DNA of 64,000 bases from Sedimentibacter sp. SX930. Its GTDB lineage: Bacteria; Bacillota; Bacilli; Lactobacillales; Aerococcaceae. The translations under genes and the position numbers were made by a program. Positions 1 through 64,000 of this stretch are shown piece by piece. The notes under the pieces are model-generated. The model was given only the letters and a program-made list of their open reading frames with translations. It was not told where the DNA came from and ran no database searches. The stretch lies in contig MUZD01000004.1 in NCBI GenBank assembly GCA_002155105.1, positions 62,001 through 126,000 of the forward strand. Direction: 5' to 3'. The stretch's first letter is position 1; the number at the start of each line of letters is the position of its first letter.

Positions 1-1062
1 GTTCTCCTTCGGCACAAGCTTGGCGAAATAGGAACGCGACAGTGCCTGGATACCGCCCTGCGAAGTTGCGACCAGAGCAGCCAGAATCCAAAATTCTAGG
101 GCTGTGGTCATGCGGAAAGCCAGCAGACAAGCAAACAGATAAATGACGATGCCCACCAAAATCATCTTTTTGCTGCCGAAGCGCTTGGCCAGTACTCCGT
201 AGAGGATCGTGAAAGGAAATGACAGAATCGGAATCACCAGCACAGCAATCATCAGCATATCAGACACGACACCGATACTGTCGCCGAAGACAGCTGCCAT
301 GTGGATGATTGTGTTCAGCCCATCGATGTAAAAGAAGTAGGCAATCAGGAACAGGAACATTTTTTTGTGGCTGCGGATTTGGTGCAGCGTTTTGTTAAGG
401 CGGGCGAAACTGTCATGGATGATGTGTTCGCTGGCCGGGACAAAATAGCGCTGTTTCACATTACGCAGCATCGGAATCGTGAAGACAATCCACCAAAATG
501 CTGTGAACAGGAAGGAGGCTTTGATGGCGGTCGTCCTGGAAATGCCGATTTTCTCGCCGAACATGATCAGCAGGATCGAAAGCACGAATGGGATGGTACT
601 GCCACCGATGTAACCCATCGCAAATCCGTAAGTGGAGACCCGGTCCATTCGATCCTCTGTCGCGACATCGACCAAAAAGGCATCATAGAAAATATTAGCA
701 CCCGAAAAGCCGATTGTCGTGAGCATATAGAAGGCAAGCAGCAGGCGCCAATCGTCCGTGAAGCTCAATGCGGCGGTTGCGACAACACCGATCAAGAAGA
801 AACTTTTGAATAGCCGCATTTTCCATTTCGGATAATCACCTATCGTACCGAGGATCGGGGCGAATACTGCTATAGCCAAAGTCGCGGCAGAGGTCGCATA
901 GCCCCAATAGGAATCCGCCAAGTTCGGGGCAATGCCTTCGCCGGTCGTGATCGATTTATAAAAAAGCGGCAGAATGACCGAGGAGATGATGATGGAGTAG
1001 GCGGAATTCGCCCAATCGTACATGATCCAACTTTTTTCCTGCAGCGAAAAACTTTTTAACAT
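1..1062 (-). CDS. UMF1-family MFS transporter (C-terminus outside window)
   Basis: Only the first 354 codons are present; the gene runs off the left edge. The protein opens MLKSFSLQEKSWIMYDWANSA, the amphipathic start plus YDWANSA motif typical of the UMF1/Atg22-like MFS family. About nine hydrophobic segments follow, with the polar loop IGDYPKWKMRLFK between helices 2 and 3. The start is well placed: GGAGG lies a few bases upstream of the ATG. The substrate is unknown; Atg22 relatives export amino acids from the yeast vacuole, but that cannot be carried over here. It is divergent from the SOUL-domain gene, with about 230 bp between them. Confidence 0.85.
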   Translation of the reverse strand, partial: MLKSFSLQEKSWIMYDWANSAYSIIISSVILPLFYKSITTGEGIAPNLADSYWGYATSAATLAIAVFAPILGTIGDYPKWKMRLFKSFFLIGVVATAALSFTDDWRLLLAFYMLTTIGFSGANIFYDAFLVDVATEDRMDRVSTYGFAMGYIGGSTIPFVLSILLIMFGEKIGISRTTAIKASFLFTAFWWIVFTIPMLRNVKQRYFVPASEHIIHDSFARLNKTLHQIRSHKKMFLFLIAYFFYIDGLNTIIHMAAVFGDSIGVVSDMLMIAVLVIPILSFPFTILYGVLAKRFGSKKMILVGIVIYLFACLLAFRMTTALEFWILAALVATSQGGIQALSRSYFAKLVPKEN

Positions 1063-1291
1063 GGCTTCCGCCTCCAATCACCTAAATTGGTATCGCTCTC
1101 ATTTGTTTATAATTTATTTATAACAGTTGTTAAGGGATAGCACAAGCCCAAACCAGTCGAGCAGCCTAACTTTGCGGGAAAAATGAAAAATATGGTAAAA
1201 TTCAGGTATAAAGAAAGACCAGTATTTGCTGCCGCTATCCAATCAAACACGTATATATGCAGAATAAGGAACAGAATGGAGGATGAAAATA

Positions 1292-1816
1292 ATGGCCAAA
1301 TATGAACGCCCGGAATACACAGTGCTGCTGTCGGAGGAACCGTTTGAATTGCGGGAATACCGCGATTTCTACATCGTGGAATATGACAATGCCAATGATC
1401 CGGATGTGGACAGCGGGTTCGGCACCTTGTTCCGTTATATTTCAAAAGACAATCAGGCGGACCGGAAAATCAGTATGACCGTACCGGTGATCCAGGAACT
1501 ATCGGAAGATCGCATGAAGATGGCGTTCGTTGTCCCGAAGGCGGAATGGGAAGATATTCCGCAGCCCAACAGTCCTGCGCTGACCGTAAAAAAATTCGCC
1601 AGCGGCCTTTTTGCGGTCATCCAATACGGTGGTTATTCGAATGATCGCAAAGAACGGGACATGCTGGAGAAGCTAGCTCAGTGGCTGCAGGAGAAAAAGT
1701 ACCAGCCAGCTTCGAATTATATGCTGGCGTCCTTCAACGCGCCGTTCGTGCCGCCGATGTTCCGGCACAACGAAATCATGGTGCGGGTCGGAACGGATCA
1801 ACAGGATTCCGAGTAA
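1292..1816 (+). CDS. SOUL-family heme-binding protein
   Basis: The 174-residue protein contains the SOUL/HBP features FELREYRDFYIVE near the N-terminus, KISMTVPVIQ in the middle and a C-terminal NEIMVRV strand. Eukaryotic SOUL proteins bind heme; bacterial roles are mostly undefined, so heme binding is family knowledge only. An ATG at 1283 would add three residues but sits directly on the GGAGG at 1278-1282. The ATG at 1292 has a normal spacing of nine bases and is preferred. No signal peptide is visible, so it is probably cytosolic. Confidence 0.8.
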   Translation: MAKYERPEYTVLLSEEPFELREYRDFYIVEYDNANDPDVDSGFGTLFRYISKDNQADRKISMTVPVIQELSEDRMKMAFVVPKAEWEDIPQPNSPALTVKKFASGLFAVIQYGGYSNDRKERDMLEKLAQWLQEKKYQPASNYMLASFNAPFVPPMFRHNEIMVRVGTDQQDSE

Positions 1817-1885
1817 ATAATGGACAATCAGGTGTTCCTTTTGTATCGTATTCGAGAATAAACTTACCAAAAAGGGGACTAGTGC

Positions 1886-2446
1886 ATGAAAAACTTAAAA
1901 AGCGGCTTGAAAGGCTTGTTCGCTTTATTGGCGATCATTCTGGCCGTATGGTTCAACGGCGTAGACTCGCTTTTCGAGGAACAAACATCCGATTCTTCGA
2001 TCAGCATAGCCGCCAGCAGCTCGCAAACAATTGAAGAAGGTACCCAAGAAAGTGAAATACAGGAGTCGACCGAAACGGTAATCAGCAGCGGTGTCACGCA
2101 AGGGCAGTCCTATTCAACGAAAGACGAAGTTGCGGCCTACATCCACCAGTTCAACGAGCTGCCGCCCAATTATCTGACAAAGGACGAAGCAGAAGCATTG
2201 GGCTGGGACAACGCTGAAGGGAACTTGTGGGAAGTGACGGATGGGATGTCCATCGGCGGTGATTTCTTCGGCAATCGCGAGGGACTGCTTCCGAAGAAAT
2301 TAGGCAGGACCTATTACGAAGCCGACATCGATTATGACGGTGGCTTCCGTGGGGCGGAGCGCATCGTGTTCTCGAATGACGGCCTGATCTTTTACACGGA
2401 TGATCATTACGAATCGTTCGAACAGCTGTACGGGGAGGGGGAGTGA
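1886..2446 (+). CDS. Secreted barnase-type ribonuclease
   Basis: The 186-residue protein has an N-terminal hydrophobic signal or anchor (about 8-25), a Ser/Thr/Glu-rich linker (about 31-75) and a barnase-like catalytic domain (about 78-183). The barnase catalytic residues can be placed by motif: Lys99 (LPPNYLTK), Glu145 (YEADID), Arg159 (AERIVFS) and His174 (TDDHY). It should therefore be an active guanyl-preferring RNase that works outside the membrane. The next gene encodes the matching inhibitor, with only six bases between stop and start. This pairing protects the producer's cytosol and supports both calls. Confidence 0.9.
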   Translation: MKNLKSGLKGLFALLAIILAVWFNGVDSLFEEQTSDSSISIAASSSQTIEEGTQESEIQESTETVISSGVTQGQSYSTKDEVAAYIHQFNELPPNYLTKDEAEALGWDNAEGNLWEVTDGMSIGGDFFGNREGLLPKKLGRTYYEADIDYDGGFRGAERIVFSNDGLIFYTDDHYESFEQLYGEGE

Positions 2447-2452
2447 TTGAAC

Positions 2453-2737
2453 ATGGAAATCATCCGTTTGGACGGCAGCAAGATGACCGACCGGAAAGCG
2501 ACACATGCCTATCTGAAAAGAAAACTGCATCTCCCCGAATATTACGGCAACAATCTGGATGCCTTGTGGGATTGTCTGACGACCGATTTTTCCGGTAAAA
2601 TGATTATCCTGCATGATCCGCAAACCGTTAAAAACCAACTCGGTGACTATGGATACTCCTTGGTGAGCTTGTTCAAGGAAGTTGCTGCAATCAACTCCGC
2701 CATCCGTTTGATCCTGGCCTACCCGCTCCAAAGTTGA
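2453..2737 (+). CDS. Barstar-family ribonuclease inhibitor
   Basis: This 94-residue cytosolic protein carries the barstar signature LPEYYGNNLDALWDCLT, the loop and helix that occlude the barnase active site. In barstar an Asp in this helix contacts the RNase catalytic site, and that Asp is present here. A TTG at 2447 is in frame, but the ATG at 2453 sits at a better distance from the GGGGAGGGGG ribosome binding site inside the end of the RNase gene. Co-translation with the RNase gene would keep inhibitor in excess. A terminator follows at 2794-2828. Confidence 0.92.
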   Translation: MEIIRLDGSKMTDRKATHAYLKRKLHLPEYYGNNLDALWDCLTTDFSGKMIILHDPQTVKNQLGDYGYSLVSLFKEVAAINSAIRLILAYPLQS

Positions 2738-2793
2738 TCCGAATCAACAAGTTGGGAATCCCCGATTGTCAACCTAAAAATAAGGATGCACGC

Positions 2794-2828
2794 AAAAAAG
2801 ACGATTCGCTCAGAATCGTCTTTTTTTG
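2794..2828 (+). terminator. Rho-independent terminator after barstar
   Basis: AAAAAGACGATTC pairs with GAATCGTCTTTTT around a GCTCA loop, followed by a T-run. It ends the RNase-inhibitor unit. Confidence 0.9.
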
Positions 2829-2924
2829 CGGTTTTGCCAATTTCCGAACGAAAACTTCTTTCTTTGATTGTCAACCAAGCGTATAGTTGACTGTATGGGG
2901 TAGACAAGTCAATGAGGTGATCAG

Positions 2925-3461
2925 ATGGGAAAAAGAAAAGTCAGAGTCTATATAGCAGCCAGTCTGGATGGCTACATCGCACATTCGGATGGAACTATCG
3001 ATTGGCTCGACAGTGTTGCCAGACCGGATGAAGATTATGGCTACGCCGCTTTTATCGAAACGATCGACACGGTCATCATGGGCCGGAAGACATACGAAAA
3101 AGTGATGTCTTTCGGTGGGGAATTCCCGCATGCAGGCCGGGACTGTTACGTTCTGACCCGGACGGAGCGAGCTCCTGAGGGGCAGGTCCATTTTTACAGC
3201 GGACCGGCAGACGAGCTGTTGGATCAGATCCGGCGCCAGCCTGGCAAGGACATCTTTATCGATGGCGGATCCGAGGCAATCGACCTGTTCCGTGAAAAGG
3301 GGTTGATCGACAGCTATACCGTATCCATCATCCCGATTCTGCTCGGCGAAGGCATTCCGTTGTTCAAAGAAAGCAAGAAGGAACAACCTTTGAAATTGGT
3401 TGAAGTAACCACTTTTGATTCCGGTTTGGTGCAGCTCAGCTACGAGCCCGTCAACCTATAG
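2925..3461 (+). CDS. RibD-C/dihydrofolate reductase-fold protein
   Basis: The 178-residue protein starts KVRVYIAASLDGYIA, contains VIMGRKTYE and ends with IPILLGEGIPLF, the pattern of the RibD C-terminal/DHFR-like family (YyaP, YwjB type). Members have an NADPH-binding DHFR fold, but most have no assigned substrate, and it should not be taken as the essential folA. It is read toward the AlkD-like gene, with 12 bp between the two stops. Confidence 0.85.
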   Translation: MGKRKVRVYIAASLDGYIAHSDGTIDWLDSVARPDEDYGYAAFIETIDTVIMGRKTYEKVMSFGGEFPHAGRDCYVLTRTERAPEGQVHFYSGPADELLDQIRRQPGKDIFIDGGSEAIDLFREKGLIDSYTVSIIPILLGEGIPLFKESKKEQPLKLVEVTTFDSGLVQLSYEPVNL

Positions 3462-3473
3462 ATGCTTTCTCGG

Positions 3474-4130
3474 TCAGACATACTTGCTGCCTTCGCGGAT
3501 GCTCAGGTTGGACAGGTCATCCTTATGCGCGGAAATGAATGCGCGCACCCAATCGGGATTCGTTTTGCTGAAATCACGCAGGCTCCAACCGATGGCTTTG
3601 TTGATGAAGAATTCCTTTTGGTTGAGGTTATTCCTGATGATTTCCGCCAGTAAAGCAGTGTCCGTCTTGGATTTGAAACCGAGTTGATGGTCGATGGCTA
3701 CGCGACGCAGCCAGATATCGTCCGCTACACTCCATTCCAGCAGGACAGATTTGCATTCCGGGAAACGTTGGACGATCGATCCGACAACCCCATCCAGGCC
3801 ATCGACGGTATCCCACCAAGATTTTGTCTGGATGTACTGCTTCAGCTTCGGCAAATCTTCCGGACCAAGGCAGTCCTGGATCGCCAGAAGATAATCGACG
3901 CCAGCATACTGGAACTCACGTTCATCCCGCTTAAAGCACTGGTCGACGAAATCGAAGTCAACGATTTTTTCTTTTTTTGCGATTGCAAGATATTTTTTAT
4001 AGGCAGCTTTCCGCGGACCAGTCGGGATGCCCAGGAACGGGAATTGATTCCGCATATAGGCCGACATTTGGGGAGCGCGCTCTTCATCGCGCAATGCCAG
4101 CAGAGATTCAAAAATGCCATCATACCACAT
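3474..4130 (-). CDS. AlkD-like DNA alkylation repair protein
   Basis: The 218-residue all-helical protein has the AlkD family pattern: YMRNQFPFLGIPTGPRKA near the N-terminus, WWDTVDGLD in the middle, LLEWSVADDIWLRRVAIDHQL, and the C-terminal FINKAIGWSLRDFSKTNPDWV. AlkD glycosylases remove bulky or cationic alkylated bases using HEAT-like repeats. The conserved aspartate and tryptophans of the repeat groove are visible (WWDTVD, WLRR), so catalytic competence is plausible. It lies convergent with the DHFR-like gene and divergent from the hydrolase gene. Confidence 0.85.
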   Translation of the reverse strand: MWYDGIFESLLALRDEERAPQMSAYMRNQFPFLGIPTGPRKAAYKKYLAIAKKEKIVDFDFVDQCFKRDEREFQYAGVDYLLAIQDCLGPEDLPKLKQYIQTKSWWDTVDGLDGVVGSIVQRFPECKSVLLEWSVADDIWLRRVAIDHQLGFKSKTDTALLAEIIRNNLNQKEFFINKAIGWSLRDFSKTNPDWVRAFISAHKDDLSNLSIREGSKYV

Positions 4131-4236
4131 TGTTTTAAACCGCCTTTCTTAGGTGGATGCGACTCATAAGTCAGTCATCATGATCACTTTAAAACAGTTT
4201 CGGGGAAAGTGCAATCATGATTCCAAGGAGGATATT

Positions 4237-5001
4237 ATGGAACAAAAACAAAATAGAAAACCCAGCTGGATCCGAAAAGTGCTGATCGGATTGGCTGTAA
4301 TTATAGTGATCGCTGCAGGAGCATTCTTTTGGTACGCGAATGACTACTACAAAGCGACGGCGGATGCGATCGAGGCGCTGCAGTCGGATGGATCGGTCAC
4401 CATCACCGAAACCGATGACGCAATCACCTTTGCGCCGAATGGGGAAGATCCGGAGAAAGGGATCATCTTTTATCCGGGCGGAAAAGTTGAGAGTGAAGCC
4501 TATGCGCCATTGCTGCGCAGCTTGGCCGAAGCGGATTTGTTGGTGGTCGTCGCCAAGATGCCATTCCATTTGGCAGTCTTTGATGCGGACGCGGCAGAAG
4601 CAATCATGGAACAGGAAGATGAGGTTGAGGATTGGTATCTCGCCGGGCATTCCTTGGGCGGAGTCATGGCCTCCAGTTTTGCTGCCGATCAATCTGATGA
4701 GGTAGTAGGCTTGATTTTCCTGGCTTCCTATCCAGCAGGTGATTTGACCGACGCGCCGTTTCCAGTACTTTCCATCTATGGTTCAGAAGATGAAGTGCTG
4801 AGCCGTGAAAGCTACGACGAAGCGCAAGGGAAGCTTCCGGATGACTACACGGAAATCGTGCTGGATGGCGGCAATCATGGCCAATTCGGCGATTATGGAC
4901 TGCAGGAGGGCGACGGAACAGCAACTATTTCAACCGTACAGCAGCAACAGCAGACGGTTGAAGCAATCACATCATTCATCGAAAACAATCGCCAGCAATA
5001 A
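4237..5001 (+). CDS. Membrane-anchored alpha/beta hydrolase
   Basis: The 254-residue protein has a basic N-terminus and one membrane segment (about 13-32), then an extracytoplasmic alpha/beta hydrolase domain. The nucleophile elbow is GHSLGG. A late Asp lies in IYGSEDEVLS and the catalytic His in DGGNHGQFGDYG, giving a complete triad. The family includes the small YdeN/DUF-type hydrolases; the substrate is unknown. The ATG at 4237 follows AAGGAGG, so the longer in-frame extension upstream is unlikely to be translated. A GNAT gene follows after 47 bp and may be co-transcribed. Confidence 0.85.
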   Translation: MEQKQNRKPSWIRKVLIGLAVIIVIAAGAFFWYANDYYKATADAIEALQSDGSVTITETDDAITFAPNGEDPEKGIIFYPGGKVESEAYAPLLRSLAEADLLVVVAKMPFHLAVFDADAAEAIMEQEDEVEDWYLAGHSLGGVMASSFAADQSDEVVGLIFLASYPAGDLTDAPFPVLSIYGSEDEVLSRESYDEAQGKLPDDYTEIVLDGGNHGQFGDYGLQEGDGTATISTVQQQQQTVEAITSFIENNRQQ

Positions 5002-5048
5002 CGCAGCGGATCAAATAATAAGTGAGATTTGTATGAAAGGAAGAAAAT

Positions 5049-5660
5049 ATGACAGAAATAACGATGGCGAAAATGAGCCAATTAACGGAAGCCCAAAAAG
5101 AGGAAGTCAGAAAAATTTTCGTCACCAGCTACTATAAGGACATGAAGACGTTGCACCGGGATACTGAGCGCTTACTTGGCGGATTCCGCAGACTGCTGCA
5201 GGAGGACCTGATCCGGGTTGCGATGGATGGGGATCGTCCGGTCGCGATGGTGGGCTGTTCGACCAACCAGCGCCGAGCCATGGAAGTAAACAAAGAGGAC
5301 TTCTTGGCCAACTTTGGATTTGTCTGGGGACATGTAGGTTATTTCAGTTTTCGCAAAGAATACGGGGAGCCATTGGCCATCGACGATGAGACGCTCTATT
5401 TTGAATGCGTGGCGACCAATGAAGCCGATCGTCGCCAGGGTGTTGCCGGCCAGATGCTGCTCAAACTGATCGAAACGGAACCTTATCGAACTTTCGCCTT
5501 GGATGTCGTCGACAGCAACGGACGGGCACAAAGCGTTTATGAACGGATTGGTTTCCGCGAAGTGCACCGCAAAAAATCCTGGATCGGAAAAATTTTCATG
5601 GACTACTCGGAAAGCATTTGGATGAGCCGTCCGAAGCATTTGCCGAATCCATCGGAATGA
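5049..5660 (+). CDS. GNAT-family N-acetyltransferase
   Basis: The 203-residue protein has the GNAT core in its C-terminal half: YFECVATNEADRRQGVAGQML is the acetyl-CoA-binding motif A (R-R-Q-G-V-A-G), followed by LDVVDSNGRAQSVYERIGF, the usual motif B. The acceptor is unknown. The start has a modest AAAGGAAG site. No terminator is evident before the argS leader promoter, so some read-through into the T-box leader is possible. Confidence 0.85.
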   Translation: MTEITMAKMSQLTEAQKEEVRKIFVTSYYKDMKTLHRDTERLLGGFRRLLQEDLIRVAMDGDRPVAMVGCSTNQRRAMEVNKEDFLANFGFVWGHVGYFSFRKEYGEPLAIDDETLYFECVATNEADRRQGVAGQMLLKLIETEPYRTFALDVVDSNGRAQSVYERIGFREVHRKKSWIGKIFMDYSESIWMSRPKHLPNPSE

Positions 5661-5678
5661 TGGGAAAGTAAAAATCAA

Positions 5679-5708
5679 TTAGACAAACAGTGCAGGCTTT
5701 GATATAGT
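5679..5708 (+). promoter_or_regulatory. Candidate promoter of the argS T-box leader
   Basis: TTAGAC (5679-5684) and TATAGT (5703-5708) are separated by 18 bp and lie just upstream of the T-box leader. Confidence 0.5.
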
Positions 5709-5732
5709 ATTACAGATAGTAAACACATTCAT

Positions 5733-6022
5733 TGATGAAGAAAGTACTTCGAGCAATGTTCACAGCGAGCGGGGAAGGTGGAAGCCCGTAATGGAGCGAA
5801 GAAGGAAACGCACTTCAGAGAAAATGACTTGAAGACAAACGTGATCCCCCTGTTCATCGGACATCTGGGAAAGGACGTTTGTGAGTAGCGTCATTCGGTT
5901 TAGCCCCGTTAACGGTTCAAAAGGATAAAATAATCAGAGCCCATCTGTATTGCTTTATCGAATTAGAGTGGTACCACGGATGTTCGTCTCTATTTTGCCA
6001 GGGCAGAATAGGGGCTTTTTTT
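5733..6022 (+). promoter_or_regulatory. T-box riboswitch controlling argS
   Basis: The T-box core AGAGTGGTACCACGG lies at 5965-5979. Stem I begins near 5735 with TGAAG, pairing with CTTCA near 5813, and contains the AGTA bulge element (GAAAGTAC). A specifier candidate in the GAAA-CGC-AC context is CGC at 5809-5811, an arginine codon, which fits the downstream argS. An intrinsic terminator (TCTATTTTGCC paired with GGCAGAATAGG, then seven T) spans about 5988-6022. Uncharged tRNA-Arg would stabilise the antiterminator and allow argS expression. Confidence 0.93.
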
Positions 6023-6115
6023 ATCGTTATCGCAGATTTGCGACACCTACGAGAAAGAAAATGATCCGTTCATCATGTGGATAGGCAGAGGCATATAATA
6101 AAGGAGCAGAAAAAT

Positions 6116-7813
6116 ATGGATTATAAAAAGATTGTTGCTGAAGAGATTCAAAAGCTTGTACCGGAGCATTTAACCTATGACCAAGTGTACCAATTGCTTG
6201 AAGTACCTAAATATACTGAGCACGGGGACGTCGCGTTTCCGGCATTCGCACTAGCGAAAGCACTGCGCAAAGCACCGCAAGCCATCGCTGGAGATCTGGC
6301 GGCACAACTGAACCATCCTTACATTGAAAAGGTTGAAGCGGTAGGCCCGTACGTCAATCTTTTCCTTGAAAAAGCAGCGGTAACGAATGCGGTCCTGCAT
6401 GAAATTGCTGCCGAGAAGCAAGCGTTCGGAACAGCCGATATCGGAAAAGGCGGCAACGTGCCGATCGATATGTCCTCGCCGAATATCGCGAAACCGATCT
6501 CGATGGGTCATTTGCGCTCTACGGTAATCGGAAATTCATTGGCTAACATCATGAAGAAAGTCGGCTACAACCCTATCAAAATCAACCACTTGGGCGACTG
6601 GGGCACGCAATTCGGTAAGCTGATCGTGGCCTACAAATTGTGGGGCAACGAAGAAAAAGTCAAAGCTGAACCGATCAATGAATTGTTGACTCTGTATGTC
6701 CGTTTCCACACGGAAGCAGAATCAGACGATACCATGAACGACGAAGCTCGCGCTTGGTTCAAGAAATTGGAAGATGGCGATGCAGAAGCTTTGCATCTTT
6801 GGGAATGGTTCCGTTCCGAATCGCTGCAGGAATTCATGAAAATCTACGATATGTTGGGGATCACTTTTGATTCCTTCAACGGTGAAGCTTTCTACAACGA
6901 CAAGATGGATGAAGTCGTTGAACTGCTTGACAAAGCCGGCATCCTGACCCAAGATCGCGGTGCAACCATCGTTGATTTGGAAAAATACAACTTGAACCCG
7001 GCCTTGATCAAGAAATCGGACGGCGCAACGCTGTACATCACCCGCGACTTGGCTGCGGCGATCTACCGCAAACGCAACTATGATTTTGCGATGTCCCTGT
7101 ATGCAGTCGGTAATGAACAAAGCAACCACTTCAAACAACTGAAAGCTGTTTTGAAAGAGCTCGGCTACGATTGGGCAGAAAACATGCATCATATCCCGTT
7201 CGGTCTGATCACGCAAGGCGGCAAGAAACTGTCGACGCGTCAAGGGAAAGTCATCCTGCTTGAGGAAGTCCTGAACGAAGCGACTGAACTTTCCTTGAAA
7301 CAGATCAACGAGAAGAATCCGACATTGGAAGACAAGGAAGCAGTCGCCAAAGCAGTCGGCGTCGGTGCTGTCGTATTCCATGACCTGAAAAATGACCGTC
7401 TGAACAATTTCGACTTCGATTTGGAGGAAGTCGTGCAATTCGAAGGCGAAACAGGCCCTTATGTCCAATATACAAATGCACGCGGCTTGAGCATCCTGCG
7501 CAAAGCGGCAGTCGAACTGGATACTACCGAAGCGGCTGATCTTGGTTTGGATGACGCTTACGCATGGGAAGTCGTAAAACTGTTGAACAGCTTCCCTGAA
7601 ATCATCCAGCAAGCTTACGAAAAATTCGAGCCATCCGTGATCGCGAAATACACGATCCACTTGTCCCAAGCATTCAATAAATACTACGGCAACACAAAAG
7701 TGCTGGTAGAAGACGACAAACGCAACGCCCGTCTGGCATTAGTCCAATCCGTAGCTACAGTCCTGCAAGAAGGCCTAAGACTCCTAGGAGTCCAATCCCC
7801 AGAAAAAATGTAG
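6116..7813 (+). CDS. argS: Arginyl-tRNA synthetase
   Basis: The 565-residue class I synthetase attaches arginine to tRNA-Arg. [17 protein letters not shown] holds the HIGH-type signature, here as [15 protein letters not shown] replaces the KMSK loop, as is common in ArgRS. The C-terminal anticodon-binding DALR domain has [13 protein letters not shown]. The chosen ATG follows AAGGAG at a standard distance; an upstream in-frame GTG or TTG has no ribosome site. Expression is set by the upstream T-box. Confidence 0.97.
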
Positions 7814-8036
7814 GATACGATGAAATGCGGGAGGGGATGAGCACTAAGAGGACATTACGAGAACGGCCGCAGTTTGGCCGTGACGTAATGTCAGCTTAGG
7901 CACTCCAACGTCACAGTGCGACGTTGGAGGTCTTTCGCAATATTTGTGCTGAGCCTAATGAGGCACTTTCTGTTAGCATTTCAGAGTTCGACTAAGAAGC
8001 ATGAGATGATTCATACTTCTTCAAAAAACAAAACCG
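7814..8036. other. Hairpin-rich gene-free stretch after argS
   Basis: No convincing gene is seen in the 296 bp after argS. There is a nested hairpin with arms 7851-7859/7884-7892 (GACATTACG and its complement) enclosing ACGGCC/GGCCGT at 7863-7868/7876-7881. A second perfect 10-bp hairpin lies at 7903-7912/7920-7929. Copies of a GCAC-TTAG/GCTTAGGCAC word flank both. It may be an RNA element or an intergenic repeat. Confidence 0.6.
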
Positions 8037-8068
8037 CCTAAAATTATTTATATAGTTTTAGGTTTTTT
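8037..8068 (+). terminator. Rho-independent terminator before the ClC gene
   Basis: CCTAAAA pairs with TTTTAGG around an AT-rich loop, followed by six T. It probably ends the argS transcript. Confidence 0.75.
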
Positions 8069-8109
8069 GATTTTCATTGAACAATAAAAACAGAAAGAAG
8101 GGATAACCT

Positions 8110-9660
8110 GTGGATATTTACAGGAAGCTCATGGCTGATGAGCGCATCGTTTACCTTGCGAAAGGAACACTTGTAGGATTATCAGCCGGCTTCATTGTCA
8201 GCCTTTTCAGATTAGGCATTGAATTTATACTGGAAACCGTAGTTGCAAGCTATCATTATATGCAAGAACAGCCAATCTGGCTCATCCCTTGGGTAATTTT
8301 TTCAGTGGCAGCCGCGCTCATCGTAGGAAAACTTGTCAAAAGCGAACCCAACATCAAGGGCAGCGGCATTCCGCAAGTGGAAGGCCAAGTACAAGGAATC
8401 ATCAGCCTCAACTGGTGGCCCGTGCTCTGGAAAAAATTCATCGGAGGTCTGCTGGCGATCGGATCGGGTCTTTTCTTAGGAAGAGAGGGTCCCTCCATCC
8501 AATTGGGATCCGCAGTGGGACAAGGCATCAGCAGTCTCACAAAAGGGGATGACGTGGAAGAAAAAATCCTGCTTTCGAGCGGCGCCGGCGCCGGTTTGGC
8601 GGCAGCTTTCAACGCACCCTTGGCAGGCTTGATGTTTGTCCTCGAGGAGGTCCATCACAACTTTTCCCCCTTGCTTGCCATCACTACCTTTTCCTCCGCA
8701 CTTGTGGCAAATTTCGTGTCCTTGAACATCTTCGGTTTGACTCCTGCGTTGGACATCGGCATGATGAACACGATCCCGATCGCCTACTACGGATTGGTTA
8801 TTGGCTTGGGCGTCTTTCTGGGTTTGAATGGCTGGCTCTACACCAAGGTGGTCTTGTCTTTGCCTAAATTGTACGGCAAGCTGCCGTTCATCCCGGCTCG
8901 GTATAACGCAATATTGCCATTCATTCTGGTCATCCCGATCGGCTATTTTCTTCCCCAGGTCATCGGAGGAGGCAGCGAGCTGATCCTGCATTTGAGCAAT
9001 TGGCAACTCTCCTTGGGGATGTTGCTCGGCTTATGGGTTTTGCGCTTTGTATTTTCGATGGTTTCCTATGGGGCGAATGTTCCCGGCGGTATTTTTCTGC
9101 CGATCTTATCCTTGGGGGCAATATTGGGCGCCATCTATGGGAAAGCAACGTTGTCTCTGTTTTCTTTCGATCCGCAATATTTGCCGCATTTTATCATTTT
9201 TGCGATGGCGGGTTATTTCACAGCCATCGGAAAAGCACCCTTGACCGCCATCATTTTGGTGACGGAGATGGTCGGCGGGATGAATCAGTTGATGCCGCTT
9301 GCCATTTGTTCATTCAGCGCCTTTGTCACGGCCGATCTGTTGGGCGTGGATCCCATCTATGAGAGTCTTCTGGAAAGACTTATCGCTTCGCATGACAGCA
9401 AGCGCAACGGGAAAAAATATTTGTTTGATCTACCGGTCAGAGCCGAAAGCCATTTTTCCGGCAAAGAGATCCGTGATGTCCGATGGCCTGAGGATGTGTT
9501 GGTGACATCGATCAGAAGAGGCCAACAGAATGTTGTGGCAACCGGGAAAACAATTATGCAGACGGGAGATGTGTTGCATGTTTTGACCGATCTGGGCCTG
9601 GCCAAAACCGTTCAGGAAGAACTGAAGCAATTGGAAAAGAGGCGACTTTTCGACACTTGA
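8110..9660 (+). CDS. ClC-type H+/Cl- antiporter with C-terminal RCK_C domain
   Basis: The 516-residue membrane protein has the three ClC selectivity signatures: GSGIP (84-88), GREGP (124-128, with gating Glu126) and a GGIFLP motif after residue 320. Glu180 in FVLEEVH corresponds to the proton-pathway glutamate of E. coli ClcA, so coupled H+/Cl- exchange is more likely than a channel. Residues of about 430-510 form a TrkA-C/RCK_C-like domain, probably a ligand-binding regulatory module. The GSGIP form argues against a fluoride-specific CLC-F. The start is GTG, with AAGAAGGG upstream. Confidence 0.93.
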   Translation: MDIYRKLMADERIVYLAKGTLVGLSAGFIVSLFRLGIEFILETVVASYHYMQEQPIWLIPWVIFSVAAALIVGKLVKSEPNIKGSGIPQVEGQVQGIISLNWWPVLWKKFIGGLLAIGSGLFLGREGPSIQLGSAVGQGISSLTKGDDVEEKILLSSGAGAGLAAAFNAPLAGLMFVLEEVHHNFSPLLAITTFSSALVANFVSLNIFGLTPALDIGMMNTIPIAYYGLVIGLGVFLGLNGWLYTKVVLSLPKLYGKLPFIPARYNAILPFILVIPIGYFLPQVIGGGSELILHLSNWQLSLGMLLGLWVLRFVFSMVSYGANVPGGIFLPILSLGAILGAIYGKATLSLFSFDPQYLPHFIIFAMAGYFTAIGKAPLTAIILVTEMVGGMNQLMPLAICSFSAFVTADLLGVDPIYESLLERLIASHDSKRNGKKYLFDLPVRAESHFSGKEIRDVRWPEDVLVTSIRRGQQNVVATGKTIMQTGDVLHVLTDLGLAKTVQEELKQLEKRRLFDT

Positions 9661-9757
9661 TGCACCAAAACGGATTTTTTCTGAAAAGTATGCTATCCTT
9701 ATATTGAATTTTTCAAAGTCGGTGCATCGCAAGCCTTGATAGAGGGGGTACTGTAAA

Positions 9758-10234
9758 ATGGGAAGAATTTCAGACATCACATTGACCAATCAACCGGAGC
9801 AGCGCATCATTTCCATCAAAACGGAAACGACGCTAAAAAATATGCAGACGAAGATAGAGGAATGCCGCGAAAAAATCCTGACCTACCTGAATTTGTTGGA
9901 AGAACTGCCTGCAGGTCCCTGTTTCACGATCTATTACTCATTCACGAAGCAAAATGTCGAAATTGAAGTCGGCTATCCAATCGTAAAAATGTTGCCTGAG
10001 CAGGATGATATCCGCATGTCCATCATTCCGGCGGGGAAACGGGTATCCTGTCTGAACATCGGCCCTTATAATGAAATCCCGAAACTTTACCAGGAAATGG
10101 ATAAGTGGTTGGAATTCCATGATTTCGAAACGAACGGCATCTCCTATGAAACCTACTACAACGGCGAAGGCTTCACGCCTCAGGAATATTTGACCAAAAT
10201 CGAATTGCCTATCCAAGAGGCAGATGAATCATAA
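9758..10234 (+). CDS. GyrI-like/AraC effector-binding domain protein
   Basis: The 158-residue single-domain protein matches the GyrI-like effector-binding fold: QPEQRIISIKTET at the start, VEIEVGYPI in the middle, and PAGKRVSCLNIGPYNEIPKLYQEMDKWL. It lacks a DNA-binding domain, so it is not a regulator by itself. Such stand-alone proteins bind or hydrolyse small hydrophobic ligands. A MATE drug pump follows, but a terminator separates them, so a shared drug-handling role is only suggestive. Confidence 0.8.
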   Translation: MGRISDITLTNQPEQRIISIKTETTLKNMQTKIEECREKILTYLNLLEELPAGPCFTIYYSFTKQNVEIEVGYPIVKMLPEQDDIRMSIIPAGKRVSCLNIGPYNEIPKLYQEMDKWLEFHDFETNGISYETYYNGEGFTPQEYLTKIELPIQEADES

Positions 10235-10256
10235 AAAATTATAGCTACAAAAAGGC

Positions 10257-10286
10257 GAGCCGTCGAATAGACGGCTCCACTTTTTT
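10257..10286 (+). terminator. Rho-independent terminator between GyrI-like gene and MATE gene
   Basis: GAGCCGTC pairs with GACGGCTC around GAATA, followed by six T. It ends only about 15 bp before the MATE start codon. Confidence 0.9.
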
Positions 10287-10300
10287 GGAAAGGAAAAAAT

Positions 10301-11701
10301 ATGCAAAAAAACAAACAGCCAGCGATGGCGGAAAATAAGATGGGTGTCATGCCCGTCAACAAATTACTGATTTCCATGTCCGTACCAATGATGATCTCCA
10401 TGGTGGTTCAGGCTTTATACAATGTAGTGGACAGCATCTTTGTGGCCCAAATCAGTGAAAAAGCCCTGACTGCGGTATCCTTAGCCTTCCCGGTGCAGAA
10501 CTTGATGATTGCTCTGGCGGTCGGGACCGGGGTCGGGATCAATGCGTTGGTTTCCAGACGCCTCGGGGAAAAGAATTACGCAGCCGCAAACAGCACTGCA
10601 GATAATGGGATTTTTCTGAATGCCATGCATTTTCTGCTGTTTTTGGCGTTAGGCCTGTTCTTCATCCCGCTTTATTTCTCCTTTCAGACGAAGGATGCAG
10701 AAATCATCGCCTACGGGATCGATTACCTGCAAGTCATCTGTGTCTTTTCGATCGGAATATTTATGCAAGTCAGCATGGAACGCTTGTTGCAATCCACCGG
10801 CAGAACCTTGTTCACGATGGCGACCCAAGCGACAGGCGCAATCCTGAACATCATCCTCGATCCGATCTTCATCTTCGGCTGGTTCGGTGTTCCGGCGATG
10901 GGCACAAGAGGCGCTGCGATCGCAACCGTCATCGGACAGATAGTCGCGGCTTCGCTGGCGTTCTTTTTCAATGTTCGGTTCAATAAGGAAATCAGCTTAT
11001 CGTTTAAAGGGTTCCGCCCGGATATGCATACGATCAAAAAAATCTATTCGATCGGCGGCCCTTCAATTCTGATGCAAGCTGTCGGATCCTTCCTGAACTT
11101 GAGCCTGAACAATATCCTGATCCGTTTCACACCGACTGCGACCGCTGTCTTCGGTGTCTACTTCAAGCTCCAAAGTTTCATCTTCATGCCGGTTTTCGGC
11201 TTGAACAACGGGATGGTTCCTATCATCGCCTACAACTATGGTGCCGATCAAAAAGAGCGGATCAAAGAGACCATCAGATTGTCAAAAAGATATGCGATGG
11301 CGATCATGTTCATCGGCGCTGCCATTTTCTTGCTGATGCCCGGCACACTTCTACAATTGTTCAACGCATCCGATGAAATGCTGGAGATCGGTATCCCGGC
11401 TTTGCGGATCATCAGTCTCTGCTATGTTGCTGCAGGCTACAACATCGTTTCCGGTTCTGTGTTCCAGGCCTTCGGAAGAGGTGGTCTGAGCCTTTGGGTT
11501 TCCATGATCCGCCAGGTCGTGGTCTTGCTGCCGGCAGCTTATCTGCTTTCCTTGATGGGAAACGTTGCGTTTGTCTGGTGGGCATTTCCGATCGCGGAAG
11601 CCTTCGCCTTGGTCATGAGCATCTATTTCAATAAGAAAATCGACAAAGAAGTCATCGCGAACATCTATCCGCATACAATTGGGGACGCTGTTCCAGAATA
11701 A
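10301..11701 (+). CDS. MATE-family efflux transporter
   Basis: The 466-residue protein has twelve hydrophobic segments and the MATE patterns PMMISMVVQALYNVVDSIFVA and GTGVGINALVSRRLGEK in the first half, with the second repeat around FGLNNGMVPIIAYNYGA. MATE proteins export cationic drugs or metabolites with Na+ or H+ exchange. The sequence does not indicate the substrate. The AAAGGAAAAAAT site before the ATG is adequate. The gene stands alone between two terminators. Confidence 0.93.
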   Translation: MQKNKQPAMAENKMGVMPVNKLLISMSVPMMISMVVQALYNVVDSIFVAQISEKALTAVSLAFPVQNLMIALAVGTGVGINALVSRRLGEKNYAAANSTADNGIFLNAMHFLLFLALGLFFIPLYFSFQTKDAEIIAYGIDYLQVICVFSIGIFMQVSMERLLQSTGRTLFTMATQATGAILNIILDPIFIFGWFGVPAMGTRGAAIATVIGQIVAASLAFFFNVRFNKEISLSFKGFRPDMHTIKKIYSIGGPSILMQAVGSFLNLSLNNILIRFTPTATAVFGVYFKLQSFIFMPVFGLNNGMVPIIAYNYGADQKERIKETIRLSKRYAMAIMFIGAAIFLLMPGTLLQLFNASDEMLEIGIPALRIISLCYVAAGYNIVSGSVFQAFGRGGLSLWVSMIRQVVVLLPAAYLLSLMGNVAFVWWAFPIAEAFALVMSIYFNKKIDKEVIANIYPHTIGDAVPE

Positions 11702-11716
11702 TCAGAAAAACGAAGT

Positions 11717-11754
11717 CCTGCAGAGCCGTATAATGGTTCTGCAAGGCTTTTTTT
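11717..11754 (+). terminator. Rho-independent terminator after MATE gene
   Basis: CCTGCAGAGCC pairs with GGTTCTGCAAGG, followed by seven T. Confidence 0.85.
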
Positions 11755-11875
11755 AGTGGGTTCGCGTGAAGGTGTGTTTTCGCTTCCGGAAAAGTGTCCG
11801 GCTTTACTTTTAATCCCCGGAATCCTAAAATGAAGGAGACAGAAGGACGTTTATAACCAGAATGGAGGGGTTTCA

Positions 11876-12514
11876 GTGAAGATCGGAATCATCGGAGCGA
11901 CAGGCAGACAGGGCAGATTGATTTTGGAAGAAGCGCATGCTAGGGGACACGAGGTGACCGCCATCATCCGGAATCCCGCCAAGCTTGCAGACAAAGAAGT
12001 AGCCATCATGGAGCGGGATATTTTCGATGTGCAGGTGGAGGATCTGAAAGGATTCGATGTGATTGTGGATGCGTTCAATGCACCTGCGGGAATGGAGGAG
12101 GAGCATGTGACCTCACTACAGTCCCTGATCGATGAACTGGAGCACCTGCCGGAAACGCGTTTGATCGTTGTAGGCGGAGCCGGCAGCCTTTACGCGGATC
12201 CCGGAAAAACGATCCGGGTGATGGAAACGGCCAATTTTCCCGAGGCTTTCAAACCGACTGCCACGAACATGGCCAAGGCCCTCAGCATACTGAAGGAAAG
12301 CAAAGCCAATTGGACTTATCTTTCGCCATCCGCTTATTTTGACCCAAACGGCAACCGGACCGGGAAATACGCGGAAGGTGCAGAAACGCTGCTGCTGAAC
12401 AGCGAGGGTGAAAGTTACATCAGTTACGCGGATTATGCGATCGCGCTGGTGGACGAGATCGAAAGACAACGACATCTGAGACAACGCTACACAGTCGTCG
12501 GCGAAAGGCAGTAG
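11876..12514 (+). CDS. NAD(P)-binding NmrA/atypical SDR protein
   Basis: The 212-residue Rossmann protein opens MKIGIIGATGRQGRLILEEA, the GxxGxxG dinucleotide motif, and has RLIVVGGAGSLY and NWTYLSPSAYFDP later, as in the YwnB/YhfK group of NAD(P)H-binding oxidoreductases. A YxxxK pair is not in the classical position, so catalysis is uncertain. The GTG start follows GGAGGGG. It is followed 46 bp later by a methyltransferase gene and probably shares its transcript. Confidence 0.85.
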   Translation: MKIGIIGATGRQGRLILEEAHARGHEVTAIIRNPAKLADKEVAIMERDIFDVQVEDLKGFDVIVDAFNAPAGMEEEHVTSLQSLIDELEHLPETRLIVVGGAGSLYADPGKTIRVMETANFPEAFKPTATNMAKALSILKESKANWTYLSPSAYFDPNGNRTGKYAEGAETLLLNSEGESYISYADYAIALVDEIERQRHLRQRYTVVGERQ

Positions 12515-12560
12515 GTCCTTACGCTGACAGGCACGACAACGCAGATCAGGAGGGGAATTC

Positions 12561-13307
12561 ATGGAAACATTGGATTTGATCATCGATTTTCATAAAAGCA
12601 ACCCGCGCCAAGGTCCCGGCAGCCAACAAAGCACCATCAAAGCGCTGCAGTTTCTGCCGCAATTGACCCCGCAAACGCAACTGCTGGACGTCGGCTGCGG
12701 AACCGGCGCGCAGACGATGGTGCTGAGCGAACAGACGCCAGCCCATATCACAGCAGTCGACAGCAGCAAAGAATTTTTGAGCATACTCAAACACAAAGTC
12801 CTGCAAAAAGGCATCACGAACCGCTTGACTGTCAAGGAAATGGACATGGAGCAGCTGGCTTTCGCTCCGGAATCATTGGACGTCATCTGGGCGGAAGGCG
12901 CCATCTACAACATAGGCTTTTCAAGAGGCATCCGTGAGTGGAGATCATTGCTGAAAAAAGACGGTTACTTGGTTGTTTCGGAAATTTCCTGGCTGACACC
13001 GGAACGTCCGCAGATCGTGGACAAATATTGGACCGAAGTTTACCCGGAAATGGGGACAATCGCTGAAAAGACCGCTCAGATCGAGGAGGCCGGCTACATC
13101 CCGGTGGCGCATTTCGTCCTGCCCGAATCGGACTGGACGAGCCACTACTACCATTATTACGAGGCCAATGAAGCGGCATTCCTGGAGCGGCACAGCCACA
13201 GCGAGGATGCGAAAGCCTTGGTGGAGGAGAACCGCCAGGAAATGAAACATTTCGAAAAATACAGTGCGTACTACAACTATGTTTTCTACATCATGCAGAA
13301 ACGTTGA
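12561..13307 (+). CDS. Class I SAM-dependent methyltransferase
   Basis: The 248-residue protein contains the SAM-binding motif I LLDVGCGTGAQTMVLS (about 40-55), an acidic motif II in ITAVDSSKEF and motif IV MDVIWAEGAIYNIGF-like. The C-terminal half is rich in Tyr, His and Glu. The acceptor is unknown; similar proteins are often labelled small-molecule methyltransferases. The AGGAGGGG ribosome site supports the ATG. Confidence 0.88.
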   Translation: METLDLIIDFHKSNPRQGPGSQQSTIKALQFLPQLTPQTQLLDVGCGTGAQTMVLSEQTPAHITAVDSSKEFLSILKHKVLQKGITNRLTVKEMDMEQLAFAPESLDVIWAEGAIYNIGFSRGIREWRSLLKKDGYLVVSEISWLTPERPQIVDKYWTEVYPEMGTIAEKTAQIEEAGYIPVAHFVLPESDWTSHYYHYYEANEAAFLERHSHSEDAKALVEENRQEMKHFEKYSAYYNYVFYIMQKR

Positions 13308-13320
13308 AAAAACTGGAAAA

Positions 13321-13366
13321 TAGAGGCGCCCGGTCCGTAGGATGGACAGGGCGCCTCTATTTTTTT
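13321..13366. terminator. Bidirectional terminator
   Basis: TAGAGGCGCCC pairs with GGGCGCCTCTA, with a T-run on the plus side and an A-rich run on the other. It can serve both the methyltransferase gene and the convergent antiporter gene. Confidence 0.88.
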
Positions 13367-13393
13367 AGGATACATTCTATTTTACAATAAATT

Positions 13394-14584
13394 CTACTTC
13401 GTCAGGAATGTCTTATAGGTGCGGTCAATGAAGGTAGCTCCGATCGGCGCGGTCAGGATGATCGCCAAGACGGCGACGCTCAAAATGATGCTACCGGCTT
13501 CGACTTCGGCGGCCAAAGGGATCGAACCGATAGCCGCTTGGACAGTGGCTTTCGGCGTATACGCCATCGCGGAGAAAATGCGTTCTTTTGCATTCAGTTT
13601 TGTGCCTGAAACCGCCAGAAAGACCGCCAACATCCGGAAAACTAATGCTGCGAAGATCAGGGCAACTGCCGCGAAACCGGCGCCACGCAAGGCTGTGATG
13701 TCGACAGCCGATCCTACCAAAACAAATAGGAAGATTTCCGCCGCGGACCAGATTTTGGAGAATTTGTTATTCAGACGTTTGGCCAATTCCGGGCGTCTTT
13801 TCAATAAAGTGGCTCCGACAGCCATGACGCCGAGCAACCCAGAAAAGGGAATGAATTTTGCCAAGGAATCCTCCGCCGTCACCAACAGGAAACTGGCGCT
13901 CAGCACCAGCATGACTTTCATCGTGTCGCGGATGTGGAACGTCCTGAAGAGAAAAACGAGACCCAAGCCGATCAGCAGACCGCCAAGCAGACCCAAGGCA
14001 ATCGAAACTGGAACGGAAAGAAGGGTGATTGCCTTGAACCCGCTGCCGGTGTACATACCCATGAAAGAGGTGAACAGGACGATGACATAGACATCATCTA
14101 CGGATGCGCCAGCCAATATCATCTGCGGAATCCCTTTGGCCTTTCCGTAGCCGCTCTCGATCAGCATGATCATGCGCGGAACAACGACAGCAGGCGAAAC
14201 GGCCCCAAGGACGGCCCCGAGGATAGCGGCCTCCAATAAAGTGATGCCCAACAATTTCGGCGCCAACAGGATGACCGCCAGAATCTCGAAGGTCGCCGGT
14301 AAAAAGGTCATCAGGACAGCAGGACGGCCGATCTTTTTGAGATCGCCCAAGTCCACCGTCAGACCGGCGCGCACCAGAATGACGATCAAGGCAATCTTCC
14401 GGATATCCGCGGAAATGGCCAGTAATTCCGGCGCCATCAGATCCATTGCATATGGACCCAACAGGATACCGGTCAAAATCAAGCCCAACAATCCTGGCAG
14501 TTGGAGCCGGGTGAAGAGCGAACTGAGAAGAAAACCTAGGATGAGAATAAGCGCGATACTGTAAATCAAATGCTGCACCTCCAA
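13394..14584 (-). CDS. Cation:proton antiporter (CPA superfamily) under a fluoride-type riboswitch
   Basis: The 396-residue protein has about twelve membrane segments and the Na+/H+-exchanger core: LPGLLGLILTGILLGP near the N-terminus, VSPAVVVPRM and the Asp-Asp pair GASVDDVYVI (Asp163-Asp164), the signature of electrogenic NapA/NhaA-like antiporters. No C-terminal TrkA-N domain is present, so it is not a full KefB/C. The leader between the promoter and the start resembles a fluoride riboswitch, which suggests a role in fluoride stress, probably by balancing protons or cations. AGGTGC/GGAGG precedes the ATG. Confidence 0.9.
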   Translation of the reverse strand: MEVQHLIYSIALILILGFLLSSLFTRLQLPGLLGLILTGILLGPYAMDLMAPELLAISADIRKIALIVILVRAGLTVDLGDLKKIGRPAVLMTFLPATFEILAVILLAPKLLGITLLEAAILGAVLGAVSPAVVVPRMIMLIESGYGKAKGIPQMILAGASVDDVYVIVLFTSFMGMYTGSGFKAITLLSVPVSIALGLLGGLLIGLGLVFLFRTFHIRDTMKVMLVLSASFLLVTAEDSLAKFIPFSGLLGVMAVGATLLKRRPELAKRLNNKFSKIWSAAEIFLFVLVGSAVDITALRGAGFAAVALIFAALVFRMLAVFLAVSGTKLNAKERIFSAMAYTPKATVQAAIGSIPLAAEVEAGSIILSVAVLAIILTAPIGATFIDRTYKTFLTK

Positions 14585-14596
14585 ATTGTTGCCACT

Positions 14597-14695
14597 AAAA
14601 AAAGCCGATGACAGACTGCGCCTATTGCGCAGAAGTCATCAGCTTTGATAAGCGGTTTAAGCGATTTGCTAGGGGAGACATTCATTCCCTTGTTA
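14597..14695 (-). promoter_or_regulatory. Candidate fluoride riboswitch (crcB motif) with expression-platform terminator
   Basis: Read on the minus strand, the leader holds a GGGA...TCCC hairpin around ATGAATGTC, then TTAAACCGCTT, a short GCTT/AAGC stem and GCTGATGACTTCTGC. This order matches the fluoride aptamer (GGNGAUG hairpin, UAAACCGC, GCUGAUG-RCUUCUGC). The hairpin loop GAA(T)GT can pair with ACTTC, as in the aptamer pseudoknot. The 3' half overlaps a terminator (GATGACttCTGCGC with GCGCAGtcTGTCATC, seven T at 14597-14603) just before the ribosome site. An insertion of about 12 nt after the first hairpin departs from the consensus. Confidence 0.72.
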
Positions 14696-14703
14696 TAGAT
14701 AGA

Positions 14704-14732
14704 ATGATAGCATGTTTTCAGGAGGCAGACAA
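14704..14732 (-). promoter_or_regulatory. Promoter of the riboswitch-antiporter unit
   Basis: On the minus strand TTGTCT (14732-14727) and TATCAT (14709-14704) are separated by exactly 17 bp, placing the transcript start just before the riboswitch. Confidence 0.65.
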
Positions 14733-14953
14733 GGGGAATCAGAAATCGCTTCCTTATTTTGGCGCTATTGCCACAGCGAATTACTCCGAGAAGGTGGACC
14801 TTGTCAAAATTGCGATAATTCTCTAAAAATGATAGGATAAAAGTAATCAAATTGCACGATTCAAGGCCGGGAACCAGTGACTGTGGGCTTGTGGAATTTC
14901 CCGTCCGGCCCTTCCGATAAGTTTTTCCATCAGAAAAATATGAGGTGACGTGT

Positions 14954-15712
14954 GTGAACGAAGTGAACAGAGAGAAGATTGTGAGCGAACTGAAAAGCAT
15001 TCCTGCATTGAAAGGCATCGTGGCGTACGGTGGTGGAGACAATATCACGGAATCAGCCATCTTGCTGTATCATGTCGCCGGAGGATTGTCCAACCAAGAG
15101 CTGGAACATGTGGTCCACCGATTGGATGATATCGAGGTGCCAATACATTACAAACTAAGAGAAATCGATTCTGTTGTGCATGCCATTTCTGATTGCCTTG
15201 ACGGTAAGATTACGATCAAGTACGAGAGCGGCCACCCTTTCGGCGTTGTGAACAGCAGCTACGCGGCTGAAATCCATTATGGCCGAATTCTCTGGGAAGC
15301 ACCGGACCAGCTGGTTACGGCATTGAAGGGGAAGGTTTCAGCGCAGGGAGAGTATCCGGAAAGGCTGCGCCAAGCGACGATTGCTTATTTCATGGAGGAG
15401 GCGACACTGGCGCTCGAAAATGGCCATAGTGCAGCTATGCAGGGGGGCATCCATTACGCCAGCGGTAGCTTCTTCCAAGCTGCCTGTTCCTGGGTTCAGG
15501 TCATCCATGCATTGAACCAACAGTTCCTCTTGAGCGAAAAGGGCGGCGTGAAGCGCGCGAACCAGTTGCCGATCAGCCCGGAACAATTCCGCGTGCGCGT
15601 GAACCAAGTTTACCGCTATTTCGCCGCGAACAATCCGACGCTGGCCTATTGCGAAATCGACATGCTTGAGCAGGAGATGGCTGTGTTGGTAAGAACTTAT
15701 GCGGAAGCGTAG
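14954..15712 (+). CDS. Nucleotidyltransferase-like protein of unknown function
   Basis: The protein is about 252 residues. The N-terminal half resembles the nucleotidyltransferase-fold proteins used for stand-alone aminoglycoside-type enzymes, and the C-terminal part is helical (MEEATLALENGHSAAMQGGIHYASGSFFQAACSWVQ-type helices). The usual GS...D-D catalytic pair is not clear: the GGGDNITESAILLY stretch stands where it would be. Function is therefore open. The GTG at 14954 follows GAGGTGA; a GTG nine bases earlier overlaps that site. Confidence 0.6.
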   Translation: MNEVNREKIVSELKSIPALKGIVAYGGGDNITESAILLYHVAGGLSNQELEHVVHRLDDIEVPIHYKLREIDSVVHAISDCLDGKITIKYESGHPFGVVNSSYAAEIHYGRILWEAPDQLVTALKGKVSAQGEYPERLRQATIAYFMEEATLALENGHSAAMQGGIHYASGSFFQAACSWVQVIHALNQQFLLSEKGGVKRANQLPISPEQFRVRVNQVYRYFAANNPTLAYCEIDMLEQEMAVLVRTYAEA

Positions 15713-15768
15713 ATTCGAAAAAATGTTTGCTTGAAATCAGACGAACGCATCATCAGAGTGAGTAACCG

Positions 15769-15798
15769 AACAGTCGTCTTGAACGGCTGTTTTTTTTG
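15769..15798 (+). terminator. Rho-independent terminator
   Basis: AACAGTCGT pairs with ACGGCTGTT around CTTGA, followed by T8. Confidence 0.88.
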
Positions 15799-15887
15799 TA
15801 ATCAATCCTTGATTTTTGTGAAATCGCTTTCCGAGTGCTAGGCTTAAGGAGAATGAACCAGATCCATTCAAAAAGGGGATAACCAAC

Positions 15888-16553
15888 ATGGAAATTTCAA
15901 GAATGACCGTAAAGGGTAAAGGATTCGCCAGCGCACCACCTGATGCAATCGCCATTTCACTGCAGTTGGAGGACATCAAAGACACGTACGAATTGGCGAT
16001 GCAGCATGCCGCTTTGGCACTGGAGCAAGTCCGGGAAACGTTGATGCCGCTCGGATTCCCGAAAAAGGAAATCCGATTCACACACTTTTCGATTGACAGC
16101 GCATATGAGCACAGGAACGACTTCCGCGGTGAAAACAAGCGCTATTTCCTTGGCTACCGCTACCGGAACGACCTGAAGATCACCTTCGTAAACGACAGCA
16201 AGCGCCTTGGCGAAATTCTTTTGGCTCTGTCGCTCTGCGAAGCGGATCCGGAATTCTCGGTCTATTTTTTCCTGAAGGATCGCCAGGCGGTCGAGCACGC
16301 CTTGCTGGAGGATGCCGTGCGTGATGCCAAGGATAAGGCGCAGATATTGGCTGCTGCGGGCGGTGTCATGATCGGAAAAATCCTGTCGATCGATTACGAT
16401 TGGGGCGAAATTGAAGTGCGCTCCCGCGTCTATGCGGCTTCATCGAAGATGGCCTACGACAGCGCCCCGATGATCGATCTGGAGCCTGAAGACATCAGCA
16501 ACAGCGATACCGTGACTGTTGTGTGGGAAATCCTGAATCCACAAAAGGCCTAA
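15888..16553 (+). CDS. SIMPL-domain (DUF541) protein
   Basis: The 221-residue protein has the SIMPL arrangement: an N-terminal strand RMTVKGKGFASAPPDAIAISLQLE, the central EIRFTHFSIDSAYE, and a C-terminal AKDKAQILAAAGGVMIGKILSIDY motif. Unlike many SIMPL proteins it lacks a signal peptide, so it is probably cytosolic. The biochemical role of the family is not settled. AAAAAGGGG precedes the ATG. Confidence 0.82.
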   Translation: MEISRMTVKGKGFASAPPDAIAISLQLEDIKDTYELAMQHAALALEQVRETLMPLGFPKKEIRFTHFSIDSAYEHRNDFRGENKRYFLGYRYRNDLKITFVNDSKRLGEILLALSLCEADPEFSVYFFLKDRQAVEHALLEDAVRDAKDKAQILAAAGGVMIGKILSIDYDWGEIEVRSRVYAASSKMAYDSAPMIDLEPEDISNSDTVTVVWEILNPQKA

Positions 16554-16688
16554 AGGCATGTGTTTCGAAATCGAGTAGGTATACTTGGCAAACCGAAGAC
16601 TATCATAATATTTCCGTACTCAGCCAAAAAAATTCTGCAACATAACAGTACCGAAAAACGCCTTGATGGTTTATCCTATACAAAGCAA

Positions 16689-16749
16689 AGCGGGTTTCTT
16701 ACAAAAATTCATAAAAACTTCGCATTTGATAAGTATACTGAAACCCGCT
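16689..16749. other. Inverted repeat with a 41-nt loop upstream of the MurE-like gene
   Basis: AGCGGGTTTC (16689-16698) and GAAACCCGCT (16740-16749) are perfect complements. No T-run follows, so it is a leader hairpin or operator rather than a standard terminator. It ends 26 bp before the start codon. Confidence 0.6.
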
Positions 16750-16775
16750 AGAAACATCATTAAAGGAGTAATTCC

Positions 16776-18227
16776 ATGAAACTGAAAGAAATGCTGTCTG
16801 ATTATCAGCTGGGAGAGCAGCCGAATTGGGATGGAGAACAAATAATCACCGGCATTACCGATAGTTCCAGGGACATCATGGAAGGAATGATATTTGTCGC
16901 CATCGCTGGCTTTGAACAGGATGGGCATGATTATATCCCGCATGCAATCGCAAAAGGTGCCGCTTTGATAGTCGGCGAACACGATTGCCCAGAGGCATTA
17001 CCGATTCCTTATCTAAAAGTCGCCAACAGTCGCCAAGTGCTGGGACAATTGGCGGATAAATTTTATGATCATCCTTCGGGCAGGAAACGCGTCATCGGCA
17101 TAACCGGCACAAACGGGAAGACGACGACCGCTTTTTTCCTCAAGCATCTGTTGGAGCAGCAAGGTTATGGCGTTTCCATGATCGGTACCATCTACAATGA
17201 AATCAATGGGATCCAATACCCGACGCCCAACACGACACCGAATGCCGAAAAAGTGCATGAGTTGATTGCGGCATCAAAGGATGACTTCATCGTTATCGAA
17301 GTCTCTTCGCACGGGCTGGTACAATACCGTCTGGAGGGCGTCGTTTTTGACTACGCCCTGTTCATGAACCTGCAGCACGACCATTTGGATTACCACAAAA
17401 CGATGGAGGCTTATTTCGAAGCCAAAGCAACGTTGTTCGACAAGCTGAAGCCGGATGGGAAAGCGGTCGTCAATACCGATGACGCTTGGGGCTTGAAACT
17501 GGCGCAGCGCTTGGTCTCCAAGGGGACTGCGGTCATCACCGTGGGCCATCTGGAGGATGCCGTTATGTCCATCAAAAAAATGACGAACCAAGCGGTCACA
17601 TTGGACATTTCGGGTATGGTGGTGACGCTGGATCCGCATATGCCCGGTGAACACAATCTTTACGATATCGCGATGGCAGGTGCTGTCATTCAGGATCTCG
17701 GCTATCCGTTGGCGGATGTTACGGAACAGATGCGCTCTTTTGCGGGTGTGCCGGGCCGTTACGAAATCGTCCATCTGAGGAATGGGGTCCACTGCATCAT
17801 CGATTATGCGCATACGCCGGAAGCGGTCAGTTCGATTCTGACATCGATGCATAAGGACGGCGCGGAGCGGATCACGCATATCTTCGGATTCCGCGGCAAC
17901 CGTGATGCGACGAAGCGGGATGAAATGATTTCGGCTTCGACTGGTCAGAGTGCGCATGTGATCTTGACGACTGACGAGCTGAACAGCATTCCGGAAGAAG
18001 AGATGAGGCAGGAATATGCCGAGTATCAGCAAAAATTTGCCGGGATGCATAAAATCGACGTCATGATGGACCGGACATTGGCTATCCAAAGAGCAGTAGG
18101 TGAGGCTCGGGCAGGCGATTGGATTTTGGTGACCGGCAAAGGCCACGAGAAATATAAGACCGCCTATGCCTTACCGACTGCCTCCGACAAGGAAACGGTG
18201 CTTTACTTGAAAAATGTAGGAAAATAG
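16776..18227 (+). CDS. MurE-like UDP-MurNAc-tripeptide ligase, atypical specificity motif
   Basis: The 483-residue Mur ligase has the ATP loop GITGTNGKTTTAFFL (about 108-122), IEVSSHGL, and HLDYHKTMEAYFEAKATLF with the lysine that is carbamoylated in the family. It adds the third residue to UDP-MurNAc-L-Ala-D-Glu if it is a true MurE. The residue-selecting motif, DNPR for diaminopimelate or DDPN/DNPA for lysine enzymes, is replaced here by TTDELNSIP. The gene is isolated from any dcw cluster. It could be the main lysine or ornithine ligase with an unusual motif, or a paralogue. Confidence 0.82.
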   Translation: MKLKEMLSDYQLGEQPNWDGEQIITGITDSSRDIMEGMIFVAIAGFEQDGHDYIPHAIAKGAALIVGEHDCPEALPIPYLKVANSRQVLGQLADKFYDHPSGRKRVIGITGTNGKTTTAFFLKHLLEQQGYGVSMIGTIYNEINGIQYPTPNTTPNAEKVHELIAASKDDFIVIEVSSHGLVQYRLEGVVFDYALFMNLQHDHLDYHKTMEAYFEAKATLFDKLKPDGKAVVNTDDAWGLKLAQRLVSKGTAVITVGHLEDAVMSIKKMTNQAVTLDISGMVVTLDPHMPGEHNLYDIAMAGAVIQDLGYPLADVTEQMRSFAGVPGRYEIVHLRNGVHCIIDYAHTPEAVSSILTSMHKDGAERITHIFGFRGNRDATKRDEMISASTGQSAHVILTTDELNSIPEEEMRQEYAEYQQKFAGMHKIDVMMDRTLAIQRAVGEARAGDWILVTGKGHEKYKTAYALPTASDKETVLYLKNVGK

Positions 18228-18245
18228 AATAGATGATACCGAACA

Positions 18246-18289
18246 AAGACCGGAAAACACTGTAAAAGGGGTGTTTTTCGGTCTTTTTT
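18246..18289 (+). terminator. Rho-independent terminator after MurE-like gene
   Basis: AAGACCGGAAAACAC pairs with GTGTTTTTCGGTCTT, followed by a T-run. Confidence 0.9.
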
Positions 18290-18290
18290 G

Positions 18291-18577
18291 TGAGGACCCA
18301 GGGCCGAATTCCCGGTGAGGACCGCCACACCGAGTAATCGCAACAGATCCCTAGCAAGCAGGAAGCACCATGGCAAGCATGAGTAAATACTTCGACAGAA
18401 TTTATTATTCTGGGTGTTCGGTCTTGCCTAGGACTTTCTTGATTCGGAGGTAGGATGCGGTGAGTTGACCGTACTGGACGGAATCGATATAGTAGTGGAA
18501 CAAGGGCAAGTCTCCGGAGACGTTTTCCGGTGGCCAGCTCGCAACAGGACAGCACTGAAAAAAGGGAGAATGATACC
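18291..18577. other. Gene-free stretch with partly decayed coding sequence
   Basis: The 350-bp gap before the M20 gene has two GTGAGGACC direct copies (near 18290 and 18316), a GACCG..ACACC / GGTGT..CGGTC long-range stem (about 18319-18442) and a CAGAAT/ATTCTG hairpin. I recognise no known riboswitch or RNA family. Part of the stretch looks like a relic of an ABC transporter gene (separate entry). Confidence 0.4.
18405..18515 (+). pseudogene. Relic of an ABC transporter ATP-binding gene
   Basis: In the frame of 18462-18509 the translation is ELTVLDGIDIVVEQGQ, which closely resembles the stretch just ahead of the Walker A loop in MacB-like ABC ATPases (ELTVLDGIDLxVExGE). Just upstream another frame gives TFLI and a third gives ILGVRS, the usual preceding residues (IL-VR-L-KTF), implying frameshifts. 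The Walker A that should follow is absent: the frame continues VSGDVFRW and then stops inside the M20 gene start. It is best read as a short decayed fragment. Confidence 0.4.
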
Positions 18578-19744
18578 ATGACTGCAACGCAAATGGACAA
18601 ACAAACCAAAACGGAGCTCTACCAAAAAATGGTCGCTTACCGGCGTGAACTGCATGCGTACCCGGAACTTTCCGCAAAGGAATTCGCGACGACCGAGCGC
18701 ATCCGCCACTGGCTAACGGAGGAAGGAATCACCATTCTTGATTACCCGCTGGAAACAGGCTTGATTGCGGAAGTCGTGGGTGCACTGCCTGGTCCGACCA
18801 TCGCGCTGCGTGCGGATATTGACGCTTTGCCGGTCAAAGAAGCGACCGGTCTGCCGTTCCTTTCCGAAACGGAAGGGCTCATGCATGCCTGCGGTCACGA
18901 TTATCATACAGCCTCCATGATTGGTGCGGCAATCCTGCTTCAGGGTAAAAAAGCGTTACTGAGAGGAACGGTCCGTTTCATCTTCCAACCCGCCGAAGAG
19001 ATCGCACAAGGCGCGAAGTGGATTGAAGAAGTTGGCGCTTTGGAGGGCGTTTCCGCTATTTTCGGGATGCACAACAAGCCGGATCTGCCGGTAGGCACGA
19101 TCGGCATCCGTGAAGGCGGATTGATGGCCAGCGCGGATCGTTTCGAACTGGAGATCCACGGCGTCGGCGGACATGCCGGCATTCCCGATTCCACAATCGA
19201 TCCGATCGTCATCGCAAGCCAGATCATCGCCGGCCTGCAGACGATCATCAGCCGCAACACGAGTCCATTCCACAACGCCGTCATCAGCATCACGCAAATC
19301 CATGGCGGTAACTCCTGGAACGTCATTCCCGAAAAAGTCTATCTGGAGGGCACCATCCGCGCTTTCCAAAAGGAAGATCGCGAGAAGATTCCAGCCTTGA
19401 TGCGCCGGACCGCGGAAGGGATTGCGTCGGGTTTCGGCGCAGTAGCGGATTTCCGTTGGCACCCATACGTTTCCATCGTGGATAATGATGCCCGATTCAA
19501 GGCAATCATGGAGGAAACGGCTGCCGAACAAGGTTACCGTTTTGTGGAGCCGAAACCGGTCGCCGGCGGGGAGGATTTCGCGCATTACCAGACGCTGATC
19601 CCCGGCTTCTTCGTCTTCATGGGCGTCGATGGCACGCGCGAATGGCACCATCCTGAGTTCAATCTCAAGGAGGAAGCCTTGGCTGTCGCCGCTGATTACT
19701 TCTCGGCTTTGGCGATCAAGGTGCTGGACCGATGGGAAGCCTGA
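18578..19744 (+). CDS. M20-family metallopeptidase/amidohydrolase
   Basis: The 388-residue enzyme has the M20D pattern of N-acyl-amino-acid and N-acetyldiaminopimelate deacetylases: YRRELHAYPELSAKEF at the N-terminus, ALRADIDALPV, the metal motif MHACGHDYHTA, FQPAEEIAQGAKWI and GGEDFAHYQ near the end. It should hydrolyse an acyl or peptide amide with two divalent metals; the substrate is not clear from context. AAAGGGAGA lies eight bases before the ATG. An upstream in-frame ATG at 18530 lacks a ribosome site. Confidence 0.9.
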   Translation: MTATQMDKQTKTELYQKMVAYRRELHAYPELSAKEFATTERIRHWLTEEGITILDYPLETGLIAEVVGALPGPTIALRADIDALPVKEATGLPFLSETEGLMHACGHDYHTASMIGAAILLQGKKALLRGTVRFIFQPAEEIAQGAKWIEEVGALEGVSAIFGMHNKPDLPVGTIGIREGGLMASADRFELEIHGVGGHAGIPDSTIDPIVIASQIIAGLQTIISRNTSPFHNAVISITQIHGGNSWNVIPEKVYLEGTIRAFQKEDREKIPALMRRTAEGIASGFGAVADFRWHPYVSIVDNDARFKAIMEETAAEQGYRFVEPKPVAGGEDFAHYQTLIPGFFVFMGVDGTREWHHPEFNLKEEALAVAADYFSALAIKVLDRWEA

Positions 19745-19903
19745 CAGCATTTATTCGGCAACTGAAAGAGAAAACACATATTTCAAAAGTCCGCGGATAT
19801 TTTAAATGCACCCAAATTTGCGTTATAATAAAGAGGCAAGCTGCCGATCCGAAAGGCATCCAGGCAGCTATTTCAAAACTCCAAAAAAGAAAGGATCATC
19901 CCT

Positions 19904-20113
19904 ATGGCAGACATCACGTTTGAAATCGTTGAAGAACTCGGCATCCTCTCCACATCGGCAAAAGGTTGGACGAAAGAATTGAACTTGGTCAGCTGGAACG
20001 GCAGACCGCCAAAATACGACATCCGCGAATGGAGTCCGGAACACGAAAAGATGGGCAAAGGACTGACCTTCAGCGAAGAAGAAATGGCAGCCCTAGCCAA
20101 ACTGTTGAAATAA
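19904..20113 (+). CDS. YdbC-like PC4/p15 ssDNA-binding protein
   Basis: This 69-residue protein matches the bacterial PC4-like YdbC family: FEIVEELGILS, GWTKELNLVSWNGRPPKYDIREWSP and GLTFSEEEMAALAKLL. The fold is a dimeric single-stranded nucleic acid binder. The basic and aromatic strand WNGRPPKYDIR forms the binding surface. It is followed by a clear terminator. Confidence 0.88.
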   Translation: MADITFEIVEELGILSTSAKGWTKELNLVSWNGRPPKYDIREWSPEHEKMGKGLTFSEEEMAALAKLLK

Positions 20114-20120
20114 CCGAAAA

Positions 20121-20155
20121 AACCAACTGAAGCGAATCGGCTCCAGTTGGTTTTT
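20121..20155 (+). terminator. Terminator between the YdbC-like gene and the convergent MFS gene
   Basis: AACCAACTG pairs with CAGTTGGTT, followed by T5. The A-run on the other side allows bidirectional use. Confidence 0.85.
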
Positions 20156-20171
20156 CGATTTCAACGTTGCA

Positions 20172-21401
20172 TTAAGAATGGGTTGTGCCATTACGTTTCC
20201 CGCGTTGATAGAAAAGGAACATCAAAAAAGCGGAAAGCAAGGCGGTGGCGGAACCAAAATAGAAGGGCACCTGATTGTTGAATGTGTCATAGAGCCAACC
20301 GCCTATCAAACTGGCCGGCAGCAGCGTCATCCCAAGGATCATGTTGTAGAGTCCCAACCCGGTCCCTTTCTTTTCCTTGCCGATGATGTCGGAGACCAAC
20401 GCTTTCTGGATGCCGTCCGTGGCGGCGCTGTACAATCCGTAAAAGGCGAACAGGCCGACGATGGCGAAGGGGGTCGAGGCCTTGCCGAAACCGAGATAGA
20501 TCAGTGAGAACATCAGATAGCCGCCGATGATGATCCGCTTGCGGCCGATCTTGTCGGACAGTTTCCCGAGCGGGACGGCGAAGGCGACTGAAACCGCATT
20601 GAACACCAGATACATGATCGGGATGAAGGCATCGCTGACGCCGACGTCGCTCGCTTTGAGCAAAAGCAGGGCATCCGTTGAATTCCCTAACGTGAAAAGG
20701 AAAACGATGGCCAGAAAAAGATAGAAGTCCTTAGGGAAATCCCGGAAGGATATTTTTCCTAGCCGTTCCGATTTGGCGCGTTTGGCTTCCTTCACAAAAA
20801 AGATGATCGACAAAAGCCCCAGCAATCCCGGAATGGCCGCAAACAAGAAGACGCGCCGGTAGTCGCCGGGGAAAGCGGCCAACACGGCAAAGGCGATCAG
20901 CGGCCCGACGATGGCCCCGCTGTTGTCCATCGCTTTATGGAAACCGAAATTCAGACCGGCGTTGTTGTTTTCTTCAGAAGAACCGGCAACAAGACTGTCC
21001 CGGGGAGCGGTGCGGATGCCTTTGCCGACGCGTTCGACAAAACGGATCGACAGGACCTGCAAGGGTGTCGTCACGAATGCGAACAGCGGGGAAAGGAGCG
21101 CGGTGATGCCGTAACCGATGATCATGAAAGGCTTGTTGCGTCCGATTTTATCGCTCCACCAACCGGAGAGGGATTTCAGGACGGAAGCGGTGCTTTCGGC
21201 GATCCCCTCGATCAGGGAAATTTCGGTTTTTGAAGCGCCCAGTGTCGTCAGAAATAAAGGCAGGATGCTGTAGACCATTTTTGTCGTCGTATCCGTCAGG
21301 AAACTGGTCAAGCCGACAAAGAAAATATTGCTTTCGACGCCGAGGATCCGCTTCTTTTTATGTTGGTTGTCCGCCATCTCGAAAACCTTCTTTCCAATCA
21401 T
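20172..21401 (-). CDS. MFS transporter
   Basis: The protein is about 409 residues with twelve hydrophobic segments. It carries the MFS loop GWWSDKIGRNKPFM between helices 2 and 3 and a second copy GKLSDKIGRKRIIIGGY in the C-terminal half. The DSLVAGSS and FGFHKAMDNSGAIVGP motifs place it with the YfkF/YqgE-like MFS group of unknown substrate. The start at 21401 has GGAGA upstream at a normal distance; the frame extends 60 bp further without a ribosome site. Confidence 0.85.
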   Translation of the reverse strand: MIGKKVFEMADNQHKKKRILGVESNIFFVGLTSFLTDTTTKMVYSILPLFLTTLGASKTEISLIEGIAESTASVLKSLSGWWSDKIGRNKPFMIIGYGITALLSPLFAFVTTPLQVLSIRFVERVGKGIRTAPRDSLVAGSSEENNNAGLNFGFHKAMDNSGAIVGPLIAFAVLAAFPGDYRRVFLFAAIPGLLGLLSIIFFVKEAKRAKSERLGKISFRDFPKDFYLFLAIVFLFTLGNSTDALLLLKASDVGVSDAFIPIMYLVFNAVSVAFAVPLGKLSDKIGRKRIIIGGYLMFSLIYLGFGKASTPFAIVGLFAFYGLYSAATDGIQKALVSDIIGKEKKGTGLGLYNMILGMTLLPASLIGGWLYDTFNNQVPFYFGSATALLSAFLMFLFYQRGKRNGTTHS

Positions 21402-21565
21402 TTCTTTATCTCCATTTAATTCCTTTTCCGGCAAAAAGTCTAGCAGAGCGACCGCGCCCACACAACCATTCCGCGCGATTCGGCCAAATGGATAATCAAC
21501 CGGATTTTTGGTAAAGTGTACCTATTGAGATGTCCAGGCTGAACAGGTTTGAGGGAGGAATCGTA

Positions 21566-22117
21566 ATGAACAGATTGCAGATCAATCAAACAACATTGTC
21601 CTTGGTGAAAAGCGACATCACCCGATGCGAAGTCGATGCCATCGTCAATGCCGCCAATGAGAGCCTGCTCGGCGGAGGAGGAGTCGACGGCGCCATCCAC
21701 CGTGCCGCCGGGCCGGAATTGTTGGCCGCCTGCCGGCTTTTGAACGGGTGCCGTACAGGCGAGGCGAAGCTCACACCAGGCTTCCGCCTCAAAGCGGCTT
21801 ATGTCATCCACACAGTCGGTCCGGTCTGGCGGGGCGGAACGCACGGTGAAACAGAATTGCTGGCTTCCTGCTACCAAAAATCGTTGGAACTGGCCGACGC
21901 CAACGGAATCCGTACGCTTGCTTTCCCGGCGATCAGCACAGGCATTTACGGCTACCCGTTGGAACAGGCAACCGCAATCGCTGTCGGAACCGTCCGGAAA
22001 TATCTGGAAAATCTTCCGCAAACAAGCATCACAGAAATAACTTTTGTCTGTTTTGACGATGCGACAGTGCACGCATACGAGCAGGCATTCGAAGAATTGG
22101 AAAGGGGAACTGACTGA
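21566..22117 (+). CDS. Macrodomain protein (ADP-ribose/O-acetyl-ADP-ribose hydrolase type)
   Basis: The 183-residue protein is a complete MacroD-type macrodomain: [26 protein letters not shown] is the ADP-ribose-binding signature, followed by [19 protein letters not shown] and [16 protein letters not shown]. The Asn, Asp and Gly-rich loop needed for O-acetyl-ADP-ribose or mono-ADP-ribosyl deacylation are present. Its stop overlaps the start of the following zinc-ribbon gene by one base. GAGGGAGGAA precedes the ATG. Confidence 0.93.
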
Positions 22118-22500
22118 TGTTTTTATTTTTTGATGTATTGCCGTTCCGCAAGCAACTTGAATACAATCAGACGATTACCTGCAGCCGCTGCGGCCATTTT
22201 GGGCGCTATGAGGTCTATCTTGTTGGCAATCGTTTCCGCCTGTTTTTCATCCCGGTCATCACTTTCGGGAAAAAGTATCTCGTCCGCACAACCTGTTGTG
22301 ATACCTGGTATCTCCTTGATCCGCATGTGGGCAAAGCAATCGAGCGGAAAGAACCGGTATCGATCCGGGACAGCGATCTGCAGATGTACCAGACCGGCGA
22401 ACCGCTTGAAAGCAGATGTCCCAACTGCGGTGCCTCCTATCCTCAAGGGGCACATTTTTGCCCGAATTGCGGAACGAAAGTGGATGAAATGGAACGCTGA
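22117..22500 (+). CDS. Double zinc-ribbon protein
   Basis: The 127-residue protein has an N-terminal CSRC plus CC pair (TITCSRCGHFG...TTCCDTWY) and a C-terminal zinc ribbon CPNCGASYPQGAHFCPNCG. The middle is hydrophobic and aromatic (RFRLFFIPVITFGKKYLV), typical of zinc-ribbon 15 proteins of unknown role. It overlaps the macrodomain stop (TGATG), so the pair is co-translated. Confidence 0.82.
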   Translation: MFLFFDVLPFRKQLEYNQTITCSRCGHFGRYEVYLVGNRFRLFFIPVITFGKKYLVRTTCCDTWYLLDPHVGKAIERKEPVSIRDSDLQMYQTGEPLESRCPNCGASYPQGAHFCPNCGTKVDEMER

Positions 22501-22543
22501 CAGAACGCCTATGAAATAAATGAAAGACGATTATCTGAAAGCG

Positions 22544-22570
22544 TTGCAAATTGTTCAATTATGGTATAAT
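22544..22570 (+). promoter_or_regulatory. Promoter of the DUF975 gene, with possible cre overlap
   Basis: TATAAT (22565-22570) with an extended TGG, and TTGCAA (22544-22549) as a closely spaced -35. The -35 overlaps TGAAAGCGTTGCAA (22536-22549), which matches the cre consensus at 12 of 14 positions. Confidence 0.55.
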
Positions 22571-22607
22571 GGCACTATCGAAAATTGTAAGGGGTGGTCA
22601 TAATTAT

Positions 22608-23435
22608 ATGTTAACGAACAAGGAAATCAGATCCACAGCCAGAGAATATTTACGCGGCAATTATAAAATGGCGGTCATCAACCTGATTCTTATCACGATC
22701 GCGAACAGCACCATGCAATCGGTAGTCAGAACGCTGACGGGCGAAAGCGCATTGAACATGCAGATGACAGGGGAAACCTTGCCGAATTGGGATTCCGTCT
22801 TCTCGATGCAATCCTCGCCTTTCCAAACGACCCTGAATGTGGTCCTTTCGATCATCGTGTCGCTGATCATCGGCTCCATGCAGATGGGGAACGAATGGGG
22901 CTATCTGGATATGCTGGACGGTACGCCACTTTCGTCGGGCCATCTGCTCAAACCGTTTGAAAACCAGTTTTTCAAAACGCTTGGCGTTCTGGCGCTGCAG
23001 ACCATCTATGTCATTTTATGGTCCGTATTGCTGATCATCCCGGGCATCATGAAGCTGTACGCCTTGGCATTATCGAACTTCATTTATTTCGATAATCCGG
23101 ACATGAAAACGACGGATATCCTGAGACAAAGCGAATCCTTCATGAAAGGCAAGAAGATGAGACTTTTCCAACTGGATCTGACTTACTTTGTCGTTTACCT
23201 GATCCCTGTGGCATTGTTCTTTGGTGTCGGAATAGCTGCTTTTAACATGTATGCCGGAGCGGCAACGGCTGACTCAGATGCGTTACTGTATCAAGCGTTG
23301 TTGCTGGTAGGGTTGATGTTGGCGGCATTCGCCATCTTCGGAATCCTGACCTTCATCGTTGAGCCAAGAAGAAAAGCAGCACGCGCAGTCTTCTATTCGG
23401 AAGTTCTGAAGGAAGAAAACCTTATCCTCGGCTAA
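22608..23435 (+). CDS. DUF975 integral membrane protein
   Basis: The 275-residue protein begins MLTNKEIRSTAREYLRGNYKMAVINLILI, the typical DUF975 opening, and has about five membrane segments. The motif GMQMG-like MGNEWGYLDMLDG and the LLIIPGIMKLYALALSNFIYFDNPDM block are family hallmarks. The C-terminus has IVEPRRKAARAVFYSEVLKEE. Function is unknown; it stands in its own transcription unit. Confidence 0.85.
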   Translation: MLTNKEIRSTAREYLRGNYKMAVINLILITIANSTMQSVVRTLTGESALNMQMTGETLPNWDSVFSMQSSPFQTTLNVVLSIIVSLIIGSMQMGNEWGYLDMLDGTPLSSGHLLKPFENQFFKTLGVLALQTIYVILWSVLLIIPGIMKLYALALSNFIYFDNPDMKTTDILRQSESFMKGKKMRLFQLDLTYFVVYLIPVALFFGVGIAAFNMYAGAATADSDALLYQALLLVGLMLAAFAIFGILTFIVEPRRKAARAVFYSEVLKEENLILG

Positions 23436-23481
23436 TCAGCCCATACAATTTCATCAAAATCATCAGCAAAGGGGCGAAATA

Positions 23482-24231
23482 ATGGAACCAAGAATTAAAA
23501 GAGAAGCACCAAGCATCACAACCGATTTGCGCAGTGATACAGTGCAAGTCCCTAGTGTGATCCGGAACTGTTCAGGAATCCGTATTTTTGGAAAACGAAT
23601 CAAATCCCTGATTTTTACGACGGATATCGCCATTATCCTGAATAACGATGCGGATGCCGTCATCGCGGTTTATCCATTTACCCCGCATCCGGCGGTCATC
23701 CAAAGCATAGCCAATGTCTCAACCATTCCGATTCTTTCCGGTGTCGGCGGGGGGACGACCCAAGGCAAACGCAGCGCCAACATTTCTTTGTTTTCGGAGG
23801 CGCAGGGATCCTTGGCTGTTGTCGTCAATGCGCCTACACCGATTGAAACGATCAAACAGATTGAAGAAACTGTTGATATTCCGATCGTTTGTACGATCGT
23901 CACGGAATACATGGATATCCAAGCAAGACTGGATGCCGGTGTCGATATCCTCAACGTCAGCGGAGGGAAGGATACGGCCTACATTGTGAGCCGCATCCGT
24001 GAAAATTTCCCTGATGTTCCGATCATCGCGACTGGCGGCCCGACGGATGAAACGATTCTGGATGCGATCAACGCCGGTGCCAACGCCATAAGCTGGACGC
24101 CACCTTCCAACGGTGAATTGTTCCGTCGCAAGATGGACAAGTACCGTAACAAAGAGCGCGAGCGCTACATGCAGGAGCACCAAGGCATGACGATCGAAGA
24201 AGTCGAAGACTTGGAAGATCACAGAGATTAA
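23482..24231 (+). CDS. TIM-barrel protein of unknown function
   Basis: The 249-residue protein alternates strands and helices like a (beta/alpha)8 barrel: ADAVIAVYPFTPHP, IPILSGVGGGTTQGKRS, VVVNAPTPIETIKQIEE, IPIVCTIVT, GVDILNVSGGKDTAYIVSRI, VPIIATGGPTDETI and GANAISWTPPS. The last two resemble a phosphate-binding loop of NanE/TrpF-like barrels. Relatives in lactic acid bacteria are often labelled only hydrolase. A terminator follows. Confidence 0.7.
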   Translation: MEPRIKREAPSITTDLRSDTVQVPSVIRNCSGIRIFGKRIKSLIFTTDIAIILNNDADAVIAVYPFTPHPAVIQSIANVSTIPILSGVGGGTTQGKRSANISLFSEAQGSLAVVVNAPTPIETIKQIEETVDIPIVCTIVTEYMDIQARLDAGVDILNVSGGKDTAYIVSRIRENFPDVPIIATGGPTDETILDAINAGANAISWTPPSNGELFRRKMDKYRNKERERYMQEHQGMTIEEVEDLEDHRD

Positions 24232-24240
24232 CCTATCGAA

Positions 24241-24294
24241 AAAACGCGCAAGCAGTTTGCCAGGACAGTCTGGCAGCTGCTTACGCGTTTTTTT
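24241..24294. terminator. Long-stem bidirectional terminator
   Basis: AAAACGCG(CAAGCAG)TTTGCCAG pairs with CTGGCAG(CTGCTTA)CGCGTTTT, followed by T-run. It can also serve the convergent SDR gene. Confidence 0.92.
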
Positions 24295-24327
24295 CGGTAT
24301 CGTGATACTTCTTTGTTATTAAGGATA

Positions 24328-25071
24328 CTACAGATCGGAAATCATGCCGCCGTCGACGACGAATTGCGAGCCGGTCGAATAGCTCGAATCATCGGACGCA
24401 AGGTAGATGACCAGATTGGAGACTTCCTCAGGTTTCGCGGTCCTTCTCAAAGGAATGTCTTTTTCCAATTGTTTGATGTATTCATAAACGTCACCTTGTT
24501 CAGCCATCGGCGTTTCGATGATGCCTGGATGGACGGAATTCACACGGATGTTGAACTGTCCAAGCTCTGCTGCAGCACCCTTTGTCATCCCGGTTACTGC
24601 GTGTTTCGAAGCGCTGTAGGCGATGGCGGTAGGAGCACTCACAAGGCCATCGACTGAGGAAATGTTGACGATCGAGCCGATACCTGCTTTTTTCATGGAA
24701 GACACAACAGTTTTCATGCCTAGGAACACGCCCAGTTCATCGATTTCGAATGTCAAACGGAAATCCGCTTCCGTCAATTGGTCCAATGTTTTGAAGATAC
24801 CGACGCCCGCATTGTTGACGAGCACCGTAACCGGACCGAATTTTTCCTCGGTCAATGCAATGACTTCTTCCCAATTGGCTGATTTTGACACATCCAGTTT
24901 CATGAATACGGCATTTTCACCGATTTCCTCAACCAAAGCTTTTCCTGCGGTTTCGTTGATGTCGGTCACGACTACTTTGGCGCCTTCCTCCGCGAATTTG
25001 CGTGCGTGCATGGCACCCATCCCTTGTGCTGCTCCTGTGATGATGGCTACTTTGTTGTCTAATTTTCCCAT
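24328..25071 (-). CDS. SDR-family NAD(P)-dependent oxidoreductase
   Basis: The 247-residue classical SDR has the cofactor loop TGAAQGMGAMHAR (TGxxxGxG), NNAGVG, catalytic Ser in NISSVDG and YSASKHA (YxxxK). The early VVVTDIN acidic residue suggests NAD+ over NADP+. The C-terminal GSQFVVDGGM completes the fold. The substrate is unknown. AAAGGAG sits before the ATG at 25071; the longer frame has no such site. Confidence 0.92.
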   Translation of the reverse strand: MGKLDNKVAIITGAAQGMGAMHARKFAEEGAKVVVTDINETAGKALVEEIGENAVFMKLDVSKSANWEEVIALTEEKFGPVTVLVNNAGVGIFKTLDQLTEADFRLTFEIDELGVFLGMKTVVSSMKKAGIGSIVNISSVDGLVSAPTAIAYSASKHAVTGMTKGAAAELGQFNIRVNSVHPGIIETPMAEQGDVYEYIKQLEKDIPLRRTAKPEEVSNLVIYLASDDSSYSTGSQFVVDGGMISDL

Positions 25072-25569
25072 TGCAGATAGCTCCTTTGGATTCTTTTTTT
25101 GCCGCTCCCTAATTGCTTGGGATAACTTGTATAGGCTTACAACCATGTTATTCCTATAATGAATCGGAATCAATATTATTTCATCAAATGTATATATTCA
25201 CAAGGAGGCCGTTTTGATTAAGTCTTCGAACTTCGATAAACAATGCCATATTAATGCGGTATTTGGGGTTCCGGGAATTTTGAACAGAAAATGAACAAGC
25301 GTTTCAAAGGATCAGAATGGAATGTTTTTATCAATATGTGCGTAATCGGAACAAGCGGCATAAGAACTTGTCTGGGGTTTTTTACGCCGAGCAAACGATT
25401 GATGCGAATCAGGGCAGACCGCTCTCAGGTGTATTTTTTTTAAATTATCAGCCAATAATATATAATAAGTGTATGGATGAAATCGATTTTCGGATTGCAG
25501 TAAAAGTCTGGGTGGGGTTGGCGGAACCAGAGCCAGCGATGCGAAAAATAGAATATTGGAGGTATTCGT
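25072..25569. other. Gene-free stretch between divergent SDR and metallopeptidase genes
   Basis: On the minus strand TTGATT and TAACAT with 17 bp spacing (25173-25168, 25150-25145) form a likely SDR promoter. On the plus strand a 26-codon frame beginning at TTG 25214 follows a strong AAGGAGG but matches nothing I know. A TATAAT-like run lies near 25460 ahead of the metallopeptidase gene. I see nothing else. Confidence 0.5.
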
Positions 25570-26454
25570 ATGAAATGGAAGGGTGGAAGGAGAAGTTCCA
25601 ACGTTGAGGACCGACGCGGCAGTGGCGGGTTTTCAACGGGTGGCGGGGGACTGGGCATGAGCGGCATGGCAGGCGGCGGAATTTTCGGGATCATCATCAT
25701 GATCATCATCGCCCTCTTCGGAGGTGGCGACCTGTTTGGCGGGGGTGGTGGCAGCACGCCGACAGAAACGCCACAGACCGGTATCACCGAAACCAGCAAT
25801 AAGACTGAGGACGAGATGGCTGAATTCGTATCCGTCGTATTGGCCTACACAGAAGATGCTTGGACACAAGAATTTGCGAACAATGACATGGAATATGTGG
25901 CACCCACGCTTGTGCTCTTCAGCGGTCAAGTCCAATCAGCCTGTGGTGTGGCCGGTTCTCAAGTCGGACCGTTCTACTGTCCGGCCGATCAAAAATTATA
26001 CATCGATTTGAGTTTCTATGATCAGCTTTCGCAAGAGTACGGCGCGTCAGGCGACTTTGCGATGGCCTACGTCGTCGCTCATGAAGTCGGACACCATGTC
26101 CAGAACTTGCTGGGCATCATGGATCAGGTGCAAGGCTACCGTGGACAAGTCAGCGAAACGGAATACAACGAGCTGAATGTGCGATTGGAGCTTCAGGCCG
26201 ATTATCTGGCCGGTGTCTGGGCAAATTATGTCCAGGAGCAGGGCGTCCTGGAGGAAGGCGACTTCGATGAAGCCTTAAAAGCAGCAAATGCTGTAGGGGA
26301 TGATACCTTGCAGGAACAGTACCAAGGCTATGTCGTACCCGACAGCTTTACGCACGGTACCTCCGAGCAACGGATGCGTTGGTTCACGAAAGGCTTCGAG
26401 ACCGGCAACTTGAGCGGCGGAGATACGTTCGCTATCCCTTATGCTGAACTGTGA
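25570..26454 (+). CDS. YpfJ-type neutral zinc metallopeptidase
   Basis: The 294-residue protein begins with a Gly-rich cytosolic tail (residues 1-35), one membrane segment (about 36-50), a Gly-rich linker and an extracytoplasmic domain of the putative neutral zinc metallopeptidase family. HEVGHHVQNLLG is the HExxH zinc motif, and ELQADYLAGVW supplies the third-ligand region. CGVAGSQVGPFYCPADQKLYIDLSFY is another family block. The exported substrate is unknown. GGAGG precedes the ATG. Confidence 0.9.
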   Translation: MKWKGGRRSSNVEDRRGSGGFSTGGGGLGMSGMAGGGIFGIIIMIIIALFGGGDLFGGGGGSTPTETPQTGITETSNKTEDEMAEFVSVVLAYTEDAWTQEFANNDMEYVAPTLVLFSGQVQSACGVAGSQVGPFYCPADQKLYIDLSFYDQLSQEYGASGDFAMAYVVAHEVGHHVQNLLGIMDQVQGYRGQVSETEYNELNVRLELQADYLAGVWANYVQEQGVLEEGDFDEALKAANAVGDDTLQEQYQGYVVPDSFTHGTSEQRMRWFTKGFETGNLSGGDTFAIPYAEL

Positions 26455-26473
26455 TTTATGATGAACTTAGTTG

Positions 26474-26502
26474 AGCTTGCCGCAATGCGGCAAGCTTTTT
26501 TT
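26474..26502 (+). terminator. Rho-independent terminator
   Basis: AGCTTGCCGC pairs with GCGGCAAGCT around AAT, followed by a T-run. Confidence 0.92.
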
Positions 26503-26526
26503 CGCGTTCAAGGTATTTCTATCCGA

Positions 26527-26586
26527 TTGACACAAGCAGTCTATAGGATTACAATGTGAATAACACATGAATGCTTATTCATATGT
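26527..26586 (+). promoter_or_regulatory. Metal-responsive promoter with ArsR/CadC-type operator
   Basis: TTGACA (26527-26532) and TACAAT (26550-26555) have 17 bp spacing. A 24-bp imperfect palindrome at 26563-26586 with core ATGAAT-GCTT-ATTCAT covers the expected transcript start. It resembles the 12-2-12 operators bound by SmtB/CadC/CzrA metal sensors. Confidence 0.75.
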
Positions 26587-26649
26587 AATGCGGAATCATT
26601 CCGTTTTCGAATAAATAATAGGAATGCTTAAGGCTAAGGAGGGGTACAG

Positions 26650-28863
26650 ATGTCTGAGAAAGTGAAGCGGATTGAATGGTATTTGGACGAGTTGGACTGC
26701 GCCAATTGCGCAAGCAAAGTCGAAACCGGCATCGCGAAAATAGAAGGAATCCTCGAAAGCAATGTGAACTTCATGACCAAGACATTGCGGATCGAAATCG
26801 AAGAAAACCAAGAGGCTGAAGTTTTGCCGAAAGTGAAACAAAAACTTAGTGTACTTGAGCCGGATATCCATCCGACTCTGAAAAAAAGCGGTGCACCGAT
26901 TGGAGTGGATGGGTTTCCGATAGGATCGAGCCAGCCAAAAGATGATTTATCCACAAGCGTGGGCGAACATCACGACCATGATGCTGCACATGAACACACG
27001 CATGCGCACGGCGAAGGGGATACGGACGAAATCAGGAAAGCCGTAATCCGCCTGATCGTCGGCTTTGGGATCCTGCTGGCGGCGATCTTCGCTCCGGTCA
27101 GCGGAACGGTTTCGCTGGCATTGTTTGTGACCGCGTACCTGGTTGCGGGCTATGACGTCGTTTGGAGTGCGATTTTGAACATCAAAAACGGCCAGTTGTT
27201 TGACGAAAATTTCCTGATGACGATCGCCACGCTGAGCGCTTTCTACATCCAGGAGTATCCGGAAGCGGTGGCGGTTATGCTGTTCTACCAACTGGGTGAA
27301 CTGTTCCAGGACATCGCCGTCGACAAATCCCGCCGCTCCATCGCCGAACTGATGGATATCCGGCCTGATTACGCAAACGTGAAAACAGCTACCGGCATCG
27401 AAAAAGTGGCACCGGAAACCGTCAAAATCGGCGACATCATCCTGATCCGGCCCGGTGAAAAAGTGCCGCTGGACGGGAAAGTCGTGAGCGGGACCTCCGC
27501 TGTCGACACCTCAGCTTTGACCGGCGAATCGGTACCGCGTGGCGTGAAAGTCGGCGACAACATCCTGAGCGGGTTCATCAACAAAAACGGCGTCATCGAA
27601 GTCGAAGTAGAAAAACTTTTCGCTGAGTCCACCGTCGTCAAAATTTTGGATTTGGTGCAGAACGCCAGCGGCCGAAAAGCGCCTACGGAAAACTTCATCA
27701 CCAAATTCGCCCGCTACTATACACCGGTTGTCGTCATTGCAGCCGTGTTGCTGGCGGTCTTGCCGCCGCTCGTCATCCCTGGCGAAAGCTTCAATGAATG
27801 GCTATACCGTGCCAGCATCTTTCTGGTCATCTCCTGTCCGTGCGCTTTGGTCGTTTCGATTCCGGTCGGCTTCTTCGGCGGCATCGGTTCGGCCTCGCGC
27901 AAAGGCATCCTCGTCAAAGGCAGCAACTTCCTCGAAGGCCTGAATGATGTCAAAACGGTCGTGATGGACAAGACCGGAACGCTGACTGAAGGCAAATTCG
28001 CGGTAACCCGGATCGAAAGCGCCGGCGAACTGACGGAGGAGCGTTTATTGGAACTGGCGGCTTATGCGGAACTGCATTCCAGCCATCCGATTGCCGATTC
28101 CATCAAGGAGGCTTACGGGAAAACGATAGCCGAAGACCGGATTGCCATCACAAATGATATCCCGGGTCACGGTCTGCAGGTCGTCGTCGATGGGCAAGAG
28201 ATCCTGGCCGGCAATGCCAAACTGATGGAGAAATTCGGCATCGCACATGCGCCGGCTCATGAAACCGGGACGGTTGTGTATGTCGCTGTGGATAAACATT
28301 ATGCCGGCTACATCTTGATTGCTGATGCCATCAAGGCTGATGCGAAGGCCACAATCGCCGGCTTGAAGGCGAGAGGCATCCGCACCATCATGCTGACAGG
28401 GGATTCCCGCGCGGTGGGTGAAGCGGTCGCCAAGGAAATCGGCATCGATGAAGTCCATGCGGAATTGCTTCCGCAGGACAAAGTGACGAAGCTGGAGGAA
28501 GTGTTGGCAAGCAAACGCAAGGGCGAAAAAGTCATTTTCGTGGGTGACGGCATCAACGATACACCAGTGTTGGCCCGTTCCGATATCGGGATGGCGATGG
28601 GCGGATTGGGCTCCGACGCCGCCATCGAAGCTGCGGATATCGTCATCATGGACGATCAGCCATCGAAGATTTTGACCGCAATGGATGTGGCGAAGGAAAC
28701 ACGCAAAATCGTCTGGCAGAACATCATTTTCGCCATGGCAGTCAAAGGGGTGTTCCTTATTCTCGGCGCGTTCGGCGTCGCCACAATGTGGGAAGCCGTC
28801 TTCGCCGATGTCGGCGTGACCGTGTTGGCCGTGTTGAACAGTATCCGTATCCTGAAAAAATAA
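26650..28863 (+). CDS. Zn2+/Cd2+/Pb2+-exporting P1B-type ATPase
   Basis: The 737-residue ATPase has an N-terminal HMA domain with Cys17-x-x-Cys20 (DCANCAS), a His-rich linker (107-120), TGES (291-294), the membrane metal-site SCPCALVVS (Cys396, Cys398), the phosphorylated Asp440 in DKTGTLTEG, and GDGINDTPVLARSDIG near the hinge. The CPC plus a late DxG-type helix and the His stretch fit the zinc/cadmium group (ZntA/CadA). It should pump soft divalent metals out of the cytosol. It is single-gene and has its own metal-type operator. Confidence 0.93.
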   Translation: MSEKVKRIEWYLDELDCANCASKVETGIAKIEGILESNVNFMTKTLRIEIEENQEAEVLPKVKQKLSVLEPDIHPTLKKSGAPIGVDGFPIGSSQPKDDLSTSVGEHHDHDAAHEHTHAHGEGDTDEIRKAVIRLIVGFGILLAAIFAPVSGTVSLALFVTAYLVAGYDVVWSAILNIKNGQLFDENFLMTIATLSAFYIQEYPEAVAVMLFYQLGELFQDIAVDKSRRSIAELMDIRPDYANVKTATGIEKVAPETVKIGDIILIRPGEKVPLDGKVVSGTSAVDTSALTGESVPRGVKVGDNILSGFINKNGVIEVEVEKLFAESTVVKILDLVQNASGRKAPTENFITKFARYYTPVVVIAAVLLAVLPPLVIPGESFNEWLYRASIFLVISCPCALVVSIPVGFFGGIGSASRKGILVKGSNFLEGLNDVKTVVMDKTGTLTEGKFAVTRIESAGELTEERLLELAAYAELHSSHPIADSIKEAYGKTIAEDRIAITNDIPGHGLQVVVDGQEILAGNAKLMEKFGIAHAPAHETGTVVYVAVDKHYAGYILIADAIKADAKATIAGLKARGIRTIMLTGDSRAVGEAVAKEIGIDEVHAELLPQDKVTKLEEVLASKRKGEKVIFVGDGINDTPVLARSDIGMAMGGLGSDAAIEAADIVIMDDQPSKILTAMDVAKETRKIVWQNIIFAMAVKGVFLILGAFGVATMWEAVFADVGVTVLAVLNSIRILKK

Positions 28864-29192
28864 TCGTTAGTATGTGGGGGCCGCCAGCGGCCCCTATTTT
28901 TGTCTGCTCCGGTGGATACCGGAGCACCGCGTTGCAAACGAGCGTCAGCTCCGAGGAGCGCATGGCTCACCGAACGTAGTGCGAAGCAAATTTGGCTGAA
29001 CTCCGGGGAGACTGCCCTCATCGGAGCTGGAGTCTTAGCTGGGCTTCTGAACTCCGGCGAGGACCCCGTTCCCCGGAGTTCAGGCAAACCGACGCCGCCA
29101 GCGTCCGCATCAGCGCCTGCCGAAGCGTCTCAAGCGGTTTATCCACACAGCTGTGCTACAATGAAAAAAGAATAAAAAACGAAAAGTGAGTG
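28864..29192. other. GC-rich hairpin cluster after the metal ATPase
   Basis: The stretch begins with a terminator (GGGGCCGC paired with GCGGCCCC, then T5, 28876-28901). It then has GCTCCGGT/ACCGGAGC at about 28907-28926, a GCTCC/GGAGC hairpin, and CTGAACTCCGGGGA near 28996 as the inverted copy of TCCCCGGAGTTCAG near 29070, with a further direct copy CTGAACTCCGG near 29048. No convincing reading frame. Base composition differs from flanking DNA. Confidence 0.65.
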
Positions 29193-30389
29193 ATGAGATT
29201 GGAAAATGGTATCCGCAATTTTGAGTTTCAAAATCCGACAAAAATAGTTTTCGGTAAAGATCAGATCAAGCGCATCAATGATTTGATTCCACAGGACGCG
29301 AAAGTATTGATTTTGTACGGCGGCGGCAGCGTCAAGAAATTCGGCACATTCGACCGCGTCGTCGAAGCCTTAGGCAACCGCGAGTGGGCTGAATTCGGCG
29401 GCATCGAAGCGAATCCGACCTACGAAACGCTGATTCAGGCAGTCGACAAGATCAAAGCGGAAGGCTATGACTACTTGTTGGCAGTCGGCGGAGGCAGCGT
29501 CATCGATGGCGTGAAATTCGTTGCGGCAGGTGCGGTGTTCGATGGCGATCCTGTCGATATGTTCGGCAGCGGTGTCGGCAAGGGCTTGCCGGTCACAAAA
29601 GCATTGCCTTTCGGAACGGTCTTGACTTTGCCGGCCACTGCATCGGAAATGAACAACAATTCGGTTGTCACCTTTGTAGAAAAGCAAGCGAAAATCAGTT
29701 TCGCCAGTCCACATACTTATCCACAATTCTCCATCCTGGAACCGGAAGCTACCTACACGTTGCCGAAGCGCCAACTGGCGAATGGTGTTATCGATTCCTT
29801 TATCCATGTGATGGAGGCCTATCTGACTTATCCGATCGAGGCAAAAGTGCAGGATCGCTGGGCGGAAGGGCTGCTGCAGACATTGATCGAAATCGGCCCG
29901 GACGTAGTCGATGAGGACAACCATGACTATGCGACCCGCGCCAATTTTATGTGGACAGCAACGAATGCGCTGAATCGCTTCATTTCACCAGGTGTTCCCC
30001 AGGACTGGGCGACGCATCAACTGGGCCATGAAATGACGTTGGCATTCGGGATCGACCATGCGCGCACGTTATCGATCGTCCTTCCGGCCATGATGAAAGT
30101 CCGCAAGCAGCAGAAGTGGGACAAACTGCTTCAGTATGCGGAACGCGTGTGGGATATCCGCGGTGATTCCAATCTGACCGATGAAGAAAAAATCGATTTG
30201 GCGATCAAAAAGACCGAAGACTTCTTCGCTGGCCTTGGGGCACCGATCCGCTTCGCCGATGTCGATCTGGATGAAACCGACATTCCGGGCCTTGTGGAAG
30301 CACTCGTCCGCCACAAGAAAGAGAACATTTCCGAGCGCGGTGACTTCACTACAGAGGATGCAAGAGCCGTTTATACAGCCGCACTTTGA
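29193..30389 (+). CDS. Iron-containing alcohol dehydrogenase (butanol dehydrogenase type)
   Basis: The protein is about 398 residues, of the YqhD/BDH group of NAD(P)H-dependent iron or zinc alcohol dehydrogenases. It has FEFQNPTKIVFGKDQI at the N-terminus, the nucleotide loop VGGGSVIDGVKF, LPATASEMNNNSVV, and the metal ligands in NGVIDSFIHVMEAYL (Asp, His) and HQLGHEMTLAFGIDHARTL (two His). It reduces aldehydes to alcohols. The exact start is unsure: GTG 29190, ATG 29193 and TTG 29199 share the frame behind a weak AAAGTGAG. Confidence 0.9.
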   Translation: MRLENGIRNFEFQNPTKIVFGKDQIKRINDLIPQDAKVLILYGGGSVKKFGTFDRVVEALGNREWAEFGGIEANPTYETLIQAVDKIKAEGYDYLLAVGGGSVIDGVKFVAAGAVFDGDPVDMFGSGVGKGLPVTKALPFGTVLTLPATASEMNNNSVVTFVEKQAKISFASPHTYPQFSILEPEATYTLPKRQLANGVIDSFIHVMEAYLTYPIEAKVQDRWAEGLLQTLIEIGPDVVDEDNHDYATRANFMWTATNALNRFISPGVPQDWATHQLGHEMTLAFGIDHARTLSIVLPAMMKVRKQQKWDKLLQYAERVWDIRGDSNLTDEEKIDLAIKKTEDFFAGLGAPIRFADVDLDETDIPGLVEALVRHKKENISERGDFTTEDARAVYTAAL

Positions 30390-30399
30390 TGTAATAACG

Positions 30400-30427
30400 A
30401 TCCTTCCCGGCCAGGGGAGGATTTTTT
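30400..30427 (+). terminator. Rho-independent terminator after alcohol dehydrogenase
   Basis: ATCCTTCCC pairs with GGGGAGGAT around GGCCA, followed by six T. Confidence 0.88.
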
Positions 30428-30630
30428 AGATATTATCAATTGAAAGGATGGGGACGGATTCTGCCCATCCTTAAAAGAAACAGGTTGAAAAATGAAGGAA
30501 ATCATGTAAACTATAAATGAAGCAAGAAACGACAAGGATTTATCGGTGCTAAATAGTGGAACTGTAAACTTCAAGGCTACTATTGTCATAATCTTGCACT
30601 GACCTATAAAAATTAAAGGGACTGTAGTCT

Positions 30631-31287
30631 TTGGAATCATTAGAGAGAACACAAACAAAGGATTATATTGCGGATATCCTGCGCACTGAAATCTTCAAAA
30701 GGAACATCAAGGATGGCGAGAAGCTGAAACAATCCGAAGTCGCTGCCGCAATGGGCGTTTCCAGAATGCCCGTAAGGGAAGCCTTGCAGATGCTGGAAAT
30801 GGAAGGCGTGTTGGAAAGGCTCGGAAACAGACACATGAAAGTCAACGGCATCTCCTTCGAATCGGCCAAAGCCCAGTTCAGGATGATAAAGGCGCTGGAA
30901 AAAGAAATTTGCCTGATCCTTTCCGAGAAGCAAGTTGATGCACAGCCATTCCGGAAAATTGCGGACGCATACAAAGGGAAAATGGTCGCCAAAGATAGTG
31001 AAGGTTGTCGCAAACTTGAACTGGATTTCCATCAACTGCTGTCGGAAGCGACCGGCATTCCGACAATCAAGCGGGCGCATGAACAACTGCTGAGCGGCTT
31101 CTTCACTTTCGCGATCGGAAATTATGACTTTGATCTTGAAGCAAACTACAAGCATATTGAAAAAATCAGCCAGCACCTGGCAGAAAATGATCTATCGAAA
31201 TTGATGGATGGATTTGAAGACTATTTTCAATATTATGTTGAGATCCTGAAGAAAGAACTGGAGGGTATGAACAATGAGCATCCTTAA
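30631..31287 (+). CDS. GntR-family (FadR/FCD) transcriptional regulator 1
   Basis: The 218-residue protein has an N-terminal winged helix (about 10-70; EVAAAMGVSRMPVREALQMLEMEGVLERLGNRHMKV) and an all-helical FCD ligand domain. Start is TTG with AAAGGGA at good spacing. The FCD domain lacks an evident three-His metal cluster: HQLL and H in KHIEKISQHL remain. It lies immediately upstream of a second GntR gene and the tartrate operon, so it is a likely regulator of those genes. Confidence 0.9.
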   Translation: MESLERTQTKDYIADILRTEIFKRNIKDGEKLKQSEVAAAMGVSRMPVREALQMLEMEGVLERLGNRHMKVNGISFESAKAQFRMIKALEKEICLILSEKQVDAQPFRKIADAYKGKMVAKDSEGCRKLELDFHQLLSEATGIPTIKRAHEQLLSGFFTFAIGNYDFDLEANYKHIEKISQHLAENDLSKLMDGFEDYFQYYVEILKKELEGMNNEHP

Positions 31288-31918
31288 ACCGATCAAACTA
31301 TTGCCTGCCAGAGAAAGGGTGGCTTCTTCCCTGAGAAAAGCGATCATCCTGAAGGAATTCGAGCCGGGCCATGAATTGATGCTGGATGCTGTTGCGAAGA
31401 TGCTGGGCGTTTCCGTTACGCCGGTCCGCGAGGCTTTTCAGATTTTGTCCCGTGAAGGCTTCATCCAGCTGCGCCCTAATAAGGGAGCCATCGTAATGGG
31501 CATCACCCCGACTTTCCTTGAGGATCACTATGAAATCCGAGCTTCCCTTGAAAGCGAAGCCTGCGCCATCATCTGCAGAAAGAAAAAGGATATCAGCGAA
31601 ATCATCAAAGTGCATGAAGATGCGAAAGAAAGTATCCTGTCGGGCGATGTCAGCTCCTATTCCGACCTGAATCAGGCCTTTCACTTTGCTATCTGGAACG
31701 CCAGCGAAAATGCGCGTCTGATCGAAATGGCCTCCAATCTTTGGAATGGCTTATCGATGGGGGACCTTCAGACCGAGGAGCAGTATGCCCAAATTTCCAT
31801 CCAGGAGCACGAAGATATCGTGAATGCGCTCATCGCAGGAGATGAAGAATTGTCCCGAAAATTCATGCTGAAGCATATCTACCGCAGCATGGAGAATGTC
31901 CTGACGCGATTCAAATAG
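31274..31918 (+). CDS. GntR-family (FadR/FCD) transcriptional regulator 2
   Basis: The 214-residue protein has a winged helix (LDAVAKMLGVSVTPVREAFQILSREGFIQLRPNKGAIV) and an FCD domain with HYEIRASLESEACAII, FHFAIWNASE and the C-terminal HIYRSMENVL, which can supply metal ligands. The start overlaps the end of the first GntR gene by 14 bases, in a different frame, with GGAGGG inside that gene. The two proteins differ substantially in sequence, so this is not a recent tandem duplication. They may act as a pair. Confidence 0.9.
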   Translation: MSILKPIKLLPARERVASSLRKAIILKEFEPGHELMLDAVAKMLGVSVTPVREAFQILSREGFIQLRPNKGAIVMGITPTFLEDHYEIRASLESEACAIICRKKKDISEIIKVHEDAKESILSGDVSSYSDLNQAFHFAIWNASENARLIEMASNLWNGLSMGDLQTEEQYAQISIQEHEDIVNALIAGDEELSRKFMLKHIYRSMENVLTRFK

Positions 31919-31954
31919 AAGAACCCACACAATAAAACAACAATGATCGATCGA

Positions 31955-31997
31955 GTCCGCACTCCCAACCGCCAAGGGAGTGCGGACTTATTTTTTT
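31955..31997 (+). terminator. Rho-independent terminator after the GntR pair
   Basis: GTCCGCACTCCC pairs with GGGAGTGCGGAC, followed by a T-run. It separates the regulators from the ttd-oad operon. Confidence 0.93.
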
Positions 31998-32043
31998 GCC
32001 CAAAAAATAATCGAGCAGAATCCAATAAAGGCGCACAATTTGA

Positions 32044-32166
32044 TGTAAGCGTTTCTAAAAATAAACTAAAAAATTCACATTGCTGTTGACAACGAAAAAA
32101 GGATATGGTAAATTTCTATTTGTAAAAGGGATACATTATCAGATATCAAATATAAATGATATCTGA
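32044..32166 (+). promoter_or_regulatory. Control region of the ttd-oad operon: cre-like site, promoter, operator
   Basis: A cre-like TGTAAGCGTTTCTA lies at 32044-32057. The promoter is TTGACA (32086-32091), 17 bp, TAAATT (32109-32114) with extended TGG. Downstream of the start point is a perfect inverted repeat TCAGATATCA (32139-32148) and TGATATCTGA (32157-32166), a strong operator candidate for the adjacent GntR regulators. A cre upstream of -35 could act in either direction. Confidence 0.75.
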
Positions 32167-32258
32167 AGTGTGCGACTTTAATCCAGCAGTACCGCATCAC
32201 AGTGGAACGAAGGAAAACTTGGTTTTGCTTCAGTTACCGATTACGAGGAGGAAGAACA

Positions 32259-33170
32259 ATGGAAACGCTTAACAATGAAGTGACAGCGCAACAGAAAATC
32301 ACTGAAACAGTAGGTAAATTTATAGGTTTGATCGGCAAAAGATTACCGGATGACGTGGGTAAGAGACTGGTCGAGTTGGAGAAAGAAGAAGTTGCTCCTT
32401 TATCCAAAGTTGTATATCAATCGATGATGGACAACCAAGACAAAGCGATGAAACTGAACCGTCCATCTTGTCAAGATACAGGTGTTATTCAATTCTTCAT
32501 CAAATGCGGAGCAAATTTCCCATTCATCGGAGACTTGGAAGAGGCATTGACCGAATCCGTACTTGAAGCTACAAAAAATGCGCCATTGCGTCACAACAGC
32601 GTAGAAACATTTGATGAATACAACACAGGAAAAAACATCGGAAAAGGCACACCATCCATCTTCTGGGATATCGTTCCTAACAGCGACAAATTGGAATTGG
32701 ATGTCTACATGGCGGGCGGCGGTTGCACATTGCCGGGCAAATCAATGGTATTGATGCCATCTGCTGGATACGAAGGCATCACGAAATTTGTGTTGGATGT
32801 CATGACAGAATACGGAATCAATGCTTGCCCGCCATTATTGGTAGGTGTCGGCGTCGCTACATCCGTCGAAACAGCAGCGATTTTATCCAAGAAAGCCTTG
32901 ATGAGACCGATCGGCAGCCACAACCCGAATGAGCGCGCTGCTTCAATGGAAAAATTATTGGAAGACGGTATCAACTCAATCGGCTTAGGACCACAAGGCT
33001 TATCCGGTAAGAAGTCCGTCATGGGCGTTCATATCGAAAATTCGGCTCGCCACCCATCCACTATCGGAGTGGCAGTCAACACAGGTTGCTGGTCACACAG
33101 ACGCGGACATATCATCTTTGATAAAAATCTGAACTATGAAATCACTTCACATACGGGGGTAACACTATGA
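32259..33170 (+). CDS. ttdA: L(+)-tartrate dehydratase, alpha subunit
   Basis: The 303-residue protein has the same length as E. coli TtdA and resembles it throughout: [67 protein letters not shown] and [16 protein letters not shown]. The cysteines in these motifs coordinate the [4Fe-4S] cluster that dehydrates L-tartrate to oxaloacetate. Class I fumarase subunits are close relatives, but the oxaloacetate decarboxylase genes downstream favour tartrate. AGGAGGAAG precedes the ATG. The stop overlaps ttdB by four bases. Confidence 0.93.
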
Positions 33171-33796
33171 GCGTGAGCGAAATGAACGGCAAAAAAATTC
33201 TGACAACACCAATCACTAACGAAGACTTGGAGAGCATCAATATCGGCGACATCGTCTACTTGAACGGACACATCGTTACGTGCCGTGACGTTGCCCACCG
33301 CAGATTGATTGAAGAAAAAAGAGAGTTGCCGGTTGACTTGAACGGCGGAGCGATCTTCCATGCCGGCCCGATTGTCCGTGATCTGGGGGACAACAAATTC
33401 GAAATGGTTGCGGTTGGTCCTACAACCAGCATGCGTATGGAAAGATTCGAAAAAGAGTTCATTGAAGAAACAGGCGTCAAACTGATCGTCGGCAAAGGCG
33501 GCATGGGACAAAGAACAATGGAAGGCTGCCAAGACTTTGGCGCTGTCCACGCTGTTTTCCCGGGCGGCTGCGCAGTGTTGGCGGCTACGGAAGTGGAAGA
33601 GATCGAAGCAGCGCATTGGCGTGACCTTGGTATGCCGGAAACACTTTGGGTGTGCCGCGTGAAGGAATTCGGTCCGCTGATCATCTCAATCGACGCACAT
33701 GGCGGAAATTTATTTGAACAAAACAAAATCATCTTCAATGAAAGAAAAGACAAAGCAATCGAAGAAATCAGCAAACAAGTAAGCTTCATCAAGTAA
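33167..33796 (+). CDS. ttdB: L(+)-tartrate dehydratase, beta subunit
   Basis: The 209-residue protein matches E. coli TtdB in length and motifs: [90 protein letters not shown] and [17 protein letters not shown]. It carries the substrate-binding half of the active site and pairs with TtdA. The ATG overlaps the ttdA stop (ATGA), so the two are translationally coupled. Confidence 0.93.
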
Positions 33797-33908
33797 CAGT
33801 CAAATGCAATGAGCGGGAGTCCTTGATCGCAACCAGATTTTCGGGCTCCCTTACTTATTGTAATTGTAGTGAAGAACTGCACATCGAAGGATGTAGGAAG
33901 GAAGAGTT

Positions 33909-34238
33909 ATGACCCTACTATCAAAATTACGCGGACTTCTTGCGGGTAAAAATGAGGTTGTGCAGCCGACAACAGCTGCAAATGCACCCGTTTCCCAAGC
34001 AAAACCATTGGAAACAGTCGATTTTTCCTTGCCTGTCTCACAGGAGGACAAAGAATTGGTTGCAGCGATCGCCTCAGGGATACTTGTTCATGACGATTCG
34101 GATGTTACTGTCCAAGTGAAGAACATCACAGAAATCGATCTGGAAAAGGAAATAGCTGCGGCCATAATTGGCGCAATTGCTTCAGGAGATCATCCTGCTT
34201 CGCAATTTAGGTTGAAGAGTATCGCAAGAATAGATTAG
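33909..34238 (+). CDS. Small oxaloacetate-decarboxylase-locus protein (OadH-like)
   Basis: The 109-residue protein has no clear membrane segment: a short basic start, a Pro/Ala/Thr linker (about 17-40) and a C-terminal part with QVKNITEIDLEKEIAAAIIGAIASGDHP. By position, between the first pathway genes and the biotin carrier of a Lactobacillales oxaloacetate decarboxylase, it matches the small accessory gene called oadH in Enterococcus citrate loci. That link rests on gene order as I recall it, not on a residue-level match. It may help assemble or couple the decarboxylase. Confidence 0.6.
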   Translation: MTLLSKLRGLLAGKNEVVQPTTAANAPVSQAKPLETVDFSLPVSQEDKELVAAIASGILVHDDSDVTVQVKNITEIDLEKEIAAAIIGAIASGDHPASQFRLKSIARID

Positions 34239-34257
34239 CCGGAAAGAGGGAAAAAGA

Positions 34258-34659
34258 ATGTTAAGGAAATTCCGCATCAAAATCAACGAAAAAGAATACA
34301 TGGTGGAAATGGAAGAGTTCGGAGCACCGGCTGTAGCCGCGGCACCCGCTCAAGCAGTAGCGGTCCAAGCAGCGCCGGTCGCAGCACCTGTAGCCGCAGC
34401 TGCTCCAACAGCGCCAGCACCCACGCCGGTTGTCGGAAGTGGAGAAGGCGACCCGATCACGGCGCCGATGCCCGGGAAAATCCTGGACATCAAAGTGAAC
34501 GTCGGCGACGTCGTGACAGAAAATCAAGTGCTTGCCGTGTTGGAAGCCATGAAACTGGAAAATGAAATTGTTGCGCCACGAGCAGGCACCATCACGGCTA
34601 TCGTTGCCACAAAAGGGGCACCGATCGACGTCGGACAAACAATCGTAATCATTCAATAA
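34258..34659 (+). CDS. oadD: Biotin carrier subunit of oxaloacetate decarboxylase
   Basis: The 133-residue protein has an N-terminal segment LRKFRIKINEKEYMVEMEE, a long Ala/Pro hinge (about 25-60) and a biotinyl domain ending in the biotinylation site VLEAMKLENEIVAP; the Lys in AMK receives biotin. It shuttles carboxyl groups from OadA in the cytosol to OadB in the membrane. In many species this domain is fused to OadA; here it is a separate gene, as in Enterococcus. Confidence 0.92.
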   Translation: MLRKFRIKINEKEYMVEMEEFGAPAVAAAPAQAVAVQAAPVAAPVAAAAPTAPAPTPVVGSGEGDPITAPMPGKILDIKVNVGDVVTENQVLAVLEAMKLENEIVAPRAGTITAIVATKGAPIDVGQTIVIIQ

Positions 34660-34685
34660 AAACAACGTTTGGAGGGAAATAAAAA

Positions 34686-35807
34686 TTGGAACAAATTGTT
34701 GCAGGAATCTTATCCGTCACGCCCGGCCAACTGATCATGATGGTCATCGGCAGTGTGTTGATGTATCTGGGGATCAAGAAAGAATATGAACCGACCTTGT
34801 TGGTACCGATGGGATTGGGAACAATCCTCGTCAACTTCCCGGGGACCGGCGTCTTGACGCAGATGGTCAACGGAAGCGAATCGGAAGGCGTCCTCGATGT
34901 CCTTTTCGAAGCCGGCATCAGCACAGAGCTGTTCCCGTTATTGATCTTTATCGGCATCGGGGCCATGATCGACTTCGGCCCGCTGCTACAGAACCCATTC
35001 ATGCTATTATTCGGCGCTGCTGCCCAATTCGGTATTTTCTTCACGATTGCGGTAGCTGTATTTTTCGGATTCGACATCAGAGAAGCCGCTTCGATCGGCA
35101 TCATCGGCGCCGCCGATGGCCCGACAGCCATCTTTGTTTCTAATCAGTTGGCGCCTAATCTCTTGGGACCGATCACCGTCGCAGCTTATTCTTACATGGC
35201 CTTGGTGCCGATCATCCAACCGATCGCCATCAAAGCCGTCACGACCAAAAAAGAACGTCAGATCCGCATGACCTACAAAGCAGAAGGCGTTTCGAAGATG
35301 ACGAAAATCCTGTTCCCGATCATCATTACGCTGATTTCGGGCTTCATCGCGCCGATCTCCTTGCCGCTGGTCGGGTTCCTGATGTTCGGCAACCTGTTGC
35401 GCGAATGCGGCGTATTGGACCGACTGTCACAGACTGCCCAGAACGAATTGGTCAATATCATCAGCATCCTGTTGGGGATCACGATTTCCGTCAAGATGCA
35501 GGCTGAACTGTTCCTGAATCTGCAGACGTTGATGATCATCGCCTTCGGTTTGGTTGCCTTCATCATGGATACGATCGGCGGGGTGTTGTTCGCCAAATTC
35601 CTGAACCTGTTCCGCACCCAAAAAATCAATCCGATGATCGGTGGTGCCGGTATTTCTGCCTTCCCGATGTCCAGCCGGGTCATCCAAAAGATGGCAACGG
35701 AAGAAGACCCGCAGAACTTCGTATTGATGTATGCGGTAGGATCGAACGTTTCCGGACAGATCGCATCCGTTATCGCCGGCGGATTGGTGCTTGGCTTCTT
35801 CAGCTAA
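34686..35807 (+). CDS. oadB: Sodium-pumping oxaloacetate decarboxylase, beta subunit
   Basis: The 373-residue membrane protein has about nine hydrophobic segments and the carboxybiotin decarboxylase motifs: IGIGAMIDFGPLLQNP and IGIIGAADGPTAIFVSN, which include the conserved Asp used for Na+ and proton handling, and a second block GNLLRECGVLDRLSQTAQNELVNI. It decarboxylates carboxybiotin and exports Na+. The start is TTG, with GGAGGG at good distance. Confidence 0.95.
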   Translation: MEQIVAGILSVTPGQLIMMVIGSVLMYLGIKKEYEPTLLVPMGLGTILVNFPGTGVLTQMVNGSESEGVLDVLFEAGISTELFPLLIFIGIGAMIDFGPLLQNPFMLLFGAAAQFGIFFTIAVAVFFGFDIREAASIGIIGAADGPTAIFVSNQLAPNLLGPITVAAYSYMALVPIIQPIAIKAVTTKKERQIRMTYKAEGVSKMTKILFPIIITLISGFIAPISLPLVGFLMFGNLLRECGVLDRLSQTAQNELVNIISILLGITISVKMQAELFLNLQTLMIIAFGLVAFIMDTIGGVLFAKFLNLFRTQKINPMIGGAGISAFPMSSRVIQKMATEEDPQNFVLMYAVGSNVSGQIASVIAGGLVLGFFS

Positions 35808-35835
35808 CCTATTATTCTTTTGAAAGGAGATTGAC

Positions 35836-35967
35836 ATGAGCACTTTTGAAAATTTACAGATCGCCCTGGAACTGATGCTGTTCGGGATGGGAGGGATCTT
35901 TCTCGTCCTTTTCCTCCTGTATATAGTTTGTATTGTACTGATTAAACGGTTCCCGGCCGATAAATGA
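35836..35967 (+). CDS. 43-residue OadG-like membrane peptide
   Basis: The frame encodes MSTFENLQIALELMLFGMGG followed by a single strongly hydrophobic segment (about 13-37) and a short basic tail. A good AAAGGAG lies before the ATG, and its stop overlaps the oadA frame. Position between oadB and oadA and the membrane-anchor shape fit the gamma subunit OadG, though typical OadG proteins are about twice as long and have a C-terminal zinc-binding His-rich tail that is missing here. Confidence 0.75.
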   Translation: MSTFENLQIALELMLFGMGGIFLVLFLLYIVCIVLIKRFPADK

Positions 35968-35981
35968 TGGAGTTGATGAAA

Positions 35982-37370
35982 ATGACGAAAAAGATTCGTT
36001 TTATGGAAACAGTCCTGCGGGATGGTCATCAAAGTCTCGTGGCGACCCGCATGTCGACCCCGGAAATGCTGCCGATCCTGAAAAAAATGGACGAAGCCGG
36101 CTATGATGCGCTTGAGGTCTGGGGCGGCGCGACTTTCGATGCTTGCCTGCGGTACTTGAACGAGGACCCATGGGAAAGACTGCGCACAATCCGCAACGAA
36201 GTGAAGCACACGAAGTTGCAGATGCTTTTGAGAGGCCAGAATTTGTTGGGCTATAAGCACTATCCCGATGATGTCGTCGAAACATTCATCCAGAAAGCGA
36301 TCGAAAACGGCATCGATGTGATCCGGGTGTTCGACGCTCTGAATGATCTGCGGAATCTGAAGACGTCCTTCAAGGCCATCAAAAAGTATGGCGGACACTG
36401 CCAAGGGACGATCAGCTATACGACCAGCGAAGTGCACAACAATGACTATTACCTGAAACTGGTTGCGCAGATGGAGATAATGGGTGCGGATTCGATCTGC
36501 ATCAAGGACATGGCGGGCATCCTGACGCCGAAGAATGTCTTCGAATTGGTCAGCGCGCTGAAGAAATCCACGGTGCTGCCGATCCATGTCCACACGCATT
36601 GCACCAGCGGCATAGCCGAAATGACCTACCTGATGGCCGCGCAAGCGGGAGCGGACGGCATCGATTGCGCCATCTCGCCGTTCTCCGGCGGGACCAGCCA
36701 ACCGGCGACGGAATCGATGGCAATCGCCTTGGAGGAGATGGGCTATGATACCGGCTTGGATCTGGAAGCCCTGAAGGAGATCGCGGATCATTTCCGACCG
36801 ATCAAAGAAGACTTCCGCAGCAAGGGTCTCCTGAATCCGAAAGTGATGGATGTCGAGCCGAATACTTTGTTGTACCAAGTTCCCGGGGGCATGCTTTCCA
36901 ACCTGCTTTCGCAACTGAAAGAGGCGCACCAGGAGGACAAATACGAAGCGGTACTGAAGGAAATCCCTGCAGTAAGGAAAGACATGGGCTATCCGCCGCT
37001 TGTGACGCCGTTATCGCAGATGGTCGGCACACAAGCTGTCATGAACGTTGTGAGTGGGGAACGCTACAAGATGGTACCGAAAGAGATCAAGGATTATGTA
37101 AAAGGCTCCTACGGGAAATCCCCGGCGCCGCTATCCGAAGAAATCAAACAAAAAATCATCGGCGATGAGGAAACCTGCACGGTACGGCCGGCAGACATGA
37201 TTGAACCGGGGATGGAGAGCTTCAAAAAGGATACGGCAGCTTACGCAGGCACGACGGAAGATGTCTTGACGTATGCGCTGTTCCCGAATCTGGCTGAACC
37301 ATTTCTGCGCAAAAAGAAAGATCCGTTCTACGATGTACCGATCCAAAACGTTACGATCATCCTTCCTTAA
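35982..37370 (+). CDS. oadA: Oxaloacetate decarboxylase, alpha subunit (carboxyltransferase)
   Basis: The protein is about 462 residues: a TIM-barrel carboxyltransferase with METVLRDGHQSL, QMLLRGQNLLGYKHY, CIKDMAGILTP (catalytic Lys) and the metal motif HVHTHCTSG, then the conserved C-terminal post-barrel domain (FRPIKEDFRSKGLL). It transfers the carboxyl of oxaloacetate to biotin, giving pyruvate. It ends without a biotin domain, consistent with the separate carrier gene. Several in-frame ATGs precede; the ATG at 35982 is placed best behind TGGAG. Confidence 0.95.
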   Translation: MTKKIRFMETVLRDGHQSLVATRMSTPEMLPILKKMDEAGYDALEVWGGATFDACLRYLNEDPWERLRTIRNEVKHTKLQMLLRGQNLLGYKHYPDDVVETFIQKAIENGIDVIRVFDALNDLRNLKTSFKAIKKYGGHCQGTISYTTSEVHNNDYYLKLVAQMEIMGADSICIKDMAGILTPKNVFELVSALKKSTVLPIHVHTHCTSGIAEMTYLMAAQAGADGIDCAISPFSGGTSQPATESMAIALEEMGYDTGLDLEALKEIADHFRPIKEDFRSKGLLNPKVMDVEPNTLLYQVPGGMLSNLLSQLKEAHQEDKYEAVLKEIPAVRKDMGYPPLVTPLSQMVGTQAVMNVVSGERYKMVPKEIKDYVKGSYGKSPAPLSEEIKQKIIGDEETCTVRPADMIEPGMESFKKDTAAYAGTTEDVLTYALFPNLAEPFLRKKKDPFYDVPIQNVTIILP

Positions 37371-37387
37371 AGTTACTGGAAATGCTG

Positions 37388-37418
37388 GCATAATCTTTTT
37401 TATGAGACGAGATTATGC
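37388..37418. other. Hairpin after oadA
   Basis: GCATAATCT pairs with AGATTATGC around a short loop. Without a T-run after it, it may be a weak terminator or an mRNA end-stabiliser before the carrier gene. Confidence 0.5.
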
Positions 37419-37451
37419 TAGTATTTTATAAAATGGGAAATCCACCCAGTT

Positions 37452-37495
37452 TTTGAGTGGAGTAGCGTGTTCTTATAATTTGTAAGCGCTTTTTG
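37452..37495 (+). promoter_or_regulatory. Promoter and cre-like site of the CitMHS carrier gene
   Basis: TATAAT (37474-37479) with a weak upstream -35 is followed immediately by TGTAAGCGCTTTTT (37481-37494), a good cre match covering the start point. CcpA-type repression would be expected. Confidence 0.65.
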
Positions 37496-37555
37496 AAAGG
37501 CTCATTCATTTTGAATCGGGTCAACAACTCAAACGAAGAAGGGACATAATTATTT

Positions 37556-38923
37556 ATGATATTGACATTCCTTGCGATCGCTATGATCACCATCTTTATT
37601 GTCGTGCTGGCGAAAAAGAAACTTTCCATTTTTGGGGCTTTGACCTTAATCCCATTGATTTTCGGTATTACCGCTACTTTCGTGAACAAGGTGCCTTTGA
37701 CTGACATGTTCGAGTGGATCAAGACAGGGCTATTCTACAGCGTCAATGCTGAAACAGGGAAAGTATCGATGGGTGTAATCTCTCCCGCAATCGTCATCCT
37801 ATTTGCGGTACTGTACTTCGGCGTCATGCTGAATGTCGGTCTGTTCGACCCGTTGTGCGAATTCTTCATCAAAAAAGCCAAAGGTGACCCGTTGAAAGTG
37901 ACGGTGGCTACTGTTTTGACTTCGCTGGTCGTAACCATGAACGGCGATACGACAACTACAATCATCATCTGTGTGGCAGCCTTCATCGAACTTTGGAAAC
38001 AGATGAAGATGAACCTGCTTTACTTAGCAGTCATCATTGTTACGCCAATCGGTATCTTCAACCAATTGCCTTGGGGAGGCCCGACCATCGCGGCCAGCAC
38101 AGCAATGGGCGTTGAAATCAGTACCTTGTTCGCGGCTTTGTTGCCAGGGTTATTGGTTGCAGCTGTTTACGCAGTCATCATGGCCTACATCATCGGACTT
38201 AAGGAAAGAAAACGTCTGAATTTTGATCCGAAAGATGCCAAAGATGTCTCACCTGAAACGATCCAGAACATGTTGAACGCAATCCGCGATAACGAACCTG
38301 AATTGAAAAGACCTAAAATGTGGTGGTTCAATCTGATCATGACGCTTGCCCTTTTGGCAATGCTGATCATGGATATTGCCCACGGTGGTATCCTGTTCAT
38401 GCTGGGAGCCGCAATCGCTTTGACTGCGAATTACCGCTCCTCTAAACTGGTTACGGAACGTTTGGATGCACTTGCTGCCGATTCTTTGGCGCCAGCCTTG
38501 GCTACTTTGGCAGCCGGCGTCTTCTCCGGAATCTTGACAGGAAGCGGAATGGCTACTGCTTTGGCGGAAGGGATCACTAAAATCATCCCTGAATCATTGG
38601 GTACGCATATGGCGCCGATCTACGCCATCATCTCTGCACCAGCGATCACATTCCTGCCTCAGGATGCCTTCTACTTCGGGATCGCCAGTGTAATGGCAGG
38701 CGTAATGGGCCAGTTCGGCATCACGCCGGATCAGGCCGCCGTCGCTTCGATGGTAGGGCAAGCATTCCGATTGATAAGCCCGGTCATCCCGGCCTTGTAC
38801 ATGCTTTGCGAATACACGGAGATCAACTTCGTCGACTTCCAAAAAGGCTACATCAAGTTTGCTTGGCCGATCCTGTTCATCTACATCATCGTCTACGGCA
38901 TCACAGGTGTCATGCCGCTTTAA
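37556..38923 (+). CDS. CitMHS-family dicarboxylate carrier (probable tartrate importer)
   Basis: The 455-residue protein has twelve or more hydrophobic segments and CitMHS motifs: VTMNGDTTTTIIICVAA and TPIGIFNQLPWGGPT in the first half, and ISAPAITFLPQDAFYFG in the second. Family members import metal-citrate or other dicarboxylates with protons. Placement directly after the ttd-oad operon, with its own cre-controlled promoter, makes L-tartrate the likely substrate. A ribosome site AAGAAGGGA sits 11 bases before the ATG. Confidence 0.85.
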   Translation: MILTFLAIAMITIFIVVLAKKKLSIFGALTLIPLIFGITATFVNKVPLTDMFEWIKTGLFYSVNAETGKVSMGVISPAIVILFAVLYFGVMLNVGLFDPLCEFFIKKAKGDPLKVTVATVLTSLVVTMNGDTTTTIIICVAAFIELWKQMKMNLLYLAVIIVTPIGIFNQLPWGGPTIAASTAMGVEISTLFAALLPGLLVAAVYAVIMAYIIGLKERKRLNFDPKDAKDVSPETIQNMLNAIRDNEPELKRPKMWWFNLIMTLALLAMLIMDIAHGGILFMLGAAIALTANYRSSKLVTERLDALAADSLAPALATLAAGVFSGILTGSGMATALAEGITKIIPESLGTHMAPIYAIISAPAITFLPQDAFYFGIASVMAGVMGQFGITPDQAAVASMVGQAFRLISPVIPALYMLCEYTEINFVDFQKGYIKFAWPILFIYIIVYGITGVMPL

Positions 38924-38951
38924 GATTCAACAATAATATAGTGAATGAAGG

Positions 38952-38987
38952 AAAGCGTTCGGCGGATAAAACCGAGCGCTTTTTTTG
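38952..38987 (+). terminator. Terminator after the carrier gene
   Basis: AAAGCG(TTCGG) pairs with (CCGA)GCGCTTT, followed by T7. Confidence 0.8.
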
Positions 38988-39103
38988 TGCATTTTGCTCA
39001 TGTTAATTTAATAATTTTTAAAACTAACATAGTGGCACTCTATAATCTATGGTAATATTGAAGAAAGAGAGCATCGGAGTCAACAGGAAAGAAGGGTTGC
39101 CAA

Positions 39104-41104
39104 TTGGAGAATAACGAGAGCATTTTCGATACAATTTGCCGGATGCGGGATGAACAGCCTGGTCTGCCTTATCGGTTCCAGGATGAGCGGACGGCTGGGC
39201 AAAAAGATGTGCTTTATGTCCTTGCATCCGAAGGGATCCCGTTTTGGCGGAAAGAGGATTTGGCGAAGGAGTGCTGCGGCATCCTCAAGGACCTCGTCCA
39301 CAAAGAAGAGGCGATCCTGACAGACCCTGTTCTGCGCCATTTTCTGGAGCATTATCCGATCTGCAGTTATTTCCTTGAATTGCGCGAAAGAGTGAGGATT
39401 ACTTTGGAAGCGGAATCAGGAGCGCGGGAGCGGTTGTACCATCTCGGCATGCGGCTCGCCCGCAGCGGCACCGATCCGGAACAGGTGAAACTGGGCATCA
39501 TCCTTCTGGGCTTCTTTCCGTATGATACGACCAAACAGATCATGCGCACACTGGGTTACCACAGCGAGTACACTTTGTACGTGCTCGAGAGCATCCAGTA
39601 TGTTTTCCCGCTGCAGAACAATTTCATCTTCGAATTGGCCAAGCAAACTGTCGGTTACGGAAAACTGGCGGCCATGTTCCTGCTGAAGCCGGTCACTTGG
39701 GAGCAGCAACACTGGATGATGCATGAAGGCATCAAGAGCGATTTCCTCGCCAACATCTACGCCAATCTCTGCATCCAGAAAACGGATATGCGCGCCTATT
39801 TCAAAAAGACCGAGATCACTGCAGCCAATTTCACGGATTTCGCTTATCTGATCTGTTACGCCGACTACAACAATGACAGCTTGACCCTCGATGCCCAGCT
39901 GGACTTCCTGTATAAGTTCATCGACAAGCGCGATTATGCGGCAAGCTTCATCGATCTGGGCGCGCTCGTCAGCATCTGGTATCAGGCAGTCGACTATTGG
40001 CAACAGGATTACGACTTCATCAGTCAAAATGAAACGAAATACCGCCGCACTAAAACCATGTGGGATACCCGCATCGCTCGCTACGAAAAGCTGGTGCATA
40101 AAATCGAGAGTTTCCTGCATCAGCCTAAATGGCGCCACATCGTCTATCAGGAAATTTCCGCCCCGAAGGAATCGGATAGTCTGATTATGAAAGTGCTCGT
40201 CTATCTGAACATGCATCCCGATTTTCCGGCTTTCATGGAAGTGCTGAGTAGGCAACCGTTGGGATTCAACATGCTGGATTTCTTCCTGAAAATCAATCCC
40301 GAATTCTATTTCGACGATGTCTGCGAATACCTGGAAGCGATCCTGAACCCGGAGCTCTACACGCTCCCTCTGGAAACCGAAGAGCCTGAAAATCCGAGCG
40401 TCACGGATCTGATGCGCGCCGACGAATGGTTGCTGCGCCTGTTCGAAGTGATGAGCGAGAAACGCAAATACAACGAAGCCTGGTGCATCCGCGGCATCCA
40501 TTACCGTCATGCCGGCGTGCGCAAAAAAGCGGCGCAGGTGCTGCAACAGCACAGGAAAAAATGGTCCGACCAGGTGGAACATGAACTCCGGATTGCGCTT
40601 GAGAAGGAGCCGAACATCAAACTGAAGCGGCAGATCGACAGACTCTTGCAGCCGGAAAATCTGAAGAACCAAAAAGAAAGTCGTTATCTGAAGGCAAAGC
40701 AGCCGCCGTTGAGCCATGCCCACACGGACAAGGAATTGCTGCATACCTATATCGCCGGCACGCAGTTTCATGAGCTGAGTGGAGTCGCCGATTTCCTGAA
40801 ACCGGGAGATTTGCTGCAGCTTGTCCGCGAGGCCGATAATTCCTATGACGCGAATGCCATCGCCGTTGCGACCCAAGCCGGCTACATGCTGGGTTATGTG
40901 CCGCGCTCGGAGAATCCCGTCCTGGCCAGTCTGCTCGATGCCGAGGAGCGTCTTTATGCGATCCTTGAATCGCCGACAGTCGAGATGGAACGGCCGAAAA
41001 TCACGATTGTCCTGAAACGCACCTTTTTCCAAGCGCAACCGAATGAGCAGGGCCAAGGCATCATCCTGCCGTTCCCACCGCCAAAGAAAAAGAAATACGA
41101 ATAA
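39104..41104 (+). CDS. Large HEAT-like protein with a C-terminal HIRAN domain
   Basis: The 666-residue cytosolic protein is mostly helical and unlike anything I can name over residues 1-530; KKAAQVLQQHRKKW has a HEAT-like look. Residues of about 545-625 form a HIRAN domain (TYIAGTQFHELSGVADFLKPGDLLQLVREADN...NAIAVA...GYMLGYVPR), which in HLTF binds DNA 3' ends. There is no helicase or nuclease domain and no such gene beside it. The start is TTG, with AAGAAGGG at eight bases. Confidence 0.8.
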   Translation: MENNESIFDTICRMRDEQPGLPYRFQDERTAGQKDVLYVLASEGIPFWRKEDLAKECCGILKDLVHKEEAILTDPVLRHFLEHYPICSYFLELRERVRITLEAESGARERLYHLGMRLARSGTDPEQVKLGIILLGFFPYDTTKQIMRTLGYHSEYTLYVLESIQYVFPLQNNFIFELAKQTVGYGKLAAMFLLKPVTWEQQHWMMHEGIKSDFLANIYANLCIQKTDMRAYFKKTEITAANFTDFAYLICYADYNNDSLTLDAQLDFLYKFIDKRDYAASFIDLGALVSIWYQAVDYWQQDYDFISQNETKYRRTKTMWDTRIARYEKLVHKIESFLHQPKWRHIVYQEISAPKESDSLIMKVLVYLNMHPDFPAFMEVLSRQPLGFNMLDFFLKINPEFYFDDVCEYLEAILNPELYTLPLETEEPENPSVTDLMRADEWLLRLFEVMSEKRKYNEAWCIRGIHYRHAGVRKKAAQVLQQHRKKWSDQVEHELRIALEKEPNIKLKRQIDRLLQPENLKNQKESRYLKAKQPPLSHAHTDKELLHTYIAGTQFHELSGVADFLKPGDLLQLVREADNSYDANAIAVATQAGYMLGYVPRSENPVLASLLDAEERLYAILESPTVEMERPKITIVLKRTFFQAQPNEQGQGIILPFPPPKKKKYE

Positions 41105-41123
41105 GAAAAAGAAAAGCGGAACG

Positions 41124-41160
41124 AAGAGGAACACCGAAAGAACAGGGTGTTCCTCTTTTT
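41124..41160 (+). terminator. Terminator after HIRAN gene
   Basis: AAGAGGAACACC pairs with GGTGTTCCTCTT, followed by T-run. Confidence 0.9.
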
Positions 41161-41241
41161 GCGCGGAAATGAACTTGACTATTTCGCGGGAAAGTCGAAA
41201 ATGGGAAGAGAGCGTTAAATTGACAGAAGGGGGAGTAATAT

Positions 41242-41745
41242 ATGAATTTTGGGAAATTGTTGGGGACTTTGATTGTGGCATTCATCGGAGGCTGGGCAGG
41301 GATCCGCTTCCGCGTGCCAGCCGGAGGGATGATCGGTTCGCTGGTCGCAGTCGCCATCTACAATTATTTTTCGCAGATGGGCTACATGCCGGCCAATCTG
41401 AAGATCATCGGTCAGATCATCATCGGTGGGACCATCGGCATGAACTTCACGAAAAGCAGCTTGGCCGAAATGAAACAGGTGTTTTTCCCTGCCGTTACTT
41501 CCGTACTGATTTTGTTGACGGTCGGAGTGATTGCGGGCTACATCCTACACAAAGTGGCTGGAATCGATCTGATCACGGCCTTGCTTGGGACTTCACCGGG
41601 CGGATTGACGGATATGACCATCCTGGCGGCGGCTTTTGAGGCGGACACGATCGTCGTCTCCTCCATCCATCTCGTCCGGCTATTCTCTGTCATCCTGTTG
41701 ATGCCGATCTTTGTCCGATTCATCAGCACGTACATAAATAAATAA
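41242..41745 (+). CDS. Single-repeat AbrB-family membrane protein
   Basis: The 167-residue protein has about five hydrophobic segments and the AbrB/ammonia monooxygenase-like membrane family motif: GGWAGIRFRVPAGGMIGSLVAVA, IGQIIIGGTIGMNFT and LLGTSPGGLTDMTILA. Typical members are about 350 residues with two copies of this domain; here only one is encoded and the length is complete. It might dimerise. The substrate is unknown. GGGGGAG precedes the ATG. Confidence 0.85.
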   Translation: MNFGKLLGTLIVAFIGGWAGIRFRVPAGGMIGSLVAVAIYNYFSQMGYMPANLKIIGQIIIGGTIGMNFTKSSLAEMKQVFFPAVTSVLILLTVGVIAGYILHKVAGIDLITALLGTSPGGLTDMTILAAAFEADTIVVSSIHLVRLFSVILLMPIFVRFISTYINK

Positions 41746-41991
41746 GCAAAAATGGCCGTTTCGAAGAATCGGACAACCGCAATGCGTTTGGAGCACTGTT
41801 TGTCCGATAACCGCGAAGAATCGGACAAGCGCAACAAAAAAGCGATGCCGTTTGTCCGATAACCGCGAAGAATCGGACAAGCGCAACAAAAAAAGCGACG
41901 CCGTTTGTCCGATAACCGCGAAGAATAGGACAAGCGCAACAAAAAGCGATGCTGTTTGTCCGATAACCGTGAAGAATCGGACAACCGCAAC
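41746..41991. repeat. Tandem array of 52-bp hairpin units
   Basis: Four near-identical units begin at 41798, 41850, 41903 and 41954, each about 51-53 bp, after a degenerate partial copy from about 41755. Each unit contains TTGTCCGAT and its complement ATCGGACAA around AACCGCGAAGA, then GCGCAACAAAAAAGCGATGC. Differences are few substitutions and A-run length. The array fills the gap between two convergent genes and ends in a terminator. Confidence 0.92.
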
Positions 41992-42029
41992 AAAAAAGCG
42001 ACTGTCTCCAAGAGACGGCCGCTTTTTTT
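41992..42029. terminator. Bidirectional terminator at the end of the 52-bp array
   Basis: AAAAAAGCG..GTCTC pairs with GAGAC..CGCTTTTTT, with A-run and T-run on the two sides. It serves the AbrB-like and degV genes. Confidence 0.88.
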
Positions 42030-42046
42030 GACTGAAGCAACTATTG

Positions 42047-42901
42047 TTACTCGTATTTCTTCAGGAAGAACAATCCCAGTGTCCCAAGTCCTGTATGCGA
42101 ACTGATCGTGGAACCGATCGTGTTCACATAGATGCGGCGCGGATGGAAATGCTCTTCGATGTATTGGCGCATTTCCTCGATAGCTTCGGCATCGTCGCTA
42201 TGGCAAAGGAAGACGTTTTGTTCCTGGATCATATCCGCTTCATCGCGCAAGCGTTCGTACATCCGATTCATGACTTTTTTGCGCCCGCGTAGTTTTTCGA
42301 CGGGGATCAGTTCGCCATCGAGGACTTCCAATAGCGGTTGGATATTCAGCAATCCACCAAGAAAAGCACTGGACTTCGAAAGTCGGCCGCCTTCCGCAAG
42401 GTAATTCAGATCCTTGACCGTAAACAGAGACACGACGTTGGCAGACGTGAAACGGACACGCGATTCAATCTCATCCAAAGTAAAACCGGCCTCGCGCATT
42501 TCGATTGCTTCGACGACAGACAAGCCTTCACCGACGGAAGCACTCATGGAGTCGACCAACCGCAGATCAAAGTCCGGGAACTCCTCTTGCAGTTGTTGGT
42601 AAGCCAGATAAGCGGCCTGGTAAGTGCCGGAAAGTTTGGCGGAAAGGGAAATATAGATGCCCGATTCGCCGGCTTCCGCGGCTTTCCGGAAACCGGAAAG
42701 GAATTTCTCCAAGGACACTTGGCTCGTTTTCGGATGACCGCCGCGTGCGATCATTTCATAGACTTTATCGGCTTGGATTTCAATCATATCTTCGTATTCG
42801 CCGGTATCCAGCAAAGTGGTCAACGGGAAGACTTCCACATCATTCTCCTGCAGATAGGCATAGGCCAGATCACAAGCACTATCGGTAAATATTTTCATCA
42901 T
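42047..42901 (-). CDS. DegV-family fatty-acid-binding protein
   Basis: The protein is about 284 residues: MKIFTDSACDLAYAYLQENDVEVFPLTTLL at the start, GHPKTSQVSLEKFLSGFRKA, the fatty-acid loop IYISLSAKLSGTYQAA, and RGRKKVMNRM and TIGSTISSHTGLGTLGLFF near the end. DegV/FakB proteins present fatty acids to FakA kinase; no fakA is in the window. Two adjacent ATGs (42901 and 42898) are possible behind GGAGG. Confidence 0.92.
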   Translation of the reverse strand: MMKIFTDSACDLAYAYLQENDVEVFPLTTLLDTGEYEDMIEIQADKVYEMIARGGHPKTSQVSLEKFLSGFRKAAEAGESGIYISLSAKLSGTYQAAYLAYQQLQEEFPDFDLRLVDSMSASVGEGLSVVEAIEMREAGFTLDEIESRVRFTSANVVSLFTVKDLNYLAEGGRLSKSSAFLGGLLNIQPLLEVLDGELIPVEKLRGRKKVMNRMYERLRDEADMIQEQNVFLCHSDDAEAIEEMRQYIEEHFHPRRIYVNTIGSTISSHTGLGTLGLFFLKKYE

Positions 42902-43037
42902 AAACGCCTCCTCTAGCGCGAGTTCTATCACGGGATATTCCGTGGTCTACTCTACAGTATAGCACGTTTCGGCTGTTTGGAAAATTTCGGCACAACGGCC
43001 CCTTTAAATGGGTCGTTGCGGATGCAAAAATAAAGGC

Positions 43038-44822
43038 TCAATCGTTCAGTTCGCCGAGTTCCTCCTTGATCAGCAGCGCCGTCTTCTCGGGGATGCCCAA
43101 TGCTTTGAGGTCTTCGTAGCTGGCTTCGCGGATGTTCTTCATCGTCTTGAAATGCTTCAGGATCTTCGTGCGGGTTTTCGGCCCGACGCCTTCGATCTGG
43201 TCCAATTGCGAAGCGATGCTGTTCTTGGCGCGCACTTGGCGGTGGAAGGTGATTGCGAAGCGGTGGACCTCTTCTTGGATCCGCTGCACAAGATGAAAGG
43301 CTTGGCTGTTCGGACTGAGTTCCACGATTTCATCCTTCTCGCCGAAGATGAGCGAAGAAGTCTTGTGCTTCGTGTCCTTGACCATGCCAGCCACCGGTAT
43401 GTCCAGTCCGAGCTCGTCCTCAAGCACTTCCTTGGCGGCATGCACCTGCACTTTGCCGCCGTCCATCAGGATCAGGTCCGGCATGGCGCGACCTTCGCGC
43501 AGCAGACGGCTGTAGCGGCGGCGGATGACTTCCTGCGTCGTCGCGAATTCATTGCTGCCTTCGACAGTTTTGACTTTGTATTTCCGGTAGTTTTTGCGTT
43601 CCGGCTTGCCGTCCTTGTAGACGACCATCGCCGAGACCGGGTTGGTTCCCTGGATGTTCGAATGGTCGAACGACTCGATAATCTCCAGATATTCGATGCC
43701 GAGCGCCTCGGAAAGTTCCTGGATGGCGCCGACCGTCTTGTGGGTGTCGCGCTCGATCAGCATGAACTTTTCCGTCAGCGCCAGCTCACTGTTCGTGATC
43801 GCCAGTTCAAGGATGCTGCGCTTGCTGCCGCGGACAGGGGTGTGCACTTTCGTTCCCAACGCTTCCTGCAGCAACTCCGTGTCGACGCCTTTTGGTACGA
43901 GCACTTCCTGCGGCAGGATATGATTGGGATCCTGATAGAACTGCATGATGAAGGAGGCCAGCTCTTCCTCCGGCGTGTCGTAGCAAGGGAAAAGAGCGGC
44001 TTCGCGTTTGATGATCGAGGATTGCCGCAGCAGGAAGACCTGGATCGACAACCAGCCTTTGTCCATATGGAAGGCGAAGACGTCGCGGTTCGTGTAGTCG
44101 CGGGACATGACCGTCTGTTTTTCGACAGTCGCCTCGATGTAGCTGATCTGGTCGCGGTAATCGGCGGCCTGTTCGAAGTTCAGGCTGTCTGCGGCGCGGT
44201 GCATCTTTTCCCGCAGATCCTTTTTGATTTCCTTGACTTCGCCGTTCAGGAAAGCGGCGATGCGTTTGATCTGGGCATCGTATTCCTCTTTGGATACCTC
44301 ATGGTCGCAGCAACCGATGCATTGACCCATATGGTAATAAAGGCAGGCGCGTTTGGAATTTTTGGCGCACTTGCGCAGCGGATAGATTTTCTGGATGAAT
44401 TCCTGCGTCTCCGTCGCCGCGTAGACGTGCGGATAGGGACCGAAGTAGATGCCGCCGTCATCCTCGACAGTAGAAGTGATGAGAAGCTGCGGATCTTTTT
44501 CGTTCGTGACCTTCAGATAGGGATACATCGTCCCTTGCTTCAGCTTAATGTTGTATTTGGGTTGGTAACGCTTGATCAGGTTGATCTCCAGCAGCAGCGA
44601 TTCCTTGTTCGTTTTGGTGACGATCGTTTCGAACCGGTCGATGTCCGCGACCAACAGCTGCGTCTTGCCTTCATGCTTGCTGTGGAAGTACGATTTCACG
44701 CGGTTCTTCAGATTTTTGGCCTTGCCGATGTAGATGATTTCGTCATCCTTGTCCCGCATGATGTAGCAGCCGGGCAAGTCGGGCAGCAACGCCAATTTTT
44801 GGTTGATTTCTTCTCTGCTCAT
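43038..44822 (-). CDS. uvrC: UvrABC excinuclease subunit C
   Basis: The 594-residue protein has the N-terminal GIY-YIG nuclease (LPGCYIMRDKDDEIIYIGKAKNLKNRV), a Cys-rich stretch (KRACLYYHMGQCIGCCDH), a UVR domain near residues 195-230, the C-terminal RNase H-like nuclease (DLILMDGGKVQVHAA) and paired helix-hairpin-helix motifs (IEGVGPKTRTKILKHF). It makes both incisions in nucleotide excision repair. The ATG at 44822 follows AAAGGA. Confidence 0.96.
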   Translation of the reverse strand: MSREEINQKLALLPDLPGCYIMRDKDDEIIYIGKAKNLKNRVKSYFHSKHEGKTQLLVADIDRFETIVTKTNKESLLLEINLIKRYQPKYNIKLKQGTMYPYLKVTNEKDPQLLITSTVEDDGGIYFGPYPHVYAATETQEFIQKIYPLRKCAKNSKRACLYYHMGQCIGCCDHEVSKEEYDAQIKRIAAFLNGEVKEIKKDLREKMHRAADSLNFEQAADYRDQISYIEATVEKQTVMSRDYTNRDVFAFHMDKGWLSIQVFLLRQSSIIKREAALFPCYDTPEEELASFIMQFYQDPNHILPQEVLVPKGVDTELLQEALGTKVHTPVRGSKRSILELAITNSELALTEKFMLIERDTHKTVGAIQELSEALGIEYLEIIESFDHSNIQGTNPVSAMVVYKDGKPERKNYRKYKVKTVEGSNEFATTQEVIRRRYSRLLREGRAMPDLILMDGGKVQVHAAKEVLEDELGLDIPVAGMVKDTKHKTSSLIFGEKDEIVELSPNSQAFHLVQRIQEEVHRFAITFHRQVRAKNSIASQLDQIEGVGPKTRTKILKHFKTMKNIREASYEDLKALGIPEKTALLIKEELGELND

Positions 44823-44963
44823 CCGTTTCAATCCTTTTACTTTTAGTTGAGAATAGTATAACATGAATGGAAACATACGTTCAGCCGTTTGATTCCAAAT
44901 GAAGGTGAACGCAGTCATTTTGGGGACACATCACCGTGCCCACAGCAAGGAAGTGAAAGTAGT

Positions 44964-46211
44964 GTGATAAAGAATATGAAATATGAAAAGTGGCAGCGTC
45001 AAACGGCTCTCTTTCTGGGCAGTCAGACGATTTCCCTGTTCGGCTCGTCGCTTGTCCAATACGCGATATTCTGGTATCTGACCTTGGAAACGCAGTCCGG
45101 CGTCATCATGACCTTGTCGACCATCTTCGGTTTTCTGCCGACTTTCTTCATCTCTCCATTCGCTGGGGTGTGGGCCGACCGCTATAACCGGAAGCGCCTG
45201 ATCGTCCTTTCCGACGGCATCACCGCGCTCTCGACATTGGTGCTGGTCCTGCTGTTTTTGGCCGGGCAGCGCTCGATCTGGATCCTGCTGGCGACATCGG
45301 CCATCCGCGCAGTCGGGGCGGGCATCCAGATGCCGGCGGTCGGCGCCATCCTGCCGCAGATTGTGCCGGAAAAGGAATTGACCCGGATCAACGGGCTCAA
45401 CGGCAGCATCCAGGCCGTCGTCATGCTGGTTTCGCCGATGATCAGCGGCGCGCTTTACCAATTTGCTCCGATGGAAGGCATTTTCATGATCGATATTGTG
45501 ACAGCGGCTTTGGCGATCGCCATCATGGTGTTCCTGCTGAAAGTCCCGACGCATGAAAAAGCCAGCCAGGAACAGGTCAGCAATTACCTGCAGGACATGA
45601 AGCTCGGCTTCCGCTACATCCAAAATCACGCCTTCATCAAAAGGCTGTTCCTCTATTTTTCGCTTGCCTTCTTCATGGCCGCTCCGGTGTCGTTCCTTTC
45701 CCCTTTGCAGGTGGCGCGCTCGTTCGGCGACGACGTCTGGCGCTTGACGGCGATCGAAATCGCCTTTTCCATCGGGATGATAGGCGGCGGCCTCTGGATT
45801 GCATCATGGGGAGGCTTCAAGAACCGGATCCATTCCATCGCTTTTGCGATCGGTGCCATGGGCTTGTGCACCTTCGGGATGGGTGTCATCCCGAATTTCT
45901 GGATTTACCTCTTCCTGATGGGTCTCGTCGGTCTTGTCATCCCACTCCTGAACGCCCCGAGCATGACGCTGCTGCAGGAAAAGGTCGAGGAAGATTTCCT
46001 CGGACGCGTCTTCGGCGTCCAAAGCATGGTTGCTAGTTCGATGATGCCGCTGGGGATGCTGATTTTCGGACCGCTGGCGGACCGGATGGCGATCGAAATC
46101 CTGATGGCCGTATCGGGCCTGTTCCTGATGGTCGTGGCCTTCTTCGCCATCCGCGACCGAGTCCTGCTGGAAGCCGGCAAGCCGGAACCTTCGAACACCG
46201 GAAAAGAATGA
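44964..46211 (+). CDS. MFS exporter of the MefA/EntS-like group
   Basis: The protein is about 415 residues with twelve membrane segments. LTLETQSGVIMTLSTIFGFLPTFFISPFAGVWADRYNRKRLIVLSD is the usual MFS_3 opening with the loop-2 motif, and LNGSIQAVVMLVSPMISGAL follows. Such proteins export macrolides, enterochelin or unknown compounds. No ABC-F protection gene is adjacent, so macrolide efflux is not implied. The start is either GTG 44964 behind AAGGAAGTGA or ATG 44976. Confidence 0.85.
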   Translation: MIKNMKYEKWQRQTALFLGSQTISLFGSSLVQYAIFWYLTLETQSGVIMTLSTIFGFLPTFFISPFAGVWADRYNRKRLIVLSDGITALSTLVLVLLFLAGQRSIWILLATSAIRAVGAGIQMPAVGAILPQIVPEKELTRINGLNGSIQAVVMLVSPMISGALYQFAPMEGIFMIDIVTAALAIAIMVFLLKVPTHEKASQEQVSNYLQDMKLGFRYIQNHAFIKRLFLYFSLAFFMAAPVSFLSPLQVARSFGDDVWRLTAIEIAFSIGMIGGGLWIASWGGFKNRIHSIAFAIGAMGLCTFGMGVIPNFWIYLFLMGLVGLVIPLLNAPSMTLLQEKVEEDFLGRVFGVQSMVASSMMPLGMLIFGPLADRMAIEILMAVSGLFLMVVAFFAIRDRVLLEAGKPEPSNTGKE

Positions 46212-46223
46212 TACTTAAGACTG

Positions 46224-46251
46224 GAGCTGCCGCATTTGGCAGCTCTTTTTT
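46224..46251 (+). terminator. Terminator after MFS exporter gene
   Basis: GAGCTGCC pairs with GGCAGCTC, followed by T-run. Confidence 0.92.
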
Positions 46252-46253
46252 GT

Positions 46254-46315
46254 GCTTGTCCGATACTATGCGTTTATCTGACAACCGAAGCGCAAGCCAA
46301 TCAGAAAAGCATGAT
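46254..46315. repeat. Degenerate copy of the TTGTCCGAT hairpin unit
   Basis: CTTGTCCGATACTATGCGTT then TATCTGACAACCGAAGCGC resembles one unit of the array at 41.8 kb, with several substitutions. It also sits next to a terminator between converging genes. Confidence 0.5.
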
Positions 46316-46330
46316 TGTCGGCAAACCACA

Positions 46331-46367
46331 AAGAAGAACCCGTCCAAAAATCAGACGGGTTCTTCTT
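46331..46367 (-). terminator. Terminator after nrdJ
   Basis: AAGAAGAACCCGTC pairs with GACGGGTTCTTCTT just beyond the nrdJ stop, T-rich on either side. Confidence 0.75.
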
Positions 46368-46383
46368 CATTATTAGTAGTAGT

Positions 46384-48957
46384 TTACAAGCCGCATTTCA
46401 GCTGCGCGCCGCAATTGGTGCAAGTGTTGCAGCCGCCCAGATCTTCGACCGTACCTTGTCGGCAGATCGGGCAGGTGTCGCCGATTTCGTTGCCGATTGT
46501 GACATCGGTGGACGTGAGATTGGCTATCGAATCGACAAGGAAAGTCTTGTCCTTGTTGATTTTGACGTGCTCTTTCTCTTCCTCAAGCTTGGCTTCGTCA
46601 TCCCAAACGTTTTCTTCAGCTTTCAGCGTCAGTACCTGCGAATCGCGGCTGCCGTCGACGTAGACCGTACCGCCCTTGGCTCCGCCCAGGTAAAGGCGTT
46701 CGTAGATTTTCTCGACTTGATCGACGGTGTAGCCCTTCGGCGTATTCACCGTTTTCGAGATGGAGCTGTCGACCCAGCGCTGTATTGTCGTCTGCACATC
46801 GACGTGTTCTTCAGGGGCAAGCGTCATGGCTGTCGCGAAATAATCAGGCAACTGGTTCGGATCGGCATCCGGATGACGATCCAGATATTCTTGGACGATA
46901 TCCGCCTTCACTTCGATGAATTTGCCGAGACGGCCGCTGCGGTAATACGTGAACGAGAAGTAGGGCTCCAAACCGGTTGAAACGCCGGCCATCGTGCCTG
47001 TCGATCCGGTAGGCGCCACCGTCAACAGATGTGAGTTGCGGATGCCGTATTTCAGGACGCCTTCACGGACATGCTCAGGCATTTTTTTCATGTAGCCAGT
47101 GTTGATGAAACGCTCGCGAAGGATCTGCGTCTCTTTTCCGGTCTGTCCGACCAGGAACGGGAAACTGCCGCGCGTCTTCGCCAACTCGATGCTTTCCTCG
47201 TAGGCCGCCACTGCGATCGTTTCGAAGACTTGATCGATCAGCTGCAGGCTTTCCAGTGAACCGTAGCGGACGCCGCAATAGATCAGCATATCCGCCAAGC
47301 CCATGATCCCCAAGCCAATCCGGCGTTCGCCGAGCGCTTGTTTTTTGTTCTCCTCCAGGAAGTAAGGGGTGGAGTCGATGACGTTGTCCTGCATATGGAT
47401 GCCGGTGCGGACGGTCTGTTCCAATTTGGCGAAGTCGACCATCTGCAGGTCCTTGTTGACCATTTCGGCCAAGTTGACTGCGGCCAAGTTGCAGACGGAA
47501 TAGGCTGCCAATGGCTGCTCCCCGCAAGGATTGGTGGCGACTACTTTTTGACCGTAGGCTACCGCATTCGTCATCTTGTTGGCGTTGTCGATGAAGAAGA
47601 TGCCAGGCTCGGCGGCGTAAGTCGCGCAGACATTGATCAGCCTCCACAATTCGCGGGCTTTGACGGTCCGGTAGGTGCGGACAGCGTTGCCGGTAGCTTC
47701 CCATTCGCGGACATCGCCGCAGTTGGTCCATTCAGCGTCATAGTGCGCCATCGCGTCCGCGTCGTAGTGTTCGACATCCGGGAAACGCAGCGCATACTCT
47801 TCATTCCTCATGACGGCATCCATAAAGTCATCGGTGATGCAGACGGAAATGTTGGCGCCGGTCAGGAACTCAGGATTGTTGACGGTATAAGTGCCGCCAT
47901 CGCGCAGTTTTTTCTCGGCTTCATGGATGACCGAAGCGTCAAAACCGCCGTGACCTGGGATGTGCTTGTAGTTGACGATGCCTGTGTACATGTTGATGTC
48001 TTTTGAAGAGAACGGCGTGAAATGCAGCTTCTCCTTCGCCAGCATGCGGATCTGTTCATCCTCGAAGTTTTCGATGATGTAGCGGAGGATGCGCGGATTC
48101 TGCATCTTCGAAATGATGAATTCGAAGATATCCGGATGCCAGTCGGCCAGCATGATCATCTGGGCGCCGCGACGGGATCCGCCTTGTTCGACCAGATGCG
48201 TCAGCTTGGCGATGTCGTCCATCCAGGAAACGGAGCCGGAAGAGCGGCCGTTGACGCCTTTCACTATTGTATGGCGCGGACGCAGCGTCGAACCGTTCGA
48301 GCCGACGCCGCCGCCACGGCTCATGATTTCCATGACTTTTTTGCGGTGATCGGAAATGCCGCCGCGCGAGTCGGGCACGAAAGGCATGACGTAACAGTTG
48401 AAATAGGTGACATCGGTACCGGAGCCGGCGCCGTAGAGCACGCGCCCGGCCGGGATGAAGTTCAAGGCTTTCTGTTCTTCGTAGAATTTCAGGAACGCTT
48501 CATGGCGAAGTTCCGGCGTGATTTCGACCTCGGCCAGGCCATGCGCATTGCGCATCGCAATCTGTTCGTAGAAAAGCTCCAGCGGTTTGTCCAACGTCAG
48601 GATCCGGCGCGTCACGATGCCGCCTTCCTCGACTTCGAAATCATCGATGTTGTGTTGGTATTCCTCGGACACTTTGATGCGGACAGTCTGTTCCTTGTGG
48701 TTTACGGAAAGGACGGTTCCTGTTCCGCGGGCCGGATATTTCGGGTCCTCCTTGACAGTCAGAATCACGATATCGCCTTCGGACAGGGTCTCCTTGGTGG
48801 AATCCTTATAGGAGTAGCGATCCAACATGACGAGGCGTGACACGCCCTCATAGGTCACGTGCATATCCTCCGTAATCGGAAACACATGCGGGAACCGCTC
48901 GATGTCCTTGTTCAATTTTTCGAATCCTGCTTTAAATGTGGTCTTTGTTGCATCCAC
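46384..48957 (-). CDS. nrdJ: Adenosylcobalamin-dependent (class II) ribonucleoside-diphosphate reductase
   Basis: The 857-residue enzyme converts ribonucleotides to deoxyribonucleotides with a B12 radical. Motifs: FNCYVMP with the first redox Cys, SRGGGVGSNGSTLRPRHT, VATNPCGEQPL with the thiyl Cys and Glu, and VAPTGSTGTMAGVSTGLEP. The C-terminus has a zinc-ribbon-like CPICRQGTVEDLGGCNTCTNCG and the terminal CGL for reductant exchange. The GTG at 48957 lies eight bases after AAGGAG; the earlier GTG overlaps that site. Two NrdR-box-like sites cover the promoter. Confidence 0.95.
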   Translation of the reverse strand: MDATKTTFKAGFEKLNKDIERFPHVFPITEDMHVTYEGVSRLVMLDRYSYKDSTKETLSEGDIVILTVKEDPKYPARGTGTVLSVNHKEQTVRIKVSEEYQHNIDDFEVEEGGIVTRRILTLDKPLELFYEQIAMRNAHGLAEVEITPELRHEAFLKFYEEQKALNFIPAGRVLYGAGSGTDVTYFNCYVMPFVPDSRGGISDHRKKVMEIMSRGGGVGSNGSTLRPRHTIVKGVNGRSSGSVSWMDDIAKLTHLVEQGGSRRGAQMIMLADWHPDIFEFIISKMQNPRILRYIIENFEDEQIRMLAKEKLHFTPFSSKDINMYTGIVNYKHIPGHGGFDASVIHEAEKKLRDGGTYTVNNPEFLTGANISVCITDDFMDAVMRNEEYALRFPDVEHYDADAMAHYDAEWTNCGDVREWEATGNAVRTYRTVKARELWRLINVCATYAAEPGIFFIDNANKMTNAVAYGQKVVATNPCGEQPLAAYSVCNLAAVNLAEMVNKDLQMVDFAKLEQTVRTGIHMQDNVIDSTPYFLEENKKQALGERRIGLGIMGLADMLIYCGVRYGSLESLQLIDQVFETIAVAAYEESIELAKTRGSFPFLVGQTGKETQILRERFINTGYMKKMPEHVREGVLKYGIRNSHLLTVAPTGSTGTMAGVSTGLEPYFSFTYYRSGRLGKFIEVKADIVQEYLDRHPDADPNQLPDYFATAMTLAPEEHVDVQTTIQRWVDSSISKTVNTPKGYTVDQVEKIYERLYLGGAKGGTVYVDGSRDSQVLTLKAEENVWDDEAKLEEEKEHVKINKDKTFLVDSIANLTSTDVTIGNEIGDTCPICRQGTVEDLGGCNTCTNCGAQLKCGL

Positions 48958-49313
48958 AATAATCACTCCTTCATTTATGGCGAAAACACTAGATGTTGTG
49001 CTGTCGATTTGTTTCTCATACCATATATATTAATTCTGTTCGCCGGATAAATCAAGGGGAACAGTCGGTAAGTTGGAGTGTGCAAACGGATGAAAACGTT
49101 ATTCGGATGGAAGGGGATGCGTTTGTAATAATATATCGGCCAATAAGAATAGGGCGTTGTGCGTCGGGATAGAGTCGTCGACTGTTGCGGAAAGACTGAA
49201 TGCCGAACACCCCAACAAATCCGACCCCACCCAGAATGCGAAACAGTTCCCACTAAGCCCTCGCGAAAGCTATAATAAAGGCAGAAAGAATCACAAAAGA
49301 AAGGAGCCCGAGC
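48958..49313. other. Gap between divergent nrdJ and sir2 genes
   Basis: Apart from the nrdJ control region, I see a TATAAT-like site near 49271, about 40 bp before the sirtuin start, as its likely promoter. No other structured signal stands out. Confidence 0.45.
48986..49055 (-). promoter_or_regulatory. nrdJ promoter with two NrdR-box-like sites
   Basis: On the minus strand TTGATT (49055-49050), 17 bp and TAATAT (49032-49027) form the promoter. ACACTAGATGTTGTGC (48986-49001) is a NrdR box with three mismatches to ACACWATATATWGTGT. A weaker one starts at 49018 and overlaps the -10. The two starts are 32 bp apart, the usual three-turn spacing. Confidence 0.7.
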
Positions 49314-50057
49314 ATGAACGATAAAGAACGCTTCGCGGACATGATCCGCAAATCAAAACGCATCGTCGCCTTCACTGGTGCGGGCATCAGCACCGAGAGC
49401 GGGATCCCGGATTTCCGTTCGGCGGGCGGGCTGTTCGACAGATTGAGCGGTCGCCATTTCACCGGCGAGGAGACGCTCAGCATCGGTTTTCTGGAGGCGT
49501 ATCCCGAACTATTCTTCCGCAATTACGCAGCGCATTTCGATTTTTCTCAGGCGCTCCCGAACGCCGGGCACCGCTTCTTTGCGGATCTCGAGCAGACAGG
49601 CAAAGAAGTCACCGTCGTCACGCAGAACATCGACAATCTGCATCAGTCCGCCGGCAGCAGCGCAATCATCGAACTGCACGGCAACGGGACGAGATGGCGG
49701 ACGTTCGACACGGCCGAACCCGCTGATGCCAAAGCGATCAGCATGGACGCGCATGGCATCAAGCGCGATCCCCAAGGCCGAATGGTGCGTCCCGATATCG
49801 TGCTCTACGGCGAAATGCTCAACGAGGAGGCGATGGAGCGCGCAACTGCGGCGATCGGCGCAGCTGACATGCTTGTCGTCATCGGCACATCGTTGGCCGT
49901 CTATCCGGCTGCGAGCTTCGTCCATTATTTCAAAGGCCCTTACGCCGTGCTGCTGAACCGGACGCCCGTGCCGCAGTCGCTGACCTTCCAATTGGCCGTC
50001 CAGACAGATGCGGGCGCCTTTTTGGCGGAAGTCTGGCAAGAATTTTTTGAGAAATGA
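49314..50057 (+). CDS. Sir2-family protein lacking the zinc cysteines
   Basis: The 247-residue sirtuin has the NAD motifs GAGISTESGIPDFRS (22-36), TQNIDNLH (103-110), the catalytic His122 (LHGNG) and GTSLAVYPA (191-199). Canonical sirtuins hold a structural zinc in a CxxC...CxxC module after the catalytic His. Here residues 123-158 contain no cysteine, and none occurs elsewhere. NAD-dependent deacylase or ADP-ribosyl activity may persist, but the zinc module is absent. AAAGGAG precedes the ATG. The Panacea gene follows after 49 bp. Confidence 0.9.
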   Translation: MNDKERFADMIRKSKRIVAFTGAGISTESGIPDFRSAGGLFDRLSGRHFTGEETLSIGFLEAYPELFFRNYAAHFDFSQALPNAGHRFFADLEQTGKEVTVVTQNIDNLHQSAGSSAIIELHGNGTRWRTFDTAEPADAKAISMDAHGIKRDPQGRMVRPDIVLYGEMLNEEAMERATAAIGAADMLVVIGTSLAVYPAASFVHYFKGPYAVLLNRTPVPQSLTFQLAVQTDAGAFLAEVWQEFFEK

Positions 50058-50106
50058 ATAAAAAGGTGCTGAAACAAAAAGGGAATTCAGGAAAGGGGAA
50101 GTCGTT

Positions 50107-50622
50107 ATGCCGAAACTGAATCAGCTGGCGAATTATTTGGTCTATTCCTACGAAAACCATACGGCAGCCCGGTTCGGCGATAATGAACTGAAGCTGCAGG
50201 CGATGCTTTATTTCGCGCAGCGGGAATGTCTGGCTATGGTAGGGGAGCCGCTATTCGAGGAAAGCTTTGAAGGCTGGGAAGAGGGACCGGTGCTGCCGGA
50301 ACTGCATTTCTTCTTCGAGGAAGGCTACGATCCCTTCGAACCATTGGAGATGAAAAAGTTGACGGAGCGCGAACAATTCATCCTGGACCGTATTGTTTTT
50401 GACTACGGGCAGTACGAAGGCTGGTATCTTGCGGATTTGGCGCGCCGCGAAGCATCCTGGCGCAACAGCAGACTTAGCGTCGCAGCAGAAGCAACTGAAC
50501 CCAAACTTTTGGAACTTGCGGATATCCGCGAGGATGCAAAAAAAGTACGGATCTATGATTCATTGTTTGATGTTTATCTGGATGAACTGGAGGAATTCGA
50601 AGGGGAGGTGCTGGGACCATGA
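50107..50622 (+). CDS. Panacea-domain (DUF4065) antitoxin
   Basis: The 171-residue protein has the Panacea/SocA-like pattern: LANYLVYSYENH, LKLQAMLYFAQRECLAMVGEPLFEESFEGWEEGPVLPEL and ILDRIVFDYGQYEGWYLADLARREASW. This domain is a widespread antitoxin that pairs with many unrelated toxins. The stop overlaps the next gene's start by four bases (ATGA), and the next gene encodes a PemK/MazF-like protein, which fits the type II toxin-antitoxin arrangement. Confidence 0.85.
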   Translation: MPKLNQLANYLVYSYENHTAARFGDNELKLQAMLYFAQRECLAMVGEPLFEESFEGWEEGPVLPELHFFFEEGYDPFEPLEMKKLTEREQFILDRIVFDYGQYEGWYLADLARREASWRNSRLSVAAEATEPKLLELADIREDAKKVRIYDSLFDVYLDELEEFEGEVLGP

Positions 50623-51011
50623 ACGAAACGCAAGCCTACATCGGTGCCATCGTGAAGACCCGTTTTGCCTATCATGATCTCGAAACGGATAAAATCGCCT
50701 TCAAATCGCGCCCGTTCCTGATCATCGGTGCGGAATACGATAAAGTCCCGTGCGATTTCACTGCTTTTCCGATTTCGAAAGTTTCCGCCAGCCAGAACAT
50801 CGATCCCGTCCACGACATCAAAGTCGAAAAGCAGCGCTACCCCAAACTGAGCCTGAATACGGAAGTTTCCTACATCCGTGTCCATAAAATCCAGACTATC
50901 CACAGCTCGCAGCTTGCGATCGGAGTACTGTCCTCATTGAGTGAGACCTACCCGGATCTCTATGCGGAGGTGAAGGCAGCTTACCGGGATTTTTCCGGTG
51001 GGCTATTCTGA
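50619..51011 (+). CDS. PemK/MazF-like toxin
   Basis: The 130-residue protein has the MazF-fold order: an early YIGAIVKTRF strand, SRPFLIIGAEYD, CDFTAFPISKVS (the PIS/T motif) and NTEVSYIRVHKIQTIHSSQL. MazF-like proteins cleave mRNA at short motifs. The Arg of SRPF and the following Ser/Thr are where the catalytic pair lies in the family, but cleavage activity is inferred. It is translationally coupled to the Panacea antitoxin. Confidence 0.78.
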   Translation: MNETQAYIGAIVKTRFAYHDLETDKIAFKSRPFLIIGAEYDKVPCDFTAFPISKVSASQNIDPVHDIKVEKQRYPKLSLNTEVSYIRVHKIQTIHSSQLAIGVLSSLSETYPDLYAEVKAAYRDFSGGLF

Positions 51012-51054
51012 CCGCGCGGAGCTGCGACCCTGGACTGGACCATACCGCGAAAAA

Positions 51055-51112
51055 AAACACCCCTGCATAGCGGCGGTCCATGATGGAGCCTCCGTTCTAT
51101 GCGGGGGTGTTT
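51055..51112. terminator. Long-stem terminator between toxin and surface locus
   Basis: AAACACCCCTGCATA pairs with TATGCGGGGGTGTTT (one G-T pair) around a structured loop. It can stop transcription from both sides. Confidence 0.8.
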
Positions 51113-51158
51113 CACAAGCGTTTATGCAAACTCGGCGAAGTGCGTTTAAGCTGCCAGT

Positions 51159-51572
51159 CTATTTTACGCCATTTCCCTTTGTCGGGAAAGCAGCGACAAC
51201 AGTGCCTTCTGCATCACTGAACACGACCTTTTTTGAAGTAACAGTAACTGTAATATCCAATACAGCAGTAGTTGCAGTAAGCTCAGCCAGGATGGCTTGT
51301 TTATCAGCTTTCGTAAGTTGATTCATGCTTTTCGCTCCACGTGCATTCACGATAGCTTGTGCATTATTTATGTGGACAATGATTTGATCCGCTTCTTCAG
51401 CAGTCACCTCATTGGACCTTAAATAATTTTTTGCTTGCTGCACATAATTGGATGGTAAGTTGGTGGCTACCAAAGTTTTGATGATATCATTTTCAGTTGC
51501 AGCAGCAACATTCGCTTGCGCTCCGAAGAACAACACGAATACAAACAAAAGAGATACAATAACTTTTTTCAT
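51159..51572 (-). CDS. Small secreted protein of the pseudosortase locus
   Basis: The 137-residue protein has a clear signal peptide (MKKVIVSLLFVFVLFFGAQA, cleaved near ANVAAA) and a helical mature part with no LPxTG motif or cysteine. The second half contains short repeats of Thr and Val (TATTAVLDITVTVTSKKV). Function unknown. GGAGGTG lies before the ATG. It is the last gene of a three-gene surface unit read from the sortase-like gene. Confidence 0.75.
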   Translation of the reverse strand: MKKVIVSLLFVFVLFFGAQANVAAATENDIIKTLVATNLPSNYVQQAKNYLRSNEVTAEEADQIIVHINNAQAIVNARGAKSMNQLTKADKQAILAELTATTAVLDITVTVTSKKVVFSDAEGTVVAAFPTKGNGVK

Positions 51573-51615
51573 CTATTTTCACCTCCTTTCAATACATCGG
51601 GCTCCCGATGATGAA

Positions 51616-52533
51616 TCAGTATTGTTCCATTTCGGTCGCGTAGTCGCGATTTTGCCAGTAGGCCGCTCGCTTGGCTTTGCTGATTAGATTGTAGCCAACA
51701 AGGCAGGCTGTCCCCAAAAAGAAGACCATTGCCCCGGCGACCAACAAAAATGTAGTGTAATGCATAGCCAACGTGCGCAGGGCGGTGTTGATATAATCCG
51801 TTGAAACAGTGATGCGCTGCGGGATCTTAAGACTCAATGCCACGATTGCCGGGATGATGACGAAGGCCGATCCGGAAACTAAGCCGCTGCCGATCCAAAT
51901 CAGGGAGCGGTGAGGCAGTTTCCTGCTCAAACCGACGAGTGCCACCGCGATCAAAAAGAAGGTCAACGGAACGAGATAGAAATAAGCAAGAACGGTTTGC
52001 AGTATTTTCCGGAAGGTCTGGAATTGCGGGAAAGAAATGACATTATCCAGATTGAACAGCATTGTGTGGCTACCGACAATGGCTGTGGCTTCATCAATGA
52101 CAGCAACAGTCTGCGCTTGCAAGCGATCATCGAACGGCTGGTTGTGGTCTGCGGCATAATTCTCAACATAAGCCGTCACGGGTTCCTCGAATAGGCTGCG
52201 AGCGGTCGTCGTTGCGTAAGTTGCGTCGGGGTCGATCAGATAGTTGAGTGCTTGTTCATTGTTCGTGCGGGCAAGCTGTTGCAGGCCATGTTGGTCCATC
52301 GCGGCTTCCACGAAGATTTCCTCAGGTATGGATGTTTCCAAGCTCAACGTCTTGAATTTAGCGGACAGGCTTTCCTCTATCTGAGTGTAGTAGTAGCTGT
52401 CTTCCAACTGCTGATTGAGGTCGCTTGCGTTCATCAGGATTTGCTTCATGAAGATGATTCCGATCAAGGCAACCACCACAAACATCAGGAGAAAGCTGAG
52501 GATCACTCTGCCGATTTTTTTTATGTTTCGCAT
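51616..52533 (-). CDS. Membrane protein of the pseudosortase locus
   Basis: The 305-residue protein has an N-terminal membrane segment (about 10-30), a large extracytoplasmic domain (about 31-180) and three further hydrophobic segments in the C-terminal part. I do not recognise the family with confidence; it looks like the uncharacterised membrane partner often next to class D sortases. The start overlaps the sortase-like stop by one base (TGATG), so the two are coupled. Confidence 0.75.
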   Translation of the reverse strand: MRNIKKIGRVILSFLLMFVVVALIGIIFMKQILMNASDLNQQLEDSYYYTQIEESLSAKFKTLSLETSIPEEIFVEAAMDQHGLQQLARTNNEQALNYLIDPDATYATTTARSLFEEPVTAYVENYAADHNQPFDDRLQAQTVAVIDEATAIVGSHTMLFNLDNVISFPQFQTFRKILQTVLAYFYLVPLTFFLIAVALVGLSRKLPHRSLIWIGSGLVSGSAFVIIPAIVALSLKIPQRITVSTDYINTALRTLAMHYTTFLLVAGAMVFFLGTACLVGYNLISKAKRAAYWQNRDYATEMEQY

Positions 52534-53219
52534 CACGAGGCTCCTTGAAAATTGATTTCCGACAGTGGCTTACCTTCGACCAATTTTGCGGTCACGACAT
52601 ATCTGTCAGGTGTGTTGCCGATGTAGTCGAAAGGATAATAAGTGTACAAAGTTAAAATTTGCTCTTCGGAAGGTGCCAGAATACTGTCATCGGTATTGCT
52701 CTTGATTTCGATGTTGCTGATTTCATACACGTAGGTTCCATAAGTCAACTCCAGGCGGATCTCATCACCGATCTGCGCTTCATCAAGCGTCTTGAAAACT
52801 GAATTGGTGTGCCCGGTGATGACGGTGTTTCCGATATCCCCCGGAAAGACGGAACCATAATATTGGCCGGCACCATCTAACAATTGGGTTGCATCGTCGC
52901 CGACAAAAACAGGGGAGACGATGCCTGCCGCATCCACGCTCAACGTCCCGTATTCCTCCCCATATTTCGGAAAAGAGAGTTGGGTCGTTGCGGCTGTCTC
53001 CTCCACAACCGTGCTGCTATCGTTTAGATTCGTCTGAGCGATGGCGACTTCTTGTGGGAAAAACATCCGTGATATGTAAAAAGCGTAGGAGACATTATCA
53101 AAAAAAGCCAAGGAAAGCAGTGTAATGCCGGATACGAATAGCAGTACCGGGATGCCGATCAGCTTAGCGATTCTCCGCCGCTTTGCCCGATTTTTTTGAT
53201 TTATTTTTTTTTCCATCAT
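52533..53219 (-). CDS. Sortase-fold protein with catalytic Cys replaced by Tyr (pseudosortase)
   Basis: The 228-residue protein has a basic N-terminus, one membrane segment (about 20-40) and a class D-like sortase domain (about 85-215). The catalytic His137 (VITGHTNSVF) and Arg206 (PDRYVVTA) are in place. The sortase motif TLxTC reads TLYTY here: Tyr194, codon TAT at 52640-52638, replaces the nucleophilic Cys. Cys to Tyr is one base change (TGT to TAT). Transpeptidation should be lost. Apart from this it is full length and coupled to the next gene. Confidence 0.85.
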   Translation of the reverse strand: MMEKKINQKNRAKRRRIAKLIGIPVLLFVSGITLLSLAFFDNVSYAFYISRMFFPQEVAIAQTNLNDSSTVVEETAATTQLSFPKYGEEYGTLSVDAAGIVSPVFVGDDATQLLDGAGQYYGSVFPGDIGNTVITGHTNSVFKTLDEAQIGDEIRLELTYGTYVYEISNIEIKSNTDDSILAPSEEQILTLYTYYPFDYIGNTPDRYVVTAKLVEGKPLSEINFQGAS

Positions 53220-53341
53220 TCCACTCCATTCATTAAATGATTTCTCGCTATTTGTTTTTTGTTGAAAAATACAAGGAAACAGAAAACGACGGTTTACTTT
53301 CGAATGTCATTACATTATTCCATGGGCAGCATGATTCCCAA

Positions 53342-53369
53342 CGTTTATAGTCGTATAGGACTATAAACG
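53342..53369. other. Perfect inverted repeat upstream of the pseudosortase gene
   Basis: CGTTTATAGTC and GACTATAAACG are exact complements around GTATAG. It has no T-run and could be an operator. It lies about 125 bp upstream of the pseudosortase start. Confidence 0.55.
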
Positions 53370-53463
53370 ACTTCTATTTTGGCGATGATATCTTCATTGA
53401 TGTCGCTAAGGAGTTCGGCGACGGGGCGAAATAATCCTGATTGGTGTATCTTTTCAATAAACA

Positions 53464-53500
53464 AAAGGCCGGCACCCCCATTTCGGGAGTGCCGGCCTTT
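53464..53500. terminator. Strong terminator after tRNA-Ser
   Basis: AAAGGCCGGCAC-CCC pairs with GGG-GTGCCGGCCTTT. It is placed to stop transcription from the tRNA gene on the minus strand. Confidence 0.85.
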
Positions 53501-53525
53501 GTCGGACAATATTAAAAGTTTTTAA

Positions 53526-53614
53526 GGAGAATGGGGGATTCGAACCCCCGCGCGCCTTTCGACACCTAACGCATTTCGAGTGCGTCCTCTTCAGCCGGAC
53601 TTGAGTAATTCTCC
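53526..53614 (-). tRNA. tRNA-Ser (anticodon CGA)
   Basis: On the minus strand the 89-nt sequence folds as a type II tRNA: acceptor GGAGAAT/ATTCTCC, D arm CTC..GAG with GG in the loop, anticodon stem ACGCA/TGCGT around CTCGAAA (anticodon CGA), a long variable arm with GTGTC/GGCGC, and T arm GGGGG-TTCGAAT-CCCCC. It reads the serine codon UCG. CCA is not encoded, and the base after the acceptor stem reads T instead of the G usual for tRNA-Ser. Confidence 0.95.
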
Positions 53615-53744
53615 ATAAACGATATTATAACGCTTTTCGGACAATCAGAAAAGAAGATTTTGAAAAAATAACAAAAAAAAGCCACAAACTTCGGAATACT
53701 CGCTTGTTTATGACAAATCGGGAGTCTCCCAGTAAAATGAGTCC

Positions 53745-53773
53745 TTCCTGAACAGATTAAATTATGGTAAAAT
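53745..53773 (+). promoter_or_regulatory. Promoter of sstT
   Basis: TTCCTG (53745-53750) and TAAAAT (53768-53773), spaced by 17 bp, with an extended TATGG. Confidence 0.6.
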
Positions 53774-53830
53774 GGGACCCTATGTACTCATTTTATTGTA
53801 ATTTTTTACATACATCAGGAGGAATTTGAA

Positions 53831-55051
53831 TTGTATAAACTATTGAACCAATGGTACAAGCTGAGCCTTGTCAAACGTATCATCGCCGGTCTGATCATAG
53901 GCATCATCCTTGGCGTAACGATTCCGGATGTCGCGCAGCCGATTACCATTTTTGGAGCCCTGTTTGTCGGCGCTTTAAAAGCGATTGCGCCTATGCTAGT
54001 CTTTTTCTTGGTTGCTTCCGCGATTTCGCAGCACAAAAAAGGCCAACAGACGAACATGAAATCTGTCATCGTGCTCTACCTTTTAGGTACCTTCTCGGCG
54101 GCACTCGTAGCAGTGGTCGCGAGCTTCATCTTCCCGGTTACTTTGACCTTGGGTGCTGGTGTCGAGGATATCGCTGCTCCTGGGGGCGTGGTGGAAGTCC
54201 TGAAGGCGCTGCTCTTGAACGTCGTGGACAATCCAGTCAAGGCTCTCTACAATGCCAATTATATCGGCATCTTGTCATGGGCTCTTATGCTCGGTTTCAC
54301 TCTGAAGAATGCCGCAGCTTCAACCAAGCTGATGCTGGCTAATGTTTCTGATGCGCTGACGGAAATGGTCAGAATCGTCATTGCCTTCGCTCCTTTGGGG
54401 ATCATGGGGCTTGTGTTCGATGTCATCGCGACAAGCGGAATAGGCGTTCTATTGGGCTATGGGAAACTGCTTGCGGTCCTGATAGGCTGTATGCTGTTCG
54501 TCGCTTTGGTCGTCAACCCGATCATCGTCTACATCTACATCCGTTCCAATCCGTTCCCGCTCGTCTTCAGATGCTTACGGGAGAGTGGCATCACAGCCTT
54601 CTTCACAAGAAGCTCTGCTGCGAACATCCCCGTGAACATGACGCTGTGCGAGGATCTTGGACTGGACAGGGATACTTACTCTGTATCCATTCCGCTTGGA
54701 GCGACCATCAACATGGCTGGGGCGGCGGTTACGATTTCCGTCCTTACCTTGGCAGCTGTCAACACGTTGGGTATCCCTGTTGATTTCGGTACTGCCCTTA
54801 TCCTTAGCATCCTGGCAGCAGTCAGCGCTTGCGGGGCATCGGGTGTTGCCGGTGGTTCACTTTTGCTTATCCCGTTAGCAGCAAGTCTGTTCGGTATCCC
54901 GAACGATGTGGCTATGCAAATAGTCGGTGTCGGATTCATCATCGGTGTCCTGCAGGATTCATTCGAAACAGCCCTCAACTCATCGACCGATGTCCTTTTC
55001 ACTGCGACTGCAGAATTCGCGGAGCGACGCAAGCAAGGCATTAAAGCCTGA
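53831..55051 (+). CDS. sstT: Sodium:serine/threonine symporter
   Basis: The 406-residue protein is a DAACS-family carrier with SstT-specific blocks: [88 protein letters not shown] and [22 protein letters not shown]. It imports serine and threonine with Na+. The start is TTG, with AGGAGGAA at good distance. It happens to sit beside tRNA-Ser. Confidence 0.95.
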
Positions 55052-55077
55052 TTGAAGACCAAATAGCAACGAAACAG

Positions 55078-55128
55078 GCTGTATCAGAACCAGAACAGAA
55101 TTTTCTGGCTTTGATGCAGCTTTTTTTG
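55078..55128 (+). terminator. Terminator after sstT
   Basis: GGCTGTATCAGAACCAGAA pairs with TTCTGGCTTTGATGCAGCTT, with mismatches, followed by T-run. Confidence 0.8.
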
Positions 55129-55146
55129 TTTGTATATACTCGGAGA

Positions 55147-55233
55147 TTCCCCGCCAAAAGCCAATTTGGCGGGGAATTCCACCGCCAAACCGATCAAAAG
55201 GGCTACCTCATTTAAGAGGTAGCCCTTTTGATC
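55147..55233. terminator. Two tandem hairpins ending the PTS unit
   Basis: TTCCCCGCCAAA pairs with TTTGGCGGGGAA (55147-55158/55165-55176). GATCAAAAGGGCTACCTC pairs with GAGGTAGCCCTTTTGATC (55192-55209/55216-55233), the stronger and adjacent to the PTS stop. A similar CCCGCCAAAA/TTTTGGCGGG hairpin terminates the MCP gene at 63563. Confidence 0.85.
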
Positions 55234-55250
55234 GTCAATAACTATTTGAA

Positions 55251-56759
55251 TCAGTCTTCTGTCCCTAATATTTGATTGATTTCTTGTGACAGCAAGTCTG
55301 CCTTGCCGCCAAATACAGCTTGGATGCCACCTTGAACTTCGAAAACAGCAGTTGCTCCGAGATTCTTGATGGCATTTTTATCAACGACCGAACCGTCCTT
55401 CACGGAAACACGCAGACGGGTTGCACAAGCGCTGACGGATTCAATGTTTGCTTCATTCCCTAATGCTTCGATGATGATATGCGCTTCATCATTCAAAGTA
55501 GAAGCCTCTCCGGAGGCTCTGACCGGAATGCTTGCGTCAGATTCTGACTCGTCCATACCAGGCACCATCACTTTGAATTTCGTGATCAGGAAGCGGAAGA
55601 CGAAGTAATAAATCAATGCCCAAACAATACCGACGGGGATTACCCATACCCAGTTTGTTTTTGCATTACCTTGCAGCGGACCGAACAGGAAGAAGTCGAT
55701 GAATCCGCCTGAGAATGTATTTCCGATACGGATGCTCAGTAAGTCAGCCACGTAGAAGGAAACGCCATCAAGGAAGGCATGGACCACATACAACCAAGGT
55801 GCGACGAACAAGAACATATATTCAAGTGGTTCGGTAATACCGGTCAAGAATGAAGTCAGAGCACTACTGAAATATATACCGCCATTGGCTTTGCGGTTCT
55901 GTTTCGGAATGGAGTGGTACATGGCTAAAGAAGCAGCCGGCAAACCGAACATCATTGTAGCGAAACGACCTGCGAAGAAGCGCGTTCCATAAGTGAAAAG
56001 ACCTGTATGATTTGGATCGGCCAATTGCGCAAAGAAGATGTTTTGGGCACCCGCAATGGATTCGCCCGCTACAACTTCAACTCCGCCCAAAGAGCTGTAC
56101 CAGAACAGCGGATAAATCGTATGGTGCAAACCGACCGCACCTGTCAAACGAAGCAAAAATCCGTACAAGAACGTTCCGAAACTGCTCATAGCTGCGATGG
56201 CTGTGCCGGCGGATGTCAGTGCGCCTTGGATAGGTGGCCAAATCAGGTAAAAGAATGCCCCAAGAATGATAGCTGCAAATGATGCTACAATCGGGATAAA
56301 ACGCGAGCCTCCGAAGAAACCCAAAAACTGCGGCAGTTCGATTTTACGATAACGATTATGCAGGAAGGCAACGGTACTTCCGACAGCTATTGAACCAACA
56401 ACCCCAGTGTCGATCGAAGCGCCTTCCGCGGAAAATAATTGCAGAAAACCACTGATGGTTGCGACGAAAACAACGTAACCCACACCGCCGGCCAAACCAG
56501 CAGTCCCTTTATCTCCGTTCGCGAGACCGACAGCGACCCCGATGGTGAAGATGAGCGCCAAATTGGCAAAGACGGCATTTCCGGCAAAACTCATGATGCT
56601 CAGGATCGTCTGCAACCATTCAATGTCAAGGAACGGATAGGCCGCCAAGGTGCTTGGATTTGTCAATGCACCACCGAAACCAAGCAAGAGGCCGGCAGCG
56701 GGTAAAATGGCGATTGGGAGCATCATGGCTCTTCCGATTTGAGAGAATTTTTTAAACAT
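55251..56759 (-). CDS. PTS EIICB component, glucose/N-acetylglucosamine family
   Basis: The 502-residue protein has a membrane EIIC domain (about 1-390) with FSQIGRAMMLPIAILPAAGLLLG, LHHTIYPLFWY and LTGITEPLEYMFLFVAPW, and a C-terminal EIIB domain (about 425-500) with the phosphorylated Cys in VSACATRLRVSVKDGS. No EIIA is fused or adjacent, so a shared glucose-type EIIA must supply phosphate. The neighbouring nanE suggests ManNAc or a related amino sugar. The ATG at 56759 follows GGAG; the frame starts three codons earlier at a GTG inside that site. Confidence 0.9.
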   Translation of the reverse strand: MFKKFSQIGRAMMLPIAILPAAGLLLGFGGALTNPSTLAAYPFLDIEWLQTILSIMSFAGNAVFANLALIFTIGVAVGLANGDKGTAGLAGGVGYVVFVATISGFLQLFSAEGASIDTGVVGSIAVGSTVAFLHNRYRKIELPQFLGFFGGSRFIPIVASFAAIILGAFFYLIWPPIQGALTSAGTAIAAMSSFGTFLYGFLLRLTGAVGLHHTIYPLFWYSSLGGVEVVAGESIAGAQNIFFAQLADPNHTGLFTYGTRFFAGRFATMMFGLPAASLAMYHSIPKQNRKANGGIYFSSALTSFLTGITEPLEYMFLFVAPWLYVVHAFLDGVSFYVADLLSIRIGNTFSGGFIDFFLFGPLQGNAKTNWVWVIPVGIVWALIYYFVFRFLITKFKVMVPGMDESESDASIPVRASGEASTLNDEAHIIIEALGNEANIESVSACATRLRVSVKDGSVVDKNAIKNLGATAVFEVQGGIQAVFGGKADLLSQEINQILGTED

Positions 56760-56771
56760 GTTTTTCACTCC

Positions 56772-57461
56772 TTATTTTAAGTTGTCAACGAAACGTTTCG
56801 CTATTTCTTTTGGCCGTGTGATTGCACCTCCTACGACAATTCCTGCAACACCCAATTCCTGGATTGCTTTAGCTTGTTCAGGCGTATGGATTTTACCTTC
56901 GGCGATGACATCCACACCGGCTTCCACCAGTTTTTTCATCAAGGCGATATCCGGCCCATCCTGTTGGGTGCTTTCCTCTGTGTAACCGCTTAGCGTTGTG
57001 CCGACAAAATCGATTCCTTCCTGGAAAGCGTTGATTCCTTCCTCGAAGGTGGCGATATCCGCCATGAACAATTGATCGGGATATTTTTCTTTTATTTCTT
57101 TGATGAAGGCGTTGATTGTTTTGCCGTCATAGCGTTCCCGCATGGTGCAATCCAATGCAATGACTTCTACACCCGTTTCAACCAATTCATCGATTTCCTT
57201 CATGGTAGCCGTAATGAATGGCGCTTGAGGAGGGTAATCGCGTTTGATGATCCCGATGATCGGTAAATCAACTTTTTCCTTAATCTGTTGAATATCCCTT
57301 ACCGATTCGGCACGAATTCCGACTGCACCAGCTTGTTCAGCTGCAAGAGCCACCAAAGGCATGATGCCGCCTTCTTCTGTGTATAAAGGTTCTCCTGGTT
57401 GCGCTTGACATGAGACAATGATGCCGCCACGGACTTTGTTGATGAAATCTTCCTTCTTCAT
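56772..57461 (-). CDS. nanE: N-acetylmannosamine-6-phosphate 2-epimerase
   Basis: The 229-residue TIM-barrel enzyme converts ManNAc-6-P to GlcNAc-6-P. Motifs: [40 protein letters not shown] (catalytic Lys), [26 protein letters not shown] and [10 protein letters not shown] with [12 protein letters not shown]. It lies 12 bp ahead of the PTS gene on the same strand and is read from a cre-containing promoter. No sialate lyase or NagA is adjacent. Confidence 0.95.
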
Positions 57462-57486
57462 GGATATTTCCTCCGTTATTTATTTT

Positions 57487-57541
57487 ATTTCGGAGTTTAT
57501 CTCCGTAAATGAAATATAGCACACGCTTTCATGTTTGTAAA
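57487..57541 (-). promoter_or_regulatory. nanE-PTS promoter with cre site and RpiR operator candidate
   Basis: On the minus strand TTTACA (57541-57536), 17 bp and TATATT (57518-57513). TGAAAGCGTGTGCT (57531-57518), a 13-of-14 cre match, fills the spacer. CGGAG-TTTAT-CTCCG (57491-57505), flanked by ATTT/AAAT, lies just after the start point, as expected for an RpiR-type operator. Confidence 0.78.
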
Positions 57542-57549
57542 CAGCTAAT

Positions 57550-57576
57550 TTGCATTTCTAAAAGTTCGTGTATAAT
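57550..57576 (+). promoter_or_regulatory. Promoter of the RpiR regulator gene
   Basis: TATAAT (57571-57576) with TTGCAT (57550-57555) upstream at a short 15-bp spacing. It diverges from the nanE promoter. Confidence 0.5.
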
Positions 57577-57607
57577 GAGAGGCATAAACATGAAAAGGAC
57601 TGACTTT

Positions 57608-58426
57608 ATGGGACTAGCTCAACTGATTCAAGAAAAATATCACGCGTTGACGAAATCCGAGAAACGGATTGCGGATTACTTATTGAATAATCAAGAACAG
57701 GCTGTGTATCAGACAATGAAGGATGTGACCGAGGCGGTAAAAGTAGGCGATGCCACGCTGATCCGCTTTTCCCAGAAGATCGGCTTCAATGGCTTTTCTG
57801 ATTTGAAAATTGCTATTGCCAAGGAGGAATTCACCAGCCAGTATGAAGGGGACAACGATCGCCAATTTTATGACCGGATTTTGGAGAACCAGATCAAAGT
57901 TTTGGAATCGACCCGGCAGTTGCTCGATTCGGAAGTGGTCCTGCATGCGATCGAAGCCCTTACTAAAGCAAAACGGATCTACATCATCGGTGTTGGATCG
58001 AGTGGCTTGTCGGCAGCTTCATTGGAAAAGATGTTGCTCCGGGTAGGTGTGCATGCGAACCATATCGTTGATCCGCATTTTCAAGCCCATGCCTTAGCAT
58101 TGCTGGGACCAGAAGATCTCGTGATCTGTTTCTCTTTGAGCGGTCGTACCAAGGATATCCACGATTCTTTGAAAATAGCCAAAGAAAACCATACACCCAT
58201 CATTGCCATTACCAATTTCAAATCCTCGCCCATTGCTGAATTGGGTGACATTGTCCTACAGACCGCCAATGAGGAATTTTTTGATGGCGGATCACTGGCC
58301 GGGAAAATTTCACAACTGTACATTTCGGAGACGCTGGTGCGGGGTTATGAAATAAATAATAAAATTAAAACGGTCGAATTGCGGGAAAAGGTATTGCGTT
58401 CCATTATTGATAAAGTACTGGATTAA
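57608..58426 (+). CDS. MurR/RpiR-family transcriptional regulator
   Basis: The protein is about 272 residues: an N-terminal HTH (LTKSEKRIADYLLNNQEQAVYQTMKDVTEAVKVGDATLIRFSQKIGFNGFSDLKIAIA) and a C-terminal SIS sugar-phosphate-binding domain (IYIIGVGSSGLSAASLEKML, VICFSLSGRTKDIHDSL). It is divergent from nanE-PTS and probably regulates it in response to a phosphorylated amino sugar. ATG 57590 would sit almost on the transcript start, so ATG 57608 behind AAAGGA is preferred. Confidence 0.9.
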   Translation: MGLAQLIQEKYHALTKSEKRIADYLLNNQEQAVYQTMKDVTEAVKVGDATLIRFSQKIGFNGFSDLKIAIAKEEFTSQYEGDNDRQFYDRILENQIKVLESTRQLLDSEVVLHAIEALTKAKRIYIIGVGSSGLSAASLEKMLLRVGVHANHIVDPHFQAHALALLGPEDLVICFSLSGRTKDIHDSLKIAKENHTPIIAITNFKSSPIAELGDIVLQTANEEFFDGGSLAGKISQLYISETLVRGYEINNKIKTVELREKVLRSIIDKVLD

Positions 58427-58480
58427 TTTTGTAGTGGCCTCATCCGCTCGTTCCTCCAGCAGGCAGTGGAGATGCGTGAG

Positions 58481-58500
58481 CATAATATAATTATATTATG
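58481..58500. other. Perfect 20-bp palindrome
   Basis: CATAATATAA is followed directly by its own complement TTATATTATG. It lies 54 bp after the RpiR gene and about 180 bp before the MATE gene, and has no T-run. An operator is possible. Confidence 0.6.
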
Positions 58501-58680
58501 AGAGGGTGCGTGATTTCTGTATGGATGAAAGGGAATAAGCTGTTTATGACAGTTTATTGAAAAGAAATTTATGTGCAAAATAGTTGCGCAAAAATATGCT
58601 ATACTGAGAGGAAGAGAGTTGAATAGTTAAAACGATTTTTCGGTATTTTGCATCGGAGAACGAGTCGTAGGAGGTTGATT

Positions 58681-60063
58681 ATGGGGGAAGAGAAGCAAAC
58701 GGACATAAAACAGCTGAAAAGTCCGATCAATAAGGAAATCATGAACATCGCGTGGCCGGTTCTGATTGAACTGGTCCTGAGTTCGTTGTTCGGGATGATC
58801 AACATGATGATGTTGGGGAATATCGCGGACCATGCCTATGCGGCAGCTGCCGTTTCGGCGGTCGGGGTGACGAATCAGCCGCTGTTCTTAGGGCTGTCCG
58901 TAGTGCAGGCTTTGAACATCGGAGGCACTGCCTTGATTGCCCGCTATTTCGGAGCCGGAAAACATGACCGGATGGAAAACGTCATGAAGCATGTCATGAT
59001 CATCAGCATAATCCTTTCCGCCCCGTTAGCCCTGGCCGCCTTTGTCTACTCAGATCAGATCATGACCTTTATGGGCGCGCAGCCCGATACAGTCGAAGTC
59101 GGAAGGCTCTATTTCCGGATCATCTGCATAAGTTACCTGTTGCAATCCTTCAATTTCAGCATTTCCGGTTCCTTGCGCGGAATCGGCGAAACACAGATTC
59201 CGATGGGCGTGAATTTGCGCGCTAATTTCCTGAATGTCGTCGGAAATGCCTTGCTGATCTATGGACTTTTCGGGATTCCGGCTTTTGGCATCGAGGGCGC
59301 GGCGATTTCGACAGTCATCGCCAACCTAGTGGCCAACTTCCTGCTGATCCGTTACCTGCGATCCGGCAAGAGCAAGCTGAATTTTTCGTTCGCACATCCT
59401 TTCCATTTTTCGATGAAAACGATGAAAAGCTTGGCGAAAATCGGACTGCCTTCAGCGCTGGAGCAACTAGTGCTGCGTTCCGGAATGATTCTGTTCATCC
59501 AGATCGTGTCGGGCTTGGGGACCGTCGTCTTTGCTGCCCACAACATCGGCATGAATATCCTATCCCTGTCATTCACGCTCGGACAAGCCTTCGGGATTGC
59601 TGCGTCAGCCTTGGTCGGAAGGGCTTTGGGAGCCGGGGATGCGAATCTGGCCGAAAAATATGCCTCGCGGACCGCTAAAATCGGCAGCCTGTGGGGGGCA
59701 ATCATTGGAGTGGCTTTCTTCTTCGGAGCCGAGTACATCGTCGGCTTCTACTCCAGCGATCCGGAGATCATCCGGAATGCAGCTATCGCCATCCGGGTTG
59801 CTGCCATCACGCAGCCTTTCCAGTCGCATCAACTGATAGTAGCGGGTTCGTTGCGCGGGGCAGGGGATACGATTTTTCCGCTCATCTCGACTTTCCTTGG
59901 GATATTGATCATCCGGGTTGCGGCTGCCACTTTCTTCGTGCAGGTGCTCGGTCTGGGCATCCTCGGGGCCTGGCTGGCTGTCATGCTGGATCAGATCATC
60001 CGTTGGTTCCTGATCGCAATGCGTTTCCGCTCCGGCAAATGGAAAAGGATGAAGCTGGCCTAA
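58681..60063 (+). CDS. MATE-family efflux transporter (second copy)
   Basis: The 460-residue protein has twelve hydrophobic segments with the MATE blocks NIAWPVLIELVLSSLFGMINMMMLG, GTALIARYFGAGKHDRMENV and GQAFGIAASALVGRALGAGDANLAEKYASRTAKIG. It differs substantially from the MATE protein at 10.3 kb, so they are paralogues of different subgroups. The substrate is unknown. AGGAGGTTGATT precedes the ATG. Confidence 0.92.
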   Translation: MGEEKQTDIKQLKSPINKEIMNIAWPVLIELVLSSLFGMINMMMLGNIADHAYAAAAVSAVGVTNQPLFLGLSVVQALNIGGTALIARYFGAGKHDRMENVMKHVMIISIILSAPLALAAFVYSDQIMTFMGAQPDTVEVGRLYFRIICISYLLQSFNFSISGSLRGIGETQIPMGVNLRANFLNVVGNALLIYGLFGIPAFGIEGAAISTVIANLVANFLLIRYLRSGKSKLNFSFAHPFHFSMKTMKSLAKIGLPSALEQLVLRSGMILFIQIVSGLGTVVFAAHNIGMNILSLSFTLGQAFGIAASALVGRALGAGDANLAEKYASRTAKIGSLWGAIIGVAFFFGAEYIVGFYSSDPEIIRNAAIAIRVAAITQPFQSHQLIVAGSLRGAGDTIFPLISTFLGILIIRVAAATFFVQVLGLGILGAWLAVMLDQIIRWFLIAMRFRSGKWKRMKLA

Positions 60064-60126
60064 ATTCGCTCGAGAAAAAGAGTGCTGCCAATGCGCATTT
60101 TCAATAATTCAATAAGCTACAATTTG

Positions 60127-60160
60127 TCCTCCTCTTTCTGAGAAAGCGGGGGATTTTTTT
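60127..60160 (+). terminator. Terminator after second MATE gene
   Basis: TCCTCCTCTTTC pairs imperfectly with GAAAGCGGGGGA, followed by T7. Confidence 0.7.
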
Positions 60161-60264
60161 CACATGCTTTGCTTAAAAATGGTATACTGTTCAATGAGAG
60201 AGCGGTTACAAATCGTCATCTGATAGCCGTAAGAAAGAGGCCAATACAAAGGAGGATGAGCAGT

Positions 60265-61635
60265 ATGGAAGGACAACTGATACTGATTCGGCATGGAAAC
60301 GCGGAAGAGCGTACGCCTGAAGGGGATGACTTCTACAGAAAACTGACGGAAGCAGGAGTGGAGGAGTTGACTGCGTTTCTGCCCGACATCGCACCCTTAC
60401 TGACCGAGGGCGGAAACCTGAAGATATGGACAAGCCCGTTGCTAAGGGCGCGCCAAACAGCTGAATTGGTGGCTGAAGCCACTTCCATCGAAGTGATCCA
60501 ACCGCAGGAGTTTTTGGCGACCGGCGATTACATTGCCTTCATGGAAGCATTGAAACAGGAGGACGATGGCTTCACCTTGGCGCTTGTCGGGCACGAACCG
60601 TATATGAGCAGCTGGACGAAAGAATTGATCGGTGCCGCGATTCCGTTCAAAAAAGGGGCGGTTGCATTGTTCACGGTCGATCTGACCGCGGAACCGATCG
60701 GAAATCTGGAGTGGCTTTTGGCGCCGGGGGAATCAGCGAAATGCAAACACGCAGACGTCTCCGATAAAAAACATGCGGCGGATAAGCATGAAGGGACCGC
60801 GGATTGCTGTCAGGGCGAGGGCGAAGACACTTTGTACGCTGCTATCATCAACGAACAGATGGCAGGCGTTCAGCATGCCTATGCGGCTTACCAACAGGAT
60901 CCGATCGAGCCGGAATCGGCGCATGCGCTTCGTGTCGCGATCCGCCAACTGCGGGCTTTGTTGAACTTCAACAAAGCGAACGGCGAGGAGAAATATTACC
61001 GGGAAGCGGGCGAAGACTGGCGTGACATCGCAACCACCTTCGGATACCTGCGCGAGCTGGATGTGCTGATGGAAGAATGCCGCGAACTGCGGGGGTTGTA
61101 TCCGGATATGCTGGCCGAGGACGGCCAGGTCATGAATTGGTTGCTGGAAGAGCGTCAAGGCGAACAGGACAGCATCCATGAATTGATCACAAGTGGCGCC
61201 TTGACCGAACGCATCCTGGATGCGGAAGCCGCAACTGCCCATTTCCTGAAATCCATCAACTTGGATGATGACCAGCAGAAAAAAGCGACAATCAAGAAAA
61301 TTGAAAAGATGAAGAAACGACTGATGCGCAAGTGGGAAGAAGTCGACTTCTCCAACCATGAACAGACCCACAGTCTGCGCATCAACGCCAAGAAACTGCG
61401 TTATGCCGCGACCTACCTCGCTCCGATTATGGGCGAGAAGGACAAGGACACCATCAAAGAGATGAAGAAAGTCCAGACCGCACTCGGTACGCTCTGCGAC
61501 TTCGACATCAACGGCCACCTGCTTTTGGAGATGGCCGATAAGACCGACGATCCCGAACTGCAGCACTACTTCAGAACACTCAGCGAACACCAATTCCAGC
61601 GCAGGGAAGCGATATTGAACGACGAAGCTGATTGA
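60265..61635 (+). CDS. Histidine phosphatase-CHAD fusion
   Basis: The 456-residue protein has an N-terminal SixA-like histidine phosphatase domain with LIRHG (His10 is the phospho-acceptor) and VGHEP (His110), then a short His/Cys linker (about 156-186, with Cys160, His162, His170, His175, Cys181, Cys182), then a CHAD domain (about 190-455; HALRVAIRQLRALLNFNKA, LRINAKKLRYAATYLA). CHAD helices bind polyphosphate by conserved His and Arg/Lys. Fusion suggests that the phosphatase acts on a polyphosphate-linked substrate. AAAGGAGG precedes ATG 60265. Confidence 0.88.
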   Translation: MEGQLILIRHGNAEERTPEGDDFYRKLTEAGVEELTAFLPDIAPLLTEGGNLKIWTSPLLRARQTAELVAEATSIEVIQPQEFLATGDYIAFMEALKQEDDGFTLALVGHEPYMSSWTKELIGAAIPFKKGAVALFTVDLTAEPIGNLEWLLAPGESAKCKHADVSDKKHAADKHEGTADCCQGEGEDTLYAAIINEQMAGVQHAYAAYQQDPIEPESAHALRVAIRQLRALLNFNKANGEEKYYREAGEDWRDIATTFGYLRELDVLMEECRELRGLYPDMLAEDGQVMNWLLEERQGEQDSIHELITSGALTERILDAEAATAHFLKSINLDDDQQKKATIKKIEKMKKRLMRKWEEVDFSNHEQTHSLRINAKKLRYAATYLAPIMGEKDKDTIKEMKKVQTALGTLCDFDINGHLLLEMADKTDDPELQHYFRTLSEHQFQRREAILNDEAD

Positions 61636-61657
61636 TCAATTTAAGAATATTTACTTA

Positions 61658-61693
61658 GGTCCATACTCGTTAGCGGGGTATGGATCTTTTTTT
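61658..61693 (+). terminator. Terminator after the CHAD gene
   Basis: GGTCCATAC pairs with GTATGGATC, followed by T7. Confidence 0.9.
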
Positions 61694-61716
61694 GCATTAA
61701 AAAAACCATTCAGATA

Positions 61717-61743
61717 TAAACAAAACAAAAAAGATACCGATTA
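61717..61743 (+). promoter_or_regulatory. Sigma-28 (SigD/FliA)-type promoter of the MCP gene
   Basis: TAAA (61717-61720), a 15-bp spacer and ACCGATTA (61736-61743), matching TAAA-N15-GCCGATAA. It lies about 30 bp before the start codon. Confidence 0.75.
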
Positions 61744-61773
61744 CAAACAAAGGGAAATGGAAGCAGCATAGAA

Positions 61774-63546
61774 ATGGGAGTGGGAAATTTGGAAGTAAGA
61801 GAAACTTTTATCAGCAATATCATGAGCAACAGTAAGAAAATAAATCTGCCAAAATTATTGAATTTTAAAAGTATCCGCATAAAATTGTTGGCTGGGTACT
61901 TCACTATCATTGCTTTGATAGCAATCTTAGGAGTCAACAGTTACGTGACGACGAAAGAGATCAATGATAACACAAAAGACATCATCGAAAAGGATATTAT
62001 TGTCCTGGAAAGCGGAGAAGACTACAAATTTCTGATTTCCCAACGGATTGCGGTGGCGCGTGCGTACTTGATGACCGGAGATGTGGCTTTCAAGGACATG
62101 TTTACTCAATTTACCGAACAGAGCGATGTTGCCAAAGCAGAAATATTGGCTATAGACAATTCAAAAAATGTTACTGCATTATTTGAAGCGAACGATCAGT
62201 GGGCCGAATTGATGGAATCGGATGTTCTCGCACAGTATCAAGCAGGCAATACAGAAGCAGCAGTGCTGACCATGGTGAACGTTGCGGATCCTGTCGTTCG
62301 CGAGCAGATTGATTCTGTAAGCGGAATGTTGGAAAGTAAAGTCCAGACGATCGATAAAAATGGCCACGAGATAATCGCGAGAGGTCAAAAATCGCTGATG
62401 CTTGTTGTTGCACTATCCGGGACTGCTGTAATTATGAGCATCGTGATTGCGTTCGTACTTTCAAATGAAATCTCCGGCAAAATCAAGCTTATCAAGGAGC
62501 GTATGGGCTTAATCGCTGATGGCAGATTAAATGTCGAGCCGATTGAAATAGCAGGCCGAGATGAACTGGCTGAGTTGGCAATCGCGACCAATACAATGCA
62601 TGAACAATTAACTGCAATTGTTGTCAATATCCTGGATTCATCTGAACAATTAGCAGGTCATAGTCAAGAATTGACTCAATCTGCAAATGAAGTGAAAATT
62701 GGGTCGGAGCAGGTTGCTTTAACCATGCAAGAATTGGCAACGGGATCCGAGGCTCAAGCGAGCAATGCCAGCGCACTTGCAAATGTCATGGAAACTTTTA
62801 ATGAAGAATTCAAAGTTGTTAACGAAAACTCATTGATCATTGCGGATGCGTCTCGTCAAGTGATCGATCAATCAAACGAGAGCGAACAGTTGATGGATTT
62901 ATCAAGTCAACAAATGGATAAAATAGAAACAATCATGAAACAAGCTGTGGTAAAAATGCAATCTTTGGAATTCCAAACGCAAGAAATCACGGCGCTGGTG
63001 AGATTGATCCAAAATATTGCAGACCAAACAAACCTGCTTGCTCTTAATGCAGCAATAGAAGCGGCACGAGCAGGTGAACATGGCAGAGGATTTGCAGTCG
63101 TAGCTGATGAAGTCCGGAAATTATCGGAGCAAGTCGCTGTTTCTGTAAAAGACATTACCGGATTTGTCGGAAAGATTCAGACTGAGTCCAGAGATGTGAG
63201 TGTATCCTTGGAGCAAGGATATACGGAGGTTAAAGCAGGAGCGGAACAAATCCAAAGAACAACAGATGTGTTGAATGAAATGGAAAGCTCATTAAACAAC
63301 ATGATCCAGAATATTCTGCTTGTTTCCGAAAAAATGTCCAGTCTGACGGAAAATACTGCAAGCATGAGTGTGGCGATTGAAGAAATAGCTTCCATTTCTC
63401 AAGAGTCTGCAGCGGGTGTCGAAGAGACTTCCGCAGCTACGCAGCAAATCAACAGTTCCATGGAAGAAGTATCCATCAATTCGGAACAGATTTCCGGTTT
63501 GGCAGAAATGCTGCATGCGATTGTTAACCACTTTAAATTCCAGTAA
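61774..63546 (+). CDS. Methyl-accepting chemotaxis protein
   Basis: The 590-residue receptor has TM1 (about 36-58), an extracytoplasmic four-helix-bundle sensor (about 59-206), TM2 (about 207-230), HAMP (about 231-285) and a long signalling coiled coil. The conserved tip is [41 protein letters not shown] (quoted in parts: [27 protein letters not shown]). The ligand is unknown. The start is uncertain: ATG 61774 or TTG 61789 behind GGGAG. It has its own sigma-28-type promoter. Confidence 0.93.
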
Positions 63547-63562
63547 TAAAAAAATGATTCTC

Positions 63563-63593
63563 CCCGCCAAAAGTGATTTTGGCGGGTTTTTTT
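63563..63593 (+). terminator. Terminator after MCP gene
   Basis: CCCGCCAAAA pairs with TTTTGGCGGG around GTGA, followed by T7. Confidence 0.93.
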
Positions 63594-63664
63594 GAGCATA
63601 AATTCACTTTCCGAATAAAATCAAAGGGACTGTTGTATGAAAAACTGTAATTATGCAGAAGGAC

Positions 63665-63691
63665 TAAATAATTTCAAAAGAATGCCGATTA
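63665..63691 (+). promoter_or_regulatory. Sigma-28 (SigD/FliA)-type promoter of cheW
   Basis: TAAA (63665-63668), a 15-bp spacer and GCCGATTA (63684-63691), the same architecture as the MCP promoter. Confidence 0.78.
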
Positions 63692-63756
63692 AGATAAGAA
63701 TACCAGAATCATAAATAGTATGAATCATATACCAAAAAATTGATGGGAGTCACATC

Positions 63757-64000
63757 ATGAAAAAATTTATCGTGTTTATCTGCAGTCAGCAGCAATTCGC
63801 CATTCCAATTGAAATCATTGAGAAAATATTGCCTTTAGGAAAGGCAACCTTGATTCCGGAAGCTTCACCATACGTCAGTGGTGTTATCCAATACGCTGAA
63901 ACCACAATGCCTATCGTCGATCTGAGCAAGCGGCTCTTCGATAACGATATGGAGATTACGGAAAACGCCAAAATCATCGTCGTGTCCGACAATGAATTGA
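63757..64000 (+). CDS. CheW-like chemotaxis coupling protein (5' part)
   Basis: The first 81 codons are present; the gene continues past the right edge. The sequence MKKFIVFICSQQQFAIPIE, then VSGVIQYAETTMPIVDLSKRLF, has the CheW beta-barrel pattern (F-I--F-----FAIPI, V-G-I--R-----PIVDL). CheW links receptors to the CheA kinase. A gene with its own sigma-28-type promoter next to an MCP gene implies a motile host. A longer CheV-like protein cannot be excluded because the C-terminus is unseen. Confidence 0.82.
   Translation, partial: MKKFIVFICSQQQFAIPIEIIEKILPLGKATLIPEASPYVSGVIQYAETTMPIVDLSKRLFDNDMEITENAKIIVVSDNEL

Follow-up and report, generated by a model that had tools for sequence, protein, structure and literature searches.

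The window analysed in this study is a stretch of 64,000 nucleotides from the genome of Sedimentibacter sp. SX930. A gene for an antiporter of the CPA superfamily is located on its minus strand (13394..14569). The gene encodes 391 amino acids from a TTG start at 14569, and a ribosome-binding site GGAGG (14578..14582, minus strand) lies 8 nt before this codon; the list of open reading frames (ORFs) places the start at an upstream TTG (14584). A leader with a fluoride riboswitch aptamer and an overlapping terminator precedes the gene. On the other side lies a convergent methyltransferase gene (12561-13307, plus strand), separated from the antiporter by a probable bidirectional terminator (13321..13359), a GC-rich inverted repeat with 11-bp arms and flanking A and T runs, which was absent from the list of a simple terminator scan. 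A divergent ORF of 255 aa (14945-15712, plus strand) faces the riboswitch promoter. No Pfam or NCBIfam family matched this ORF at E 0.001, and its single Pfam match (E 0.21) was at chance level. The antiporter looks like a one-gene unit between the divergent ORF and the convergent methyltransferase gene. Elsewhere in the window, a T-box leader (5723-5994, plus strand; 99.5 bits, gathering 93) precedes an ORF (6077-7813) that presumably encodes an arginyl-tRNA synthetase.

The aptamer (14623..14698, minus strand) matched the Rfam family RF01734 in cmscan with 41.9 bits (gathering 34, E 3.2e-8), and model positions 1-64 were complete in the match from 14698 to 14623. This covariance-model search was the check proposed in the preliminary description, which had assigned the leader to the fluoride type. 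That assignment is supported by the covariance model and by covariation, by the overlap with the terminator, and by a gene linkage that is conserved; the leader elements sit where the description had placed them. By its sequence the aptamer is an RF01734 member, an ordinary switch correctly identified at first reading. Another riboswitch class at the leader was rejected, as RF01734 alone reached its cut-off here. No second RF01734 match was detected at E 0.001 elsewhere in the genome (37 contigs, 98.35% complete). The ClC gene of the window (8110-9660) was also described correctly: it is of the chloride type, with GSGIP and GREGP present and GEVTP absent, and there is no RF01734 match in its vicinity. 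From the riboswitch family we infer that fluoride is the ligand and that it induces the antiporter.

The P1 hairpin is formed by GGGA (14689-14686) and UCCC (14676-14673), and is indicated by the sequence, the cmscan alignment, and covariation. Its loop carries the 5′ strand of the pseudoknot, GAA(u)GU (14683-14678), whose partner ACUUC (14632..14636), found by sequence and covariation, is shared with the 5′ arm of the terminator. The P3 stem pairs GCUU (14653-14650) with AAGC (14645-14642), according to cmscan and covariation. Between P1 and P3, a small extra hairpin pairs AGC (14670-14668) with GCU (14662-14660), according to the minimum free energy fold and covariation. All of these elements are on the minus strand. 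The window shares P1, P3, the pseudoknot, the conserved core, and a terminator on the pseudoknot strand with the crcB motif of the Bacillus cereus type (RF01734). It differs from that type in the extra P1-P3 hairpin, which is common in antiporter-linked members, in a bulged U in the pseudoknot, and in that the controlled gene is not crcB.

Pairing was evaluated in antiporter-linked aptamers. A total of 97 antiporter-linked loci were collected, three of which score below the threshold (L163, 33.3 bits; L165, 30.5 bits; L218, 29.1 bits), and removal of duplicates left 87 distinct aptamers. For the covariation alignment, 45 of these were chosen by hand, excluding members in which the insert is missing or very long; its pair counts cover P1, the pseudoknot, the extra hairpin, and P3. 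In this alignment, 84.4% of cells were paired vs. 75.4% after shuffling, and 14 of 18 pairs showed changes on both sides vs. 8.2 (five of the 14 are in the extra hairpin). The covariation score was 0.296 vs. 0.151 for shuffled alignments, and no shuffle out of 500 attained it. Further pair types (32 vs. 28.8) are a weak measure, since 40 of the 500 shuffles had as many. When the partner strand was shifted by 1 to 3 columns, pairing fell to 35-58%. P3 had 92.1% of cells paired, with covariation in all four pairs. Across all 87 aptamers, 421 of 435 pseudoknot cells were standard; swapping the tails gave 384 on average and at most 393. A one-base bulge, like the bulged U of the window, was scored in 23 of the 87.

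The preliminary description regarded a 12-nt insertion after the first hairpin as an atypical feature, and this point was not borne out. The insertion is the extra covarying hairpin, and it is present in most antiporter-linked relatives. Among the insert-bearing members of the alignment, all five of its pairs vary on both sides and 72.8% of cells are paired. Parsed inserts of at least 9 nt occurred in 68 of the 87 distinct aptamers; the parser clipped some inserts, that of the window included, and the remaining 19 were shorter or unparsed. The mean folding energy of the inserts was −3.7 kcal/mol vs. −1.0 kcal/mol for shuffled letters. The insertion was also considered as a defect, and this was rejected: 63 of the 68 fold with at least three pairs, and the pairs covary. 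The aptamers of 96 antiporter-linked loci were 59 to 117 long; the commonest length, 76, is that of the window copy. Because the small hairpin keeps its pairing while its sequence varies, and 76 is the modal length, the insertion is not atypical.

A probable promoter (14704..14732, minus strand) consists of TTGTCT, a 17-nt spacer, and TATCAT with TG before the −10 element; it scored 9/12 in a consensus scan. The region contained three promoter-like sites vs. 1.7 (sd 1.2) expected by chance, so the scan by itself is weak evidence; the position immediately in front of the aptamer makes the promoter probable. The intrinsic terminator (14597..14643, minus strand) comprises a hairpin from 14643 to 14604 and a U tract from 14603 to 14597, with a predicted energy of −25.4 kcal/mol. 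It lies just before the ribosome-binding site, as had been described from the sequence, and was absent from the list of the simple terminator scan. With its seven U, it overlaps the 3′ strand of P3 and the pseudoknot strand, and the expression platform is exclusive with the pseudoknot, since the terminator takes the pseudoknot strand. By strict criteria, overlapping terminators were found in 86 of 90 distinct antiporter-linked leaders vs. 77 of 900 with shuffled downstream sequence. The four leaders that missed were L019, L102, L208, and L219, and all but L208 passed a looser test. These strict criteria replaced a laxer test that accepted 90 of 90 leaders but also 392 of 900 shuffles.

In the B. 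cereus switch, according to an excerpt of PMC11077080, bound fluoride stops the terminator from displacing the pseudoknot. Given this mechanism, the window copy would therefore be a transcriptional ON switch, a direction suggested by homology. RNA polymerase would transcribe the aptamer first. When fluoride is absent, the terminator arm would invade the pseudoknot strand, and transcription would end before the gene. When Mg-bound fluoride is present, the pseudoknot would hold, and the antiporter would be made.

The gene downstream had been described as a CPA cation/proton antiporter, which holds and can be made more precise. PF00999 (138.5 bits) was its only Pfam match at E 0.001, and within CPA it is most closely SLC9B/NHA2-like. 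The nearest solved relatives by sequence were bison NHA2 (E 1.3e-43) and human NHA2 (4.6e-42), and the next was an archaeal NhaP (2.2e-8). The sequence match starts at residue 131 of NHA2. The predicted structure had a mean pLDDT of 85.7 and a pTM of 0.82. In Foldseek, ranks 1-5 by E-value were NHA2 structures (TM 0.76-0.82, identity 32-33%). Ranked by TM-score, certain chains of archaeal NhaP and SLC9C1 were equal or better (0.84 vs. 0.82), and NHA2 is therefore not distinguished by fold alone.

According to part of a review (PMC9174904), the ion-site residues of bison NHA2 are E214, V243, S244, D277, D278, and R431, which align with E95, V124, S125, D158, D159, and R312 of the window protein. 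In 88 riboswitch-linked antiporters (the 97 loci after removal of duplicates and of fragments up to 350 aa), E95, S125, D158, and R312 were conserved in 100%, D159 in 98%, and V124 in 93%. The same residues were present in 21 NHA2-like antiporters without a riboswitch match. Among 20 other CPA antiporters, the R312 position held lysine in 95%, and there was no conserved glutamate at E95. The window protein thus has the DD motif, the E215/R432 pair (human numbering), and the ion-site serine of SLC9B/NHA proteins. It shares these features with its nearest solved relative SLC9B2/NHA2 (PDB 7b4l, 7p1i); it differs in that it is bacterial, has 391 aa, and stands under a fluoride riboswitch, and its transport is a prediction. 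Assignment to the KefB/KefC or NhaP type was rejected, as the NCBIfam CPA models score far under their cut-offs, and the 109 NHA2-like sequences branch apart from the 20 other CPA antiporters. Nothing in the antiporter sequence suggests an anion site. The protein also lacks the marks of homology to known exporters, namely a PF02537 match or a CLC with GREGV/T and GEVTP. The NHA2 arginine has been linked with electroneutral exchange, and the reverse mutant did not turn electrogenic, in the portion of PMC9174904 that deals with it. Our best guess from these residues is that the antiporter is an electroneutral Na+/H+ exchanger; the exchanged cation would be Na+ (or Li+/K+).

A search of plasmid records returned 353 that match the antiporter at E <=1e-30, of which 11 span at least 80% of its length. 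Among the 20 plasmid records listed, nine are enterobacterial and match just the C-terminal part, residues 207-391, with 57% identity.

Linkage of the riboswitch to the antiporter was followed at several taxonomic levels. The seven named antiporter relatives with 93-96% identity were all Trichococcus, which suggests that the window belongs to this genus. Just upstream of the antiporter, RF01734 scored above gathering in 17 of 20 named relatives, and the other three (L008, L014, L018) had no match even at E 0.1. The L008 leader (2408-2480, Trichococcus palustris) retains a terminator-like hairpin and U tract by eye; judged on this, it is a switch whose aptamer is lost or changed beyond recognition. 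In the genus of the window, 11 genomes were sampled. Ten had the antiporter, nine of these with a riboswitch above the cut-off before it, and one (G373) had the antiporter without a riboswitch. The eleventh genome (G274) had no antiporter. Its 22.3-bit riboswitch hit was rejected as a second architecture, as it is below the cut-off and inside a coding stretch.

In a phylum sample of 398 genomes, 33 other genomes had an antiporter match at E <1e-60. The remaining matches listed were above 1e-25, save one of 1.9e-34 in G603, which is partial (residues 2-205). Of these 33 loci, 29 were scanned; the riboswitch was above the cut-off in 25 and below it in L218 (29.1 bits), and L205, L211, and L216 had no match. 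In the order, a riboswitch match was present in 67 of 93 antiporter genomes and lacking in 26. Fifteen order loci from no-match genomes were rescanned, and none matched even at E 1. Among five further order loci, two were above the cut-off (L164, L166), two below (L163, L165), and one had no match (L167). Contigs from Fusobacteriota and Mycoplasmatota (L019-L021) also carry the riboswitch and the antiporter. At one locus (G369, C1:937902-939072), the antiporter is represented by two matches that differ in reading frame, and the riboswitch match before them exceeds the cut-off.

The gene next to the riboswitch was classified in 110 order loci, 30 returned by the search and 80 picked from the list, a set that favours the family of the window (f1) and is not random. 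The antiporter held this place at 49 loci, CLC-F at 28, and enolase at 12; a further 11 had a short Fluc-like or unclassified ORF there, eight had some other ORF, and two had no gene. Seven of those eight other ORFs appeared by eye to be HAD-like hydrolases directly behind the riboswitch. Enolase is a known fluoride target according to a passage of PMC11139923. The same source, in the part available, places Na+/H+ antiporters as the next commonest riboswitch-linked class after exporters. The linkage type, a fluoride riboswitch before a Na+/H+ antiporter, is already published.

In a tree of 129 antiporters, a single branch separates the 109 NHA2-like sequences from the rest. On this tree, the presence of the riboswitch requires 19 changes (13 forced by well-supported branches), which is below all 500 shuffles. 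The simplest reading of the tree is an old riboswitch-antiporter linkage with repeated loss.

Taken together, we consider with a probability of about 0.85 that a terminating fluoride riboswitch controls an NHA2-like Na+ (or Li+/K+)/H+ exchanger, which most likely shifts the proton balance that drives HF accumulation. The aptamer, pseudoknot, overlapping terminator, gene linkage, and NHA2-like ion site found at sequence level are the basis of this reading. HF enters the cell as a weak acid, and inner fluoride accumulates by the pH difference. The antiporter would protect by altering the proton balance behind this accumulation, alone or beside a fluoride exporter. Electroneutral exchange with Na+ out and H+ in would give a smaller pH difference, and less fluoride would be trapped. 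Exchange in the opposite direction would repair the inner pH and favour fluoride trapping. Proton export alone would lead to a higher inner pH and fluoride accumulation, which counts against this reading, as do the bulged U of this copy, the antiporter loci that have no riboswitch match, and the weak result for further pair types. A stand-alone role, and the lack of the antiporter next to Fluc, would agree with the first direction, and a helper role for CLC-F with the second.

Fluc (CrcB) and CLC-F are proven fluoride exporters. In other Lactobacillales they fill the same riboswitch-controlled slot, and by Pfam family they are not homologous to the antiporter. The same 395 order genomes were searched for the riboswitch, Fluc (PF02537), the antiporter, and CLC-F. 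The antiporter was called at a best E <1e-60, and CLC-F at a best E <=1e-45 with a riboswitch-linked CLC as the query; both thresholds were chosen in this analysis. A single system was found as antiporter only in 69 genomes, CLC-F only in 120, and Fluc only in 159. Combinations were antiporter with CLC-F in 23, Fluc with CLC-F in eight, and all three in one, and 15 genomes had none. Fluc and CLC-F occurred together in nine of 395, matching the published exclusion, for which a section of PMC11139923 gives approximately 3% of strains with both. Fisher p-values for these distributions are not independent tests, because the genomes are related and kinship was ignored.

CLC-F-like genes were present in 24 of the 93 antiporter genomes, that of the window among them. 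The CLC-F gene of the window genome is on another contig, contains GMGLV, GREGV, and GEVTP, and has no riboswitch match; the signature quoted in a 2024 review has GMGLI where this gene has GMGLV (PMC11139923, in part). The antiporter is therefore not the sole candidate defence of this genome. A purely accessory role is a further reading, and we regard it as quite possible, though short of an even chance: the antiporter would repair the pH or sodium balance upset by HF entry or by a proton-importing CLC-F. Fluc imports no protons, which would explain why the antiporter is missing beside it. Operon-like gene orders agree with this role. One riboswitch is followed by the antiporter and then CLC-F in two genomes of family f2 (L148, L150), whose antiporters are 70% identical to that of the window, like those of named Carnobacterium, and the order in L149 is riboswitch, CLC-F, antiporter. 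A comparable arrangement is C. difficile CD0656-7, where, according to an extract of PMC11477304, a fluoride riboswitch precedes a CLC and controls a Na+/H+ or K+/H+ (NhaP-type) antiporter; there the antiporter is in the CLC operon, whereas in the window it stands alone. A passage of the 2024 review also ties riboswitch-associated Na+/H+ antiporters to pH homeostasis (PMC11139923). Against an accessory role, in 69 of the 93 genomes with the antiporter there is neither a CLC-F nor a Fluc that it could help. Nor are the antiporter and CLC-F associated in the family of the window (72 genomes), where 43 had the antiporter only, 13 antiporter with CLC-F, nine Fluc only, four CLC-F only, and three none: CLC-F was present in 13 of 56 genomes with the antiporter vs. 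four of 16 without. Of the 17 genomes with CLC-F in this family, 15 were checked for the CLC-F signature (all but G098 and G293), and 14 had GREGV or GREGS with GEVTP; it was not seen in G258.

Another reading, which we put forward tentatively and hold to be rather doubtful, is that the bacterial NHA2-like clade, mostly riboswitch-marked across Bacillota and found so in the Fusobacteriota and Mycoplasmatota contigs, constitutes an independent third defence against fluoride that substitutes for Fluc and CLC-F. It would act by lowering the fluoride-trapping pH gradient through proton/sodium exchange, by a coupling of sodium or proton flow to the removal of fluoride or, less likely, by transporting fluoride directly. 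The distribution speaks for it. Fluc was present in one of 93 antiporter genomes vs. 167 of 302 others, and the antiporter in 69 of the 84 order genomes that lack Fluc as well as CLC-F. In genus g3, each of seven genomes had exactly one of the three systems. A repeated Fluc search of ten antiporter-only genomes, with E values up to 10 allowed, gave weak matches in four, the best with 15.8 bits (cut-off 32.9), and two positive controls scored 100 and 105 bits. The riboswitch and antiporter on Fusobacteriota and Mycoplasmatota contigs would also agree with a stand-alone defence, as a part of the 2024 review (PMC11139923) names groups such as these among those lacking exporters. Several points weigh against it: CLC-F-like genes accompany the antiporter in 24 of 93 genomes, the window genome included; 15 of 395 genomes manage with none of the three systems; and the p-values ignore kinship. 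Direct fluoride transport has no support in the sequence, because the conserved residues of the ion site belong to the cation-exchanger type. In the window genome, a member of such a third defence would work beside CLC-F. The literature searched, with subscription journals mostly outside it, contained no test of such an antiporter and no report of the exclusion with Fluc.

It is very improbable that the aptamer arose by chance or has decayed and that the gene depends on some other means of expression: some relatives have no recognisable aptamer, but the window has a full-length match with an intact core, terminator, and covariation, and the riboswitch is above the cut-off in nine of the ten antiporter genomes of its genus.

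Returning to the control of an NHA2-like exchanger by a terminating fluoride riboswitch, the bacterium probably makes the exchanger when fluoride enters the cell, since the riboswitch stands in front of its gene. The switch itself is textbook, and the interest lies in the class of riboswitch-linked antiporters and its distribution. In many Lactobacillales in which no other system was found, the antiporter may take the place of an exporter. If it protects a strain without Fluc and CLC-F, this would be a third bacterial route of fluoride resistance, by a protein related to human NHA2.
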